This document shows, in pieces, positions 1-58,765 of a DNA stretch of 58,765 nt. How positions within the stretch are numbered: position 1 is the first letter of the stretch; every line of letters starts with the position of its first letter. The stretch covers positions 1 through 58,765 of the forward strand of contig NZ_FNBC01000013.1 of the NCBI RefSeq assembly GCF_900102145.1. Direction: 5' to 3'. The translations under genes and the position numbers were made by a program. The notes beneath the pieces were generated by a model. The model worked only from the letters and a program-made list of their open reading frames with translations, did not search any database and was not told where the DNA came from. This DNA comes from Thermus arciformis (lineage in GTDB: Bacteria > Deinococcota > Deinococci > Deinococcales > Thermaceae).

Positions 1-64
1 GGTCCTTGGCCTTCTTGACCCTCCGCCACAGCTCGTTCAGGGTCAGGTGGTCGGCCACGGTCAT
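1..64 (-). CDS. Partial CDS, possible transposase N-terminus
   Basis: The window opens inside a minus-strand reading frame whose ATG is at 64-62; about 21 residues are visible, beginning MTVADHLTLNELWRRVKKAK. The charged helical start resembles the N-terminal helix-turn-helix region of IS630-type transposases seen in Thermus, but too little is present to assign it. The gene continues beyond base 1. The next gene on this strand (the nucleotidyltransferase remnant) lies 27 bases upstream. Confidence 0.35.
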   Translation of the reverse strand, partial: MTVADHLTLNELWRRVKKAKD

Positions 65-91
65 GGACGAAGAATACAACAAGAAAGGGTA

Positions 92-408
92 TCACGCGGC
101 ATAGAGCACCCGGCCTTCCCTCAGGACCTTGGGGTAAAGGGAGGTCCAGGCGTCCCGGTACTTTTCCAGGTCCTCTTCGGTGGCCAGAAGGAGGTCCGGG
201 CTGAAGCCCCGTTTGGCCTTGCTCACCGCCAGGTGGAGGTCCTTCCCCACCCGCATGGTCTTGTACTCGGGAGGCACCACCACGAGGAGGTCGTGGTCGC
301 TTTCTGGGGGGCTTCCCCCCGCGCCCGGCTGCCGAAGAGGATGACCTTTTGCGCCGGGACGGTCTTGAGGATGGCCTCGAGGACCGGGGCAAGCTCCGGG
401 TACTCCAC
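92..408 (-). pseudogene. MNT-type nucleotidyltransferase, frameshifted
   Basis: Two overlapping minus-strand frames make one protein. Residues 1-36 (starting MEYPELAPVLEAILKTVPAQ and holding GSRARGEAP) end in the wrong frame; the second frame picks up at SDHDLLVVVPPEYK and runs to the stop at 92. Restoring one C in the C6 run near 308-313 (minus strand) gives GSRARGEAPPESDHD, which fits the GSx10DxD signature of minimal nucleotidyltransferases (MntA-like antitoxins or antibiotic nucleotidyltransferase fold). The total span is not a multiple of three. No HEPN partner lies beside it. It starts 4 bases after the glycerate kinase stop. It is either a decayed gene, a slippage-expressed gene or a homopolymer sequencing error. 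Confidence 0.7.
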
Positions 409-412
409 TCCC

Positions 413-1633
413 TCAGTCTACAAAGAGGAGCCGGAAATCGTTGAGGTTGGTCCCCGTGGGGCCGGTCCTAAGAAGGGTTCCCGCCTCTTGGAAGAAGCCG
501 AGGCTGTCGTTTTCCTCCAGGAAGGGCCTGGGGTCCAGCCCCTTTTCCCACACCGCCGGGGTGAGGAGGGCCCCGGCGGCGCCGCTAGGGCCGTCCAGGC
601 CGTCGGAGTCGGCGGCGAGGGCGTGGAGGGGGGTTTTGAGGTGGGCGTAGAGGGCGAGGAGAAACTCCAGGTTCCGCCCGCCCCTTCCCCTCCCCACCAC
701 CCGCACCTGGGCCTCTCCCCCGGAGAGGAGGAAGAGGGGCTTCCTGAAGGGCACCCCGTGGGCGCGGATGGTCTCCACGAGCTCGGCGTGGAAGCGGGCG
801 AGGGCCCTCGCCTCCCCCCCGAAGCGGTCGGAAAGGATCGCCGCCCGGAAGCCCCGGGCCCGCAAGAACCTCTGCGCCGCCCGGAGGAGGTGGAGGTTCG
901 TCCCCACGAGGCGCCAGGTGAGGCGCCTCAGGGCGGGGTCTTGGGGCTTTAGGGTCTCGGGGAGGCGCCCTTCCGCCCCCTGACGGAGGACGGCCCGGGC
1001 CCCGGGGAAGGCGAGGCCGTAGCGGTCCAAGAGGGCCAGGGCCTCGGCGTAGGTGGTGGGGTCCGGGTGGAAGGGCCCGGAGGCGATGACCGAGGGGTCG
1101 TCCCCGGGCACGTCGGAGAGGAGGAGGGCGTGGACCTTGGCCCTGGTGGCGAGGAGGGCCCTTCCCCCTTTGATGCGGGAGAGGTGCTTGCGAAGGGCGT
1201 TTATCTCGTGGATGCTCGCCCCGCTTTTGAGGAGGGCCTCGGTGAGGGCCCGCTTCTCCTCCAAGGGGATCCCCAGGGGGGCGCACCACAGGGCGCTTCC
1301 CCCGCCCGAGAGGAGGGCTAGGACCCGCGCCCTCGAGGAAAGCCCCTGGAGGAGGCCGAGGACCTCCTCGGCCGCCCGGACGCTCTCCTCGTCGGGGACG
1401 GGGTGGCGGGCGAAGACCGCCTTGAGCCCGGGGGCCTCTTGCCCCTTGGGCAGGGTGAGGTGGTAGGGGACCTCCCCGTAGCGGTCCAGGGCGGCCCGGA
1501 GCATGGGGGCCGCCGCCTTCCCCACCGCCAGGACGAGGTCCGGCCGCCAAGGGGGGAGGTGCCTCGCCGTGAGGCGGTAGGGGTCCGTGGCCTTCAGGGC
1601 CTCGAGGAAGGCTTCCTTCAGGAGGGCTTCCAC
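413..1633 (-). CDS. gckA: Glycerate 2-kinase (GckA/MOFRL family)
   Basis: A 406-residue protein of the DUF4147-MOFRL family, which phosphorylates D-glycerate to 2-phosphoglycerate. Visible marks are LVLAVGKAAAPML near residue 35, the glycine-rich LALLSGGGSALWCAP, ALRKHLSRIKGGRLA-type text around 155, and the C-terminal MOFRL region LLSGGEAQVRVVGRGRGGRN with AADSDGLDG. The length is normal for the family. It overlaps the end of vapC by 16 bases and lies downstream of glycolate oxidase glcDEF. Glycolate to glyoxylate to glycerate to 2-phosphoglycerate is a plausible path, although malate synthase is also present. The older annotation hydroxypyruvate reductase for this family is misleading. Confidence 0.9.
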   Translation of the reverse strand: MEALLKEAFLEALKATDPYRLTARHLPPWRPDLVLAVGKAAAPMLRAALDRYGEVPYHLTLPKGQEAPGLKAVFARHPVPDEESVRAAEEVLGLLQGLSSRARVLALLSGGGSALWCAPLGIPLEEKRALTEALLKSGASIHEINALRKHLSRIKGGRALLATRAKVHALLLSDVPGDDPSVIASGPFHPDPTTYAEALALLDRYGLAFPGARAVLRQGAEGRLPETLKPQDPALRRLTWRLVGTNLHLLRAAQRFLRARGFRAAILSDRFGGEARALARFHAELVETIRAHGVPFRKPLFLLSGGEAQVRVVGRGRGGRNLEFLLALYAHLKTPLHALAADSDGLDGPSGAAGALLTPAVWEKGLDPRPFLEENDSLGFFQEAGTLLRTGPTGTNLNDFRLLFVD

Positions 1634-2010
1634 GCCAGGTCCGTCCGGTCAAAGTCCTGGCCCTTGTAGAGGAGGGGTTCCCCTTCGGCTCGGGCCAGGG
1701 CGTAGCTTAAGCAGTCCCCGAGGTTTAGGCGGGCGGGGTGGCGGCCTTTTCCATAACGGGCGTAGGCCCTCACGGCTTCCCGGTAGTGGGCCTCGGTGAA
1801 GGGGACTACCTCTAGGCCGAGTTCTTTGACGAGGGCCTCCACCATGTGGACCTTGTCGAAACCCAGGTGTCGTCCCAGGGCCACCGCCGTTTCTACCAGG
1901 GTGGGAGCGCCCACCTTGGCCCTAGAGGCTTGGCGGATGGCTTTCAGGTAGAGCCTGTGGTCGGGCTCCCGTAGAAGAAGGGCCAGGAGGGCCGAGGAAT
2001 CCACCACCAT
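1618..2010 (-). CDS. vapC: VapC-type PIN-domain toxin ribonuclease
   Basis: A 130-residue PIN domain: VVDSSALLALLLREPD at the N-terminus gives the first acidic residue, TLVETAVALGRHLG the conserved Glu, and LNLGDCLSYALARAEGEPLL the C-terminal Asp, all of the Mg-dependent RNase active site. The start codon directly follows the vapB stop, as in toxin-antitoxin operons, and the end overlaps glycerate kinase by 16 bases. The pair sits inside the glycolate gene cluster, so it is probably an insertion that became co-transcribed. The residues needed for activity look intact. Confidence 0.92.
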   Translation of the reverse strand: MVVDSSALLALLLREPDHRLYLKAIRQASRAKVGAPTLVETAVALGRHLGFDKVHMVEALVKELGLEVVPFTEAHYREAVRAYARYGKGRHPARLNLGDCLSYALARAEGEPLLYKGQDFDRTDLAWKPS

Positions 2011-2256
2011 CTACTCCTCCCAGAGGGCGTCCATCTCTTCCTTGGGGATCCCCTTCCCCAGAAGCTCCGGGGGGATCTGGGGCCAGACCTCCTCTTCTAG
2101 GAAGCAGATCACCCGGTCAAAGTTCCGCTCCCTTTGGAGCTCCCTAAGGCGCATCTCCAGGGCCTTCCTCACGGCCTCCGTCTTGGTCTCCCCGGCGAGG
2201 CGGGCCACCTCCTCCGCCAGGCGCTCCACCTCCTTGTTGCGGATGGTGAGGGCCAT
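2011..2256 (-). CDS. vapB: VapB-type antitoxin
   Basis: An 81-residue protein with an N-terminal ribbon-helix-helix-like segment (MALTIRNKEVERLAEEVARL, then GETKTEAVRKALEMRLREL) and an acidic C-terminus with Trp residues (FLEEEVWPQIPPELL) that would wrap the toxin. This is the Rv0623/PSK-type antitoxin layout. It sits directly upstream of vapC with no gap. A perfect palindrome overlaps its start codon, consistent with autorepression. Confidence 0.9.
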   Translation of the reverse strand: MALTIRNKEVERLAEEVARLAGETKTEAVRKALEMRLRELQRERNFDRVICFLEEEVWPQIPPELLGKGIPKEEMDALWEE

Positions 2257-2270
2257 GCTTTAAGCATGGC
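2252..2270. promoter_or_regulatory. Palindrome over the vapB start, likely VapBC operator
   Basis: GCCATGCTT-T-AAGCATGGC is a perfect inverted repeat with 9-base arms. It covers the vapB ATG (2256-2254). VapBC complexes normally bind a palindrome in their own promoter; the link to this pair is inferred from position. Confidence 0.6.
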
Positions 2271-2288
2271 TGCAAGAGAGTATGCGGG

Positions 2289-3545
2289 TCAAGCCAGAGG
2301 GTCCTTCCCCTCGTAGAGGAGGGCCAAAAGCTCGGCGGTGTGGAGCACGGGGAGGTCCAGGTAGGCCTGGATCTGGGTGAGGCAGCCGATGTTCCCCGTG
2401 GCCACGAGGTCCGCCCCCGTGGCCTTGAGGTTTTCCGCCTTCCTCCTCCCCAGGGCCTCGGCGATCTCCGGCTGGAAGAGGTTGTAGGTGCCCGCGCTCC
2501 CGCAGCAGAGCTCCCACTCCTTGGGCTCCAGCACCTCGAGGCCCGCCGCCTTGAGAAGCCTTCTCGGGGCCTCCCTGATCCCTTGGGCGTGGGCCAGGTG
2601 GCAGGCGTCGTGGTAGGCCACCCGCAAGGGGCGGCTGGGGGGTGGGGGCGGGATGAAGCCCAGCTCGTCCAGGAGGACGCTCAGGTCCTTCACCTTGGCG
2701 GCGAGGGCCCGGGCCTCCTCCTCCTCGGGCTCCCCCAGGAAGAGGAGGGGGTATTCCTTCATCCCCGAGCCGCACCCCGCGGCGTTGGTGACCACGTAGT
2801 CCACGTCCCGGAAGGCCTTCAGGTTCTTCCGGGCGAGGGCCCTCGCCCCCTCCTTGTCCCCGGCGTGGAGGTTTAGGGCGCCGCAGCAGGCCTGCTCCGG
2901 CACCGCCACCACCTCCACCCCGTTTTCCTGGAGGACCCGGATGGTGGCCTGGTTGATGGAGGGCCTCAAGACCCTCTGGGCGCACCCCAAAAGGATCCCC
3001 ACCCGGGCCTTCCTCTCCCCCTTGGCGGGGTAGACCTCCCGGTAAGGGGCCTCCTCGGGAAGGCGGTCCGGGAGGAGGGCGAGGGGGGCCTTCAGGGGCT
3101 TGGGGAGGGGGAGGGGCTTGAGGAGGGGTTTCAGGCGGGCGCCGAGCTTCGCCAGGGGCCGGAAGCGCTCCGGGTAGGGGAGGGTGCGGAGGAGGCCCAG
3201 GCGGAAGGTCCTCTCCAAGGGGAAGCGGTGCCGCTTTTCCTCGCTCCACAGGCGGAAGGTGGCGATGAGCTCGCCGTAGGGGACGCCGCTTGGGCAGGCG
3301 GTGACGCAGGCCTGGCAGGCGAGGCAGCGGTCCAGGTAGGGGAGGGCTTCTTCCAGCTTGAGGTTCCCCTCCAGGACCTCCTTCATGAGGAAGATGCGCC
3401 CCCTGGGGGAGTCCATCTCCTCCTGGAGCACCACGTAGGTGGGGCAGGTGGGGAGGCAGAAGCCGCAGTGCACGCAGGCCTCAATGGCGTGGGCCATCAC
3501 CTCCCCCTCCTTGCCCAGCTTTTGTATGGGGATTTGGTGCTGCAT
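2289..3545 (-). CDS. glcF: Glycolate oxidase iron-sulfur subunit GlcF
   Basis: A 418-residue protein with two 4Fe-4S cluster motifs near the N-terminus (CVHCGFCLPTCPTY and CLACQACVTACP) followed by two CCG domains (ACCGALNLHAGD and LCCGSAGTYN), the usual GlcF/heterodisulfide reductase-like order. It passes electrons from the flavin subunits GlcD/GlcE to the quinone pool. It starts 5 bases after glcE ends, so glcDEF is one transcription unit read toward lower coordinates. Confidence 0.95.
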   Translation of the reverse strand: MQHQIPIQKLGKEGEVMAHAIEACVHCGFCLPTCPTYVVLQEEMDSPRGRIFLMKEVLEGNLKLEEALPYLDRCLACQACVTACPSGVPYGELIATFRLWSEEKRHRFPLERTFRLGLLRTLPYPERFRPLAKLGARLKPLLKPLPLPKPLKAPLALLPDRLPEEAPYREVYPAKGERKARVGILLGCAQRVLRPSINQATIRVLQENGVEVVAVPEQACCGALNLHAGDKEGARALARKNLKAFRDVDYVVTNAAGCGSGMKEYPLLFLGEPEEEEARALAAKVKDLSVLLDELGFIPPPPPSRPLRVAYHDACHLAHAQGIREAPRRLLKAAGLEVLEPKEWELCCGSAGTYNLFQPEIAEALGRRKAENLKATGADLVATGNIGCLTQIQAYLDLPVLHTAELLALLYEGKDPLA

Positions 3546-3549
3546 GCTC

Positions 3550-4593
3550 TCACCCTAAGGGAAAGCGGCCCTTGGGGTCCAGGGCCTTCTTGACCCCGGC
3601 GAAGAAGGCCCCTTGGGGCTCGGGGAAGAGGGGCGTTTCCGCCCCCCTTAGCACCAGGTGGGGAAGCCCCGCCTCCTTTAGCGCTTTTAGGCCCTCCTCC
3701 GTGGCCCCGGCGTAGAGCACCTCCCCGCCGTCCAGGTAGCGCCTTGGGCCCAAGGGGAGGGCCTCGAGGCGGGGGATGAGGTGGGGCTTGGCGGGCACCT
3801 TGACCCAGATGGGGCTTGCCTCCAGGAAGCCGAGGTCCCGCACCCCTTCCCAGTGGGCCCCGTCCTCCGCCAGGACCTCTCCCTCCCCGAGGAGGTCTTG
3901 GAGGCGCTTGAGGCGGGCCTCCACGCTCCTTTCAAACCCCCCCAGGCGAAGCTCCAAGGTGGCCGGGGGGACGAGGTCCAGGGCGAGGAGGTCTAGGGGG
4001 AGAAGCCTGAGCCTTTCTAGATCGGCGAGGGCCTCCTCCAAGTTTTCCCGCCGCACCCTGAGGGTGCGGGTGGTCCGGGGCCTGGGGAAGACCTTGAAGG
4101 AAAGCTCCACCATGACCCCGAAGGCCCCCAGGGAGCCCACCATGAGGCGGTGGAAGGGGAAGCCCGCGGCGTTTTTCACCACCTTGCCCCCGCCCCGCAC
4201 CATCCTCCCCTCCCCGTCCACGAAGCGCACCCCGAGGAGGAAGTCCCTCAGGCCCCCAAAGCGGTGGCGCAAGGGGCCGGATAGCCCCGCGGCCACCGTC
4301 CCCCCCAGGGTGGCCCCCTTCCCCGCGAGGGGCGGGTGGAAGGGCAGGTACTGGCCGTGGGCCCTTAGGGCCTCCTCCACCTCGGCGACGGGCGTCCCGG
4401 CGAAGGCGGTGAAGACGAACTCCTCGGGCTCGTACGCCAAAAGGCCCCGGAGGCGGGAGAGGTCCAAAAGGGCCTCCCCCTCCCTTGGGGTGGAGAGGGC
4501 GGGCTTCGTCCCCCCGCCCCGCGCCCGGAGCCGGGGGTAGGCCCGCACCGCCTCCTGGACCTCTTCCGGGCTTTCCGGCCTAAGCGCCGGCAC
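3550..4593 (-). CDS. glcE: Glycolate oxidase FAD-binding subunit GlcE
   Basis: A 347-residue member of the PCMH-type FAD-binding family. [14 protein letters not shown] and [19 protein letters not shown] form the FAD cradle, followed by [20 protein letters not shown] and [15 protein letters not shown]. It is shorter than GlcD, as expected for GlcE. Its start overlaps the glcD end by 14 bases, indicating translational coupling. Confidence 0.93.
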
Positions 4594-5962
4594 GGACCAC
4601 CTCCGGCAGGACCTTGCCCCGGTTGGCGAGGCCCTGGGAGTCCAGGGCCCGCTTCACCTCCTCCATGGCCAGGAGGTCTTCCGGGGCGAACATCTCCGGC
4701 ATGTAGCCCTTCTTCTCCACCCCGATGCCGTGCTCCCCCGTGAGGGACCCTCCTAAGCGCACGCAAAGCCTCAGGATCTCCCCGGCCAAGGCCTCGGCCC
4801 GTTCCAGCTCCCCGGGCTTCTTCCCGTCGTAGAGGACCAGGGGGTGGAGGTTCCCGTCCCCGGCGTGGAAGACGTTGGCCACCCTTAGGCCGTACTCCCG
4901 GGAGAGGCGCTGGATCTCCCTCAAGGCCTCCCCGAGCCGGGAGCGGGGCACCACCCCGTCTTGGACCAGGTAGTCGGGGGAGAGCCTTCCCACGGCGCTG
5001 AAGGCCGCCTTGCGCCCTTTCCAGATGGCCTGGCGCTCGGCCTCGTCCCGCGCCACCCTTAGCTCCAAGGCGCCGCTTTCCCTTAAGACCCCTTCCAGGA
5101 CCAGGGCCTCCTCGGCCACCTCCTCCTTAGGGCCCTCAAGCTCCACGATGAGGAGGCCCTCCACCGGGGGGTAGCCTGCTCTCACCGCCTTCTCCGCCGC
5201 CTCTATGCTCAGGCGGTCCATGATTTCCATGGCCCCGGGGAGAAGCCCTGCCCGGATCACCCGGCTCACCGCCTCCCCTGCCGCCTCGAGGCTCGGGTAG
5301 GCGGCGAGGACGGTGTGGTAGGCCTCGGGCTTAGGGAGAAGCCTTAGGGTGATCTCCACCGCCACCCCCAAAAGCCCTTCCGTCCCCACGAAGAAGCCGT
5401 GGAGGTCCGGGCCCACGCCCTCTAGGCTTTCCCCCCCAAGGCGCACCACCTCCCCCGTGGGGGTGACGACCTCGAGGCCCAGGACGTGGTTCGCCGTCAT
5501 CCCGTACTTCAGGCAGTGGGCCCCCCCGGAGTTGAAGGCCACGTTCCCCCCGAGGGTGCTTATGGGCTGGCTGGAGGGGTCCGGGGCGTAGTAGAGGCCG
5601 AAGGGAGCGGCCTCCTGGGAGACCTTGAGGTTCACCACCCCGGGCTCCACCACGGCGATCCGGGCCTTGGGGTCCAGCCTCAGGATCCGGTTCATCCGGT
5701 TCAGGGCGATCACCACCCCGCCCTCCACGGGGAGGGAGCCCCCGGAGAGGCTCGTGCCGCTTCCCCGGGCCACGAAGGGGACGCCGTATTGGTGGCAAAG
5801 CCGCACCGCCCCGAGGACCTCCTCCTTCCTCTCCGGCAGGGCCACCGCCAAGGGCCTTTTGCGGTAGGCGGTGAGGGCGTCCGACTCGTAAGGGGCAAGC
5901 TCCGCCTCCCCCGTGAGGACCCGACCGGGAAGCAGGGCCTTGAGTTCCTCCAAGAAGCCCAC
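4580..5962 (-). CDS. glcD: Glycolate oxidase catalytic FAD subunit GlcD
   Basis: A 460-residue FAD-linked oxidase. The N-terminal PCMH domain has [20 protein letters not shown] and [20 protein letters not shown]; the C-terminal domain has [16 protein letters not shown] and the terminal [17 protein letters not shown] signature of glycolate/D-lactate oxidases. It oxidises glycolate to glyoxylate. The start is GTG at 5962 with a strong GGAGG six bases upstream. It lies 92 bases downstream of malate synthase, separated from it by a strong stem-loop. Confidence 0.95.
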
Positions 5963-6026
5963 CCTTGACCTCCTTTCCCCTCCACTTTAGGGCAAAAGGG
6001 AGGAGTTCTCCCCCTCCCTTTGGGGC

Positions 6027-6054
6027 CCCCATGCTGGCGCAAGCCAGCATGGGG
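6027..6054 (-). terminator. Perfect stem-loop immediately after malate synthase
   Basis: Two 12-base perfectly complementary arms (CCCCATGCTGGC and its complement) around a GCAA loop, adjoining the malate synthase stop. There is no clear U-run, so it may act as a weak terminator or 3' stability hairpin between aceB and glcD. Confidence 0.55.
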
Positions 6055-7617
6055 TTAGTCAATGTACTCGTAGGCCACCAGGGTCAGGAACTCCACGAAC
6101 TCCTCCGAGAGGACGAGCTTGTCCAGGATCTCCTCGGCCTCCCGGTAGCGCTCCTTGTCCCGGCCCCCGAGCTTGGCGAGCTCCTCCTCCTTAATCTTCT
6201 GGTAAAGCTCCGGGGTAACGGTGCGGCCGTCTTCCAGCTGGGCCTCCCGGTGCACCCACTGCCAAAGCTGGGCCCGGCTGATCTCGGCGGTGGCGGCGTC
6301 CTCCATGAGGTTGAAGATGGCCGCGGCCCCGTTGCCCAAAAGCCACTGGTTCAGGTACTGGAGGGCCACGGAGACGTTGTTGCGAAGCCCCGCCTCCGTC
6401 ACCTTCCCCTCGGGGACGTGGAAGTTCAGGAGGTCCGCCGCGGTCACCCGGACGTCCTCCCGCTTCACGTGCTTCTGGTGGGGCTTCTCCCCCAGATAGC
6501 GGTCAAAGACCTCCATGGCCACGGGCACCAGGTCGGGGTGGGCCACCCAGGTGCCGTCAAAGCCCTGGGAAGCCTCCCGCTCCTTGTCGGCCCGCACCTG
6601 CTGGAAGGCGCGCTCGTTCACCTGGGGGTCCTTGCGGCTCGGGATGAAGGCCGCCATCCCGCCGATGGCGTGGGCCTCGTGGATGTGGCAGGACTTGACC
6701 AAAAGCTCGGTGTAGGCCTTCATGAAGGGCACGGTCATGGTCACCTGGGCCCGGTCGGGGAAGATGGGGGCGGTGGCGGCGAACTTCTTGATGCAGCTGA
6801 AGATGTAGTCCCACCTCCCGGCGTTGAGCCCGGCGGCGTGCTCCTTGAGCTCGTAGAGGATCTCCTCCATCTCAAAGGCCGCCAGGATGGTCTCAATGAG
6901 GACCGTGGCCCGGATGGTGCCCCGGGGGAGGCCCAGGTAGTCCTGGGCGAAGTTAAAGACCTCGTTCCAGAGGCGGGCCTCGAGGTGGCTTTCCAGCTTG
7001 GGCAGGTAGAAGTAGGGCCCGCTTCCCCGCCTTAGGAGCTCGTGGGCGTTGTGGAAGAAGTAGAGGCCGAAGTCAAAGAGGCTCGCCGAGATGGGCTCCC
7101 CGTCCACGTGGACGTGCTTTTCCACGAGGTGCCAGCCCCTGGGGCGCACCAGGAGGGTGGCCGTCTTCTCCTTGAGCTTATACTCCTTGCCCTCAGGGGA
7201 GACGAAGTCAATCTGGCGGCGGACGGCGTCATAGAGGTTCTTCTGGCCCCGGATGACGTTGTCCCAGGTGGGGGAGAGGGCGTCCTCAAAGTCCGCCATG
7301 AAGACCTTGGCCCCCGAGTTCAGGGCGTTCACGATCATCTTCCGGTCCACGGGGCCGGTGATCTCCACCCGGCGGTCCTGGAGGTCAGGGGGGGCCTCGG
7401 CCACCTGCCAGGGCCCGCCCCGGACGAAGGCGGTCTCCTGGAGGAAGTCCGGCTTCTCCCCGGCCTTGTACCGCTCCCAAAGCGCTTGACGCCGCTCCAG
7501 GAGGGCCTTGCGCACCGGGTTGAACTCTCGGTGCAGCGCCACCACGAACCCCAGGGCCTCCTCCGTCAGGACCTCCTTCAGGAGGGGGTGGTCTTTCCGG
7601 ATCTCCACGCCCTTCAT
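6055..7617 (-). CDS. aceB: Malate synthase A
   Basis: A 520-residue malate synthase A, condensing glyoxylate with acetyl-CoA to malate. Recognisable elements are the TIM-barrel segments [17 protein letters not shown] and [16 protein letters not shown], and the family signature [20 protein letters not shown]. The length fits the A isoform (G isoforms are about 720). It is the first gene of the minus-strand glyoxylate cluster and faces an IclR-type regulator. The start at 7617 lies 9 bases after the -10-like TAAGCT, so the transcript has little or no leader. No isocitrate lyase is in the window, so glycolate oxidase may be the glyoxylate source here. Confidence 0.95.
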
Positions 7618-7626
7618 GGTGGTCCG

Positions 7627-7656
7627 AGCTTACGGGAGGCGGGGCGGGATTGTCAA
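7627..7656 (-). promoter_or_regulatory. aceB promoter
   Basis: On the minus strand a perfect -35 TTGACA (7656-7651) is followed 18 bases on by TAAGCT (7632-7627). Transcription would begin close to the ATG at 7617, giving a nearly leaderless mRNA. Confidence 0.55.
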
Positions 7657-7679
7657 GAAGCAAAAAGATTTTTTGCATC
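7657..7679. promoter_or_regulatory. Palindromic operator between aceB and iclR
   Basis: Arms GAAGCAAAAA and TTTTTGCATC around GAT match at 9 of 10 positions. The site abuts the aceB -35 box and the TTGAAA box of the divergent iclR promoter, so one regulator bound here could affect both. IclR regulators bind such short palindromes; that this IclR binds it is inferred. Confidence 0.5.
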
Positions 7680-7708
7680 TTGAAAAACAAGGCCGCCCCC
7701 GTTACCCT
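7680..7708 (+). promoter_or_regulatory. iclR promoter, leaderless
   Basis: TTGAAA (7680-7685) and TACCCT (7703-7708) are 17 bases apart; the ATG at 7716 follows the -10 box by seven bases. This supports the 7716 start over the in-frame upstream ATG at 7650. Confidence 0.45.
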
Positions 7709-7715
7709 AAGCGGC

Positions 7716-8474
7716 ATGGCGCGTCCGCGGGAGAAGCCGCCCCAGGCGGTGAAGACCCTGGAGAGGGGGCTTCGGGTCCTCGAGGCCCTGGCGGCCTTGG
7801 AGGCGGCGGGCTTGGGGGAGCTCGCCGGGCGCACGGGGCTTTCCAAGAGCACCCTCTACCGCCTCCTCAGGGCCCTGGCCCAGGCGGGCTTCGTGGAGGA
7901 GGAGGGCGGGGTCTACCGGGTGGGGCCCAAGGCCTTCGCCGTGGGCCAGGCCTACCCCAAGCGTTCGCTTTCCCAGGCGGTCCGCCCCGAGATGGAGGCC
8001 CTGGCGAGGGAGACGGGGGAGAGCGTGAACCTGGCGGTGCCCCTGGGGCGGGAGGCGTTGTACCTGGACCAGGTGGAGGGGACGAAGCTCGTCCGCCTCT
8101 TCACCGCCCCCGGCTCCCGGGCCCCCCTCCACGCCACCGGGGTGGGGAAGGTCTTCCTGGCCTATCTGGGGGTGCCCGAGGGGCTTAGCCTCACGCCCTA
8201 CACCCCCCACACCCTCACCCGGCTTCCCGACCTCCTTCGGGAGCTTGAGGCGGTGCGCGGGCGGGGCTACGCCCTGGACAACGAGGAGAAGGAGCTCGGG
8301 GTGCGGTGCGTGGCCGCCCCTGTCTTCGGGCCTAAGGGCGAGGTGGTGGCGGCCCTCTCCCTCTCCGCCCCCGCAAGCCGCCTCTCCCTGGAGGAGGCCC
8401 ACCGCCTCGCCCCCCGGGTGGTGGAGGCGGCCCAAAGAGCTTCCCTGCGCCTCGGGTACACAGGCGAGGTATAA
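7716..8474 (+). CDS. IclR-family transcriptional regulator
   Basis: A 252-residue regulator. The N-terminal winged helix (LERGLRVLEALAALEAAGLG, then TGLSKSTLYRLLRALAQAGF) is followed by the GAF-like effector domain (LPLHATGVGKVFLAYL-type text and NEEKELGVRCVAAPVF). It is divergent from the malate synthase/glycolate oxidase genes with a palindrome between them, so it probably senses a C2 intermediate such as glyoxylate and controls that cluster, as IclR does in E. coli. A start at 7650 would add 22 residues unlike the family; the 7716 ATG is preferred. Confidence 0.88.
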   Translation: MARPREKPPQAVKTLERGLRVLEALAALEAAGLGELAGRTGLSKSTLYRLLRALAQAGFVEEEGGVYRVGPKAFAVGQAYPKRSLSQAVRPEMEALARETGESVNLAVPLGREALYLDQVEGTKLVRLFTAPGSRAPLHATGVGKVFLAYLGVPEGLSLTPYTPHTLTRLPDLLRELEAVRGRGYALDNEEKELGVRCVAAPVFGPKGEVVAALSLSAPASRLSLEEAHRLAPRVVEAAQRASLRLGYTGEV

Positions 8475-8475
8475 T
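8470..8475 (+). promoter_or_regulatory. -10 box of the hspR promoter
   Basis: A perfect TATAAT overlaps the stop codon of the iclR-family gene, 41 bases upstream of the hspR ATG. No convincing -35 box is visible. Confidence 0.4.
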
Positions 8476-8492
8476 GTTTGGGGATAGAGGGG

Positions 8493-8511
8493 CTTAGCGG
8501 GAGGAGCTAAG
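8493..8511. promoter_or_regulatory. HAIR-like inverted repeat in the hspR leader
   Basis: CTTAGC-N7-GCTAAG, downstream of TATAAT and enclosing a GGAGG. HspR repressors bind HAIR elements of the form CTTGAGT-N7-ACTCAAG; the same N7 spacing and related arms suggest autoregulation. The arms are one base shorter than the classical element. Confidence 0.45.
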
Positions 8512-8516
8512 GGCTT

Positions 8517-9227
8517 ATGGACAAGGTGGTGGACAAGGACCGCCCCGTGTACGTGATCTCGGTGGCGGCGGAGCTTGTGGAGATGCACCCGCAGACGCTT
8601 CGGCTTTACGAGCGGAAGGGTTTGATCAAGCCGAAGCGGTCCAGCGGGAAGACGCGGCTTTACTCGGAGCGGGACATTGAGAAGCTTCGGGAGATCCGCC
8701 GCCTGACGCAGGAGCTGGGGGTGAACCTGGCGGGGGTGGAGGAGATCATGCGGCTTCGGGCGGAGCTCGAGGCCCTGCAGGCCCGGTTTGAGGCCGAGGT
8801 GGCCAGGCTCAAGGCGGAGATCGGCCACCGCTTCCAAGAGTTGGAGCGCCCCGCCCTCCCCGCCCCCGGGGAGACGGAGAAGCCCTCCCCCAAGGACCGC
8901 CCCGTGTACGTGATCTCGGTGGCGGCGGAGCTTGTGGAGATGCACCCGCAGACGCTAAGGCTTTACGAGCGGAAGGGTTTGATCAAGCCGAAGCGGTCCA
9001 GCGGGAAGACGCGGCTTTACTCGGAGCGGGACATTGAGAAGCTTCGGGAGATCCGCCGCCTGACGCAGGAGCTGGGGGTGAACCTGGCGGGGGTGGAGGA
9101 GATCATGCGGCTTCGGGCGGAGCTCGAGGCCCTGCAGGCCCGGTTTGAGGCCGAGGTGGCCAGGCTCAAGCTCCTCCTCCTGGAGGAGGGCAGGGGGCTT
9201 CTCCAAGAAGGTAACATGGGCGCGTGA
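8517..9227 (+). CDS. hspR: Tandem double HspR (MerR-family heat-shock repressor)
   Basis: A 236-residue protein made of two near-identical HspR units of about 94 residues (roughly 7-99 and 126-218), each with [51 protein letters not shown] and [20 protein letters not shown]. Usual HspR is a single unit of about 120-150 residues that dimerises through the C-terminal coiled coil; here both halves of a dimer may be in one chain. The linker (residues about 100-125) is Pro/Glu-rich. It would repress chaperone genes, but none are adjacent. The stop overlaps the GTG start of the downstream peptidase by 4 bases. Confidence 0.9.
8534..9170 (+). repeat. 280-bp direct duplication within hspR
   Basis: Copies at 8534-8813 and 8891-9170, offset exactly 357 bases (119 codons). 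I see only a two-base synonymous difference (CTTCGG versus CTAAGG in the Leu-Arg codons of QTLRL). The near absence of silent divergence implies a recent duplication or ongoing gene conversion. Confidence 0.95.
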
Positions 9228-10558
9228 AGGACCTAGCGCCCCTTTTGGAGTTCCTCTCCATCCCCTCCGTCTCCACCGACCCGGCCCGCAAGGAGGACGT
9301 GCGTAGGGCGGCCCTTTGGCTTGCGGAGCGGCTTAAGGCCCTGGGCTTCCGCGCCGAGCTCCACGAGACCCCCCTCCACCCCATCCTCTACGCCGAGCGC
9401 CTCGTGGACGAGAAGGCCCCCACGGTCCTGGTCTACGGCCACTACGACGTCCAGCCCCCCGACCCCCTGGAGCTTTGGGAAAGCCCCCCCTTCTCCCCCG
9501 TGGTGCGGGAGGGCCGGATCTACGCCCGGGGGGCCTCCGACGACAAGGGGCAGCTCTTCGCCCACGTCCTCGCCGCGGAGGAGGCCCCGGTCAACCTGAA
9601 GTTCCTGGTGGAGGGGGAGGAGGAGATCGGAAGCCCCCACCTCCCCCCTTTCGTGCGGGCGAACCGGGAGAAGCTCCGGGCGGACGCCGTCCTCATCTCC
9701 GACGGGGCCATGTTCGCCCCCCACACCCCGACCCTCACCTACGGCCTCCGGGGGCTTTGCTACCTGGAGGTGCGCCTTAGGGGGGCGAGGCGGGACCTCC
9801 ACTCGGGGGCCTTCGGGGGCGTGGCCCCGAACCCCATCCAGGCCCTGGGGTGGCTCCTCGCCCGGCTGAAGGACGAGAGGACGGGGAGGGTCCTGATCCC
9901 GGGCTTCTACGAGAGGGTGCGCCCCGTCCCCGAGGAGGAAAAGGCCCTCTGGCCCGCCCTGGACGAGGAGGCCCTGAAGCGGGAGCTCGGGGTGGAGGTC
10001 CTCCCGGGGGAGGAGGGCTACGCCCCCCTGGAAAGGCTTTGGGCCCGGCCCACCCTGGACCCGAACGGCATCTGGGGCGGCTACCAGGGGGAGGGCTCCA
10101 AGACGGTGATCCCCGCCGAGGCGGGAATGAAGCTCTCCATGCGCCTGGTGCCCGACCAGGACCCGGAGGAGGTGGCGGAGCGGGCCGAGGCCCACCTGAA
10201 GGCGGTCTGCCCCCCGGGCTACGCCCTGGAGGTGCGGAGGCTCCACGGGGGCAGGCCCGTCCTCACCGACCCCTTTAGCCCCCCCATGCGCCTCATGGCC
10301 CGGGCCCTGGAGGAGGTCTGGGGCCGCCCACCCGTCTACGCCCGGGAAGGGGGGACGATCCCCGTGGTGGCCGAGCTCCAGGAGGCCCTGGGGGCGCCCA
10401 TCGTCCTTTTGGGCCTCGGGCTTCCCGACGACAACCTCCACGCCCCCAACGAGAAGCTGGACCTCGTGAACCTGGAAAAGGGCGTGGCCGCCCTCCGCCG
10501 CTTCCACCGCCTCCTGGCGGAGGAGGGGCTTAGCCCTGGCCCGGCAAGCTCCCCTTGA
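9224..10558 (+). CDS. M20-family metallopeptidase (dipeptidase-like)
   Basis: A 444-residue M20/ArgE/DapE-fold di-zinc hydrolase. [14 protein letters not shown] holds the first metal His and catalytic Asp, [15 protein letters not shown] the bridging Asp, [17 protein letters not shown] the catalytic Glu pair, and [15 protein letters not shown] the C-terminal His. The pattern fits dipeptidases/carnosinase-like enzymes more than DapE. The GTG start overlaps the hspR stop. The last 29 bases overlap the convergent comB gene. Confidence 0.9.
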
Positions 10559-11258
10559 AGATGAGGGCCTCCCCCACCCGCCCGGAGAGGACGGGGACCA
10601 GGGGGCTTTTGGCCACCTGGGCGGCGAAGGGGACGTCGGCCTCGAGGCCCACCCCCTTGAGGGCCTGGGCCGCGGCGGAGAGGCTTAGGGCCTCCAGGGG
10701 GTCCTGGTAGGCCCGCCTGAGGGCCAAGGCGATGCGGGCCCCGTCCTCGGGCTCCATCTCCCCCAAAAGCCCCAGGTACTCCGCCAAGACTCCCGCGGTA
10801 TAGAGGTCGTCCAGCCCCACCCGCCCCTCCTTCCCGGCGCAGAGGATGGCCACCTCCTCCGTGGCCAGCTCCAGGGCCTTGCGGGCGGCGGCGTGGGCGT
10901 TGTAGAGGGAGGCCAGGAGGACGTGCTTGGCCGTTTTCGCGGCGGCGTGGGCGGCCTTGGTGCCGTTGGTGGTGCTCATCACCACCACCTTTCCCCCCAC
11001 CGGGGCCTCCAGGGCCTCCCTGGGGGAGTTCCCCAGGTCAAAGCCCGGGGGCTTCACCCCCCCCGCCTCCCCCGCCAGGAGGACGTCCGCGTCCTTGAAG
11101 GCCTTGGCGGCCTCGAGGCCCGCCACCCAGTAAAGGGCCTCGGCCCCCGCCTCCAGGAGGGCCACCGCGGTGGTGGTGGAGCGGATCACGTCCACCACCA
11201 GGACCACGTCGGGGTACACCAGGGTTTCCGTGGGCAAAGGGTCCACCCGTAGGCGCAT
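10530..11258 (-). CDS. comB: 2-phosphosulfolactate phosphatase family (ComB)
   Basis: A 242-residue ComB family protein: [20 protein letters not shown] at the N-terminus, [32 protein letters not shown] in the centre and [20 protein letters not shown]. ComB removes phosphate from 2-phosphosulfolactate in coenzyme M synthesis in methanogens; many bacteria carry homologues whose substrate is unknown. No other sulfolactate genes are in view, so the family is firm but the reaction is uncertain. The start is 9 bases downstream of the crp stop. Confidence 0.85.
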
Positions 11259-11267
11259 GCTTCCTCC

Positions 11268-11918
11268 CTACACCAGCCCGAAGGCCAGCTCCTCCAGAAG
11301 GCCCGGGCTCACCACCTCCACCACCCCGGGGGCCAGGCGCACCGCCCCCTGCTCCTGGAGGGCGTGGAGGACCCGGGTGACCGTCTCCCGGCTCGCCCCC
11401 GCCAGGTGGGCCAGGTCCTGGTGGCGCAGGTGAAGCGTTGGGCCGTAGCCCTGCCTCAGGAGCTTCAAAAGGGCGTAGGCCACCCGGCTTCCCGCCTCCT
11501 CAAAGGCCAAAAGGTCCAGCTCCAGGTCCGCCTCCCGCAGGCGGTGGGCCAGGAGGCGGGCCAGGTTGTGGCCGAAGAGGGGGAGGCGGCGGAGGAGGCC
11601 GAAGTAGGCCTCCCGGTGGAGGACGAGCAGGGAGGCCTCCTCCTCCACCACGGCGCTCGCGCTCCGCTCGCCCCCGTCCAGGAGGCTCATCTCCCCGAAA
11701 ACCCCCCCCGGCCCCACCACCCCCAGGGTCTTCTCCTGCCCCCCCAGGTGGGTGCGGAAGAGCCGCACCCGCCCCGCCTCCACCAGGTAGAGGCTCTGGC
11801 CCAGGTCCCCCTGGTGGAAGAGGACCTTCCCCTTGGGGTAGGCCAGGCGGACGAAGTAGCTCAGGGCCAGGGCCACCTCCTCCGGGCCGAGGTCCTGGAA
11901 AAGGGGGCTAGGGCTCAT
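11268..11918 (-). CDS. crp: CRP/FNR-family regulator (T. thermophilus CRP-like)
   Basis: A 216-residue regulator. The N-terminal cyclic-nucleotide domain has VFGEMSLLDGGERSASAV with the Gly-Glu and Arg-Ser contacts used for cAMP phosphate. The long C-helix is followed by a winged helix (DLAHLAGASRETVTRVLHAL). An ATG nine bases upstream would give 219 residues, but the TAGAGT -10-like box precedes the chosen ATG by seven bases, and 216 is the length I remember for T. thermophilus CRP (TTHA1437), whose neighbourhood (PNP, ABC ATPase) also matches. That protein activates several cas operons with cAMP, which matters for the CRISPR locus in this window. Confidence 0.88.
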   Translation of the reverse strand: MSPSPLFQDLGPEEVALALSYFVRLAYPKGKVLFHQGDLGQSLYLVEAGRVRLFRTHLGGQEKTLGVVGPGGVFGEMSLLDGGERSASAVVEEEASLLVLHREAYFGLLRRLPLFGHNLARLLAHRLREADLELDLLAFEEAGSRVAYALLKLLRQGYGPTLHLRHQDLAHLAGASRETVTRVLHALQEQGAVRLAPGVVEVVSPGLLEELAFGLV

Positions 11919-11966
11919 CGGCCCCACTCTAACCGAAGCTTCATCCTTTGCCTAGAGGATGAGAGG

Positions 11967-12605
11967 GTGCGCCCGGTGCTGGAGGTGCGGGAGCTGGGCT
12001 TCGCCTATGGGAACGGGGCCCTCTTCCGGGGGGTGTCCTTCGCCTTGGCCCCGGGGGAGGCTTTGGCCGTGCTCGGCCCCTCGGGAAGCGGCAAGACCAC
12101 CCTTTTGCACCTCCTGGCCGGGCTTCTTCCCCTGCAGGAAGGCGAGGTCCTCTGGGAGGGGGAGGCCATCCGCCACCTTCCCGAGGCCCGCCTCGCCCCC
12201 AGGCGGCTTCGCTTCCTGGGCCTCGTCTTCCAGCACCACTTCCTCTTCCCCGAGCTCACGGCCCTGGAAAACGTCCTGGCCCCGGGCTATTTGGCGGGCC
12301 GGGTGGACCGGGCCTGGGCTTGGGAGCTTCTGGCGAGGCTTGGCCTCGAGGGGCGGGCCCACTTCTTCCCCCAGCGGCTCTCCGGGGGGGAGAGGCAGCG
12401 GGTGGCCGTGGCCCGGGCCCTTTACCTGAGGCCGCGCCTCCTCCTTGCGGACGAGCCCACGGCGAGCCTGGACCGCCGCCAGGCCCGGGAGGTCCTTAAG
12501 CTCATGCGGGGGCTCGCCTCGGAGGTGGGGGCGGCCTTGGTCCTGGCCACCCACGACGAGGCCCTGGTGGAGGGCCTTCCCGCCTTGCGCCTGGTGTATC
12601 CTTAG
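11967..12605 (+). CDS. ABC transporter ATPase, LolD/FtsE-like
   Basis: About 212 residues. Walker A is LGPSGSGKTTLLHLLAGLLP, the Q-loop VFQHHFLFPELTALENVLAP, the signature LSGGERQRVAVARAL, Walker B LLLADEPTASLD and the switch His ATHDEAL. The class resembles MacB/LolD-type ATPases, but no LolC/E-like permease is adjacent. The start is taken as GTG 11967 (VRPVLEVREL); GTG at 11976 is possible. It is divergent from crp with about 50 bases between. Confidence 0.85.
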   Translation: MRPVLEVRELGFAYGNGALFRGVSFALAPGEALAVLGPSGSGKTTLLHLLAGLLPLQEGEVLWEGEAIRHLPEARLAPRRLRFLGLVFQHHFLFPELTALENVLAPGYLAGRVDRAWAWELLARLGLEGRAHFFPQRLSGGERQRVAVARALYLRPRLLLADEPTASLDRRQAREVLKLMRGLASEVGAALVLATHDEALVEGLPALRLVYP

Positions 12606-12610
12606 GCGGT

Positions 12611-13318
12611 ATGAGCCCCATCCACGTGCGGGGTGAGCGGGGACAGGTGGCGGAAAGGGTGCTCCTCCCGGGGGACCCGGGCCGGGCGGAGTGGATCGCC
12701 AAGACCTTCCTGGAAGACCCCGTGCTCTACACCTCCTACCGGGGGCTTCTCGGCTTCACCGGGCGCTACAAGGGCCGGCCCGTCTCCGTGCAGACCACGG
12801 GGATGGGGGCCCCTTCCGCCAGCATCGTGGCCGAGGAGCTGATCCAGCTCGGGGCCAGGGTCCTCCTGCGGGTGGGCACCTGCGGGGCGGTGGACGGGGC
12901 CCTGGCCCCCGGGGACCTGGTGGTGGCCCAGGGGGCGGTGCCCCTGGACGGGGCCACCCGCCAGTACCTGGAGGGCCGCCCCTACGCCCCCGTGCCCAAT
13001 CCCGCCCTCTTCCGGGCCCTTTGGGCCCAGGCGGAGGCCAAGGGGTACCCCCACCACGTGGGGTTGGTGGCCACGGAGGACGCCTTCTACGCCACCACCC
13101 CCGAGGCCGCCCGGGCCTGGGCCAGGTACGGGGTCCTCGCCTTTGAGATGGAGGCCAGCGCCCTCTTCCTCCTGGGGAGGATGCGGGGGGTGCGGGCGGG
13201 GGCCCTCCTCGTGGTCTCCAACCGCATCGGCGACCCCGAGCTCGCCCCGCCGGAGGTTTTGCAGGAGGGGGTGCGGCGGATGGTGGAGGTGGCCCTCGAG
13301 GCCCTTTTGGAGGTGTGA
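12611..13318 (+). CDS. deoD: Purine nucleoside phosphorylase
   Basis: A 235-residue hexameric-type nucleoside phosphorylase: ERVLLPGDPGRAEWIAKTFL binds phosphate and ribose, RVLLRVGTCGAVDGAL is the conserved central strand, and VLAFEMEASALFLLG carries the Glu-Met-Glu that holds the ribose. The catalytic region VVSNRIGDPE has Asn where E. coli DeoD has Asp204, which favours 6-oxopurines. The size and context agree with the structurally known T. thermophilus enzyme (TTHA1435, from memory). It lies 6 bases after the ABC ATPase and 3 bases before the hydratase. Confidence 0.92.
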   Translation: MSPIHVRGERGQVAERVLLPGDPGRAEWIAKTFLEDPVLYTSYRGLLGFTGRYKGRPVSVQTTGMGAPSASIVAEELIQLGARVLLRVGTCGAVDGALAPGDLVVAQGAVPLDGATRQYLEGRPYAPVPNPALFRALWAQAEAKGYPHHVGLVATEDAFYATTPEAARAWARYGVLAFEMEASALFLLGRMRGVRAGALLVVSNRIGDPELAPPEVLQEGVRRMVEVALEALLEV

Positions 13319-13320
13319 AG

Positions 13321-14142
13321 ATGGCCCACGAGCACGAACACGAGCACGAGTTCATCCTGGAGATCCCCGAGTTTGACCACCTCGCCTACGAGGTGGAGGA
13401 GGGCATCGCCCTGGTGACCCTGAAGCGGCCTGAGGCCCTGAACGCCCTTTCCCAGGACCTCCTGCGGGAGCTGGCGGAGGTGGCGGAGGTCATCGCCCAG
13501 GACCCCGAGGCCCGGGCCGTCATCTTCACCGGGGAGGGGAAGGCTTTCGCCGCGGGGGCGGACCTCAAGGAGATCGCCGGCCTCAAGGACCCCTTCATGG
13601 CCCGGGAGTACGCCCTTTTGGGCCAGCAGGTCTTCGCCGAGATCGCCGCCTTGCCCGTGCCCACCATCGCCGCCATCAACGGCTACGCCCTTGGGGGCGG
13701 CCTGGAGCTTGCCCTGGCCTGCGACCTCAGGGTGGCCGCGAAGGGCGCCAAGCTCGGCCTTCCCGAGGTGGGCCTGGGCCTCATCCCGGGCTTCGGCGGC
13801 ACCCAGCGGCTTCCCCGGCTCATCGGGCGGGGCCGGGCCTTGGACCTCATCTTCACCGGGCGGCACGTGGACGCGGAAGAGGCCCTCTTTTTGGGGCTCG
13901 TGAACCGGGTGGGGGAAGACGCCTTGGAGGAGGCCAAGAAGCTCGCCCAAAAGATTCTGAAAAACGCCCCCGTGGCCCTGGCCCTGGCCAAGGAGAGCGT
14001 GGTGCGGGGGGAGGGGCTGGACCTGGCCGAGGCCCTGGAGATTGAGGCCGACCTCTTCGGCTACGCCGCCGCCACCGAGGACATGAAGGAGGGGGTGCGG
14101 GCCTTTTTGGAGAAGCGCCCCCCCAACTTCAAGGGGGAGTGA
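13321..14142 (+). CDS. Enoyl-CoA hydratase with N-terminal His/Glu tail
   Basis: A 273-residue crotonase-fold enzyme hydrating trans-2-enoyl-CoA. GKAFAAGADLKEI and NGYALGGGLELALACDLR form the oxyanion hole; LPEVGLGLIPGFGGTQRLPR holds the catalytic Glu region. The protein begins MAHEHEHEHEF, an alternating His-Glu tract before the fold; such a run could bind Ni or Zn. ATG 13321 is chosen over the in-frame GTG at 13315, which overlaps the pnp stop. Confidence 0.9.
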   Translation: MAHEHEHEHEFILEIPEFDHLAYEVEEGIALVTLKRPEALNALSQDLLRELAEVAEVIAQDPEARAVIFTGEGKAFAAGADLKEIAGLKDPFMAREYALLGQQVFAEIAALPVPTIAAINGYALGGGLELALACDLRVAAKGAKLGLPEVGLGLIPGFGGTQRLPRLIGRGRALDLIFTGRHVDAEEALFLGLVNRVGEDALEEAKKLAQKILKNAPVALALAKESVVRGEGLDLAEALEIEADLFGYAAATEDMKEGVRAFLEKRPPNFKGE

Positions 14143-14143
14143 G

Positions 14144-14173
14144 GCCGGTCCTGGGCCTCTTGGGCCCAGCCGG
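14144..14173 (+). terminator. Stem-loop after enoyl-CoA hydratase
   Basis: CTGGGCC and GGCCCAG pair around a short TCTTG loop, with flanking CCGG/CCGG able to extend the stem. There is no U-run. It may terminate or attenuate the pnp-hydratase transcript before the HD-domain gene. Confidence 0.4.
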
Positions 14174-14192
14174 TGTAGGGTGAGGGGTGCCC

Positions 14193-15068
14193 ATGACGGA
14201 AGGACGCATCGTCCACGTGGCCAGCCCCAAGGCCAAGCTCTACGCGGAGGCCGACCAGGCCATAAGGGAGCGGCTAAAGCCCTTCCCCAAGGCCCTTAAG
14301 GCCTACGAGCTCCTCATCCAAGACCCCGAGGCCCGCGCCGGGTGGAACATGGCCAACTACCTCACCATGCGCAAGCTGGGCTACAACGACCACGGCCGGG
14401 TCCACGCCCTCCTCACCGGGGCGGCGGGCGTGGCCATCCTGGGCCTTTTGGCCGAGGCCGGGGTGCGTTTGGACACCGTGGAGTCGGGGGCGGGGGAGCT
14501 GGAGGACGCCTACGTGGTGGTCCTCCTCGCCACCATGCTCCACGACCTGGGCAACCAGGTGCACCGCCACCACCACGAGGCCTTCGGCGTCACCCTGGCC
14601 CTCCCCATCCTCAACCGTATTCTGGAGAAGATCTACCCCGACCCCGAGCAGCGCACCGCCCTAAGAGCCCTCATGCTTCACAGCATCTACAGCCACGACC
14701 TCGCCCCCGAGCCCCTCACCATAGAGGCCGGCATCACCGCCGTGGCCGACGGCACCGACATCACCAAGGGCCGGGGGCGGAAGGCCTTCGCCCTGGGGAG
14801 CATTGACATCCACTCCATCAGCGCCCTGGCCGTGGACGAGGTGCGCATCCTCAAGGGGGAGAAGTACCCGGTGGAGATCCAGGTGCTCATGAACAACTCC
14901 GCGGGGATCTTCCAGGTGGAGGAGACCCTCACCAAGAAGGTCCTAAGGAGCCCCTTGCGCCCCTACGTGACCGTGGTGGCCATGACGGACGGCCAAAGCG
15001 GCCAGGACCAGCGCATCGTCCACCGCGTGCGCCTGCACGAAAGCGAGGACCGCTTCGTGTTGGATTAG
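14193..15068 (+). CDS. HD-superfamily phosphohydrolase
   Basis: About 291 residues. The metal site of an HD phosphohydrolase is visible: His in YNDHGRVHALLTGAA, the His-Asp doublet in ATMLHDLGNQVHRHHHEAFG, a further His in LMLHSIYSHDLAP and a late Asp in AVADGTDITKG. This resembles the COG3294-type HD proteins. The substrate cannot be told from sequence; nucleotide or cyclic nucleotide is likely. ATG 14193 fits the upstream GAGGGG better than GTG 14187. The 3' end overlaps a small convergent reading frame by 4 bases. Confidence 0.8.
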   Translation: MTEGRIVHVASPKAKLYAEADQAIRERLKPFPKALKAYELLIQDPEARAGWNMANYLTMRKLGYNDHGRVHALLTGAAGVAILGLLAEAGVRLDTVESGAGELEDAYVVVLLATMLHDLGNQVHRHHHEAFGVTLALPILNRILEKIYPDPEQRTALRALMLHSIYSHDLAPEPLTIEAGITAVADGTDITKGRGRKAFALGSIDIHSISALAVDEVRILKGEKYPVEIQVLMNNSAGIFQVEETLTKKVLRSPLRPYVTVVAMTDGQSGQDQRIVHRVRLHESEDRFVLD

Positions 15069-15235
15069 GCCTGGGGCCAGAGCTCCCGGACCTCCTTGGG
15101 CAGCAAGCCCCGGATGTCCTCTAGCTCCCCCTCGGAGATCTTCTGAGCCAGCGCCTTAAACACCGCCTGGGCGGCGGCCTCGGGGTCCACGGCGGGGCCC
15201 GAGGGGGTCTTCAGCTCCTGGGCCACGTGGGCCAA
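15065..15235 (-). CDS. Small protein, DUF2267-like fragment
   Basis: A 56-residue minus-strand frame from TTG 15235, reading LAHVAQELKTPSGPAVDPEA and ending GLLPKEVRELWPQA. The pattern (AHVAxEL then AxxVFKALAxxIS then LPxEVRELW) resembles one half of DUF2267 domains. It begins 6 bases after the dodecin stop and in the same frame, so dodecin read-through would make a fusion. GGAGG inside the dodecin 3' end is 11-12 bases from TTG, a poor spacing. Too short for confident assignment, but the amino-acid pattern is not random. Confidence 0.5.
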   Translation of the reverse strand: MAHVAQELKTPSGPAVDPEAAAQAVFKALAQKISEGELEDIRGLLPKEVRELWPQA

Positions 15236-15241
15236 AAACGT

Positions 15242-15448
15242 TTAATCCTCCAAGCGGAACCCCACCTCCAGGACCACCTGGAAGCTCTGCACCCCGTCTG
15301 GCCCCACGCTTCCCCGGATCTCCTTGACCTCAAACCACTCCACGTGGCGAAGGGTCTTCTGGGCCCGGGCGATGGCCGCCTGGATGGCGGCCTCGAGGCC
15401 CCCCTCGCTGCTCCCCACCAGGGTCACCTTCTTGTACACCTTTTCCAT
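15242..15448 (-). CDS. Dodecin, flavin/CoA-binding storage protein
   Basis: A 68-residue dodecin: VYKKVTLVGSSEGGLEAAIQ, IARAQKTLRHVEWFEVKEIR and the end FQVVLEVGFRLED. It forms a hollow dodecamer that stacks FMN between Trp residues (the HVEWFEV Trp here); the T. thermophilus protein also binds coenzyme A. It sits 9 bases downstream of the acyl-CoA ligase, compatible with a CoA or flavin link. Confidence 0.95.
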   Translation of the reverse strand: MEKVYKKVTLVGSSEGGLEAAIQAAIARAQKTLRHVEWFEVKEIRGSVGPDGVQSFQVVLEVGFRLED

Positions 15449-15457
15449 GCCCCCAGT

Positions 15458-17104
15458 TTACCGCCTGGGCCCCACCTCCTTGGCAAGCTCCCGCTTGAGG
15501 ATCTTGCCCACGCCAGACTTAGGGAGGCTTTCCTTGAAGACAACGATCCTGGGCACCTTATAGGCGGCGAGGTTTTGGCGGCAGAAGGCCTCTATGTCCT
15601 TTTCCGTGACCTTGCCCCGGTACTCGGGCTTGAGGACGAGGAAGGCGGCCACGGTCTCCCCGCGGTAGGGGTCTGGGACGCCCACCACGGCGGCTTCCTG
15701 GACGGCGGGGTGCTGGTAGAGGACTTCTTCCACCTCGCGGGGGTAGATGTTGTAGCCTCCGGCGATGATCATGTCCTTTTTGCGGTCCACGATGTAGAAG
15801 TAGCCGTCTTGGTCCATTTTGGCGAGGTCGCCGGTGAAGAGCCAGCCGTCCCTGAGGGCCTTTTGCGTCTCCTCGGGGCGGTTCCAGTAGCCTTTCATGA
15901 CGTTGGGGCCTTTTATGGCGAGCTCGCCCACCTCGCCCGGGGGGAGTTCCTTGCCCTCCTCGTCCACCACCTTGGCCTCCACGCCGGGGAAGGGGAGGCC
16001 CACGCTCCCCAGGCGCCGTTCGCCGTAGAGGGGGTTGCAGTGGGTCACAGGGCTCGCCTCCGTGAGGCCATAGCCCTCCACCAGCTTGGCCCCGGTGAGC
16101 TTTTCAAAGCGCTCCGCCACCTCCAAAGGCAAAGGGGCGGAGCCGGAGATGCAGGCCCGGACGCTCTTGAGGTTCCGCCCCTCTATGCCGGGGAAGTTGT
16201 TGAAGGCCACGTAGAGGGTGGGGACGCCGGGGAAGAGGGTGACCCGATGCTTTTCAATGGCCTCCACGATGGCCTTGATCTCGGGCCTGGGGAGGAGGAC
16301 GAGCTTCGCCCCGCCCAGGAGGGCCAGATTCATGGCCACGGTCATCCCGTAGACGTGGAAGAAGGGAATGGCCCCCAGGACCACCTCCTCCCCTTCCCGG
16401 AAGTCGGGGATCCAGGCCCTCACCTGCAGGGCGTTGCTGGCGAGGTTTTTGTGGGTGAGCATGGCCCCTTTGGCCAGCCCCGTGGTCCCCCCGGTGTACT
16501 GCAAGAGGGCCACGTCGTCCAGGTCTAAGGGCACGGGCTCGGGCTTGCCTCCCTTGAGGAAGGAGCGCCAGGGGAGGCCTTCCATCTCCCGGGGCCACTG
16601 CCCCTTCCGCTTGAGCGCCCAGGGGTAGAGGAGGTTTTTGGGGAAGGGCAGGTAGTCCTGGATGCCCGTGCGCACCACCAGGGCCACCGCACTCTCCCCC
16701 TTCACCTCCTGGTAGCGGGGAAGGAGCTGGTCCAGGATCACCAGGACCTTGGCCCCGGCGTCCAAAAGCTGGTGGCGGAGCTCCCTCGGGGTGTACATGG
16801 GGTTCACGTTCACCCCCACGCCCCCGGCGAGGAGGGTGCCGTAAAAGGCGATGACGAACTGGGGCGTGTTGGGGAGCATGAGGGCCACCCGCTCCCCCGG
16901 CTTCACCCCCGCCGCCTGGAGCCCTTTGGCGAAGGCCTGCACCTCCCGCCAAAGCTCCTTGTAGGTGAGACTTCGCCCCAGGAACTCCAAGGCCACCCGG
17001 TTGGGGAAGCGGGTGGCGGTTTCCTCCAGGGCCTGGGGCAAGGGCTTGGGCCTGGGGGCCTCTTGGGGGACCCCGGGATCGTAGTGGGCGTACCAGGGCT
17101 TCAT
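15458..17104 (-). CDS. fadD: Long-chain fatty-acid-CoA ligase
   Basis: A 548-residue adenylate-forming enzyme. The P-loop is LQYTGGTTGLAKGAMLTHKN, motif II GYGLTEASPVTHCNPLYGE, motif III DGWLFTGDLAKMDQDGY, the hinge DRKKDMIIAGGYNIYPREVE and the C-terminal catalytic Lys in LPKSGVGKILKREL. It activates fatty acids to acyl-CoA via acyl-AMP. ATG 17104 has GGAGGTGGC just upstream. It is followed by dodecin. Confidence 0.94.
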   Translation of the reverse strand: MKPWYAHYDPGVPQEAPRPKPLPQALEETATRFPNRVALEFLGRSLTYKELWREVQAFAKGLQAAGVKPGERVALMLPNTPQFVIAFYGTLLAGGVGVNVNPMYTPRELRHQLLDAGAKVLVILDQLLPRYQEVKGESAVALVVRTGIQDYLPFPKNLLYPWALKRKGQWPREMEGLPWRSFLKGGKPEPVPLDLDDVALLQYTGGTTGLAKGAMLTHKNLASNALQVRAWIPDFREGEEVVLGAIPFFHVYGMTVAMNLALLGGAKLVLLPRPEIKAIVEAIEKHRVTLFPGVPTLYVAFNNFPGIEGRNLKSVRACISGSAPLPLEVAERFEKLTGAKLVEGYGLTEASPVTHCNPLYGERRLGSVGLPFPGVEAKVVDEEGKELPPGEVGELAIKGPNVMKGYWNRPEETQKALRDGWLFTGDLAKMDQDGYFYIVDRKKDMIIAGGYNIYPREVEEVLYQHPAVQEAAVVGVPDPYRGETVAAFLVLKPEYRGKVTEKDIEAFCRQNLAAYKVPRIVVFKESLPKSGVGKILKRELAKEVGPRR

Positions 17105-17163
17105 GCCACCTCCTTGAACCGCGTCAAAGTTTATTCCCCCCTCGGGGCGGCCCGCAAGGGGCT

Positions 17164-18117
17164 TTAGGCCCGCAGGTAGCGGAAAGGAGGGCCTTCCCGC
17201 AGGAGGAGGCCTTCCTGGCGCAGGTACTCCAGGTGGGCCAGGGTCTCGGCGAAGGCGAAGCGGCGGCCCGCGGGGTCCAGCTCCTGGGGGAAGAGCTTGA
17301 GGGAGAGGGACCAGGCGTCCTGGGGGTGGTCCAGGAGGGCGAGGAGGGCCTTAAGGCGGGCCTCGTGGTGGGCCTTGAGCTCCTCCGCCCTTTGGCGCAC
17401 GTCCCCGATGGGCCCGAAGTGCCCGGCGTGGGCCACCCGGATCGGGAGCTCCGCCAGGCGCTTCAAGGAGGCGAGGAAGTCCTTCAAGGGGTTCTCCCGG
17501 GTATAGGCCCAAAGGCCCACGTTGGGGGAGACCCGCTCCAAAAGGGCGTCCCCCGCGAGCAGCACCTCCTCTTCCTCCAGGTAGAAGGCCACGTGCCCGT
17601 CGGCGTGGCCCGGGGTCCAGAGGGCCCTTAGCCGCCTTCCCGCCACTTCCAGCACCTCCCCGTCCTTCAGGGGAACGGGGCGTCGCGGCGGGTGGACCCG
17701 CTCCCGGGTCTTGGCCATGGTCTCCCGGATCCCCAAAAGGGCCTCCTCCGGGGTGCCGTGGTCCAGGAAGAGCCGCCAGCTCGCCTCCTCAAAGGCCTCG
17801 GGCTCCAGCCAGAAGCGGTGCCCCCGAGCGAACTCCTCCTCGTGGAGGTAGACCCTGGCCCCCAGGCCCTCAAAAACCCCACCCAGGCCGTAGTGGTCCG
17901 GGTGGTGGTGGGTGAGGAGGAGAACGTTCACGTCGGCGAAGCAGAGGCCTAGCTCCGCCAAATAAAGCTCCAGGGTGCCCCGGGCGGTGCGGGTGGCCAG
18001 GGCGCTGTCCACCAGGGCCACCTCCCCCTTTCCCTTCAGGAGGTAGAGGTTCACCGTCTTCAGGGGGTAGGGGATGGGGACAGGAAGGAGGTAGAGGCCG
18101 GGGAGGAGCTCCTTCAC
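17164..18117 (-). CDS. Metallo-beta-lactamase-fold hydrolase
   Basis: A 317-residue MBL-fold protein. VLLLTHHHPDHYGLGGVFEG holds the HxHxDH metal site, ALWTPGHADGHVAFYL the next His, VLLAGDALLERVSPNVGLWA the bridging Asp and RVAHAGHFGPIGD the last His. A C-terminal helical region (EELKAHHEARLKALLALL) resembles LACTB2-like or glyoxalase II-type hydrolases. A protein of this kind from T. thermophilus (TTHA1429, from memory) has a structure. The substrate is unknown. The start overlaps the upstream phosphohexomutase-like gene by 4 bases. Confidence 0.85.
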   Translation of the reverse strand: MKELLPGLYLLPVPIPYPLKTVNLYLLKGKGEVALVDSALATRTARGTLELYLAELGLCFADVNVLLLTHHHPDHYGLGGVFEGLGARVYLHEEEFARGHRFWLEPEAFEEASWRLFLDHGTPEEALLGIRETMAKTRERVHPPRRPVPLKDGEVLEVAGRRLRALWTPGHADGHVAFYLEEEEVLLAGDALLERVSPNVGLWAYTRENPLKDFLASLKRLAELPIRVAHAGHFGPIGDVRQRAEELKAHHEARLKALLALLDHPQDAWSLSLKLFPQELDPAGRRFAFAETLAHLEYLRQEGLLLREGPPFRYLRA

Positions 18118-19001
18118 AGCAGGACCCCAAGGAGGAGAAGGGCCGCCAGGTAGGGGTCCTTCTCCGGGAGGTGCCCGGGGAAGAGGAAGCCCCCCTCCCC
18201 GTCCCCCTGGACCTCGCCCCTAGCCTTCCGGAGGGCCTCGAGGACCTCCTCCTCCCTCACGGGCTCCCCTCCCGCCCGGTAGACGGCGAGCCGGTCGGCG
18301 TCCCCGTCCAGGGCGAGGCCCAGGGTCGGGGGCTCCTGGGCCTTGAGGAGGGCGAGGAGGGTCTTGAGGTTTTCCGGCCTGGGGTCCGGGTCCACCCCGT
18401 AGAAGAGGGGGTGGGGAAGGGGGTGGAGCTCGCGAAGCTCCGCCTTCAGCCCCAGGGCCTGGAGGGCCTTGCCCAAAACCCCCCCGCCGGCCCCCCCCAT
18501 GGCGTCCAGGTAGACCACCCCGGGCCGGTCCTTTAGCTCCCCGGCGCTTTCCACCAGGTGGGCGAGGTACGCCTTCCTCAGGTCCAGGAGGGCGTAGCCG
18601 CCCCGGGCCTCGGGGGGGGCTTCGGGCAGGGCCAGGGCCTCCCCGGGGAGGGGCCTTCCCGCCTCGAGGCGGAGCTTCACCCCCTGGAAGCGGGGGGGCT
18701 TGCGGCTTGCCGTGAGGTAGAGCCCCGCGGCCTTCTTGGTCCAAAGGGCGTAGCCGAAGAGGGGAAAGGGGGCGGGGCCCTGAAGGAGGTGGGCCTTCAG
18801 GCCCATCCCCGAGAGCACCCCCGCGGCCTCCTCGGCCATCTCCCGGGCGAGGAAGCGGGCATCGTAGCCCACCACCACCTCGCCCTTCCCCTCTTCCAGA
18901 AGCTTCTGGCCGAAGCCCGCGGCGATGCGGGCCACCTCCAGGAAGGTGAAGCCCTTGGCCAGCTCGCCCAGAAACCCTTCTCGGGTGGGGTAGAGCTCCA
19001 T
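18114..19001 (-). CDS. Truncated phosphoglucomutase/phosphomannomutase-like protein
   Basis: A 295-residue protein related to alpha-D-phosphohexomutases, which usually have about 450-550 residues in four domains. Domain 1 keeps the serine loop as YLTASRKPPRFQGVKLR, where active enzymes have TASHNP; the metal loop LGLALDGDADRLAVYR is intact. The chain ends soon after domain 3 (FPGHLPEKDPYLAALLLLG), so the phosphate-binding domain 4 is missing. Either it is a decayed enzyme or a protein with a new role. It is divergent from the UvrD helicase and overlaps the MBL hydrolase by 4 bases. Confidence 0.75.
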   Translation of the reverse strand: MELYPTREGFLGELAKGFTFLEVARIAAGFGQKLLEEGKGEVVVGYDARFLAREMAEEAAGVLSGMGLKAHLLQGPAPFPLFGYALWTKKAAGLYLTASRKPPRFQGVKLRLEAGRPLPGEALALPEAPPEARGGYALLDLRKAYLAHLVESAGELKDRPGVVYLDAMGGAGGGVLGKALQALGLKAELRELHPLPHPLFYGVDPDPRPENLKTLLALLKAQEPPTLGLALDGDADRLAVYRAGGEPVREEEVLEALRKARGEVQGDGEGGFLFPGHLPEKDPYLAALLLLGVLL

Positions 19002-19007
19002 GCCTTA

Positions 19008-19029
19008 GAGTCTACCCCGTGGTAGACTC
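19008..19029. promoter_or_regulatory. Symmetric divergent promoter between uvrD and phosphohexomutase-like gene
   Basis: GAGTCTACC-CCGT-GGTAGACTC is a perfect inverted repeat with 9-base arms. Each arm contains a TAGACT -10-like hexamer on the outgoing strand, followed by exactly seven bases and then the start codon (GTG 19036 on plus, ATG 19001 on minus). Both genes would give leaderless mRNAs from back-to-back promoters. Neither has a good -35 box. Confidence 0.5.
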
Positions 19030-19035
19030 ACCCCC

Positions 19036-21111
19036 GTGGACGAGCCCCTCCTATCCTCCTTGAACGAGGCCCAGCGCCAGGCGGTGCTCCACTTTGAGGG
19101 GCCCGCCTTGGTGGTGGCGGGGGCGGGGAGCGGCAAGACCCGCACCGTGGTCCACCGGGTGGCCTACCTCATGGCCCGGCGCGGGGTCTTCCCCTCGGAG
19201 ATCCTGGCGGTGACCTTCACCAACAAGGCCGCCGAGGAGATGCGGGAAAGGCTCAAGGCCATGGTGAAGGGGGCGGGGGAGGTCTGGGTCTCCACCTTCC
19301 ACGCGGCCGCCCTGAGGATCCTCCGGGTCTACGGGGAAGGGGTGGGCCTGAAGCCCGGCTTCGTGGTCTACGACGAGGACGACCAGACGGCCCTCCTCAA
19401 GGAGGTCCTCAAGGAGCTCGGCCTTTCCGCCAAGCCCGGGCCCATCAAGGCCCTTTTGGACCGGGCCAAGAACCAGGGGGTGGCCCCGGAGGGCCTCCTC
19501 GCGGAGCTTCCCGAGTTCTACGCGGGCCTCTCCCGGGGGAAGCTTTTGGACGTCCTCCGCCGCTACCAGGAGGCCCTTTTGGCCCAGGGGGCCTTGGACT
19601 TTGGGGACATCCTCCTTTACGCCCTAAAGCTCCTGGAGCAGGACCCCGAGGTCCTGAGGCGGGTCAGGAAGCGGGCCCGCTTCATCCACGTGGACGAGTA
19701 CCAGGACACGAACCCCGTGCAGTACCGCTTCACCCGCCTCCTGGCCGGGGAGGAGGCCAACCTCATGGCCGTGGGGGACCCGGACCAGGGCATCTACTCC
19801 TTCCGGGCGGCGGACATAAGGAACATCCTGGACTTCACCCGGGACTACCCCGAGGCCCGGGTCTACCGCCTCGAGGAAAACTACCGCTCCACCGAGGCCA
19901 TCCTGCGCTTCGCCAACGCGGTCATCGTGAGGAACAACCTCCGCCTGGAGAAGACCCTGCGCCCGGTGAAGCGGGGCGGGGAGCCGGTGCGCCTCTTCCG
20001 GGCGGGGGACGCCCGGGAGGAGGCCCGCTTCGTGGCCGAGGAGATCGCCCGGCTCGGTCCTCCCTGGGACCGGTACGCCGTCCTCTACCGCACCAACGCC
20101 CAAAGCCGCCTCTTGGAGCAGGCCTTGGCGGGGCGGGGTCTCCCGGCGCGGGTGGTGGGAGGGGTGGGGTTCTTTGAAAGGGCCGAGGTGAAGGACCTTT
20201 TGGCCTACGCCCGCCTCGCCCTCAACCCCCTGGACGCCGTGAGCCTGAAGCGGGTCCTGAACACGCCTCCCCGGGGCATCGGCCCGGCCACGGTGGCCAG
20301 GGTGGAGGCCCTGGCCCGGGAAAGGGGCCTGCCCCTCCTGGAGGCCTTGCGGGAGGCCCTTCCCCTCCTTCCCCGGCCCGAGCCCGTGCGCCACTTCCTG
20401 GCCCTCCTGGAGGAGCTTCGCGACCTGGCCCTGGACTCGGCGGAGGCCTTTTTCCGCCACCTCCTGGAGGCCACGGACTACCTCGCCTACCTCAAGGAGG
20501 CCTACCCCGAGGACGCCGAGGACCGCCTGGAGAACGTGGAGGAGCTCCTCCGGGCCGCCAAGGAGGCGGAGGGCCTCCAGGACTTCCTGGACAGGGTGGC
20601 CCTCACCGCCAAGGCGGAGGAGCCGGGGGAAGCGGGGGGAAAGGTGGCCCTCATGACCCTGCACAACGCCAAGGGGCTGGAGTTCCCCGTGGTCTTCCTG
20701 GTGGGGGTGGAGGAGGGGCTTCTGCCCCACCGCTCCTCCTTGAACATCTTGGAGGGCCTGGAGGAGGAGCGCCGCCTCTTCTACGTGGGGGTGACCCGGG
20801 CCCAGGAGCGGCTCTACCTCGCCTATGCCCGGGAGCGGGAGGTCTATGGCCGCCTCGAGGCCACCCGGCCGAGCCGCTTCCTGGAGGAGGTGGAGGAGGG
20901 CCTTTACGAGCTCTATGACCCCTACCGCAAGCCCGTCCCTCCCCCCCACCGGGCCCTGCCCGGGGCCTTCAAGGGGGGGGAAAGGGTGGTCCACCCCCGC
21001 TTCGGCCCCGGCACCGTGGTGGCGGCGGCGGGGGACGAGGTCACGGTGCACTTTGAGGGGGTGGGCTTGAAGCGCCTCTCCCTCAAGTACGCCGACCTCC
21101 GCCCGGCCTGA
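19036..21111 (+). CDS. uvrD: UvrD/PcrA-type SF1A DNA helicase
   Basis: A 691-residue 3'-5' helicase of nucleotide excision and mismatch repair. Motif Q LNEAQRQAV, motif I VVAGAGSGKTRTVVHRVAYL, Ia AVTFTNKAAEEMRERL, II FIHVDEYQDTNPVQYRF, III VGDPDQGIYSFRAADIRNIL, IV LEENYRSTEAILRFANAVI, V VALMTLHNAKGLEFPVVFLV and VI RRLFYVGVTRAQERLYLAYA are all present. The C-terminus (VVHPRFGPGTVVAAAGDEVT) is the PcrA/UvrD tudor-like RNA-polymerase-binding module. GTG 19036 is the start. Confidence 0.95.
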   Translation: MDEPLLSSLNEAQRQAVLHFEGPALVVAGAGSGKTRTVVHRVAYLMARRGVFPSEILAVTFTNKAAEEMRERLKAMVKGAGEVWVSTFHAAALRILRVYGEGVGLKPGFVVYDEDDQTALLKEVLKELGLSAKPGPIKALLDRAKNQGVAPEGLLAELPEFYAGLSRGKLLDVLRRYQEALLAQGALDFGDILLYALKLLEQDPEVLRRVRKRARFIHVDEYQDTNPVQYRFTRLLAGEEANLMAVGDPDQGIYSFRAADIRNILDFTRDYPEARVYRLEENYRSTEAILRFANAVIVRNNLRLEKTLRPVKRGGEPVRLFRAGDAREEARFVAEEIARLGPPWDRYAVLYRTNAQSRLLEQALAGRGLPARVVGGVGFFERAEVKDLLAYARLALNPLDAVSLKRVLNTPPRGIGPATVARVEALARERGLPLLEALREALPLLPRPEPVRHFLALLEELRDLALDSAEAFFRHLLEATDYLAYLKEAYPEDAEDRLENVEELLRAAKEAEGLQDFLDRVALTAKAEEPGEAGGKVALMTLHNAKGLEFPVVFLVGVEEGLLPHRSSLNILEGLEEERRLFYVGVTRAQERLYLAYAREREVYGRLEATRPSRFLEEVEEGLYELYDPYRKPVPPPHRALPGAFKGGERVVHPRFGPGTVVAAAGDEVTVHFEGVGLKRLSLKYADLRPA

Positions 21112-21121
21112 GGGGGAAGCC

Positions 21122-21841
21122 TTGGGCCTGCCTCCTTACGCCAAAGCCCGGCCCCTGGCGGTCCTCCACCGGGGGGCCTCCCCCCTCTTCCACCACCTGG
21201 TGGAGGAGGTGGCCGCCCTGCGCCTGCCCCTCTTCCCCTACCCCGTGGAGGTGCCCCCAGGGGGGGACCCTTGGGCGGCGCTTTCCTGCCTCGCCCCCCT
21301 GGACTTCGCCGGGCTCGCCCTGGAGGAGGCCCTGCCCCCGCCCAAAGGGGTGCGCCTCGAGGCCGAGGCGGAGGCGGGGGGCCTGGTGGACCTGGTGGTG
21401 CCGGGCCTTTCGGGGCTTTACAGCCACTACACCGAGGGGCTCGCCCTGGAGCGTTTCCTCTCCGCCCACTTCCCCGGGGCCAGGGCCCTTTGGCTTGGCC
21501 CCTTGCGCCCCTCCTTGGCCCCCTTCCTCCGGGCCTTGGGCCAGGTCTCCGTGGTGGCCCCGAGCTTCGCCGAGGGGGATGGCTTCCTCGCCCGCCTGCC
21601 CCCAAAGGCCAGGGGGCACGTGGCCTTGAGGCGGGAGGAGGCCACCGCCTTAGCCCTGAAGGCCGACCTCCTCCTCCACGCGGGAGGCGGCCTTCCCCTG
21701 GAGTGGCTCCAGCCCTTCCACGCTCTCCTCACCCTCACGCCCCCAATGCCCGGCCTCGCCGACCGGGTCCAGCAGGTCCACGGCCCCGAGGCGCTTCTCG
21801 CCTTCCGGGTGCGGGCCCTCCTGGAGGCCCTGGCCCTTTAG
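21122..21841 (+). CDS. Unrecognised protein, weak shikimate-dehydrogenase-like layout
   Basis: A 239-residue protein from TTG 21122, 10 bases after uvrD. I cannot assign it. Some spacing recalls shikimate dehydrogenases: an N-terminal substrate-type domain (GASPLFHHLVEEVAALRLPL and LDFAGLALEEALPPPKGV), a GLYSHYTEGLALERFLSAHF segment where AroE has NTD-G, and a C-terminal end DRVQQVHGPEALLAFRVRAL. The AroE catalytic Lys and Asp are not evident, and the nucleotide-binding Gly motif is weak. There are no signal peptide or membrane segments. A degenerate AroE-like paralogue is one guess. Confidence 0.5.
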   Translation: MGLPPYAKARPLAVLHRGASPLFHHLVEEVAALRLPLFPYPVEVPPGGDPWAALSCLAPLDFAGLALEEALPPPKGVRLEAEAEAGGLVDLVVPGLSGLYSHYTEGLALERFLSAHFPGARALWLGPLRPSLAPFLRALGQVSVVAPSFAEGDGFLARLPPKARGHVALRREEATALALKADLLLHAGGGLPLEWLQPFHALLTLTPPMPGLADRVQQVHGPEALLAFRVRALLEALAL

Positions 21842-21850
21842 GCTTGGGCC

Positions 21851-22228
21851 TCAGGGTTCCCAGATACTCGCCGGGGCGAGCTCCACCAGGTTGCCCGCGG
21901 GGTCTTGGGTGTAGAGGCTTTTCCCCTTGGGCCACTCGGCCCACCACACCGGGTAGCCCGCCGCCTTGAGGCGCGCTTCCCAGGCGGGAAGCTCCTCCTC
22001 CTCCACCCGGAAGGCCACGTGGACGCTTCCTTTGGCCCCGTGGGGAGGGAGGTGGGTTTCCTTTTCCGTGAGCTTGGGGTTGAAGACCAAAAACACCCCC
22101 CGCCCAGCGCGGAAGAAGGCGTGCCGGGGCGGTTTGAACTGGAAGCAGGGAAGGCCCAAGACCCCTTCGTAGAAGGCCCGGGCCTTCTCCAGGTCCTCGG
22201 CGTAGACGGAAGTTTCCAGAACCTCCAC
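21851..22228 (-). CDS. VOC/glyoxalase-family protein
   Basis: A 125-residue vicinal-oxygen-chelate fold protein: two beta-alpha-beta-beta-beta halves begin ETSVYAEDLEKARAFYEGVL and SVHVAFRVEEEELPAWEARL. SVHVAF offers a metal His and the terminal LYTQDPAGNLVELAP a metal Glu. Members act as lyases, dioxygenases or resistance binders; the substrate is unknown. The GTG start overlaps the stop of the upstream GYD gene by one base (TAGTGG), so they are translationally coupled. Confidence 0.85.
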   Translation of the reverse strand: MEVLETSVYAEDLEKARAFYEGVLGLPCFQFKPPRHAFFRAGRGVFLVFNPKLTEKETHLPPHGAKGSVHVAFRVEEEELPAWEARLKAAGYPVWWAEWPKGKSLYTQDPAGNLVELAPASIWEP

Positions 22229-22515
22229 TACTTGAGCCGGGCGATGAGCTCGGCCACGGGGATGGCCTCCAGGGTCATCGTCTTCACGCTTCCCCTCGAG
22301 GCCAGGTGGAGCATGGCCCGGGCCACGCTGGCGGCGTCCTCCGCCTCCACGATGTTCACGAAGTCGTAAGGCCCGAGCACGGCGTACTGGGCCACCACCT
22401 TCACCCCGAAGTCCCGCTCCAACTCCCCGTTCACCTCCTTGATGCGCTCGGGGTTCTTCACCAGGGTCTCGGCGCCATCGTCCGTGAGGGTGCTGAGGAC
22501 GATAAAGGTGGGCAT
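22228..22515 (-). CDS. GYD-domain protein
   Basis: A 95-residue member of the GYD family (dimeric ferredoxin-like fold): MPTFIVLSTLTDDGAETLVK, then KVVAQYAVLGPYDFVNIVEA, where LGPYD stands for the family Gly-Tyr/Pro-Asp turn, ending TMTLEAIPVAELIARLK. Function unknown; it may be regulatory. ATG 22515 has GGAGGAAGG upstream. Coupled to the VOC gene downstream. Confidence 0.85.
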   Translation of the reverse strand: MPTFIVLSTLTDDGAETLVKNPERIKEVNGELERDFGVKVVAQYAVLGPYDFVNIVEAEDAASVARAMLHLASRGSVKTMTLEAIPVAELIARLK

Positions 22516-22537
22516 CCTTCCTCCTTTCCTCCTAAGT

Positions 22538-23104
22538 CTACCCCGGGCGGGCCTCCAGCTCCACCCCGGCGTAGACCGCTTCCAAGGGGAGGGCACCCCC
22601 CAGACAGGGCAAGGGCACCTCCCCCCCGACGAAAGCCTCGTAGAGAACCTCCCCGGACTCCTTCCGGTAAAGCTCGGCCCGGCGGGCGGTCGTGTCCACC
22701 AGGAGGTATCCCTCCAGGGAAGGAAGGGCCAGGTAGCGCCCAAGCTTTTCCCGGCGGTCTATGCCCTCGGTGGAGGGGGAAAGGACTTCCACTACAAGGC
22801 AAGGGGCCTCCTCGTAAAAGGGGTTTTCCGGAGGGGGGGCACAAACCACCATGAGGTCGGGGTAGTAGAAGGTGGCCTCCCCCACCCTAAGCTTCATGTC
22901 CGCCACGTAGAGACGGCAGCCCTTTCGCCGGGCCAGGGGGTAAAGCAGGTAGTGGAGGTTCCCCACCAAGAGGTTGTGGGCCCGGCTCGCCCCGGCCATG
23001 GCGTAAGGGACCCCCTCCACGAGCTCCCGCTTCATGGGAGAGCGGGCCTCCTCCTCCAAGTATGCCTCGGGGGAAAGCCGCCTAAGCCGGGCGGGTTCTC
23101 CCAT
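22538..23104 (-). CDS. Uma2-family (DUF820) PD-(D/E)xK-like protein
   Basis: A 188-residue Uma2-type restriction-endonuclease-fold protein. ELVEGVPYAMAGASRAHNLL starts the core, TFYYPDLMVVCAPPPEN holds the catalytic Asp, CLVVEVLSPSTEGIDRREKL holds Glu and a downstream Lys, and YLLVDTTARRAELYRKESG follows. The family is abundant in Thermus, Deinococcus and cyanobacteria; biological role unclear. The start overlaps the guaA stop by one base. Confidence 0.85.
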   Translation of the reverse strand: MGEPARLRRLSPEAYLEEEARSPMKRELVEGVPYAMAGASRAHNLLVGNLHYLLYPLARRKGCRLYVADMKLRVGEATFYYPDLMVVCAPPPENPFYEEAPCLVVEVLSPSTEGIDRREKLGRYLALPSLEGYLLVDTTARRAELYRKESGEVLYEAFVGGEVPLPCLGGALPLEAVYAGVELEARPG

Positions 23105-24615
23105 CACTCCCATTCTATGGTGGCCGGGGGCTTGGAGGTGAGGTCGTAGACCACCCGGCCCACCTCGGGCACCCGGCGGGTGATGCGCCGGGCCACCTCG
23201 TCTAGGAACTCCAGGGGGAGCCTGGCCCAGTCGGCGGTCATGAAGTCCTCGGTGGTGACCGCCCGGAGGGCCAGCACGTAGCCGTACTTGCGCTCGTCCC
23301 CCGCCACCCCCACGCTCCTTAGGGGGGTGAGGACCGCCAGGGCCTGGGCCACCTTCTCGTAAAGCCTCCACTCCCTCAGGAGGCTGATGAAGATGTCGTC
23401 CGCCTGGCGCAGGATGGAAAGCCTTTCCTCCGTGACCTCCCCCAGGACCCGCACCGCCAGCCCCGGCCCCGGGAAGGGGTGGCGCAGGCGGATGGGGTCG
23501 GGGAGGCCGAGGAGAAGGGCCTGCTCCCGCACCTCGTCCTTGAAGAGGAGGCGGAAGGGCTCCAAGAGTTCAAACCCGAGGTCTTCGGGAAGCCCCCCCA
23601 CATTGTGGTGGCTCTTGATCTTGGCTGCCCCCTTCTCTCCGGCGGACTCAATCACATCGGGGTAGAGGGTGCCCTGGGCCAGGAAGCGGAAAGGCCCCTC
23701 CTTTTGGGCCACCTCGGAGAAGACCGCCACGAACTCCCGCCCGATGATCTTGCGCTTTTCCTCGGGGTCCTCCACGCCTTTTAAGGCCTTCAGGAAGCGT
23801 TCCTTGGCGTCCACCACCCGGAGGTTCACCCCAAGGGCCTTCAGGGCTCCTTCCACCTCCTCCCTTTCCCCCAGGCGCAAAAGCCCGTGGTCCACGAAGA
23901 CCGCCAGGTGGTCCACCCCCGCCCGGGCCAAAAGGAGGGCCAGGGTGGAGGAGTCCACCCCCCCCGAGACCGCCAGGAGCACCCGGTCCTTCCCCACCCG
24001 ATCCCGCACCTCCTTCAGGAGGCTTTCCAGGATGTGCTCCGGGGTCCAGTCCCGGGGAACCTGGGCGATCTCCAGAAAGTTTTCCAGGATCTGGATCCCC
24101 TTGGGGGTGTGGGCCACCTCGGGGTGGAACTGGACCCCGAAGGCCTTGCCGTCTTCGGCCTCCATGGCCGCCACGGGGTTTTCCTCGGTGGAGGCCGAGA
24201 CCCGCCAGCCCGGGGGAAGCTCGGTCACGGCGTCGGCGTGGCTCATCCAGACCTGGACCTCCCCCTCCAATCCCCGGAAGAGGGAGCCCTCGTGGCGGGT
24301 GAGGAGGGCCTTGCCGTACTCGGCCCTACCGGAGCGCTCCACCCTCCCCCCAAGCTCCTGGGCGAGGAGCTGCATCCCGTAGCAGATCCCCAGGATGGGA
24401 AGCCCCAAGGAGAAAAGCCTGGGGTCGGGGCGGGGGGCATCGGGCTCAAAGACGCTTCTTGGCCCCCCGGAGAGGATCAGGGCCTTGGGGTTATGCCTCA
24501 GAACCTCCTCCAGGGGGGCGTCGCCGGGGAGGATAAGGGAGAAGGCCCTTAGCTCCCGAAGCCTCCTTGCGATGAGCCGCGTGTACTGGGAGCCGAAATC
24601 CAGGACCAGGACCAC
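23104..24615 (-). CDS. guaA: GMP synthase (glutamine-hydrolysing)
   Basis: A 503-residue enzyme making GMP from XMP. The N-terminal class I amidotransferase has the nucleophile Cys in [20 protein letters not shown] and the His-Glu pair in [15 protein letters not shown]. The ATP-pyrophosphatase P-loop is [20 protein letters not shown]. The C-terminal dimerisation domain has [20 protein letters not shown] and ends [16 protein letters not shown]. The start is GTG 24615. Confidence 0.97.
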
Positions 24616-24627
24616 GCCAAGAGTCTA

Positions 24628-25239
24628 CTACGCCTCCAGGTGGAGCCTGAGCTGGTGCAGGAGGTCGGCGGGGCTGCGTACCGGGTACTCCAGGCGCTCC
24701 AGGAGGGCCTCGGCGGGCTGGTCCAAAAGGCGCAAGCCCTTGAGCCTGGCCAGAAGGGCCTCCTTGTCCGCGGGGAAGTCTAGGCCCTTCACCGCCTTGA
24801 GGACCAGGACGGCCCAGGGGATGCCCATCATCTCCACAAAGCGCTCCAAGAAGTAGCCCAGGACCCGGGGCTCCTCCTGCCCTTGGCGGATGGCCCGGTA
24901 GGCCGCCTTGGCGAGCCCCCCGGCCACGTGCGTCCTGAGCCTTTCCCCTTCCTCAAGCTCCTGGATTCGCTTCAAGGCCGCCTCGGGGTCGGCCCGGAGG
25001 ATCTGGCGCACGGCGGCGCTGGAAAGGCCGAGCTCCTTGGCGATGGCCTCCTCCCCCTTCATCCCCTCCTGGGCGAGGACCACGGCGTAGGCGGCGGTCA
25101 TCAGGCTTCCCGCCCAGGTGAGGCGCTTCTTCTCCGCCAGGGCCTTGGGCCCGCCCACCAGGTCAATCACCTTGAGGAAGACGCGGAGGACGGTGGCCTC
25201 GAGGTCCCGCTCCTCCAAGGGCCTAGGGGTTAGCACCAT
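24628..25239 (-). CDS. HTH-containing predicted regulator (COG4800-like)
   Basis: A 203-residue soluble protein. Residues about 45-85 (TAAYAVVLAQEGMKGEEAIA, then KELGLSSAAVRQILRADPEA) form a helix-turn-helix; the rest is helical with Leu-rich repeats of charge. It recalls archaeal COG4800 predicted regulators. It has a strong ribosome site (GGGAGGTGAGCGT before the ATG) and a TAATAT -10-like box in the 43-base gap after the KaiC-like gene, so it can be transcribed alone as well as with kaiC. The pair suggests a shared process. Confidence 0.65.
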   Translation of the reverse strand: MVLTPRPLEERDLEATVLRVFLKVIDLVGGPKALAEKKRLTWAGSLMTAAYAVVLAQEGMKGEEAIAKELGLSSAAVRQILRADPEAALKRIQELEEGERLRTHVAGGLAKAAYRAIRQGQEEPRVLGYFLERFVEMMGIPWAVLVLKAVKGLDFPADKEALLARLKGLRLLDQPAEALLERLEYPVRSPADLLHQLRLHLEA

Positions 25240-25282
25240 ACGCTCACCTCCCTAGGCCTATATTAGCATGAAATTTGCCTTC

Positions 25283-26110
25283 CTAATGCTCACCCAAGGG
25301 CGGGCCCACCTCTAAAAGCCCCTCGGGCCGGATGTAGAGGAGGTGGGTGCGGGTGTCGTGCCCGGAGAGGCGGCAGCCGTCTATGCGGAGGAGGCGGACC
25401 AATTCCCCCAGGCCCACCCGGTAGAGCTTGGCCAGGGCGGGGCTCATCACCAGGACCTTGGCGAGGACTAAGGTGGCGTCCAGGATGTGGCTCACGGCGT
25501 AGCCGCCCGCCGCCTCGGCGGAGAGCTCCTCGTGGCCGGAGCGCTTCTGGCTCACCATGAGGGCAGTGAGGCCGAAGCGCTTGCTGAAGGCGTAGACCTG
25601 GCGCACCACCTGGCGGGCGGCGATCTCCTTGGCCTCGTAGAGGCCCGTGAGGGAGTCCACCACCAGGTGCCGGGCCCCGCTTTGGAGCCCCTCCTCGAGG
25701 GTGGCGAAGAGGGTGGGGAGGTCCTCCCGAAGCACGGCGTGGGTGGCGGCGTCTGCGATGAGGATCCGTTCCAGCACCCTCTCCTTAAGGCCCATGGCCC
25801 GGGCCCGAAGCTTCAGCCCCTGGACCAGGAGGGGGGCCGGGGCCTCGGTGGTGACGAAGAGCACCCCTTCGCCCCGCTCTGCCTGCTTTAGGGCAAACTG
25901 CTCGGCGAGGAGGCTTTTCCCCGTGTCCGACACCCCGGTCACGTGGACGGCCGCCCCCCGGGGGAAGCCTCCCAGGGGTTTGGGCTTCAGGGTCTTGGGG
26001 TCCAGGGTGAAGAAGAGCTCGTCCAGGCCCTTCACCCCCGTGGGCACCCCTTCCAGGGGCGGGGCCTTGGCGGAAAGCTCCATGGCGCTTTGCAGCCTAG
26101 GCTGGTCCAT
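25283..26110 (-). CDS. KaiC/RecA-like ATPase, single-domain
   Basis: A 275-residue RecA-superfamily ATPase of the KaiC/RadA-like group. GVPTGVKGLDELFFTLD is the KaiC-type start, HVTGVSDTGKSLLAEQFALK Walker A, VLFVTTEAPAPLLVQGLKLR the following strand, and RHLVVDSLTGLYEAKEIAAR Walker B. Only one domain is present, unlike clock KaiC with two. Such proteins are common in archaea and thermophiles and act in signalling or DNA-related regulation. It is divergent from luxS and followed by an HTH regulator. Confidence 0.8.
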   Translation of the reverse strand: MDQPRLQSAMELSAKAPPLEGVPTGVKGLDELFFTLDPKTLKPKPLGGFPRGAAVHVTGVSDTGKSLLAEQFALKQAERGEGVLFVTTEAPAPLLVQGLKLRARAMGLKERVLERILIADAATHAVLREDLPTLFATLEEGLQSGARHLVVDSLTGLYEAKEIAARQVVRQVYAFSKRFGLTALMVSQKRSGHEELSAEAAGGYAVSHILDATLVLAKVLVMSPALAKLYRVGLGELVRLLRIDGCRLSGHDTRTHLLYIRPEGLLEVGPPLGEH

Positions 26111-26148
26111 ACTCCTATTTTGCCCCGGGGCTTTGGTGTAATAGGGGC

Positions 26149-26616
26149 ATGGCCGAGGTGGAGAGCTTCAGCCTGGACCACACCAAGGTAAGGGCTCCCT
26201 ACGTGCGCCTGGCGGGGAGGAAGACCCTCGCGGGGGGCGTGGTGGAGAAGTACGACCTGAGGCTCGCCCAACCCAACCGGGAAGCCCTGCCCACCGCCGC
26301 CCTGCATACCCTGGAACACCTCCTGGCAGGCTACCTGCGGGACCACCTGGAAGGGGTTATTGACCTCTCCCCCATGGGCTGCCGCACGGGCTTTTACCTG
26401 GTGGTGGAAGGCCCCGTGGGGGAGGAAAAGGTCCTCGAGGCCTTCGCCAAGTCCTTGAAGGACGTCCTCGCTCACGAGGGGGAGGTCCCCGGGGCAAGCT
26501 TCAAGGAGTGCGGCAACTACCGGGACCACGACCTCCCTGGGGCCAAGGCCTGGGCGGAGCGGGTCCTGCGCCAAGGGCTTAGGGTGCAGGCCACGGTGCC
26601 CCTGGAGGGGGCATGA
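26149..26616 (+). CDS. luxS: S-ribosylhomocysteine lyase LuxS
   Basis: A 155-residue LuxS. The metal site is ALHTLEHLLAGYLRDHL (His-x-x-x-His) with the third ligand Cys in FKECGNYRDHDLPGAK, and the catalytic Cys in SPMGCRTGFYLVVEG. It cleaves S-ribosylhomocysteine to homocysteine and DPD, the autoinducer-2 precursor. TGTAAT lies six bases before the ATG, suggesting a leaderless start. The stop overlaps the nucleosidase start, joining two steps of the activated methyl cycle. Confidence 0.95.
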   Translation: MAEVESFSLDHTKVRAPYVRLAGRKTLAGGVVEKYDLRLAQPNREALPTAALHTLEHLLAGYLRDHLEGVIDLSPMGCRTGFYLVVEGPVGEEKVLEAFAKSLKDVLAHEGEVPGASFKECGNYRDHDLPGAKAWAERVLRQGLRVQATVPLEGA

Positions 26617-27275
26617 CCGCCTTCTTCGCCGCCGAGCCCGAGGAGGCCTCCGCCCTCCGGGAGGCCCTGGGGGCGGGGGAGGCCCTCCTGGCCCCCTTTC
26701 CCCTCCACCGGGGCGAGGGGGTCTTGGTGGCGGAGACGGGCGTGGGGAAGGTGGCGGCCGCCATGGCCGTGGCCCACGTCCTTACCCGCTTCCGCCCCTC
26801 GGAGAGCTTCTTCCTGGGGGTGGCGGGGGCCTTAGACCCTACCCTTCGCGCCTTGGACCTCCTCCTGGCGGAGAAGGCGGTGCAGTGGGACGTGGACCTC
26901 ACCCCCTTCGGCCGCAAGCCCGGGGAGACCGCCTTTGGGGTGGGCTTCTTCCCTTCTGACCCCGCCCTCCTCGCCCGGGCGGAGAAGGCTGCCCTGGCCT
27001 TGGGCCTCCCCTTCAGGCGGGGGGTGGTGGCCACGGGGGACCGCTTTCTGGCCCGAAGGGAGGAGGCGGAAAGGCTTCGCGCCCTCCACGGGGCGGACGC
27101 CGTGGAGATGGAGGGGGCCGCGGCCCTCATGGTGGCCTGGCGCTTCCGCCATCCCATGGCCCTCCTCCGGGCGGTGACGGACGGGGCCGGGGAGGGCGCG
27201 GCCCTGGACTTCCAGGCCTTTTTGCGGGAGGCCGCAAGGCGCCTTGGGCTCCTCGCCCGGGCCCTGGTAGAGTGA
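26613..27275 (+). CDS. mtnN: MTA/SAH nucleosidase
   Basis: A 220-residue nucleoside phosphorylase/hydrolase-fold protein. LVAETGVGKVAAAMAVAHVL binds the base/ribose side, VQWDVDLTPFGRKPGE is the typical 5'-methylthioadenosine/S-adenosylhomocysteine nucleosidase segment, and ADAVEMEGAAALMVAWRF carries the ribose-binding Met-Glu. The catalytic Asp is in AVTDGAGEGAALDFQAFL. The 4-base overlap with luxS makes SAH hydrolysis the best role; futalosine hydrolase is a related alternative. Confidence 0.87.
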   Translation: MTAFFAAEPEEASALREALGAGEALLAPFPLHRGEGVLVAETGVGKVAAAMAVAHVLTRFRPSESFFLGVAGALDPTLRALDLLLAEKAVQWDVDLTPFGRKPGETAFGVGFFPSDPALLARAEKAALALGLPFRRGVVATGDRFLARREEAERLRALHGADAVEMEGAAALMVAWRFRHPMALLRAVTDGAGEGAALDFQAFLREAARRLGLLARALVE

Positions 27276-27289
27276 GGAGGGGGTCCGGC

Positions 27290-28213
27290 ATGGAAATCCG
27301 GCTCTTCTCGGGGAGCGCCCACCCCGACCTGGCCCGGCGGGTGGCGGAGGCCCTGGGGGTGCCCTTGGGGAAGGCCCTAGTGGACCGCTTTCCCGACGGG
27401 GAGGTGCGGGTCAGGCTCCTAGAGAGCGTCCGCGGGGAGGACGTCTACCTCATCCAGCCCACCTCGCCCCCGGTGAACGACCACCTGATGGAGCTCCTCC
27501 TCTTGGCGGACGCCGCCAGGCGGAGCTCGGCGGGGCGCATCAACGCCGTCATCCCCTACTTCGGCTACGCCCGCCAGGACAAGCAGACGGAGGGCCGGGA
27601 GCCCATCAGCGCCAAGCTGGTGGCGGGGCTTTTGGAGAAGGTGGGGGTGGAGCGGGTCATCGCCATTGACCTCCACGCCCCCCAGATCCAGGGCTTCTTT
27701 GACATCCCCGTGGACCACCTCTCCGCCGTGCGCCTCTTCGCCCGCTACCTCCAGGAAAGGGGGTTCGGGGAAAACGCCGTGGTGGTCTCCCCGGACGCGG
27801 GCCGGGCCGAGGAGGCGAGGAGGCTTGCGGAAAGGCTCGGCCTTCCCTTCGCCATGCTGGCCAAAAGGCGCCACGGGCCCCGGGAGACCTCCGTGACCTA
27901 CGTCATCGGGGACGTGGAGGGGAAAAGACCCATCCTGGTGGACGACATCGTCTCCACCGGGGGGACGATTAGACGGGGGGTGGAGGCCCTCCTAAAGGCC
28001 GGGGCCCTTCCCCAGGTGGTGGTCATGGCCACCCACGCCGTCCTGGTGGGGGAGGCCCGAGAGAACCTCTCCCACCCGGCCATCCAGGAAGTGGTCTTCA
28101 CCGACACCATCCCCTTAAAAGGCGGGGGCTACACGGTGCTTTCCACCGCCGAGCTTCTCGCCCAGGCCATCCGCCACGTGCACACCAACCAGTCGGTGAG
28201 CGCCCTCATCTAG
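27290..28213 (+). CDS. prs: Ribose-phosphate pyrophosphokinase
   Basis: A 307-residue PRPP synthase supplying nucleotide, His and Trp synthesis. IRLFSGSAHPDLARRVAEAL, the flexible-loop text YFGYARQDKQTEGREPISAK, the metal/ribose site VIAIDLHAPQIQGFFDIPVD, and the PRPP loop PILVDDIVSTGGTIRRGVEA are complete. ATG 27290 is chosen over GTG 27272 because it gives the standard N-terminus. Confidence 0.96.
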   Translation: MEIRLFSGSAHPDLARRVAEALGVPLGKALVDRFPDGEVRVRLLESVRGEDVYLIQPTSPPVNDHLMELLLLADAARRSSAGRINAVIPYFGYARQDKQTEGREPISAKLVAGLLEKVGVERVIAIDLHAPQIQGFFDIPVDHLSAVRLFARYLQERGFGENAVVVSPDAGRAEEARRLAERLGLPFAMLAKRRHGPRETSVTYVIGDVEGKRPILVDDIVSTGGTIRRGVEALLKAGALPQVVVMATHAVLVGEARENLSHPAIQEVVFTDTIPLKGGGYTVLSTAELLAQAIRHVHTNQSVSALI

Positions 28214-28278
28214 GGGGATGTGGTAAGCTTTTCTTTGTGTGCCCCTAAGGGGCCGAGGTTTGCGCTTTGGGAGGAGCC

Positions 28279-28896
28279 ATGGAGTATCGCCTGAAGGCCT
28301 ACTACCGGGAGGGGGAGAAGCCCAGCGCCCTTAGGCGGGCGGGCAGGCTCCCCGGGGTGATGTACAACAAGCACCTGAACCGCAAGGTCTACGTGGAGCT
28401 CGGGGAGTTTGACAAGGTCTTCCGCCAGGCTTCCATCCACCACGTGATCGTCCTGGAGCTTCCCGACGGGGAGTTCCCCACCTTGGTGCGCCAGGTGAAC
28501 CTGGACAAGCGCCGCCGCCGCCCCGAGCACGTGGACTTCTACGTGCTCTCCGACGAGCCCGTGGAGATGTACGTCCCCTTGCGCTTCGTGGGCACCCCCG
28601 TGGGGGTGCGGGAGGGCGGGGTGCTCCAGGAGGTGCACCGGGACATCCTGGTGCGGGTGTCTCCTCGGAACATCCCCGAGTACATTGAGGTGGACGTCTC
28701 CGGCCTCGGCATCGGGGACAGCCTCCACGCCTCGGAGCTCAAGCTTCCCGAGGGGGTGAAGCTCGCCATGCCCCCGGAGGAGACCATCGCCGCCGTGGTG
28801 CCCCCTGAGGACGTGGAGCGCCTGGCGGCGGAGGCCGCCGAGGCCCCGGCCGAGCCCGAGGTCATCAAGAAGGGCAAGAAGGAAGAGGAGGCCTGA
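28279..28896 (+). CDS. rplY: Ribosomal protein L25, two-domain TL5/CTC type
   Basis: A 205-residue 5S rRNA-binding protein. The N-terminal domain (MEYRLKAYYREGEKPSALRR, RAGRLPGVMYNKH) matches L25; the C-terminal CTC domain (VPLRFVGTPVGVREGGVLQE, IPEYIEVDVSGLGIGDSLHA) is the TL5 extension; a Glu/Lys-rich tail ends the chain. GGAGGAGCC precedes ATG 28279, which is preferred to 28267. An intrinsic terminator follows. Confidence 0.96.
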   Translation: MEYRLKAYYREGEKPSALRRAGRLPGVMYNKHLNRKVYVELGEFDKVFRQASIHHVIVLELPDGEFPTLVRQVNLDKRRRRPEHVDFYVLSDEPVEMYVPLRFVGTPVGVREGGVLQEVHRDILVRVSPRNIPEYIEVDVSGLGIGDSLHASELKLPEGVKLAMPPEETIAAVVPPEDVERLAAEAAEAPAEPEVIKKGKKEEEA

Positions 28897-28914
28897 TTTC
28901 CCAAGGCCCCTGGT

Positions 28915-28940
28915 GGCGGGGGCGGTCGCCCCCGCCTTTT
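28915..28940 (+). terminator. Intrinsic terminator between rplY and pth
   Basis: GGCGGGGGC and GCCCCCGCC pair perfectly around GGTC and are followed by TTTT (28937-28940). The run is short, so partial read-through into pth, 14 bases downstream, is likely. Confidence 0.75.
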
Positions 28941-28953
28941 GCCAGGAGGAGGC

Positions 28954-29520
28954 ATGTTCTTGGTGGTGGGCCAAGGAAACCCGGGGGAGGCCTACGCCCG
29001 CACCCGGCACAACGTGGGCTTCATGGTCCTGGACCGCCTGGGGCTTCCCTTCCGGCGGAAGGGGGAGGCCCTTGTGGCCGAGGTGGAGATGGGGGGCGAG
29101 CGGGGGTTTTTCCTCAAGCCCCTCACCTACTACAACCTCACGGGGAAGGCGGTGGCCCCCCTGGTCCGCTTCTACCGCATCCCCCCGGAGCGCCTCCTGG
29201 TGGTCCACGACGAGATGGACCTGCCCCTGGGCCGGTTGCGCTTTAAGGCCGGGGGAAGCCCCGCGGGCAACCGGGGGGTGGCCTCCATCGCCCTGGCCCT
29301 GGGCACCCTGGCCTTCCACCGCCTGAGGATCGGCATCGGTAAGCCCCCAAGCCGGGAAGAGGGGGCGGCCTACGTCCTCTCCCCCTTCGCCGAGGAGGAG
29401 TGGCCGGTGGTGGAGCGGGTTCTGGAGGTGGCCAAGGAGGCGGTGCGCTGCTGGGTGGCGGAGGGGCTTCTGCCCTGCGCGGGGCGCTACAACGGCCTGG
29501 ACCTCCGGGAAAGGGGCTAA
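28954..29520 (+). CDS. pth: Peptidyl-tRNA hydrolase
   Basis: A 188-residue Pth that recycles peptidyl-tRNA. MFLVVGQGNPGEAYARTRHN and NVGFMVLDRLG carry the catalytic His; FLKPLTYYNLTGKAVAPLVR the conserved Asn; VVHDEMDLPLGRLRFKAGGS the catalytic Asp; and GNRGVASIALALGT the conserved Asn-Gly. AGGAGG is just before ATG 28954. It follows the rplY terminator and precedes ddl by 9 bases. Confidence 0.96.
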   Translation: MFLVVGQGNPGEAYARTRHNVGFMVLDRLGLPFRRKGEALVAEVEMGGERGFFLKPLTYYNLTGKAVAPLVRFYRIPPERLLVVHDEMDLPLGRLRFKAGGSPAGNRGVASIALALGTLAFHRLRIGIGKPPSREEGAAYVLSPFAEEEWPVVERVLEVAKEAVRCWVAEGLLPCAGRYNGLDLRERG

Positions 29521-30498
<978 letters not shown>

Positions 30499-30577
30499 TG
30501 CCTTTCCCACCTGTGAAGTCCCCTCGAGGCCCTTCCCGCCTGGCGGGGGAGGCTTGGGCTCCTGGTAGGCTTGGGCC

Positions 30578-31576
30578 ATGGACCCGGTAGCCTGGGAGCG
30601 CTTAAGCCGCTTCCTCGTCCAGCGGGGTTTCCCCCGCTTCTACGTGGCCCGGCCCGAGAACTTCGCCTGGCTGGTGGGCGGGGAGAACACCCTGGGGATG
30701 GGGGAGGGCGTGGCCTACCTGGAGGTGGGGGAGGAGGTGGTCCTGCACACGAGCGCCATAGAGCACCCGAGGATGGTGGAGGAGGAAGCCCCGGGGCTTC
30801 CCGTGCGGGTCCACCCCTGGTACGCCTTCCCCCCGCCCCCAAGCCCCAATGACCTGGAGCACGACCTCACGCCCCTTCGCCTTGTCCTCTCCCGGGGGGC
30901 CCAGGAGGCCTTTGCCCACCTCGGGCGGGAGGCGGCCATGGCGGTGGGGGAGGTGGTGCGCTCGGCCCGGCCGGAATGGACGGAGTACGCCCTCGCCGGG
31001 GCCTTGGCGGAGGCGTTGTGGGGGAGGGGGATCCGGCCCTTGCTCCTTTTGGTGGCGGGGGAGGGGAGGCTTTTCCGGCACCGCCACCCCCTGCCCAAGG
31101 GGAAGCCCCTGGGGCGGGCCTTCATGGCGGTGGCGTGCGCGGAGCGGGGGGGCTTGGTGGCGAACCTCACCCGGATGGCGAGCTTCGGCCACGAGGAGGT
31201 GGAGGCCCGGTACCGGAAGGTCTTGGAGGTGGAGGCGGCGGCCCTTTCGGCTTCCCGGCCTGGGGCCACCTTGGGGGAGGTGTTCGCGGCGCTCCAGGGG
31301 GCTTACGCGCGGGTGGGGTTTCCCCTGGCCTGGGAGGAGCACCACCAGGGGGGCGTGGGGGGTTATCGGTCCCGGGAGGCCATCGCCACGCCGGGGCATC
31401 CTTTGGTGCTGGAGGCGGGGATGGTCCTGGCGTGGAACCCGAGCCTTTCGGGGGCCAAGGTGGAGGACACCTTTCTCCTCAGGGAGGGGGGCCTCCTGAA
31501 CCTCACGGAGGACCCCTTCTGGCCCACGGTGGAGGTGGAGGGGAGGAAAAGGCCTGACCTCTTTCGGAACGCCTAG
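30578..31576 (+). CDS. M24 (pita-bread) fold protein, probably not a metallopeptidase
   Basis: A 332-residue creatinase/aminopeptidase P-fold protein: an N-terminal creatinase-like domain (FPRFYVARPENFAWLVGGEN) and a C-terminal pita-bread domain. In active M24 peptidases two Asp residues appear in DxG-x-DxT-like text; here that strand reads FMAVACAERGGLVANLTRMA without the Asp pair. The His loop is EEHHQGGVGGYRSREA. Creatinase keeps the fold without metals, so a C-N hydrolase or a non-enzymatic role is possible. TAGGCT six bases before the ATG suggests a leaderless start. The stop overlaps the convergent deoR-type gene by 4 bases. Confidence 0.75.
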   Translation: MDPVAWERLSRFLVQRGFPRFYVARPENFAWLVGGENTLGMGEGVAYLEVGEEVVLHTSAIEHPRMVEEEAPGLPVRVHPWYAFPPPPSPNDLEHDLTPLRLVLSRGAQEAFAHLGREAAMAVGEVVRSARPEWTEYALAGALAEALWGRGIRPLLLLVAGEGRLFRHRHPLPKGKPLGRAFMAVACAERGGLVANLTRMASFGHEEVEARYRKVLEVEAAALSASRPGATLGEVFAALQGAYARVGFPLAWEEHHQGGVGGYRSREAIATPGHPLVLEAGMVLAWNPSLSGAKVEDTFLLREGGLLNLTEDPFWPTVEVEGRKRPDLFRNA

Positions 31577-32346
31577 GCGAGCTCCACCCGGAGCCCCGCC
31601 TCTTCCAGAGCCCTTAGGGCCTCGGGGTGGGCCTTTTTGTCGGTGATGAGGCGCGTGGCGGCGGAGAGGGGGGCGATCTTGGCCGCCGCCACCTGGAGGA
31701 GCTTGGAGTGGTCCGCCAGGAAGTAGACCTCCCGGGCCGCCCGGACCATGGCCTTCTTGATCTCCGCCTCCTCGAGGTTGGTGTTGGTGAAGCCCCGCTC
31801 GGGGTGGACCCCGTTGCACCCCAAGAAGGCCTTGTCGGCGTTCAGCTCCTCCAGGAGGAGGGTGCCGAAGGGGTTCACCAGGGAGTGCTGCAGGGGCCTG
31901 AGCCTTCCCCCGGTGACGATCACCGTGATGCCGGGATGGTTTTCCAGAAGGAGAGCGATGTTGAGGGCGCTGGTGATGACCACCACGTCCTTAAGGGTAG
32001 GGGAGAGGGCCTTGGCCATCTCGGTGGTGGTGCTCCCCACGTCCAGGATCACCACGTCCCCGTCCTTGACGAGCCCCGCCGCCCGCTTGCCGATGGCCTC
32101 CTTTTCCTTGGCGTGGAGGGTGCGGGTGACCTCGAGGGGGAGCTCAAACCGCCGGGCCTCCCAGAGCACAGCCCCACCCCTTAGGCGCCGGAGCCTTCCC
32201 TCCCGCTCCAGGGCATCGAGGTCGGCCCGCACCGTCACCTGGGAGACGCCGAGGGCCTTGGCCAGGTCGGCCACCCGCACCTGGCCGTCCTGCTTGAGGA
32301 GCCTAAGGATCCTTTCCCGCCGGGCCTGGGCCTCGAGGGTGGGCAT
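31573..32346 (-). CDS. DeoR-family regulator of the galactoside cluster
   Basis: A 257-residue DeoR-type repressor: winged helix with RRERILRLLKQDGQVRVADL and ALGVSQVTVRADLDALEREG, then the sugar-phosphate isomerase-like sensor domain with VVILDVGSTTTEMAKAL and DKAFLGCNGVHPERGFTNTN. It probably senses a sugar phosphate. It is divergent from the GH53/galactosidase genes. ATG 32346 is chosen because CATAAT precedes it by seven bases (leaderless); ATG 32355 would add three residues and overlap that -10 box. Confidence 0.88.
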   Translation of the reverse strand: MPTLEAQARRERILRLLKQDGQVRVADLAKALGVSQVTVRADLDALEREGRLRRLRGGAVLWEARRFELPLEVTRTLHAKEKEAIGKRAAGLVKDGDVVILDVGSTTTEMAKALSPTLKDVVVITSALNIALLLENHPGITVIVTGGRLRPLQHSLVNPFGTLLLEELNADKAFLGCNGVHPERGFTNTNLEEAEIKKAMVRAAREVYFLADHSKLLQVAAAKIAPLSAATRLITDKKAHPEALRALEEAGLRVELA

Positions 32347-32353
32347 GGAACCC

Positions 32354-32380
32354 ATTATGCCAGCCCGGGAAGCCTACCAA
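32354..32380 (-). promoter_or_regulatory. Promoter of the deoR-type gene
   Basis: Minus strand: TTGGTA (32380-32375) and CATAAT (32359-32354), 15 bases apart, then seven bases to ATG 32346. Confidence 0.45.
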
Positions 32381-32393
32381 TCTCTTGCGATAT

Positions 32394-32415
32394 CTGTACT
32401 TAACCTGTACTTATA
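32394..32415. promoter_or_regulatory. Two CTGTACTTA direct repeats, possible operator
   Basis: CTGTACTTA occurs at 32394-32402 and 32405-32413, an 11-base period that puts both on one DNA face. They lie between the divergent deoR and GH53 promoters and upstream of the GH53 -35 box, the right place for a regulator site. The DeoR link is inferred. Confidence 0.45.
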
Positions 32416-32422
32416 GAGCCTA

Positions 32423-32451
32423 TTGACAAAAGAGAGAAAGCTAAGATAACC
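32423..32451 (+). promoter_or_regulatory. Promoter of the galactanase operon
   Basis: Perfect -35 TTGACA (32423-32428), 17-base spacer, GATAAC (32446-32451). It is followed by GGAGG at 32459-32463, five bases before an ATG at 32469. Confidence 0.5.
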
Positions 32452-32468
32452 TTTCCTTGGAGGCCGGA

Positions 32469-33629
32469 ATGTAGTGGGCGGTTTCCCTTGGGGAGGCTCT
32501 AGGGCTCTACTGGGCGATCTTTGCGCTGGTTATGCTGGGTTTGGCGGCTGCTAACGGAAGAGTGAGGGGCGTGGACATCTCCACCTTGGCCTTGGTGGAG
32601 TGCGGAGGAGGGACTTTCCGTTTTCAGGGACAGGTGGTGGATCCTCTGGTGTGGCTGAAAGACCGCGGCCTCAACACCGCCCGTCTAAGGCTTTGGGTGG
32701 ACCCGGTGGCGGATGGTGATGGCCGCTACGGCTTGGGCTACACCTTAGCCTTAGCGGAGCGCGCGCACCAGGCAGGGCTTGGGGTGTTTTTGAACTTCCA
32801 CTACTCGGCTTTCTGGGCGGACCCGGAGCACCAAGAGAAGCCCCCTGCTTGGCAGGGCCTGGGTTACGAGGCCTTGGTGGAGCAGGTCTACGGTTACACC
32901 CGGACGGTCCTGCTCCGCTTCGGGGAACGGGGGGTCGCTCCCACCCTGGTCCAGATTGGTAACGAGATCGAGGCGGGCCTCCTTTGGCCTGAAGGGAAAA
33001 CCTGGGGGGAGGGTTCTGGAGGCTTTGCCCGCCTCATTCCTCTGCTCCAGGCGGGAATCCGCGCGGTGCGGGAAGTCTTTGGCAAAAGGGTGGGTGTCGT
33101 CCTCCACCTGAGCCGCGGGGGGGATGGGTCCCTTTACCGCTGGTGGTTGGACAGCGCTCTCGTGGCCGGGCTTCGCCTCGAGGACTTTGACGCCGTGGGG
33201 GTTTCCTATTACCCCTACTGGCACGGGAGTCTTCGGGACTTGGAGGCCAACCTTCGGCAGATCGTGGACCGTTACCGCAAGCCGGTCCTTGTGGCGGAGA
33301 CCGCCTATCCCTTTACCTTAGAGGATGCTGACGGCTACCCTAACATCGCTAGCGAGGAGTTGGCACGCCGAGCGGGGTTTCCTCCTACGCCCGAAGGGCA
33401 GGTAGCCTTCCTTCGGGCCCTTAAAGGGGTTGTCTGCGCCCTCCCCGAAGGCTACGGGTGGGGTTGGATCTACTGGGAGCCCTTGTGGTTGGCCGTGCCC
33501 GGGGCGGGGTGGAGGCGCGGGGAAGGCAACCCTTGGGAAAACCAGGCCTTGGTGGACTTCACAGGGGAACTGCGGGAAGCGCCCTGGCAGGTCTTGGGAA
33601 CCCCCTGTGAGGCCGAGGAGGGAAGGTGA
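32469..33629 (+). pseudogene. ganA: GH53 endo-beta-1,4-galactanase with amber codon 2
   Basis: The mature enzyme is intact: RGVDISTLALVECGGGTF, NTARLRLWVDPVADGDGRYG, the acid/base Glu in TLVQIGNEIEAGLLWPEGK, VGVSYYPYWHGS and the nucleophile Glu in VLVAETAYPFTLED. It cuts the beta-1,4-galactan backbone of arabinogalactan. The best translation start (GGAGG then ATG 32469) is followed at once by TAG 32472; beyond it the same frame reads a hydrophobic segment (LGLYWAIFALVMLGLAAA) that looks like a secretion signal. The first in-frame ATG after the stop is 32532, giving 365 residues with almost no signal. Export is therefore probably lost. Third-position GC is lower than in the neighbours. Confidence 0.75.
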
Positions 33630-34846
33630 GGCGGATGTGGCTAAGGGGACTGGAAAAGGTATTTTTGGGTATGGTTGTGGCCTTAGGGCTGGGGTGGGCT
33701 CAGAACCGGATAGAGGTCTGGACGCACTTTCAGGGGGCTGAGCTGGAGTGGTTGAAGCAGCAGGCCAGCGCCTACCAGAAGGCCAAGGGGGTTCAGGTCC
33801 TCATCAGCGAGATGCCCCTGGGGGATATGCACAACAAGATCTTGCTTTCGGCACCCCAGGGGCACGCGGGAGATCTCTTTCTCACCGTGCCCCACGATTG
33901 GATAGGGGAGTTCGCCCAGGCCGGGGTCTTGGAGCCCCTGGATCGCTACGTGGACTCCGCCTACCGTGCGGATGTGGAACCGGTGGCCCTCGAAGCCTTT
34001 TCCTTTAGGGGGCGTCTCTTCGGGTTTCCTGCGTACGCCGAAAGCGTAGCTCTGATCTACAACAAGAAGTTTGTTAAGGGGGCTCCAAAGAGCTGGGCGG
34101 AGTTCCTTGCCTTGGCCCAACGCTACACGACCAAGGAAACCTTCGGCTTTCTCTACAACGTCAACGAAGGGTACTTCAACTTCGGCTTTTACCGTGCCTA
34201 CGGCGTGGAAAACGTTTTTGCCAAGGACGCCAGCGGTAGCTACGATCCCCGAAGGATCCTCTTGGGCGGGGCTGTGGGCGAGCGAGTCCTGCAGCTCCTC
34301 AAGGACCTCCGTTTCCGGTACAGGTTGATTCCCGAGGGGACCAACTACGAGGTGGCCGATGGCGCCTTCAAAAGCGGTTCTTTAGCCATGATTCTAAACG
34401 GCCCGTGGGCTTTGGGCGATTACAAGAAGGCCGGCATTGATTTCGGCATCGCGCCCCTGCCTTCGCCCCCGGGGGCCGTGCGTCCTTGGGGACCCTTCTT
34501 GGGTGTACATGGGATCGGGGTCAATGCCTTTTCCCCCCGAAAGGCGTTGGCTTTGGACTTCGCCCGTTTCCTGGTGTCGCAGGATAACCTTGTTGCCTTC
34601 AACCAAGCAGGGGGACGCACACCGGTGTCCAAGAGTGCGGTGAAGCGCTTGGAGAAAGACCCTGTGGTGGCGGGGTTCGCCAAGATTTTCCCCCTGGGGG
34701 TGCCCATGCCCAACATTCCCGAGATGGGCAAGGTTTGGGCTCCCTGGAACAATGCCATCCAGCTTGCCATTCAGCGCCCCGACTCGGATGTGAAGGGCAT
34801 CGTTAACAATCTGATGGTTGAGCTGCAGAAGGCTTTGGGTCGTTAG
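33626..34846 (+). CDS. Sugar ABC transporter substrate-binding protein
   Basis: A 406-residue family 1 (MalE-like) binding protein. The signal peptide (GLEKVFLGMVVALGLGWA, cut probably after the Ala-Gln junction region) has no lipobox Cys, so it is a free periplasmic protein. The mature part has QNRIEVWTHFQGAELEWLKQ, FGFPAYAESVALIYNKKFV, GSLAMILNGPWALGDYKKAG and a C-terminal PEMGKVWAPWNNAIQLAIQ. It probably binds galacto-oligosaccharides released by GH53. The start overlaps the GH53 stop (GTG 33626; ATG 33635 is an alternative). No MalF/MalG-type permease genes follow. Codon use is less GC-rich, as in GH53. Confidence 0.85.
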   Translation: MRRMWLRGLEKVFLGMVVALGLGWAQNRIEVWTHFQGAELEWLKQQASAYQKAKGVQVLISEMPLGDMHNKILLSAPQGHAGDLFLTVPHDWIGEFAQAGVLEPLDRYVDSAYRADVEPVALEAFSFRGRLFGFPAYAESVALIYNKKFVKGAPKSWAEFLALAQRYTTKETFGFLYNVNEGYFNFGFYRAYGVENVFAKDASGSYDPRRILLGGAVGERVLQLLKDLRFRYRLIPEGTNYEVADGAFKSGSLAMILNGPWALGDYKKAGIDFGIAPLPSPPGAVRPWGPFLGVHGIGVNAFSPRKALALDFARFLVSQDNLVAFNQAGGRTPVSKSAVKRLEKDPVVAGFAKIFPLGVPMPNIPEMGKVWAPWNNAIQLAIQRPDSDVKGIVNNLMVELQKALGR

Positions 34847-34902
34847 TGTTTCTAGCTTAGGGTTTCCCGAAGCCGGGTACCCTGGGGTCTATTTTTTGGA
34901 CT

Positions 34903-36840
34903 ATGCTTGGAGTCTGCTACTACCCCGAACACTGGCCCAAGGCGCGCTGGAAGGAGGACGCCCGGCGCATGCGGGAGGCGGGGCTTTCCTACGTGCGCGT
35001 GGGGGAGTTCGCCTGGGCCCTTTTGGAACCTGAACCTGGGAGATTGGAGTGGGGTTGGCTGGACGAAGCCCTCGCCACCCTGGCCGCCGAGGGGCTTAAG
35101 GTGGTCCTGGGCACGCCCACGGCCACCCCACCCAAGTGGCTCGTGGACCGCTACCCGGAGGTCCTCCCCGTGGACCGGGAAGGGCGGAGGCGGCGGTTTG
35201 GGGGGCGGCGGCACTACTGCTTTTCCAGCCCCGTTTACCGGGAGGAGGCCCGGCGCATCGTGACCCTCCTTGCCGAGCGCTACGGGGGCCTCGAGGCCGT
35301 GGCGGGCTTCCAGACCGACAACGAGTACGGCTGCCACGGCACCGTGCGCTGCTACTGCCCCCGCTGCCAGGAGGCCTTCCGGGGCTGGCTTAAGGCCCGG
35401 TACGGCACCGTTGAAGCCCTGAACGAGGCCTGGGGCACGGCCTTCTGGAGCCAGCGTTATCGGAACTTTGCCGAGGTGGAGCTCCCCCACCTCACCGTGG
35501 CCGAGCCCAACCCGAGCCACCTCCTGGACTACTACCGCTTCGCCTCGGACCAGGTGAGGGCCTTTAACCGCCTCCAGGTGGAGATCCTAAGGGCCCATGC
35601 CCCGGGAAAGTTCATCACCCACAACTTCATGGGCTTCTTCACCGACTTGGACGCCTTCGCCTTGGCCCAGGACCTGGACTTCGCGAGCTGGGACAGCTAT
35701 CCCCTGGGCTTCACCGACCTCATGCCCCTACCCCCGGAGGAGAAGCTCCGCTACGCCCGCACCGGCCACCCCGACGTGGCCGCCTTCCACCACGACCTCT
35801 ACCGGGGGGTGGGGCGGGGGCGGTTCTGGGTGATGGAGCAGCAGCCGGGCCCGGTGAACTGGGCCCCCCACAACCCGAGCCCCGCCCCCGGGATGGTGCG
35901 GCTTTGGACCTGGGAGGCCCTGGCCCACGGGGCGGAGGTGGTCTCCTACTTCCGCTGGCGCCAGGTGCCCTTCGCCCAGGAGCAGATGCACGCCGGGCTT
36001 CACCGGCCCGATGACGCCCCGGACCAGGGCCTCTTTGAGGCGAAGCGGGTGGCCGAGGAGCTCGCCGCCCTCGCCCTGCCCCCCGTGGCCCAGGCCCCCG
36101 TGGCCCTGGTCTTTGACTACGAGGCCGCCTGGGTCTACGAGGTCCAGCCCCAGGGGGCGGAGTGGAGCTACCTGGGCCTCGTCTACCTCTTTTACAGCGC
36201 CCTCCGGCGGCTTGGGCTGGACGTGGACGTGGTGCCCCCGGGGGCTTCCTTAAGGGGCTACGCCCTAACCGTGGTCCCAAGCCTCCCCATCGTCCGGGGG
36301 GAGGCCCTAAAGGCCTTCCAGGAGGCCGAGGGAATCGTCCTCTTCGGTCCCCGCTCGGGAAGCAAGACGGAGACCTTCCAGATCCCCAGAGAGCTCCCCC
36401 CTGGCCCCCTACAGGCCCTCCTTCCTCTTAAAGTGGTGCGGGTGGAAAGCCTTCCCCCGGGCCTCCTGGAGGTGGCGGAGGGGCCTATGGGCCGCTTCTC
36501 CCTGGGGCTTTGGCGGGAGTGGGTGGAAAGCCCCCTTAGGCCCTGGTTGGCCTTTGCCGACGGGGGCGGGGCCCTTTACCGGGAGGGGCGGTACCTGTAC
36601 CTCGCCGCCTGGCCTTCCCCGGAGCTTTTGGGGGTCCTCCTGGTTGGCTTGGCCCAGGAGGCCGGGTTGCGTCCCGTTTTTCTGCCGGAGGGCCTAAGGC
36701 TCAGGCGCCGGGGGCCCTGGGTCTTCGCCTTCAACTACGGCCCGGAGGCGGTGGAGGCCCCTGCCCCGGAAGGGGCCCGGTTCCTCCTGGGGGGTAAGCG
36801 GGTAGGCCCTTATGACCTCGCCGTCTGGGAGGAGGCATGA
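34903..36840 (+). CDS. bgaA: GH42 beta-galactosidase (A4-type)
   Basis: A 645-residue thermostable beta-galactosidase. [20 protein letters not shown] is the GH42 start; the acid/base Glu is in [20 protein letters not shown], whose Cys residues with an earlier Cys (RHYCFSS) form the Zn site; the nucleophile Glu is in [19 protein letters not shown]. Domain B starts about residue 390 ([20 protein letters not shown]). It hydrolyses cytoplasmic galacto-oligosaccharides. TATTTT lies seven bases before the ATG and may be its own -10 box. Overlaps agaA by 4 bases. Confidence 0.95.
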
Positions 36841-38267
36841 GGCTAAGCCTAGGGGAACTGGAGGTGTTCCTCACGGCGGAGGGCCTGGAGGAGGCCCCGG
36901 GGGGAGTGCGCCTTTGGGGCAGGGAGGTGCGGGTCTTTCCCCCTTTTCCCGCCAAGGGGTTCTTCCGCCACGGCTGGCAGAGCTGGAGCCTCGCCGCCTG
37001 GGTGGACCCCGCTCGGGCCCCCACGCCCCTCCTCCCCGAGGCGCGCCGCCCCCAGGCGGACGACCCCTTCCTGCTGGAGGCCGGGGCGTGGTGGGGAAGC
37101 GGCCTGGGGGCCCTTAGGGGGCCCGATGGGAGGGTGCTCCTCCTCGGCGCCCTGGACGTGGGGGCGCGGGTCCTGGGCCGGGGGGACCTCCTCCTTGGCC
37201 GCTACGCCGGGGAAGGCGGGGCCTGGTTCCTGGCCTACGGCGAGGAAGAGGAGGTCTTTTCCGCCTACGCCCGGCTTCTCCCCAGGCGCCTTTCCGGGAG
37301 GCCCCCCAGGGTGTGGTGCTCCTGGTACAGCTTCTACACGGGGATTAGCGAGGACCTCCTTCTTCGGGTTCTGGACGAGGTGGCGGCCTTTCCTTTTGAG
37401 GTCTTCCAGATAGACGACGGCTGGCAGTGGGCCCTGGGGGACTGGGAGCCCAACGAGCGCTTTCCCCGGGGCATGGCCTACCTGGCCCAGCGGGTCCGGG
37501 AAAGGGGCTTGAGGGCTGGGCTTTGGCTCGCCCCCTTCCTGGTCACGGCGGATAGCCCCCTCTTCCAAAGGCGGCCTGACTGGGTTCTTCGGGACGAGGA
37601 GGGGAGGCCCGTGCGGGCGGGCTTCAACTGGGGGAAGCCCCTCTACGCCCTGGACGCGGGGAAGGAGGAGGTGGTGGAGTGGGCTGCGGGCCTCGTGCGC
37701 AAGGCCCTCGCCTGGGGCTACGACTACTTAAAGCTGGACTTCCTCTACGCCGCCGCCCTCCCGGGGGCCGAGGGGGAGGCCCGCTACCGGAGGGCCATGG
37801 CCCGCCTGCGGGAGGCGGCGAAAGAGGCCTACCTCCTCTTCTGCGGGGCCCCCGTCCTCGCCTCCCTGGGCCTCGCCGATGGCCTCCGGGTAGGCCCGGA
37901 CGTGGCCCCCTACTGGGACAACGAGGACCGCTCCATATGGCTTTCCGACCCCACGGGGCCCGGCCTCAAGAACGCCCTCCGCTCCACCCTCCACCGCCTC
38001 TGGCTCATGGAGAACGTCCACGTGGACCCCGACGTGGCCTACTTCCGCACGCGCTTCAACTTGCTTAAGCCCGAGGAGATGCGCCTCCAGGAGGCTTTGG
38101 CCCACATCACGGGCTTCAAGGCCACTTCCGATCCGCCCTCGTGGCTTCTTGCGGAGGAGATGGCGCGCCTTCAGGCCTTCCTCGCCCGGGAGGTCCCGGC
38201 GCGGCGCCTCGGTCCCTACCGCTTTAGGGTAGGGGAGGAGGAGGTAGACTATGCCGCCCTTCTATAA
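36837..38267 (+). CDS. agaT: GH36 alpha-galactosidase
   Basis: A 476-residue alpha-galactosidase (melibiase), like AgaT of Thermus. [15 protein letters not shown] is the substrate-binding N-terminal strand, [20 protein letters not shown] starts the barrel, [20 protein letters not shown] binds galactose, the nucleophile Asp is in [14 protein letters not shown] and the acid/base Asp in [19 protein letters not shown]. Shorter than long GH36 enzymes but normal for Thermus. It overlaps bgaA by 4 and galT by 17 bases, so the three are coupled. Confidence 0.93.
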
Positions 38268-39297
38268 GCGCCTCCACAGGAAGGCCGACGGGAGGGAACT
38301 CCTCCTCTACAGCCTGAACCCCCTCGAGGACCCCCCTCTCCCCGAACACGCCGAGCCCTTCCGCCCCGCCCCCCACCTCCGCTACCACCCCTTGAGAGGG
38401 GAGTGGGTGGTCTATGCCGCCCACCGCCAGGAGCGCACCTTCCTCCCTCCCAAGGAGCACTGCCCCTTGTGCCCGAGCCGGGAGGGGGGCTTCCCCACGG
38501 AGATCCCCTTCCCCTCTTTCCAGGTGGCCGTCTTTGAGAACCGCTTCCCCTCCTTCGTGGGGGAGGCCCCTCCCCCTCCCGAGGGGCTTCCCGTGCCTGT
38601 GGGGGAGGCTATGGGGCGGTGCGAGGTGGTGGTCTACACCCCGGCCCACGTGGGAAGCCTCGCCACCCTTGGGGAGGAAGAGCGGCTCCTCCTCGCCTGG
38701 GCCTGGCGAGACCGCTACCAGGCCCTCTACGCCCTTCCCGGGGTGCGCTTCGTCATGCCCTTTGAGAACCGGGGGGAGGCGGTGGGGGTGACCCTCCACC
38801 ACCCCCACGGCCAGATCTACGCCTACCCCTTCGTGCCCCCCGTCCTGGAGCGGGAGGGCCAGGCCTTCCGGGAAAGGCCCGTGCTCCTTGAGCTTTTCCC
38901 CAAGCTTGGGCCCTACCTGGTGGACGAGGAAGGGGGCTTCCTCGCCTTCGTCCCCCCCTTCGCCCGCTACCCCTTTGAGGTCTGGGTGGCCCCCGTGGAG
39001 AGGCACCCCGGCCCCTGGACCTTCTCCGAGGGGGAGATGGCGGCCTTCGCCAGGCTTTTGGGCCGGGTGGTGGCCCGGTACGACGCCCTCTATGGGGAGC
39101 CTTTCCCTTACGTTATGGTCTTCCACGCCGCGCCCTTGGGGGAGGAGCGCACCTTCCACTTCCACGTGGAGTTCTACCCCCCAAGGCGCACCCGGGACAA
39201 GCTCAAGTTCCTGGCGGGGACGGAGCTTGGGGCGGGGACCTTCGTGGTGGACGCCCTGCCCGAGGAGACGGCCAAAAAGCTTAGGGAGGTTCTATGA
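38251..39297 (+). CDS. galT: Galactose-1-phosphate uridylyltransferase
   Basis: A 348-residue HIT-fold enzyme of the Leloir pathway. The Zn Cys pair is [12 protein letters not shown]; the active-site triad is in [18 protein letters not shown] (His-Pro-His nucleophile); the C-terminal half has [19 protein letters not shown]. It swaps UMP between UDP-glucose and galactose-1-phosphate. No galactokinase or epimerase is in the window. Overlaps glpK by 4 bases. Confidence 0.95.
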
Positions 39298-40784
39298 GGT
39301 ATCTTCTGGCCCTGGACCAAGGCACCACCAGCAGCCGGGCCCTCCTCTTCACCCTGGAGGGGAGGCCTGTGGCGGTGGCCCAGCGGGAGTTCCGGCAGCT
39401 TTACCCGAGGCCGGGCTGGGTGGAGCACGACCCCCTGGAGCTCTGGGAGACCACGCTCCTTGCGGCGCGGGAGGCCCTTGGGAAGGCCGGGGTAGGGGCG
39501 GGGGAGGTGTTGGCCCTGGGGATCACCAACCAGCGGGAAACCACCCTCGTCTGGGACCGGAGTACGGGGAAGCCCCTCCATAACGCCATCGTCTGGCAGG
39601 ACCGGAGGACGGCCCCCCTGTGCGAGGCCTTGAGGGCGCGGGGCCTGGAACCCCTTTTCCGGGAGCGCACCAGGCTCCTCTTTGACCCCTACTTCTCGGG
39701 AACGAAGCTTTTGTGGCTCTTGGAGAACGTGCCCGGTCTGAGGGCGCGGGCGGAAAGGGGAGAGGTCTGCTTCGGCACCGTGGACACCTGGCTCATCTGG
39801 AACCTCACGGGGGGAAAGGTCTTCGCCACCGACCCCACCAACGCGAGCCGCACCTTGTTCTTCAACCTCCACACCCTCGCCTGGGACCCGGAGCTCCTCG
39901 AGGCCCTCGGGATCCCCGCCGCCCTCCTCCCGGAGGTGCGGCCCTCGGACGGGGACTTCGGGGAAACCCTCCCCGAGCTCCTGGGGGCGCCCGTCCCCAT
40001 ACGGGGGGTCTTGGGGGACCAGCAGGCGGCCCTCTTCGGCCAGGCGGCCCTAGGGGAGGGGGAGGGGAAGTGCACCTACGGCACCGGGGCCTTCCTCCTC
40101 TTGAACACGGGGGGAAGGCCCCTCCTCTCCGAAAAGGGCCTCCTTACCACGGTGGCCTGGAGCCTTGGGGGGAGGGCCACCTACGCCCTGGAAGGAAGCC
40201 TCTTCGTGGCGGGGGCCGCGGTGGGGTGGCTCAAGGAGGTGGGCCTCATCCGGGAAAGCGCCGAGGTGGAAGCCCTGGCGGAGGGCGTGGAGGACGCGGG
40301 GGACGTCTACTTCGTCCCCGCCTTCACCGGGCTTGGCGCTCCCTACTGGGACCCCTACGCCCGGGGAACCCTCCTCGGCCTCACCCGGGGGACCACGCGG
40401 GCCCACCTGGCCCGGGCGGCCCTGGAGGGGGTGGCCTTCCAGGTGCGGGACGTGGTCCTGGCCATGGAGGAGGAGGCCGGGGTCCGGCTCAAGGTCCTCA
40501 AGGCGGACGGGGGCATGGCGCAAAACCGCCTCTTCCTCAAGCTCCAGGCGGACTTCCTCGGGGTGCCGGTGGCGGTGCCGGAGGTGACGGAGACCACCGC
40601 CTTGGGGGCGGCCCTCATGGCCGGGGTGGGGGCGGGGGCCCTTTCCCCGGAGGAGGTGGCGGGGCGCTACCGCGAGGCGGAAAGGTTTTTCCCCACGATG
40701 CCCGAGGGGAGGCGGGAAGCCCTCTACCGGAGGTGGCGGGAGGCGGTGGAACGGGCCCGGGGCTGGGCAAAGGAGGAGGGATGA
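39294..40784 (+). CDS. glpK: Glycerol kinase
   Basis: A 496-residue FGGY-family kinase. [20 protein letters not shown] is the phosphate-1 loop, [32 protein letters not shown] and [20 protein letters not shown] the glycerol site, [20 protein letters not shown] with [13 protein letters not shown] the phosphate-2/adenosine region. It makes sn-glycerol-3-phosphate, consumed by GlpD encoded next (ATGA overlap). No glycerol facilitator gene is nearby. Confidence 0.96.
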
Positions 40785-42316
40785 CGGACCGGGAGGCCCT
40801 TTGGGAGCGGCTAAGGGAGCCCTTTGACCTCCTCATTTTGGGGGGCGGGGCCACGGGGGCCGGGGTCCTGTGGGAGGCCACACTTAGGGGCCTGAAGGCC
40901 GCCCTGGTGGAGGCGAGGGACTTCGCCTCGGGGACGAGCTCCCGCTCCACCAAGCTCCTCCACGGGGGGGTGCGGTACCTGGAGCTCGCCTTCAAGCGCT
41001 TAGACCGCCGCCAGCTCAAGCTGGTGGTGGACGCCCTCCACGAGCGCAAGGTGGTGATGGACCTCGCCCCCCACCTGGCGAAGCCCTTAACCCTCGTCAC
41101 CCCCCTCTTCCGCCCTCTGGAGATCCCCTACTACACCCTGGGCCTGAAGCTCTACGACCTCCTCGCCGGGAAAAGGCGCCTCGCCCCAAGCCGCTACCTT
41201 CCCCCTGAGGAGGTGGCGCGGCTCTTCCCGGACCTGCCAAAGACCCTGGGGGGCGTGGCCTACCAGGACGGGCAGTTCGCCGACTTCCGCCTAAACCTCG
41301 CCCTCATTCTCTCCGCCCTGGAGCGGGGGGCGGTGGCCCTGAACTACGCCGAGGCCAAGGCCCTCCTCCTGGAGAGGGGCAGGGTGCGGGGGGCGGTGGT
41401 GCGGGACGGGCTTTCGGGGAAGGAGGTGGAGGTCCGGGCCAAGGCGGTGGTGAACGCCACCGGGCCCCTCGCCGACCGGGTGCGCCGCCTCCTGGACCCA
41501 GGGCTTCCCCCCCTCCTCACCGCCTCCAGCGGGGTCCACCTCGTCCTGGACTACCCCCTCGAGGCGGGCCTCCTCGTCCCCAAGACCAGGGACGGCCGCG
41601 TCCTCTTCCTCCTCCCCTACCGGGGCATGGCCCTCCTCGGCACCACGGACCTCCCCGCCGAGCCCGCCTCCTGCCCCCTTCCCCGGGAGGAGGAGGTGGC
41701 CTACCTCCTGGAGGAGATAAGGCCCTACCTGGGGGACGTCTCGGGCCGGGTGCGGGCGGTCTGGTCGGGCCTGAGGCCCCTCGTGGGGAAGGGGGAGACG
41801 AAGCTTCTGGTCCGGGACCACTACATAGAGGAAAGGCGGGGCCTCTACACGTTGGTAGGGGGAAAGTGGACCACCTTCCGCCTCATGGCCTTGGACCTCG
41901 TGGAGCGCCTCGCCAAGGACCTGGGCCTCGCCCTTCCGCCCTCCAAAAGCCACGTCACGCCCCTCCTCGGGGCGGGGCCGAGGCCCGAGCTTCCCTTGCC
42001 CGAGGAGACGGCGCGGCGGCTCTGGGAGACCTACGGCACCCTGGCCCTCGAGGTCCTGGCCCTGGGGGATAGGCCCCTCCTCCCCGGGCTTCCCTACCTG
42101 GAGGGGGAGGTGGTCTATGCGGTGCGGCGGGAGCTTGCCAGGAAGCCCCTGGACGTCCTGGCGCGGCGGATGGGCCTCGCCTTTTTGGACCAAGCGAAGG
42201 CCCGGGAGGCCCTGCCAAAGGTGGTGGAGCTCATGGGAGGGCTTCTCGGCTGGGACGAGAGGGAGCGGGCCCTGCGCCTCGCCGAGGCCGAGGATGGTCT
42301 TCCGGGGCTTTGCTGA
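40781..42316 (+). CDS. glpD: Glycerol-3-phosphate dehydrogenase (FAD, aerobic)
   Basis: A 511-residue membrane-associated flavoprotein. [20 protein letters not shown] is the FAD Rossmann motif, [20 protein letters not shown] the substrate loop, [16 protein letters not shown] and [20 protein letters not shown] follow, and the C-terminal domain includes [20 protein letters not shown]. It oxidises glycerol-3-phosphate to DHAP and feeds quinone. ATG 40781 overlaps the glpK stop by 4 bases. It is the last gene before the CRISPR locus; the next start is 20 bases downstream. Confidence 0.95.
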
Positions 42317-42323
42317 GGCCCGG

Positions 42324-42329
42324 GATAAT
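42324..42329 (+). promoter_or_regulatory. -10 box of the first CRISPR-associated gene
   Basis: GATAAT, six bases before ATG 42336, lies just after the glpD stop. The -35 region is weak. This marks a separate leaderless transcript starting the CRISPR locus. Confidence 0.5.
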
Positions 42330-42335
42330 GGGCCC

Positions 42336-43541
42336 ATGAAGGTCCTCATCCTCACCGTGGGCACCACCCGGGAACCCCTGGAGGTGGCCCTGGCGGAGCA
42401 TCCCCCCCAAGGGGTGGTCTTCCTGGCGAGCCAGGCCTCCCACCCGGTGGCGGCGGAGCTCGTTCGGGACTACGGCGGGTCTTTCCGGCACCACACCCTT
42501 CTCCTCGAGGACGCCGAAAGCCTCATGGAGGCCTACCAGAAGGCCCTCCTGGCCCTGAGGAAGGCCCTGGAGTGGGAGGCCACGGCCATCGTCGCCGACC
42601 TCACCGGGGGCACCAAGCCCATGGCCGCGGGCCTCGTCCTCGCCCTCACGGGGCGGGGCGTGGTCTTCAGCTACGTGGGCGGGGAGGCCCGCGACCCCGG
42701 CACGGGCCGGGTCCTTGCCGGGAAGGAGCGGCTCAGGCTCCTGGAGGACCCCACGGCCCGGCTCGGCCTTAAGGAGTGGGCGGGCTTCACCCGGGCCTGG
42801 AACGCCCTGAACCTGGGCATGGCCCTGGCCGAGCTGGAAAGCCTCTTGAGGCGGGACCTCTCCCCCTCGGAGGCCCGCTTCTACGGGGCGATGAAGGGGG
42901 TGGTGGAGGGGCTCATGGAGTGGGACCGCTTCCGGCACCGGGAGGCCTGGGCGCGCCTCTCCGTCCACCTTCCCCTGGCCCTGGCGGTGGCCGAGGCCTG
43001 GGGGCACGGGGCCAAGGTGCGGGTCCTGAAGGGGCTGGAAGCCTTCCTTCCCCACCTGAAGGGCATCGTGGAGGCCGGGCTAAAGCCCACCTTCCTCCTC
43101 CTCCAGGACCTTTTGGCCAACGCCGAGCGCCGCGCCGCCTTGGGCCGCTTTGACGACGCCCTGGCGAGGCTCTACCGCGCCCTGGAGCTCGCCGTGGAGG
43201 CGGACGTCCACGAGAGGCTGGGCTTCTTCCTGAAGGACCCCAGGACCTGGCCCGAGGGCTTTCCGGAGGGCCTGAGGGAGCGCATTCTCAAGCCCCGGGG
43301 CCTCATGGACCTTTTGGACGCCGCCTTTGACCTGGACCTGGCCTTTGGGGAGCAGGGCACCCTGGCCCAGCGCCTCTACGGGGCGAAAAACCGCCTCCAG
43401 GCCCTCCTCCAAAGGCGGCACGAAAGCATCCTGGCCCACGGCACGAGGCCCGTGGGGGAAGAGGACTACGCTGCCCTGCGGGACTTCCTCATGAGGCTGG
43501 ACGAGCGTCTGAGGCCCCTTCCCCCCTGGCCCAGGTTCTAG
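42336..43541 (+). CDS. CARF-HEPN CRISPR effector, TIGR02710 (Csm6-like) type
   Basis: A 401-residue protein. The N-terminal CARF domain has KVLILTVGTTREPLEVAL and IVADLTGGTKPMAAGLVLAL (residues about 85-104), the motifs that cradle cyclic oligoadenylate. The C-terminal helical HEPN domain ends with RRHESILAHGTRP, R361-x6-H368, the RNase motif of the Cas02710 family (the usual Asn after Arg is His here). It should be a cOA-activated ribonuclease serving the Cmr complex. It is followed 3 bases on by cas1. Function is from family knowledge; the motifs are seen directly. Confidence 0.85.
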   Translation: MKVLILTVGTTREPLEVALAEHPPQGVVFLASQASHPVAAELVRDYGGSFRHHTLLLEDAESLMEAYQKALLALRKALEWEATAIVADLTGGTKPMAAGLVLALTGRGVVFSYVGGEARDPGTGRVLAGKERLRLLEDPTARLGLKEWAGFTRAWNALNLGMALAELESLLRRDLSPSEARFYGAMKGVVEGLMEWDRFRHREAWARLSVHLPLALAVAEAWGHGAKVRVLKGLEAFLPHLKGIVEAGLKPTFLLLQDLLANAERRAALGRFDDALARLYRALELAVEADVHERLGFFLKDPRTWPEGFPEGLRERILKPRGLMDLLDAAFDLDLAFGEQGTLAQRLYGAKNRLQALLQRRHESILAHGTRPVGEEDYAALRDFLMRLDERLRPLPPWPRF

Positions 43542-43544
43542 GCC

Positions 43545-44492
43545 ATGACCCTGCACCTCACCCGCCAAGGGGCCACCTTGCGCCTCCGCCAGGGAAGGCT
43601 CCTTTTGGAGGAGGAGGGGCGGGAGGTGGCGGGCTTCCCCGCCCGGCAGGTGCGCTCCGTGGCCCTTTGGGGGAACGTGCGGCTTTCCACCCCCGCCCTC
43701 GTCTTCCTCCTGCGGCAGGGGGTCCCGGTGTTCTTTTACTCCCTGGAGGGGTTTCTCCACGGGGTGGCGGGGGCCTACCCCGACCCCCACCCGGACCACC
43801 TCCGGGCCCAGTTCGCCGCGGAAGGCCTTCCCCTGGCCCGCGCCTTCGTGGTGGGGAAGCTTCGCTCGGCTCTGGCCCTTCTGGAGCGCCACCGCCTGCC
43901 CGAGGCGGGAGGCGTGGCGGAGGCCCTGGCCCGGGCCGAGGGGGCTTTGGAGCTTGAGCGCCTCAGGGGGGCGGAAGGGGAGGGGAGCCGGGCCTACTTC
44001 CAGGGCCTTGCCCGACTCCTCGGCCCCTACGGCTTCGGGGGCCGCACCCGGAGGCCCCCAAGGGACCCGGTGAACGCCGCCCTCTCCTACGGGTACGCCC
44101 TCCTCCTGGGGAGGGTTCTTGTGGCGGTGCGGCTCGCCGGGCTCCACCCTGAGGTGGGCTTTCTCCACGCCGAGGGGCGGCGAAGCCCCGCCCTCGCTTT
44201 GGACCTCATGGAGGAGTTCCGGGTGCCCGCCGTGGACCAGGTGGTCCTCTCCGCCTTCCGGCGGGGCCTCCTCACCCCATCCCACGCTGAGGCGCGGGAG
44301 GGGGGCGTGTACCTGAACGAGGAGGGGCGGAGGCGGCTCATCCAGCTCTTTGAGGAGCGCTTGTTGGAGGAGGTGAGCCACCCTTTGGGCTTCCGCAAGC
44401 CCCTGGGGGAGACGATTGAGGTGCAGGCTCAGCGGCTGAAGGCGGCCCTTTTGGGGCGGGGGGAGTACACGCCCTTTTACCTTCGGGGCTAG
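43545..44492 (+). CDS. cas1: Cas1 adaptation endonuclease
   Basis: A 315-residue Cas1. The beta-strand N-terminal domain has GFPARQVRSVALWGNVRLST and PVFFYSLEGFLHG; the catalytic metal residues are E144 in GAEGEGSRAYF, H208 in VGFLHAEGRRSPALALDLME and D220/E223 nearby. All look intact, so spacer integration should be chemically possible. The normal partner Cas2 is not encoded next to it or elsewhere in the window. It lies directly upstream of the array 1 leader. Confidence 0.95.
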   Translation: MTLHLTRQGATLRLRQGRLLLEEEGREVAGFPARQVRSVALWGNVRLSTPALVFLLRQGVPVFFYSLEGFLHGVAGAYPDPHPDHLRAQFAAEGLPLARAFVVGKLRSALALLERHRLPEAGGVAEALARAEGALELERLRGAEGEGSRAYFQGLARLLGPYGFGGRTRRPPRDPVNAALSYGYALLLGRVLVAVRLAGLHPEVGFLHAEGRRSPALALDLMEEFRVPAVDQVVLSAFRRGLLTPSHAEAREGGVYLNEEGRRRLIQLFEERLLEEVSHPLGFRKPLGETIEVQAQRLKAALLGRGEYTPFYLRG

Positions 44493-44838
44493 GGGGTACT
44501 TGACACGACGGAACGGGCGTTTTTTACGCTTTCACAAAGCGAAGTAAGGTGGAAAAGGGGCTTTTTGGGGCAATTTTGGACGGGGTACACCGTTTCAGCG
44601 AGATGCTATAATGCCTTTGTCCGGACCTCCGGACGGGGATCTTGAAAGCCGGTTTTTCCCTTGCGGAAGGCGAATATGCGCTTTTTCTTTTCATCGCCCC
44701 TTCCTCTTGTGGCTTTCTATCGGTGTAAACCCTCAAAAACCCCCGTTATTCGCCGTGTGCATATTCCAAGCTTCATCTTTCTCACAAACCCCCCCTCTGG
44801 CGGCGCCGTCCAGGACGGGGTTCTGAGGGGGGTAGAGT
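44493..44838 (+). promoter_or_regulatory. CRISPR leader 1
   Basis: A 346-base gene-free stretch, more AT-rich than the genome, between cas1 and the first repeat. It has TATAAT at 44607-44612, a palindrome GTCCGGA-CC-TCCGGAC at 44619-44634 and a block near 44750-44820 conserved almost base for base in the second leader (58640-58725). It should promote pre-crRNA and hold the Cas1 integration signals next to the repeat at 44839. Confidence 0.88.
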
Positions 44839-44916
44839 GTTGCAAGAGCTTGAGCCCCGTAAGGGGATTGCGACTCCATTAGATTGGGTGCGGCCTGAGG
44901 CGGAGCCAGGTCGCTT

Positions 44917-45256
44917 GTTGCAAGAGCTTGAGCCCCGTAAGGGGATTGCGACTCAAACTCCGGGTCTGCCCCAAGCCTGCGAACCAACATGGTTGCAAGA
45001 GCTTGAGCCCCGTAAGGGGATTGCGACTCGGGATAGACAATCTCCCCCTCAACGACTTCTATATCGTGTTGCAAGAGCTTGAGCCCCGTAAGGGGATTGC
45101 GACCACCCTGGACCTGGTGCGCGCCCCCGAGCCCGTCTCCCTCTAGTTGCAAGAGCTTGAGCCCCGTAAGGGGATTGCGACTCAAACTCCGGGTCTGCCC
45201 CAAGCCTGCGAACCAACATGGTTGCAAGAGCTTGAGCCCCGTAAGGGGATTGATAC
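44917..45256 (+). repeat. Duplicated spacer unit in array 1
   Basis: The 39-base spacer at 44953-44991 (starting TCAAACTCCGGGTCTG) is repeated exactly at 45182-45220. With the flanking repeats, the identical block exceeds 100 bases. This suggests recombination between repeats rather than independent acquisition. Confidence 0.95.
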
Positions 45257-45267
45257 TGTCTTGCCTG

Positions 45268-45786
45268 TCAAGCCACCCCTTGGGCTGGCTGACCGGCGTA
45301 GTACTCCCTGAGCCGCCCCATCATCCGCCTGAGGAGCTTGTGGGCCACGGCCAAGAGCGCCTGCTTTTTTGTCTTCCCTCGGGAAAGCAAACGGTGGTAG
45401 AAGGCCCGCATCTCTGGGTCATGCCGCACCGCCACCAAAGCCCCCATGTAGAGCTTCCGCCGCAAAAGGGGAGGCCCCTTCCTGGAAAGCCGACCCCTCT
45501 CCACGCTCTTCCCCGACTCCTCCCGCTCGGGGATGAGCCCCGCGTAGGAGGCCGCCGCCTTCGCCCGGCCCCAAAGCTCTGGCGGCAGGAGGGCCAGCAC
45601 CGCCGCCGCCACCTGGGGCCCCACCCCGGGCAGGGCCATCAGGACTTCCGCCTCGGGGAGGGCGGCGAGGAGGGCTTGACGGCCTTCGGGGGTGTTGGGG
45701 AAGCGGAGGCGGGTGGGTTTGGGGGAGTTGGAGACCAGGGCCAGGTCCAGGTGGGGTTTGCTGACGTCAATACCGGCGAAGGTCAT
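45268..45786 (-). pseudogene. IS110-family transposase, internal deletion
   Basis: A 172-residue open frame where a full IS110 recombinase has about 310-420. The N-terminus MTFAGIDVSKPHLDLALVSN is the start of the DEDD (RuvC-like) domain; at about residue 50 the chain jumps (LPEAEVLMALPGVGPQVAAA) to the C-terminal Transposase_20 domain (YAGLIPEREESGKSVERGRL, GKTKKQALLAVAHKLL). The lost part includes the remaining acidic catalytic residues of the DEDD domain. The C-terminal Ser region remains. The frame is kept, so a protein may still be made, but it should be inactive. The longer frame to 45864 starts upstream of the family N-terminus and is not used. Confidence 0.85.
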
Positions 45787-45978
45787 GGGCTCTCTCCTTT
45801 TTGGTAAGCTGAGGGAGGTGGCCACCCGACCCCGTGGGCCTTCCATGTGGATGCGGTCTTGCACGACCGGGATACTGTGCGGCGGGGAGGCCGGGGCGGG
45901 TGGCTACCCATCAATCCCGCGGGCGTGGGTGCCCGGCAACCAGGGCGGTAGGGCCTCCCTCAGGGGGCAAGATACATG
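45787..45978 (-). ncRNA. Candidate IS110 bridge RNA region
   Basis: Non-coding end upstream of the transposase, read on the minus strand. A stem CTACC/GGTAG (around 45948-45952 and 45903-45907) encloses a loop whose 3' side carries GGGATTG (complement of 45912-45918), equal to the repeat bases left of the junction (45246-45252). Its 5' side carries GGTTGC (complement of 45936-45941), able to pair with GCGACC across the right junction with one G-U. Further 3', GATACTGT (45871-45878 on plus) equals the element's left end (45252-45259), and CATGT (45844-45848) matches the right end ACATG. These fit target- and donor-guide loops of bridge RNAs. Identification is inference from matches and layout. 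Confidence 0.55.
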
Positions 45979-46170
45979 CGACCCCGGTAGCCGCCCATGC
46001 CGGGCAGGGCCTAGGTTTAGGGTTGCAAGAGCTTGAGCCCCGTAAGGGGATTGCGACGGCGCGTCCGAGGAGAGGCGGATGAGGTCCCTTAGGTGGAAGT
46101 TGCAAGAGGTTGAGCCCCGTAAGGAGATTGCCTCGGGCGGGGGCTTGTATCTTTTCCCTAGGAGGCGTCC

Positions 46171-48078
46171 ATGCAGGCCCCGGTGTACCTGTGCCTTCTG
46201 GGCAACGACCCGGCCCCCGCCTACCTCGGCCTGAAGCTGGTGGAGCGGAAGGCGGGGAGGGTGGCGAAGGCCGTCTTTTACTCCTTCCCGGAGTGGAACG
46301 AGGAGTACAGGAAAAAGCGCCAGGCCCTTTTCCGCCTCCTTTCCGAAAAGGGCGTCCCCCACGAGGAGAGGCCCCTGGAAGAGGGGCTGGGAGAGGCGGA
46401 GGCCCGGGAGGTCTGGGTGAACCTCACGGGAGGGGCCAAGCTCTGGGCGGTCAGATTCTTCGGGCGCTGGCGGCGGCCCGGCGCCCGGGTCTTCCTCGTG
46501 GAGGGCCACCGCGTCCTCGAGGCGCCCAGGGCCCTTTTCCTCTGGCCCCGGGAGGAGGAGCTTTCCCTAGAGGGGGAAGCCCTCACCCTGGAGGAGTACG
46601 CCAAGCTCTACCTGGAGCCCCTGGGGGAAGCCTGGGAGCGGGTTCCCCCGCCCGGGGCCTTCCCCCCTAGAGCCCAGGCGGCCCGCCTTCCCAGCCGAGA
46701 GGGCGGGGTGTTCGTGGTCCACCGGGGCCTTCCCTACTGGGTGCGGCCCCACCTGGGGGACGAGGCCAAGGACATGTCCCGGAAGGCTCTTTCCGCCTTC
46801 TCCGGTGAGGCCAAGCGTCTTGGGGGCCAGCTCTGCCTGCCCGTGGTGCCCTACCACAGGGCGCACCTCCGCTCCCGCCACCCTAGGGAGCGGGAGAAGG
46901 TCCTCGCCCGCTGGAAAGCCTGGGCCAGGGAGTACGGGGTGTTCCTGGTGGACCCGGGCAGGCCTTTGGAGGAGGTGATGGCCTCCCAAACCAAAGGGAA
47001 GGCCTCCAAGAAGGCCTTGCCCCTTCCCCAGGAGGGGCCCCTTCTCCTGGCCCTGGTTTCCGAGCAGGCCGTTCCCCTCTACGCGGCCCACCTCCACGCC
47101 CGGCCCCGGGAGGTCTACCTCCTCACCACCCCCGAGATGGAAAGCCGCCTCCGCTGGGCGGAGGCCTTCTTCCGGGGCAAGGGGGTGCGGGTGCATAGGA
47201 GCTTCGTCCCCGGGCCCTGGGCCCTGAAGGAGGTGCGGGACCTCCTGGCCCCCGTGGTGAGGGAGGCCCTGAGCAAGGGCTTCCCCATGCACGCCAACCT
47301 GAACGGCGGGACCACGGCCATGGCCTTGGGCCTCTACCTGGCCCTGGAGGAGGGGGCCCAGGCCCACTACCTGGACGGGGATCGCCTCTTCCTTCTGGAC
47401 GGAGGGGAGGCTGAGGTGCCCTGGGAGGAGGGGGCCCCGGAGGACCTTCTCGCCCTGAGGGGGTACCGCCTCGAGGAGAACCACCCCGGGGCCCGGCCCA
47501 ACCCCGGGCTCCTCGCCCTGGCCGAGGAGATCCTGGAGCGATGGGACGAGGTGCAGGCCTCCTGGGAGGCCTCGCCCTTGGTGGGGAGGTTCTTCGGCCT
47601 CTGGAGGAAGCGCTTCGGCCAGGCCTTTCCCCCGGAACGCCTTTCCGGGCTCAAGGGGCTTCCCCTGGAGTACGCGGTCTACAGCCACCTGAACGCCCAC
47701 CTGGCCCCAAGAGGAGGCCGGGCCCGCATGGGCGGGCACCTGGTGCCCCTGGGGGGCAACGAGGCCCTGGCCCCCCAGTCCACGGAGGTGGACGGGGTCT
47801 TCTTCTACCGGGGCGCCCTCTGGCTCGTGGAGTGCAAGCCTAGGGACGAGGGCCTACGGGAGCGGGCCCTCCTCATGGGCGAGCTGGTGCGCTCCGTGGG
47901 TGGGGTGGGGGCCAGGGGGCTCATGGTGGCCCGGCGTTGGCGGGAAGCCCCGCCTCCGGCGAGCCCCAACCTGGTCTACATGGCCTTAGAGGGAGGCGAA
48001 GGCGTCCCCGGGGTCTACCGCTTCCCCCAGGATCTGGGCGAGGTCCTCTCACGGGATCCGGCGCCGCGGAGGGGCTAG
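46171..48078 (+). CDS. can1: Can1, cOA-activated CRISPR ancillary nuclease
   Basis: A 635-residue protein with the architecture and length of T. thermophilus Can1 (TTHB144, from memory). Two CARF domains sit in one chain: the first with VYLCLLGNDPAPAYLGLKLV and VWVNLTGGAKLWAVRF, the second with LLLALVSEQAVPLYAAHLHA and HANLNGGTTAMALGLYLAL. The C-terminal PD-(D/E)xK nuclease has STEVDGVFFYRGALWLVECK, D541, E554 and K556. Cyclic tetra-adenylate switches it on to nick supercoiled DNA. AGGAGG precedes the ATG; a TATCTT box lies at 46148. It follows array 1 and overlaps the convergent HEPN-like gene by 30 bases. Confidence 0.93.
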   Translation: MQAPVYLCLLGNDPAPAYLGLKLVERKAGRVAKAVFYSFPEWNEEYRKKRQALFRLLSEKGVPHEERPLEEGLGEAEAREVWVNLTGGAKLWAVRFFGRWRRPGARVFLVEGHRVLEAPRALFLWPREEELSLEGEALTLEEYAKLYLEPLGEAWERVPPPGAFPPRAQAARLPSREGGVFVVHRGLPYWVRPHLGDEAKDMSRKALSAFSGEAKRLGGQLCLPVVPYHRAHLRSRHPREREKVLARWKAWAREYGVFLVDPGRPLEEVMASQTKGKASKKALPLPQEGPLLLALVSEQAVPLYAAHLHARPREVYLLTTPEMESRLRWAEAFFRGKGVRVHRSFVPGPWALKEVRDLLAPVVREALSKGFPMHANLNGGTTAMALGLYLALEEGAQAHYLDGDRLFLLDGGEAEVPWEEGAPEDLLALRGYRLEENHPGARPNPGLLALAEEILERWDEVQASWEASPLVGRFFGLWRKRFGQAFPPERLSGLKGLPLEYAVYSHLNAHLAPRGGRARMGGHLVPLGGNEALAPQSTEVDGVFFYRGALWLVECKPRDEGLRERALLMGELVRSVGGVGARGLMVARRWREAPPPASPNLVYMALEGGEGVPGVYRFPQDLGEVLSRDPAPRRG

Positions 48079-48570
48079 GGTCCTTTTCGCCAGGGGCCTC
48101 CGGGGGAAGGGAAGGGTTTTCCAGGCCCCCGGGGGGCGCTCCTCGGCCTCCGGGGCCTTGGCCTTTTCCGGGGGAATGACCTCGGGGAAGGCCAGGGGGG
48201 TGGGGGGAGGAGGGGCTTCCAGAAAGGTCATCCTGGCCTTCCACTCCTCCCGGCTGTAGAACCCTTGGCGCTCCACGGCGGCGAGGAGCCGGGCCACGAG
48301 GGCCCTTCCCTCGGCGAAGGCCCAGGAGGGCACCTCGGCCCTATCGTGCAACACGGCGTTCCTCAGCTCCACGAGCCGCCAAAGCCTCTCCCGGAGGGCT
48401 GGGCCGTCGGAGTGGCTCTGGAAGAAGGCCTCCGCCGCCCCCGAACGGAGTTTGGCCCCTAGGGTGTCCTCCTTGGGGGCCCCCAGGCGCTCCAAAAGCT
48501 CCTCCAGAAGGAGGACGAGACGGATGAAGTCCCCCAAGGGGTCTCCGGTGCGCTGCCAGAGGGCTTCCAT
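48049..48570 (-). CDS. HEPN-like protein in a CRISPR-embedded operon
   Basis: A 173-residue protein of unknown family. Helical residues 1-110 contain ERLWRLVELRNAVLHDRAEV, with R70-N71 and H75 forming an R-x4-H motif typical of HEPN RNases. The C-terminal third is Pro/Arg-rich and probably disordered (PPPPTPLAFPEVIPPEKAKA), ending in basic residues. It is the last gene of a four-gene minus-strand operon, 4 bases after the vWA-like gene, and its 3' end overlaps can1 by 30 bases. It could be an RNase effector, or a DUF4145-like HEPN without activity. I know no named family for it. Confidence 0.6.
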   Translation of the reverse strand: MEALWQRTGDPLGDFIRLVLLLEELLERLGAPKEDTLGAKLRSGAAEAFFQSHSDGPALRERLWRLVELRNAVLHDRAEVPSWAFAEGRALVARLLAAVERQGFYSREEWKARMTFLEAPPPPTPLAFPEVIPPEKAKAPEAEERPPGAWKTLPFPRRPLAKRTLAPPRRRIP

Positions 48571-48574
48571 GGCG

Positions 48575-49294
48575 CTAGAGGAAGGGGCAGACCCGGGGGG
48601 TGGTGCCGTACCCCACCAGCCTGCCCCTTGAGGCCTGAATCAGCTCCTCCCAGAAGGTCTTGATGGAGGTGGTGAGCCGGGCGTTGGCGTTGTTGTCGTC
48701 CCCCGCCGTGATCCCGGCGATGCAGACCTCCTGGTCCTCGAGGTTGGGCAGGCCCAGGCGGGCCTTCACCCGCTGGAGAAGGCCTTGCCGCACCTCCCGC
48801 TTCTCCAGCTTGAGGCGGTAGTCGTAGAGGTTCATGAGCTCGGACTGCTCAAACCCGTGGGCCAGGACGAGGATGCGGCCGGGCTTCCGGGCCCGCTCCC
48901 CCGCCGCCTTCAGGGCCCCGATGATCTCCGTCCCCCGGCTGCACTCGGCGGCGGTCCGCTTGCGAAGCTCGTCAAAGGCCTTCAGCACCTCCTTCTGGAA
49001 GGCCTTCTTGGCTTCCTCCAGCTGAAAGCGCGGGGTGGAGAGAGGGTTGGGCGTCTCCAAGACCCGGGCGGGGGCGGTGTAGCTCCTCCCGCTGATGGGG
49101 GCAAGGGTGAGGCGGACCTGGGTGGTGACCACCTTCTCCATGAGCCGGGGGAGGACCTCGTGGGCCAGCATCTCCCGGTAGCCGTTTTGCACGTGCCGGG
49201 GGGCGCTGCACCCCAGGGCCACCAGGACCTGGTACTCCTCGGCCCCTCCCAGGAAGGGCAGGCTAAGGGCGAGGCTCAGGAGCCATGCGGTCAT
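48575..49294 (-). CDS. Exported vWA-like protein in a CRISPR-embedded operon
   Basis: A 239-residue protein with a signal peptide or N-terminal anchor (MTAWLLSLALSLPFLGGAEE). The rest has a von Willebrand A-like pattern: strand YQVLVALGCSAPRHVQ where classical domains have DxSxS, then GTEIIGALKAAGERARKPGR and strand ILVLAHGFEQSELMNLYDYR. The MIDAS Asp residues are largely absent. Four Cys residues (GCSAP, AECSRG, EVCIAG, RVCPFL) could form disulfides outside the cytoplasm. The start overlaps the membrane-protein gene by 32 bases, so the two are strongly coupled. A periplasmic binding or scaffold role is likely; the fold call is tentative. Confidence 0.6.
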   Translation of the reverse strand: MTAWLLSLALSLPFLGGAEEYQVLVALGCSAPRHVQNGYREMLAHEVLPRLMEKVVTTQVRLTLAPISGRSYTAPARVLETPNPLSTPRFQLEEAKKAFQKEVLKAFDELRKRTAAECSRGTEIIGALKAAGERARKPGRILVLAHGFEQSELMNLYDYRLKLEKREVRQGLLQRVKARLGLPNLEDQEVCIAGITAGDDNNANARLTTSIKTFWEELIQASRGRLVGYGTTPRVCPFL

Positions 49295-50228
49295 GGGCGC
49301 TTTCCTGGGTGAGGGGGTCGCTGGGGGCCTCGAGGTCCAGGGGCGGGAGGGCAGGCCGGTTCAGGGGCGGGATGTGGCCCACGAACTCGGGGGCCGGGTC
49401 CCACTGGGGCCAGGCGCGGGCGAAGCCCCGCCAGTAGGCGGCCACGTTCTCCCGGTAGTGGGCGAGGAGGTGGTCCAGGGCGCGCTCCGCGTTGCGGTTT
49501 AGGGCCAAGAGGCGCTGCCAGACCCGCCTTTCCTTCTGGGCCGCGAGGAAGAGCCTGCGGAGGAGCACCTCTCGTTCGTGGGGGCTGCGGTAGCCCAGGT
49601 AGAAGGTGAGGCCCACCAGCAACAGGCCGACGGCCATCAAGGCCAGGAGGCCGTAGATGGAATGGGCGGGGTTCCCGTGGATGGCCGCCATACGCTGGGT
49701 CCAGGAGAAGCGCAAGGCGGCGAAGAGGATCACCACGAGAAGGGGCAGGATACCCAGGATAAGGCTCAGGGGCAGGTTGCCCTTGCGGTACTCGTTCCCA
49801 GCGGCGTGCCCTAGCCAGAACAGGCCGACGGTGGCCACGGCGCCGATGATGAAGGCTTCCAACTGGTTCATCTCCAGGGTGTCCATGGCCATCTTGTTGT
49901 AGTAGGCCTCCCCTAGGAAGACCAACCCTAGGAACCCGTAGCGCGCGGCGTACCCCCCGAACACCTCGGGGGTGGGCTCGTCCTGCCCCACCACCTTCTC
50001 CAGGGCCTTGCGCTGGTGGCGGAAGAGGGCGAGCCGCTCCTCCAGCTTGGCCCGCCTGGCCAGATAGCGGCGCGCCACGCCCTCCATCCAGCGGCGGAAC
50101 CATTCCTTGAGCTGCTCGGGGTAGGGGTTGGGGGTGAGGTAGGCGAGGCTGGCGTGCTTCCGGGAAAGGGCCTTTCCGTCCCGGCGTCCCACCCAGTAGG
50201 AACGCAGCACCCTGAAGCCATTAAGCAT
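49263..50228 (-). CDS. Four-helix membrane protein in a CRISPR-embedded operon
   Basis: A 321-residue protein with an amphipathic, charge-rich N-terminal region (WMEGVARRYLARRAKLEERL), about four membrane segments (YGFLGLVFLGEAYYN, AFIIGAVATVGLFWLGHAAG, SLILGILPLLVVILFAALRF, YGLLALMAVGLLLVGLTFYL), then a helical cytoplasmic part (RRLFLAAQKERRVWQRLLAL) and a Pro-rich tail. No CARF domain, transporter motif or known family is visible. The 8-base overlap with the upstream coiled-coil gene and 32-base overlap with the vWA-like gene point to a complex made in fixed ratio. A membrane-targeting effector is one possibility. Confidence 0.65.
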   Translation of the reverse strand: MLNGFRVLRSYWVGRRDGKALSRKHASLAYLTPNPYPEQLKEWFRRWMEGVARRYLARRAKLEERLALFRHQRKALEKVVGQDEPTPEVFGGYAARYGFLGLVFLGEAYYNKMAMDTLEMNQLEAFIIGAVATVGLFWLGHAAGNEYRKGNLPLSLILGILPLLVVILFAALRFSWTQRMAAIHGNPAHSIYGLLALMAVGLLLVGLTFYLGYRSPHEREVLLRRLFLAAQKERRVWQRLLALNRNAERALDHLLAHYRENVAAYWRGFARAWPQWDPAPEFVGHIPPLNRPALPPLDLEAPSDPLTQESAHDRMAPEPRP

Positions 50229-50631
50229 GGGCCTCCTCCTTGATCTCGGGCAGGGGGAAGAAGCGGTCCAAGGCCTCCTCCATCTGGGCCAAGGCGGCGA
50301 GCCGGGCGGCCTTGAGGCGGACCTGGCTCACGAGCTGGGCCACGGCCTGCCGGTGGGCCTCCTCGAGGCGGGCGATCTCCCCCTCCACATAGCGGATGCG
50401 AAGCTCCTCCCGGGCCAGGGCGGGGCGGAGGACGGCCTCGGGGTAGCGGCCCTCCCCCTCCAGGCGCCTCAGGTGCTCAAGCGCCCCCCGGTACTCCTGG
50501 AGGGCCTTTTCCAGGGGCGCTTTCTTCTTGGCGAGCTGGGCCTCGAGGGCCCTCACCTTCTTCCCCACCCCTTCCCTCAGCAGAGCAAGCCGCGCCCGGG
50601 CCTCCTCAGGGTTCACGCGCCGCCAAAGCAT
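50221..50631 (-). CDS. Coiled-coil protein in a CRISPR-embedded operon
   Basis: A 136-residue protein from ATG 50631, nearly all alpha-helix: NPEEARARLALLREGVGKKV, ALEAQLAKKKAPLEKALQEY and VEGEIARLEEAHRQAVAQLV form heptad-like coiled coils. It resembles PspA/VipA-like or ESCRT-III-like helical hairpins in texture only. First gene of the operon. The longer frame to 50682 would run into the promoter and CRP-like site, so the ATG 50631 start is preferred. Function unknown. Confidence 0.65.
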   Translation of the reverse strand: MLWRRVNPEEARARLALLREGVGKKVRALEAQLAKKKAPLEKALQEYRGALEHLRRLEGEGRYPEAVLRPALAREELRIRYVEGEIARLEEAHRQAVAQLVSQVRLKAARLAALAQMEEALDRFFPLPEIKEEAHA

Positions 50632-50642
50632 GGCTAGGCCCC

Positions 50643-50648
50643 ATTTTC
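50643..50648 (-). promoter_or_regulatory. -10-like box of the four-gene operon
   Basis: GAAAAT on the minus strand, about 12 bases before ATG 50631. No -35 box is visible; the CRP-type site is in the activating position instead (centre about 39 bases before the likely transcription start). Confidence 0.35.
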
Positions 50649-50665
50649 TTCCGGCCTGGCCGTTT

Positions 50666-50685
50666 CCGTGTGAGGTTTGCACGGG
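50666..50685 (-). promoter_or_regulatory. Match to the T. thermophilus CRP site
   Basis: Minus-strand CCCGTGCAAACCTCACACGG agrees at every fixed position with the T. thermophilus CRP consensus as I remember it ((C/T)NNG(G/T)(G/T)C(A/C)N(A/T)NNTCACAN(G/C)(G/C)). It lies between the four-gene operon and cmr2 and could activate either. A CRP of that type is encoded at 11268-11918. Confidence 0.6.
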
Positions 50686-50688
50686 CCC

Positions 50689-50698
50689 CTGTATACAG
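50689..50698. promoter_or_regulatory. Palindrome CTGTATACAG
   Basis: A perfect 10-base palindrome beside the CRP-type site and upstream of the cmr promoter. Possible second regulator site; no evidence beyond position. Confidence 0.25.
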
Positions 50699-50707
50699 AC
50701 TTTCCCC

Positions 50708-50735
50708 TTGCCCCGGGCCGTCCGCCCCTTATAAT
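50708..50735 (+). promoter_or_regulatory. cmr operon promoter
   Basis: TTGCCC (50708-50713) and perfect TATAAT (50730-50735), 16 bases apart. The ATG of cmr2 is at 50757 with AGAGGGGG ahead of it, so this transcript has a short leader with a ribosome site. Confidence 0.65.
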
Positions 50736-50756
50736 CCCCCTCAAAGAGGGGGCACT

Positions 50757-52511
50757 ATGGAACACCTTCTCGCTATCGCCCTAGGCCCGGTCCAGGACTT
50801 CATCGCCACCGCCCGCAGGACCCGGGACCTCTACGCGGGAAGCCGCCTCCTCTCGGAGGCGGCAGCGGAGGCCGCAAGGGCCCTGCTCTCCGAGGTGGGG
50901 GCGGAGGGCCTCATCTTCCCCGCGCCCCAAGACCCAGAGGAGCTGGAAAAGCTCGCCGGGGCAGGCATCCCCAACGTCCTCCTGGTGCGGGTTCCGGAGG
51001 GCAAAGACCCCAAGGCCCTGGGGGAGAAGGCCCTAGAGGCCGCCCGGGCCTACCTCCGGGGGAAGGCGGAAGAGGTCTTCGCCCGCCGAAGGGAACACCT
51101 CCTCTGGGACGAGGCCCTGGCCCAGGTGGAGGACCTCCTGGAGGGCTACTACGCCTACCTTCCCTTGGAGGGCGGCTATCCCCGGGCCCGGGAACGGCTC
51201 ATGGCCCTCCTGGCCGCCCGCAAGAACACCCGGGACTTCGCCCCCGTCCCCTGGGGGAGTGAGGCCTACAAGAGTTCCCTGGACGGGGCTCGGGAGAGCG
51301 TCCTCCGCCTGCCCCAAGGGGAAGCGGACCGCCTCCGGGTGCGGCTCGGCCTGCGCCCGGGGGAGTACCTCTCCGGCCCGGACCTCCTCAAGCGGTGGTG
51401 GGAGACCCCCCACGGCTTCCCCAGCACCACCCACATGGCGGCCCGGCCCTTCTGGGAAGGGGTCAGGCGGGCGGGCCTGGAGGCGGTCCTGAGGGAGGCC
51501 CTGGAGGAACTTGGGGGCCTCGTGGGGGAGGAGGCGCGGGCGGAGGTCCACCACCCCGCCCTGCGGGACACCCCCTTTGCGGAGTGGGACGTGCGCCTCC
51601 TCTACGAGAGCCGCCTCGAGGAGTTCCCCTCCCTCGCCGAGGACCCCGGGCTTCTGGAAGAGGCGCGGGACCGCCTGAGGGCGCTTTGGCGGAGGCTTTC
51701 CCCCAAGGTGAAGGTGCCCCCGGGGGCCTACTACGCCCTCCTCCACGCCGACGGGGACCGGATGGGGGAGACCCTGGACGGCCTTCCGTCCCCCGAGGCC
51801 CGCCGCCGCTTCTCCAACGCCCTGGCCCTGGGGTTCGCCGCCCGGGTCAAGGACATCGTGGAGGCCCACGGGGGCGGGCTGGTCTACTCCGGGGGGGACG
51901 ACGTCTTGGCCCTGCTTCCCCTCCACAGGGCCCTCGAGGCCGCAAAGGCCCTGGCGGAGCGCTTCCGGGAGACCATGGCCCCCTTCGGCCGGGAGGGCCG
52001 GGCGCCGAGCCTCTCCGTGGGCCTCGCGGTGGTCCACCACCTGGAGCCTCTGCAGGACGCCCTGGACCTGGCCCGCCGGGCGGAGAAGCGGGCCAAGGAG
52101 GGTGAGCCCAAGCGCAACGCCCTCTGCGTGGCCTATAGCCCCCGCTCGGGGGCGGAGCGGATGGTGCGGGGCCGGTGGGACGAGGACCCCCCCCTCACCC
52201 GCCGCCTCCTCCGCTACGCCGACCTCCTGCGGGCGGGGGAGGTGCCCTCCAGGGCCGCCTACGAGCTTCTGGCCCTGGTCCGGGAAGTGGGGGAGGCCCT
52301 TCCCGGGGAGGCCCTGGCGGCCGAGGCCCTGCGGATCCTGGGGAGGAAGGAGATGAAGGGGGCCTACCGGGAGGAGCTCGAGGCCTGGCTCCGGACCGGG
52401 GAGAACGTGCGCCGCCTGGCGGAGGAGCTCCTCCTTGCCCGGCCCTTCGCCGAGGCCCTGGACCAGGCGGGCGTGCCCGTGGAGAGCCGGGAGGTGTGGG
52501 ATGCTCATTGA
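50757..52511 (+). CDS. cmr2: Cmr2/Cas10, HD-less, with GGDD cyclase motif
   Basis: A 584-residue large subunit of the type III-B complex. It opens directly at LLAIALGPVQDFIATARRTR and LYAGSRLLSEAAAEAA, the first palm-type domain, so the N-terminal HD nuclease domain of longer Cmr2 proteins is missing. Palm residues are YYALLHADGDRMGETLDGL and the second palm has VYSGGDDVLALLPLHRALEA (GGDD about residues 379-382). It should make cyclic oligoadenylate from ATP upon target RNA binding but not cut DNA itself. First gene of the operon, overlapping cmr3 by 11 bases. Confidence 0.95.
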   Translation: MEHLLAIALGPVQDFIATARRTRDLYAGSRLLSEAAAEAARALLSEVGAEGLIFPAPQDPEELEKLAGAGIPNVLLVRVPEGKDPKALGEKALEAARAYLRGKAEEVFARRREHLLWDEALAQVEDLLEGYYAYLPLEGGYPRARERLMALLAARKNTRDFAPVPWGSEAYKSSLDGARESVLRLPQGEADRLRVRLGLRPGEYLSGPDLLKRWWETPHGFPSTTHMAARPFWEGVRRAGLEAVLREALEELGGLVGEEARAEVHHPALRDTPFAEWDVRLLYESRLEEFPSLAEDPGLLEEARDRLRALWRRLSPKVKVPPGAYYALLHADGDRMGETLDGLPSPEARRRFSNALALGFAARVKDIVEAHGGGLVYSGGDDVLALLPLHRALEAAKALAERFRETMAPFGREGRAPSLSVGLAVVHHLEPLQDALDLARRAEKRAKEGEPKRNALCVAYSPRSGAERMVRGRWDEDPPLTRRLLRYADLLRAGEVPSRAAYELLALVREVGEALPGEALAAEALRILGRKEMKGAYREELEAWLRTGENVRRLAEELLLARPFAEALDQAGVPVESREVWDAH

Positions 52512-53586
52512 GCCCAGAGACCCTTTGATTGCCCGGGACGGCAGGCCCTTCACCAATAGCCCCGGGGCCCGGGCGAGAAGCCTTCCCTTCCCCTTTCCCC
52601 AGACCCTGGCCGGGGCCTACCGCACCCGCCGCGCCCTCCAGGAGGGCCTCCCCCTCCCCGAGAAGGCGGAGGAGGTCCTCCGGTGGGGCCTCCGGGGGCC
52701 CCTCCTCGCCGAGGAGGGGGAAGGGCGGTGGCGGCTTATGGCGCCCCGGCCTCTGGACGCCCTGAAGCTCGGGGAGGCCGTCTACCCCCTCCGGCCCCTG
52801 GAGCTTCCCCAAGGGGCCGGGACCAACCTGCCGGAGGGGCTTTCCCCCGTGGGCCTTCCCAGCCCCGCCCTCAAGGAGAAGCCCGCCCCCCTGCCCGCCT
52901 TCTGGTACTGGGAGAGCTTCCTGGGATGGCTCCTTCAGGACGCCCCGGCGGATTTCGCCCCCGAGGGGCACGAGGGGCCCACCCCGGAGACGCGCACCCA
53001 CGTGGCCCTGGACCCCAAGGCCCAGACGGCCCGGGAGGGGTTCCTCTTCCAGACCTCGGGGCTGGAGTTCGCCCGCGGGAGGCGCCGCCTCGCCTTGGTC
53101 CTCTGGGCCGAGGAGCCGGAGCTTGAGGGGGTCTTCCCCCTAGGGGGGGAGAGGCGCCTCGCCTTCTGGCGGAAGGGCGGGCCCGGGGTTCCCCCCCTGC
53201 CCGAAGAGGTGGTGGCGGGGCTTCTCCGCCACCGGGCGGCCCGCCTCGTCTTCCTCACCCCCGCTTTCTTGGGGGAGGCTTACCTCCCCAAGGGGAGGGC
53301 TTTCCTGGGGGCTTCCGTGGAGGCCGCGGTGGTGGGGAGGCCGCTTCCGGTCTCGGGCTGGAACCTCAAGGAGGGGAAGCCCAAGCCGAGCCGCCGGGCC
53401 GTGCCCGCGGGGAGCGTCTACTTCCTCCGGTTCCCGGAGGGCTGGGGAGAAAGGGAAATCGGGGATTGGGCGAAGAAGGTCTGGTTCCAGAACCTCTCCG
53501 AGGAGGAGCAGGACCGGCGGGACGGGTTCGGCCTGGCCGCCTTAGGCCTTTGGGACGGGAAGCCCAGGCGTTGGGAGGAGGCATGA
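52501..53586 (+). CDS. cmr3: Cmr3 (Cas5-type RAMP)
   Basis: A 361-residue Cmr3. The start MLIEPRDPLIARDGRPF and FPFPQTLAGAYRTRRALQEG are typical, with TRTHVALDPKAQTAREGFLF and FQTSGLEFARGRRRLALVLW in the middle and GASVEAAVVGRPLPVSGWNL near the end. With Cmr2 it caps the crRNA 5' tag. It overlaps cmr2 by 11 and cmr1 by 4 bases. Confidence 0.93.
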   Translation: MLIEPRDPLIARDGRPFTNSPGARARSLPFPFPQTLAGAYRTRRALQEGLPLPEKAEEVLRWGLRGPLLAEEGEGRWRLMAPRPLDALKLGEAVYPLRPLELPQGAGTNLPEGLSPVGLPSPALKEKPAPLPAFWYWESFLGWLLQDAPADFAPEGHEGPTPETRTHVALDPKAQTAREGFLFQTSGLEFARGRRRLALVLWAEEPELEGVFPLGGERRLAFWRKGGPGVPPLPEEVVAGLLRHRAARLVFLTPAFLGEAYLPKGRAFLGASVEAAVVGRPLPVSGWNLKEGKPKPSRRAVPAGSVYFLRFPEGWGEREIGDWAKKVWFQNLSEEEQDRRDGFGLAALGLWDGKPRRWEEA

Positions 53587-54812
53587 GAAGGGCGTTTCAG
53601 GAGGCGTTTTCGCCGAGGCGGAAGGAGGAGGGAGGGGCCCTGGTGCGCCGGGACGGGGCGCGGGTCCTCACCTGGGAGCGCACCTACACGCTCCTCACCC
53701 CCCTCTTCGGGGGCGGGGTGGAGCCCAGGGAGGCGGACCCGGTGAGCGTGGTCCGGGCCACGGCGGTGCGGGGGCACCTCCGCTTCTGGTGGCGGGCCGT
53801 GAGGGGCTGGCGGGCAGGGGGTTCGCCGGAGAGGCTTTGGGAGCTGGAGTCCGCCTTGTTCGGCCACGCGGGGGAAGGCGGGGCCTCGCCCTTGAGCGTG
53901 GAGGTGGAGGTTCTGGAGAGGGGCCAGGAGGCCTACCCGTTCACGGACGTTCCCGGAAAGAAGTTCCCCCAGGCCAACCGGGAGGTGGCCCATCCCTACC
54001 TGGCCTTCCCCCTGCGGCGCACGGAGCAGGACCCCAGGAACTACCCCGTGCGCGTGGGCGTGGCCTTCCGCCTCCGCCTCCGCTTCTCCGAAAGGGTGGG
54101 GGGGTTGGACCTGAGGGAAGAGCTCGAGGCCGCCCTCTGGGCCTGGGAGACCTTCGGGGGGATCGGGGCCCGGACCCGGAGGGGCTTTGGCGCCCTCCTG
54201 CCCCAGGAGGTCAGGCCCCCCACGGAGGAGGAGGTCCGGAAGAGGCTTCGCCGCTACAGCCGCGAGGCGGGGTGGCCCGAAGGGGTGCCCCACCTCACCC
54301 CCAAAAGCCTCGTGCGGGTGGTGCCCCTCTCCTGGAGAGAGCTCGCCGAGCGCTACCAGGACTTCCGCCAGGCCCGTCCCGGAGGGAACTCCAAAAGCCC
54401 GGGCCGCTCCTACTGGCCCGAGCCCGACGAGGTGCGGCGCCTCACGGGGCGGCACGCCCCCAACCACCCGCCCAGGCACCCCGTGCGCAAGTTCCCCCGG
54501 GCCCACTTCGGCCTGCCCATCATCTTCCACTTCAAGGACAAGGGAGACCCCCCCGACACCACCCTCCAGCTCGAGGAGGCCGAGCGCCGGGCGAGCCCCC
54601 TCCTCTTCCGCCCGCTTGGGGAAGGGCAGAAGCCCTGCGTGGTGGCGGTCCTGGAGGGAGCCAGGTTTCCCGGAGGAAAGCTGATCTTGGAGGATAAGAG
54701 GAACGGCCGCACTTGGGACGTGGACCCCTGGCTCACCCCCGAGGAGGCCCAAAAGATCCCGGTGCTTGGGGGTGAGGTGGACCCCGTCTTGGCCTTCGTG
54801 AAAAGCTTATAG
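53583..54812 (+). CDS. cmr1: Cmr1 (Cas7-type RAMP)
   Basis: A 409-residue Cmr1. ARVLTWERTYTLLTPLFGGG begins the first RRM, VRATAVRGHLRFWWRAVRGW is the Cmr1 signature, WETFGGIGARTRRGFGALLP the glycine-rich loop of the first RAMP fold; the second half runs to IPVLGGEVDPVLAFVKSL. It sits at the 3' end of the backbone near the crRNA end. Overlaps cmr3 by 4 bases and is 15 bases before cmr4, which has its own AGGAGG. Confidence 0.93.
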   Translation: MRRAFQEAFSPRRKEEGGALVRRDGARVLTWERTYTLLTPLFGGGVEPREADPVSVVRATAVRGHLRFWWRAVRGWRAGGSPERLWELESALFGHAGEGGASPLSVEVEVLERGQEAYPFTDVPGKKFPQANREVAHPYLAFPLRRTEQDPRNYPVRVGVAFRLRLRFSERVGGLDLREELEAALWAWETFGGIGARTRRGFGALLPQEVRPPTEEEVRKRLRRYSREAGWPEGVPHLTPKSLVRVVPLSWRELAERYQDFRQARPGGNSKSPGRSYWPEPDEVRRLTGRHAPNHPPRHPVRKFPRAHFGLPIIFHFKDKGDPPDTTLQLEEAERRASPLLFRPLGEGQKPCVVAVLEGARFPGGKLILEDKRNGRTWDVDPWLTPEEAQKIPVLGGEVDPVLAFVKSL

Positions 54813-54827
54813 GAAGGAGGTTCCGGA

Positions 54828-55688
54828 ATGAGCCATGCCAAGCTTCTTTTCCTGCACGCCCTCTCCCCCCTGCACGCGGGGACAGGGCAGGGCATCGGGG
54901 CCATAGACCTGCCCATCGCCCGGGAGAAGGCCACGGGCATCCCCTACCTCCCGGGAAGCTCCCTCAAGGGGGTGCTCCGGGACCGGGCTTCCGCCTGGGA
55001 CAAGGACACCCTCTTCGCCGTCTTCGGGCCCGACACGGAAAGCGCCTCGGAGCACGCCGGGGCGGTGCAGGTGGGGGACGCCAAGCTCCTCCTCCTCCCC
55101 GTGCGGAGCCTCTACGGCGTCTTCGCCCTGGTCACAAGCCCCTACCTCCTGGAGCGCTTCCGCCGTGAGGCCCTCATGGCGGGCCTCGAGGCCCCGGAGG
55201 CCCCCCAGGCTCCGGACCGCGAAGGGGCCCTCCTGGCCCCGGGGTCCCGGCTTTTGGGGGACGGGGAGAAGGTCTACCTGGAGGACCTGGACCTGAAGGT
55301 CCGCGGGGAGGAGAGGGTCGCCGCCTGGGAGCGGTGGCTTGCTGAGCGCACGGAGGCCCCGGTCCAGGGGAGGCTCGCCGTGGTGCACGACGACCTCATG
55401 GGCTTCCTCCTGGAGACGGCCACGGAGGTGGTGGCCCGCATCCGCCTGGACGACGAGACCAAGACCGTGGCCAAGGGGGCCCTCTGGTACGAGGAAAGCC
55501 TCCCCGCGGAAAGCCTCCTCTACGCCCTGGTGCGGGCCGACCGCTCCTTCCGCAAGGGGAAGGAGCTTCCCCCGGAGAGCGTCTGGGGCCTCTTCCGGGG
55601 CGTCTTGGAGGAGGGCGGGGGAGTGCTTCAGCTTGGGGGCAAGGCCACCGTGGGCCGGGGGCTCTGCCGCATCGTGGTGGGGAGGTAG
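54828..55688 (+). CDS. cmr4: Cmr4 (Cas7 backbone and target-RNA nuclease)
   Basis: A 286-residue Cmr4. LFLHALSPLHAGTGQGIGAI is followed by the catalytic Asp (about D27), then ATGIPYLPGSSLKGVLRDRA, the thumb region and VGDAKLLLLPVRSLYGVFAL, with the C-terminal glycine-rich loop GGVLQLGGKATVGRGLCRIV. Several copies form the crRNA-bound filament and cut target RNA every six bases. AGGAGG before the ATG gives a strong initiation, fitting its higher copy number in the complex. Confidence 0.95.
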   Translation: MSHAKLLFLHALSPLHAGTGQGIGAIDLPIAREKATGIPYLPGSSLKGVLRDRASAWDKDTLFAVFGPDTESASEHAGAVQVGDAKLLLLPVRSLYGVFALVTSPYLLERFRREALMAGLEAPEAPQAPDREGALLAPGSRLLGDGEKVYLEDLDLKVRGEERVAAWERWLAERTEAPVQGRLAVVHDDLMGFLLETATEVVARIRLDDETKTVAKGALWYEESLPAESLLYALVRADRSFRKGKELPPESVWGLFRGVLEEGGGVLQLGGKATVGRGLCRIVVGR

Positions 55689-55691
55689 GCC

Positions 55692-56036
55692 GTGCGCGCC
55701 CGCTCGCAGGTGTGGGCCCAGAAGGCCTACGAGAAGGTCCGGGAGGCGGCCAGGGGCGAGGGCCGGGGCGAGTACCGGGACATGGCCCTAAAGCTTCCCG
55801 TCCTGGTGCGCCAGGCGGGGCTTTCCCAGGCCCTGGCCTTCGTGGACTCCCGGGGGAAGGACGCCCACAGGGCCCTGGGGAACCACCTGGCCCAGGTGCT
55901 GGGCTACCGGGACCTCCGGGAGTTGGCGGAGGCGGCTCGCCAGGCCGAGCTCCTCCAGTACCTTCGCCTCACCCGGGAGGTCCTGGCCGTGGCGGAGTGG
56001 TTCAAGCGCTTCGCCCAGGCCCTCATAGAGGAGTAG
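55692..56036 (+). CDS. cmr5: Cmr5 (small subunit)
   Basis: A 114-residue helical Cmr5: RSQVWAQKAYEKVREAARGE, YRDMALKLPVLVRQAGLSQA, AFVDSRGKDAHRALGNHLAQ and EVLAVAEWFKRFAQALIEE. It forms the inner filament beside Cmr4. The start is GTG 55692, 3 bases after the cmr4 stop; cmr6 follows 2 bases later. Confidence 0.93.
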   Translation: MRARSQVWAQKAYEKVREAARGEGRGEYRDMALKLPVLVRQAGLSQALAFVDSRGKDAHRALGNHLAQVLGYRDLRELAEAARQAELLQYLRLTREVLAVAEWFKRFAQALIEE

Positions 56037-56038
56037 CC

Positions 56039-57085
56039 ATGGGCCGCCGATCCGCGCTTGAGGGCGTCCGCCTCCCCCAGGGGAAAGAGCCTCACCGGGG
56101 CCTTTGGCTGGACAAGTTCTTGAGGTCGGCGAGGCGGGAGGACACCGAGGCCAAGCGGGTTCTGGTCCGGGAGGCGGCGGGGGTCCCCGAACCCGGGGAG
56201 TACCGGGCGTTTTTCGGACGGTACCGCAAGGCCCTGGAGGCCCTGGGGGCCGAGCTCCGCCAGGCCAGGACCCTCTCCCGCCTGGTGGTGGGCTTGGGTG
56301 GGGAAGGGGTGCTGGAGACGGCCCTCACCCTTCACCGCGCCTACGGGGTGCCCTACATCCCGGGCTCGGCCCTGAAGGGCCTGGCGAGCCGCTACGCCCA
56401 CCTCTACCTGGAGGGCGAGGCTTGGCGGCGCGACCTGGCCCGCTTCCAGCGGGGCGAGGCCCAGGCGGGGCTTTTCGGCACCACGGAGGAGCAGGGCCTG
56501 GTGGTCTTCTGGGACGCCCTCCCCCTTCCCGGGAAGTGGAAGCTCCACCCCGACATTCTGAACCCCCACCACCCCGACTACTACGGGAGCGGGGAGGCTC
56601 CCCCCGCGGACTGGGACAGCCCCGTCCCAGTCCCTTTCCTCTCCGCCACGGGCACCTTCCTCCTCGCCCTCTCCCCGGCCCCCGGGGTTTCTCCCGAGGA
56701 AGCTGGCCCATGGCTTCGGGCCGCCTGGCAGATCCTGGCCTGGGCCTTGAGGGAGGAAGGGGTGGGGGCCAAGACCTCCTCGGGGTACGGGCGCATGGCC
56801 CTGGAGGAGCCCGTGTCCCAAGGGGAAAAGCCCCCGGCGCCAGGGCCAAGCCCGGTCCTCCAGGACCTCCTCACCCGGGCCCGCGCCCTCTCCTACAAGG
56901 AGGTGCCCCGCTTCCTGGCCGCCCAGGCGGAGGCCATCCTGGGCCTCTCGGCGGAGGAGGCCGAGGCCCTTCGCCGGGCCCTGGAGGAGCGGGGCTTCCT
57001 CCGCAACCCGGCCGACCTTAAGCGCTGGCGCAAGGAGCACCCCGGTCTGGAAGGGGTCCTGGCCAAGCTGGGCCTTTTGGCCTAG
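56039..57085 (+). CDS. cmr6: Cmr6 (Cas7-type RAMP) with C-terminal extension
   Basis: A 348-residue Cmr6. RLVVGLGGEGVLETALTLHR and YGVPYIPGSALKGLASRYAH are the RAMP start, GLVVFWDALPLPGKWKLHPD and LNPHHPDYYGSGEAPPADWD the middle, and EEGVGAKTSSGYGRMALEEP the glycine-rich loop. About 75 further residues (LLTRARALSYKEVPRFLAAQ, ending GVLAKLGLLA) form a helical extension beyond the RAMP core. Its end overlaps the convergent CARF-HEPN gene by 4 bases. Confidence 0.93.
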   Translation: MGRRSALEGVRLPQGKEPHRGLWLDKFLRSARREDTEAKRVLVREAAGVPEPGEYRAFFGRYRKALEALGAELRQARTLSRLVVGLGGEGVLETALTLHRAYGVPYIPGSALKGLASRYAHLYLEGEAWRRDLARFQRGEAQAGLFGTTEEQGLVVFWDALPLPGKWKLHPDILNPHHPDYYGSGEAPPADWDSPVPVPFLSATGTFLLALSPAPGVSPEEAGPWLRAAWQILAWALREEGVGAKTSSGYGRMALEEPVSQGEKPPAPGPSPVLQDLLTRARALSYKEVPRFLAAQAEAILGLSAEEAEALRRALEERGFLRNPADLKRWRKEHPGLEGVLAKLGLLA

Positions 57086-58269
57086 CCTTCCGCTCCCTGG
57101 GAGAGGTGGGCTTCCAGAAGGGCCTGCGTCCGGGCGCAAACCTTCTCTATCGCCTCCTTGAGGCGCCCGGTGCGGGCGGGGTTTTCCCGCATGGCCGCGT
57201 GGGCCACGTCGTTGCGCAGGTTGGCGGTCTCCTCCCAGAGGGAGACCAAGGAAAGGGCCTGGGGGTCTTTCGCGGCGGACTTCTTGTTCTTGGTTTTGGT
57301 GGTGAGCCACCTTTCCGCCACCTCCCGCTCTTCCAGGGGGTCCCAGCCCTTCTGGAGGCAGGCGAGGGTTACCAGGAGCTCCCGGGCGAGGGTGATGGCC
57401 TGGGTGTACCTCCGGGTCTGGAGGAGGAGGTGCATCATCTCCCCCTGGGCCCTGAGGCCTTCGGGGCTGAAGGGGTCCTCCGCGGCCAGGGGGTGGTATC
57501 GTTCCTGGATCTTATCCAAAAGTAACCCAAGGGGCCTGGAGCGGGGAAGCTGGGCCACGTCCTGGGCGGCGGCCTCCAGGTGCTTCAGAAGCTCCTTGGC
57601 CGACTCCAGGGTTTCCTTCACCCGGAGGAGGTCCAGGGTGTCCTCAACCCTGTCCAGGAACTCCCCTACGCTGGAGAGTTTCTTCGCCTTGGGGCCATCC
57701 ACCTGGTAGCTTTGCCGGTGAATCTCCCTCAGCAACTCCCGCAGGTGCAACCCCTCCCCGTGCTCCAGGAGGTCGCGGGTCGCTTGGGTCCACTCCATTA
57801 GGGCCAGGAAAGGGGTGAGGTCAAAGAAGGCCGCCTCCCGGGTTCCTGGGTCGTAAAAGCCGTACAGGATGCGGCGCACCTTCACCCCCTTGGTGGCCTG
57901 CAAGAAGTGCAGGACCGCGAGGGCGAGGATGGGTTGGGAGCGAAAGCCGTGGGAGACGTCCATGATGAGCTCCGCTCCCTCGGGTACGTTGTCCACGATG
58001 GTGTTGAAGATCTCCCAGAGCTCTTCTTCGGTGTGCCCCGAGGGGATGGGCACGGGCTCGTACTCCACCCGCTCTCTCAGGGACGCTCCGTGCTTTGCCT
58101 CCGCCTCCTTGGTCATCAGGACCTTTAAAGCGTACCCCTCCTCCTGGTAGCGGCGCAGGATGGCCTCCTGCGTGTAGGGCGTCTCGTACTCCTCGCCGTC
58201 CAGCGGGTACTTGGCGGGCTGGTAGTTGCCCGTTCCCAGAAAGGAAAGAATGAGCCTCTGGGAGTCCAT
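57082..58269 (-). CDS. CARF-HEPN CRISPR effector, TM1812/Csx1 type
   Basis: A 395-residue Csx1-like protein from ATG 58269. The CARF domain starts QRLILSFLGTGNYQPAKY, has ETPYTQEAILRRYQEEGYAL and AELIMDVSHGFRSQPILALA (residues about 99-118); the C-terminal HEPN domain has ETANLRNDVAHAAMRENPAR, R352-x4-H357. It should be a ribonuclease switched on by cyclic oligoadenylate from Cmr2. It is convergent to cmr6 and divergent from leader 2. A longer frame to 58371 adds 34 residues not seen in the family. Confidence 0.9.
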   Translation of the reverse strand: MDSQRLILSFLGTGNYQPAKYPLDGEEYETPYTQEAILRRYQEEGYALKVLMTKEAEAKHGASLRERVEYEPVPIPSGHTEEELWEIFNTIVDNVPEGAELIMDVSHGFRSQPILALAVLHFLQATKGVKVRRILYGFYDPGTREAAFFDLTPFLALMEWTQATRDLLEHGEGLHLRELLREIHRQSYQVDGPKAKKLSSVGEFLDRVEDTLDLLRVKETLESAKELLKHLEAAAQDVAQLPRSRPLGLLLDKIQERYHPLAAEDPFSPEGLRAQGEMMHLLLQTRRYTQAITLARELLVTLACLQKGWDPLEEREVAERWLTTKTKNKKSAAKDPQALSLVSLWEETANLRNDVAHAAMRENPARTGRLKEAIEKVCARTQALLEAHLSQGAEG

Positions 58270-58729
58270 GGCTTTCCCCCTTTGGGGGTTAAGCTTACCG
58301 CGTCCCCACCCGGCGGCCAAGGTGGGCCTTGGGGGCGGGAGGGGTACGCGCCCCTTTACTTGCGGAAGCACTAGTAACTACACCTATGCGCGAAATTGCC
58401 GGGCGAAGGCACGTTAATCGCTTTCTCATTTACTAGTTTCCTTTTTCAAGGGCTTTTCTGCTCCAAAATAAACCCGGTCCACCGTTGCCCTGAGATGCTA
58501 TAATGCCCTTGTCCGGACCTCCGGACGGGGACCTTGAAAGCCAGTTTTCCCCTTGCCGAAGGCGAATATGCGTTTTCCCTTTCTCATCGCCCCTTTCTCC
58601 TGTGGCTTACTATCGGCACAAACCCCCGAAAACCCCCGTTATTCGCCGTGTGCATATTCCAAGCTTCATCTTTCTCACAAACCCCCCCTCTGGCGGTGCC
58701 GTCCAGGACGGGGTTCTTTGGGGGGTACC
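58270..58729 (+). promoter_or_regulatory. CRISPR leader 2
   Basis: A gene-free, relatively AT-rich 460 bases. From about 58488 it aligns with leader 1 (44596 onward) with only scattered substitutions and small shifts; TATAAT is at 58499-58504 and the GTCCGGA/TCCGGAC palindrome follows. The part before 58488 is not shared and includes ACTAGTAA/TTACTAGT arms (58370 and 58430) and the upstream region of the CARF-HEPN gene. Confidence 0.88.
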
Positions 58730-58765
58730 GTTGCAAGGGATTGAGCCCCGTAAGGGGATTGCGAC
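58730..58765 (+). CRISPR. First repeat of CRISPR array 2 (cut by window end)
   Basis: One full 36-base repeat, starting GTTGCAAGGGATTGAGCC and ending ATTGCGAC, at the last base of the window. It differs from the array 1 repeat at positions 9 (A to G) and 11 (C to A) only. With the related leader it must be the leader end of a second array read in the same direction. Confidence 0.92.

What the first reader, a model, noticed from the sequence alone, without database searches (positions are those of the whole stretch)
45221..45982. IS110 remnant inside a CRISPR repeat with a bridge-RNA-like guide to that repeat
Excising 45253-45978 restores a perfect repeat, and TG occurs at both junctions as the 2-base core of IS110 recombination would. 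In the non-coding end upstream of the transposase (minus strand), GGGATTG equals the repeat sequence on one side of the junction, and GGTTGC can pair across the other side with a single G-U. GATACTGT and ACATG match the element's own two ends. A CTACC/GGTAG stem encloses the target guides. IS110 bridge RNAs are known to specify target and donor this way (IS621). A bridge RNA programmed to a CRISPR repeat would let an IS colonise arrays, and the repeat supply (many copies per genome) is an attractive safe harbour. The matches are seen directly; the RNA and its function are inferred.
Basis: partly seen in the sequence, partly recalled or inferred. Interest (0 to 1): 0.88.

Follow-up and report, generated by a model that had tools for sequence, protein, structure and literature searches.

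The report
Jumping gene guided to CRISPR repeats
The Thermus insertion sequence IS1000 appears to use its own guide RNA to insert at one exact position inside the repeats of bacterial CRISPR immune arrays, and this window holds a deletion-damaged copy of it, which makes CRISPR repeats a new natural target class for RNA-guided IS110 elements.

Summary
At 45253-45978 (minus strand) lies a 726-bp deletion derivative of IS1000 (IS110 family). It splits a 36-bp CRISPR repeat between GGGGATTG and CGAC, with a TG/CA core. About twelve distinct complete insertions in Thermus genomes and plasmids sit at the same nucleotide of the repeat, across several repeat families. Nineteen other IS110 hits in Deinococcota have no array beside them. 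The non-coding end folds like an IS621-type bridge RNA, with guides in the order LTG-RTG-LDG-RDG. The target guides are its most variable part, and they change with the insertion site. Copies sitting in ISTth4, in a dispersed ~90-bp repeat, or in order-level relatives carry matching guides; the true pairing is the best of all 720 permutations of six classes. The left donor guide tracks the element end, and the circle junction forms TTGACA-17-TATCTT. A 2019 paper read the same 32-bp identity as CRISPR recruiting IS pieces; instead, the annotated 1,196-bp IS1000 equals the 1,160-bp element plus the split 36-bp repeat. RNA expression, activity and any effect on immunity are untested. This copy lacks catalytic residues.

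The parts
44839..46134 (+). CRISPR array of eight repeats (last one degenerate), the sixth split by the insertion
   Evidence: Repeat families; Rfam CRISPR-DR36 at 46022-46057; repeat list
45221..45252 (+). First 32 nt of the split repeat, ending in core TG (45251-45252)
45979..45982 (+). Last 4 nt (CGAC) of the split repeat
45253..45978 (-). IS1000 deletion derivative, 726 bp, second core copy TG at 45977-45978
   Evidence: About 95% (left end) and 90% (right end) identity to HB8 IS1000A; same copy in G026 at 99%
45268..45786 (-). Transposase remnant: start of the DEDD domain fused in frame to Transposase_20
   Evidence: PF02371; deletion between GCCCTCCTCGCC repeats
45795..45966 (-). Predicted bridge RNA region
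   Evidence: Fold, consensus, covariance model hit at 201.9 bits (the window sequence is one of the ten model members, so its own score is by construction)
45936..45945 (-). Left target guide (CCCTGGTTGC); GGTTGC at 45936-45941 matches GGTCGC with one G-U wobble
45912..45918 (-). Right target guide GGGATTG, pairs 7/7 with CAATCCC of the repeat
45870..45878 (-). Left donor guide ACAGTATCC, 8/9 with the element's right end plus core
45844..45848 (-). Right donor guide ACATG, pairs with CATGT at the element's left end
   Evidence: by eye; the weakest of the four guides
45947..45951 (-). CTACC, 5' arm of the stem closing the target loop
45904..45908 (-). GGTAG, 3' arm of the stem closing the target loop
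45266..45271 (-). TTGACA near the right end; becomes a -35 box in the circle, 17 bp from TATCTT
45969..45974 (-). TATCTT at the left end; -10 box in the circle

Best explanation
The feature is a deletion-damaged copy of IS1000, an IS110-family element whose left end encodes a bridge RNA programmed to the 3' part of Thermus CRISPR repeats (GGGGATTG|CGAC, the crRNA 5'-tag region). Working model: the intact element excises as a circle; the circle junction makes a promoter; the bridge RNA binds the DEDD recombinase; its donor loop holds the circle junction and its target loop holds a CRISPR repeat; recombination at the shared CA/TG dinucleotide puts the element into the repeat in fixed orientation, antisense to the array. 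Shown here: the exact insertion position in many copies and several repeat families, guide complementarity, guide-site covariation, left-donor-guide covariation, the predicted RNA structure, the promoter-like sequence at the junction, and family membership of full-length copies. Inferred: RNA expression, RNP formation, strand exchange, and silencing of the split repeat and its spacer. This copy has lost catalytic residues, so it could move only if a full-length recombinase acted in trans.
For: About twelve complete copies with both ends in a CRISPR repeat at the same base, and 28 of 44 distinct right-end junctions in repeats. Six guide classes pair best with their own sites, the best of 720 permutations. 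AA2-2 joined flanks are 100% ISTth4 with the predicted core. G005 copies sit in a ~90-bp dispersed repeat with at least 40 matches in the genome. The left donor guide tracks the right end in three states; the circle junction reads TTGACA-17-TATCTT. RNA structure and homologues in order-level relatives. IS621 and ISCro4 are the solved relatives. Nineteen other IS110 hits of the phylum lack arrays.
Against: No RNA data and no activity assay. Copies are not all independent because arrays and plasmids recombine. The left guide of the CRISPR class pairs with only about six of nine positions, and the left-guide register differs by one base between classes. The right donor guide match is short. Base-pair covariation in the stems is weak because they hardly vary. 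No allelic empty CRISPR array was found.
Confidence: 0.93

Rival explanations
1. The recombinase itself recognises CRISPR repeats (sequence or hairpin) and the guide matches are incidental.
For: The repeats are partly palindromic and most copies lie in them.
Against: A 91%-identical transposase (AA2-2) sits in ISTth4 with matching guides; the variable part of the RNA is the guides; six classes match their own sites.
Confidence: 0.03
2. CRISPR arrays recruited pieces of IS1000, as proposed in PMC6352166.
For: Identity of 32 bp between annotated IS1000 ends and CRISPR repeats.
Against: The identical 32 bp lies outside the element; non-CRISPR copies lack it and have their own target there. 4 + 1,160 + 32 = 1,196 accounts for the annotated length as element plus split repeat.
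Confidence: 0.01
3. Insertion is unspecific and copies survive mainly in arrays because these are harmless.
For: Arrays are plausible neutral ground; remnants are common.
Against: The same base of the repeat is used in different repeat families, and the guide predicts it.
Confidence: 0.02
4. Guided insertion as in the best explanation, but selected because it disables or reshuffles CRISPR immunity (counter-defence) and not only as a plentiful landing site.
For: Insertion splits the crRNA tag. In HC11 and T. brockianus the repeat next to a leader-like flank is hit. In SNM1-7 two inverted copies appear to bound an inverted array piece.
Against: No array spacer found matches IS1000 beyond chance 12-13-nt hits. 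Other guide classes target repeats unrelated to immunity, so multi-copy safe sites explain the pattern without it.
Confidence: 0.1

Closest known systems
IS621 and other IS110 bridge-RNA elements (PMC11208160, PMC11208158)
   Same: DEDD transposase, long left end with RNA, two guide loops in the same order, CA/CT-type dinucleotide core, promoter across the circle junction, multi-copy genomic repeat (REP) as natural target
   Different: IS1000's main natural target is CRISPR repeats of several families; core here is CA; expression and activity of this RNA not shown
IS1000A/IS1000B of Thermus thermophilus HB8 (PMC6352166)
   Same: Same element, 90-95% identical ends, same insertion position in CRISPR repeats
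   Different: The window copy has an in-frame internal deletion; the published boundaries include the split repeat
IS1111/IS110 seekRNA elements (PMC11187229)
   Same: RNA-guided target choice by DEDD transposases
   Different: No CRISPR repeat or Thermus target named there; IS1111 types carry the RNA at the right end (PMC11208160)
IS6110 in the M. tuberculosis direct-repeat locus (PMC7708916)
   Same: An IS lying in CRISPR repeats and mediating array rearrangement
   Different: Not an IS110-type element; inserts at various positions, in repeats or spacers, with extra target bases at the ends

Membership tests
IS110 family | DEDD (PF01548) and Transposase_20 (PF02371) domains with catalytic D-E-D-D and Ser | tested here: met
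   Full-length IS1000A: both domains over cut-off; residues align with ISCro4. The window copy keeps only PF02371, the first D and the Ser.
IS110 family | Long non-coding left end with a structured RNA upstream of the gene | tested here: met
IS110 family | Target loop with LTG and RTG matching the insertion site | tested here: met
   Six classes, best of 720 permutations; the left guide of the CRISPR class pairs only partly
IS110 family | Donor loop with LDG and RDG matching the element ends | tested here: met
   LDG 8/9 in all and covarying in three states; RDG only five nt, by eye
IS110 family | Dinucleotide core at both junctions, no long target duplication | tested here: met
   TG/CA; the empty ISTth4 site confirms it for AA2-2
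IS110 family | Promoter rebuilt at the circle junction | tested here: met
   TTGACA-17-TATCTT in window, HB8 and T. brockianus copies; sequence only
IS110 family | Bridge RNA is expressed and required for recombination | not testable with these tools
   Needs RNA sequencing and a recombination assay
IS1000 | High DNA identity to IS1000A/B and the same ends | tested here: met
CRISPR array | Regularly spaced identical repeats with unique spacers beside cas genes | tested here: met
   neighbouring cas-type ORFs read without a family search

The most novel reading that the evidence does not exclude
IS1000 is a natural RNA-guided homing element for CRISPR arrays whose insertions switch off or reorganise immune memory (splitting the crRNA tag, cutting spacers off from the leader, inverting array pieces between copies), so that the immune locus is attacked by another RNA-guided system and is not only neutral ground.
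Probability: 0.15. Interest if true: 0.9.

Novelty: new variant of a known kind. Interest (0 to 1): 0.76.

Why it matters
It adds CRISPR repeats to the natural targets of bridge-RNA elements and explains a published puzzle in Thermus. It gives a small natural series in which related recombinases carry different guides for different targets, useful for studying how bridge RNAs are reprogrammed in evolution, and it points to a recombinase from extreme thermophiles with at least six natural guide-target pairs. A review of Sulfolobales states that CRISPR loci look almost closed to transposition (PMC4390879); IS1000 is a clear exception in another phylum.

Tried and rejected
Rfam has no bridge-RNA family that matches. 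A scan of species genomes with one protein gave only Thermus-type hits, and a plasmid-wide protein search found no relative outside Thermus at E 1e-45. More distant IS110 copies (G050, G071) show no match to the RNA model and no CRISPR flank. Joined flanks of two HB8 sites and one HC11 site found no allelic empty array. No spacer found targets IS1000. A fixed-register score failed for the AA2-2 class and was weak for GE1; it was replaced by one allowing a shift of up to two positions, applied equally to the background.

Full report
What is there. The window carries a CRISPR array at 44839-46134 (Rfam CRISPR-DR36). Its sixth repeat is split after 32 of 36 nt by a 726-bp insert. The ends of the insert are about 90-95% identical to IS1000A of Thermus thermophilus HB8, and it lies on the minus strand. 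HB8 IS1000A is 1,160 bp with a 317-residue transposase that has both IS110 domains and matches the solved IS621 and ISCro4 enzymes. The window copy lost the middle of the gene in frame, between two GCCCTCCTCGCC repeats, and with it three of the four acidic catalytic residues (residues assigned from the alignment and general knowledge of IS110). A close relative, G026, has the same derivative. The two share 77 nt on one side (the next spacer and repeat) and only the 32 nt of the split repeat on the other. The insertion is therefore probably old, and the array around it has turned over.

Where relatives sit. I fetched IS1000-type ends from Thermus genomes and 17 plasmid records. Among 44 distinct right-end junctions, 26 run into a CRISPR repeat at exactly the same base, one into a repeat in the reverse orientation and one into a degenerate repeat. 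The repeats belong to several families, among them GTTGCAAGAGCTTGAGCCCCGTAAGGGGATTGCGAC, GTTGCAAGGGATTGAGCCCCGTAAGGGGATTGCGAC, GTTGCACGAGATGCTTCCCCGTCAGGGGATTGCGAC and GTTGCAAACCTCGTTAGCCTCGTAGAGGATTGAAAC. The part they share is the guided part. Joined flanks rebuild a repeat in HB8 (two sites), HB27, HC11, HB5018 (two), SNM1-7, T. brockianus SNM4-1 and G021 (two). Junctions are not all independent, because array turnover creates new neighbours; complete sites with both ends in a repeat number about twelve by my count. As a control, 19 other IS110-family hits in Deinococcota have no array in their flanks.

The RNA. The ~170 nt between left end and gene fold into an outer stem, a target loop closed by CUACC/GGUAG around a CGGGC/GCCCG hairpin, and a donor part (z -2.32; consensus). 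Base-pair covariation is weak because the stems hardly vary. The telling signal is different: within this nearly invariant RNA the target guides are the most variable part. A covariance model from ten copies finds the same RNA in order-level relatives G036 and G040.

Guides follow targets. The CRISPR class carries GGTTGC (left) and GGGATTG (right) against GGTCG-CA-ATCCC. The AA2-2 copy carries CCGGTC and GGGGCTG and sits at CCGGTC-CA-GCTCC; its joined flanks are 100% identical to uninterrupted ISTth4 in many plasmids. Copies in G005 carry CTATGTTGC and GACTTTG and sit at CTATGTTG-CA-AAGC inside a ~90-bp repeat with at least 40 matches in that genome. GE1 carries CTTGGCTT and sits at CTTGGCTT, although its left flank may be rearranged. 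G040 carries TGGGGTG and sits before CACCCCA; G036 carries AGGGGTG and sits before CACCCCT. Scored together, the true pairing of six guides with six sites is the best of 720 permutations (86 against a mean of 60, sd 6.7). Single classes are matched by 0 to 71 of 250,268 background positions. The score lets the left guide shift by up to two positions, applied equally to the background; a fixed register had failed for AA2-2. The left donor guide likewise tracks the element's right end through ACAGTAT, ACCGTAT and ACGGTAT, and the circle junction forms TTGACA, 17 bp, TATCTT, the arrangement reported for IS110 circles (PMC11208160).

Fine points. In SNM1-7 a right end lies at the other end of a repeat and in opposite orientation, at GTTG-CA-AACCT, which also fits the guide; the two copies there are inverted and seem to have exchanged flanks. 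Among 15 CRISPR sites, 11 have a spacer starting with C, which the next left-guide base would read, against 35% in 240 repeat-spacer starts (p 0.003, post hoc, sites not fully independent). No spacer found targets IS1000.

Literature. A 2019 survey (PMC6352166) saw that positions 1165-1196 of IS1000 equal CRISPR repeats and took this as recruitment of IS pieces by CRISPR. The arithmetic says otherwise: 4 nt of repeat, 1,160 nt of element and 32 nt of repeat make 1,196. In the open-access library I found no paper that names CRISPR repeats as IS110 targets; subscription papers and preprints were not searchable.

Judgement. That IS1000 is guided to CRISPR repeats by its own bridge RNA is very likely (0.93), but it remains inference from sequence until RNA and recombination are shown. 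The gain for the element is probably a plentiful, harmless landing site, as with REP for IS621. A role in disabling immunity is possible but not supported here. The individual copy in the window is a dead remnant; the interest lies in the system it reveals.

Noticed in passing
L034:4001-5162 (T. thermophilus HB8 pTT27): The published 1,196-bp IS1000 boundary seems to include the whole split 36-bp CRISPR repeat; the element proper is 1,160 bp. The database entry probably needs correction.
   Followed up: partly
L089:757-3790 (T. thermophilus SNM1-7 plasmid): Two IS1000 copies in inverted orientation with exchanged flanks, as if a piece of CRISPR array was inverted between them.
   Followed up: partly
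L122 (T. parvatiensis pTP143): One IS1000 copy joins two different CRISPR repeat families at its two ends, suggesting recombination between copies in different arrays.
   Followed up: partly
G005 genome, e.g. L131-L160: A ~90-bp dispersed repeat with at least 40 matches, ending in GTGCGGGCACTTAG; several IS1000-type copies lie in it. Its own nature is unknown.
   Followed up: partly
window 44914-45028 and 45143-45257: A repeat-spacer unit is duplicated within the array: the same spacer (TCAAACTCCGGG...) occurs twice.
   Followed up: no
G000:C68:28783-29262 (L071): A second IS1000 left end at a contig end, preceded by 28 nt of another left end that starts in a CRISPR-like GTCGCA; possibly a full-length copy broken by assembly, or a nested insertion.
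   Followed up: no
window 46171-48078: A 635-aa ORF just after the array resembles a CARF-type CRISPR ancillary nuclease (Can1-like) by eye; not searched.
   Followed up: no
L041, L081, L082, L083, L084: A right-end fragment of IS1000 (from about position 785 of the element) sits beside a vapC gene in many T. thermophilus plasmids, mostly next to CRISPR repeats with different neighbouring spacers.
   Followed up: partly
L110 (CAKZTQ010000058.1): A contig labelled 'uncultured archaeon' carries IS1000 with the same flanks as a T. thermophilus SG0.5 plasmid; probably misbinned.
   Followed up: no
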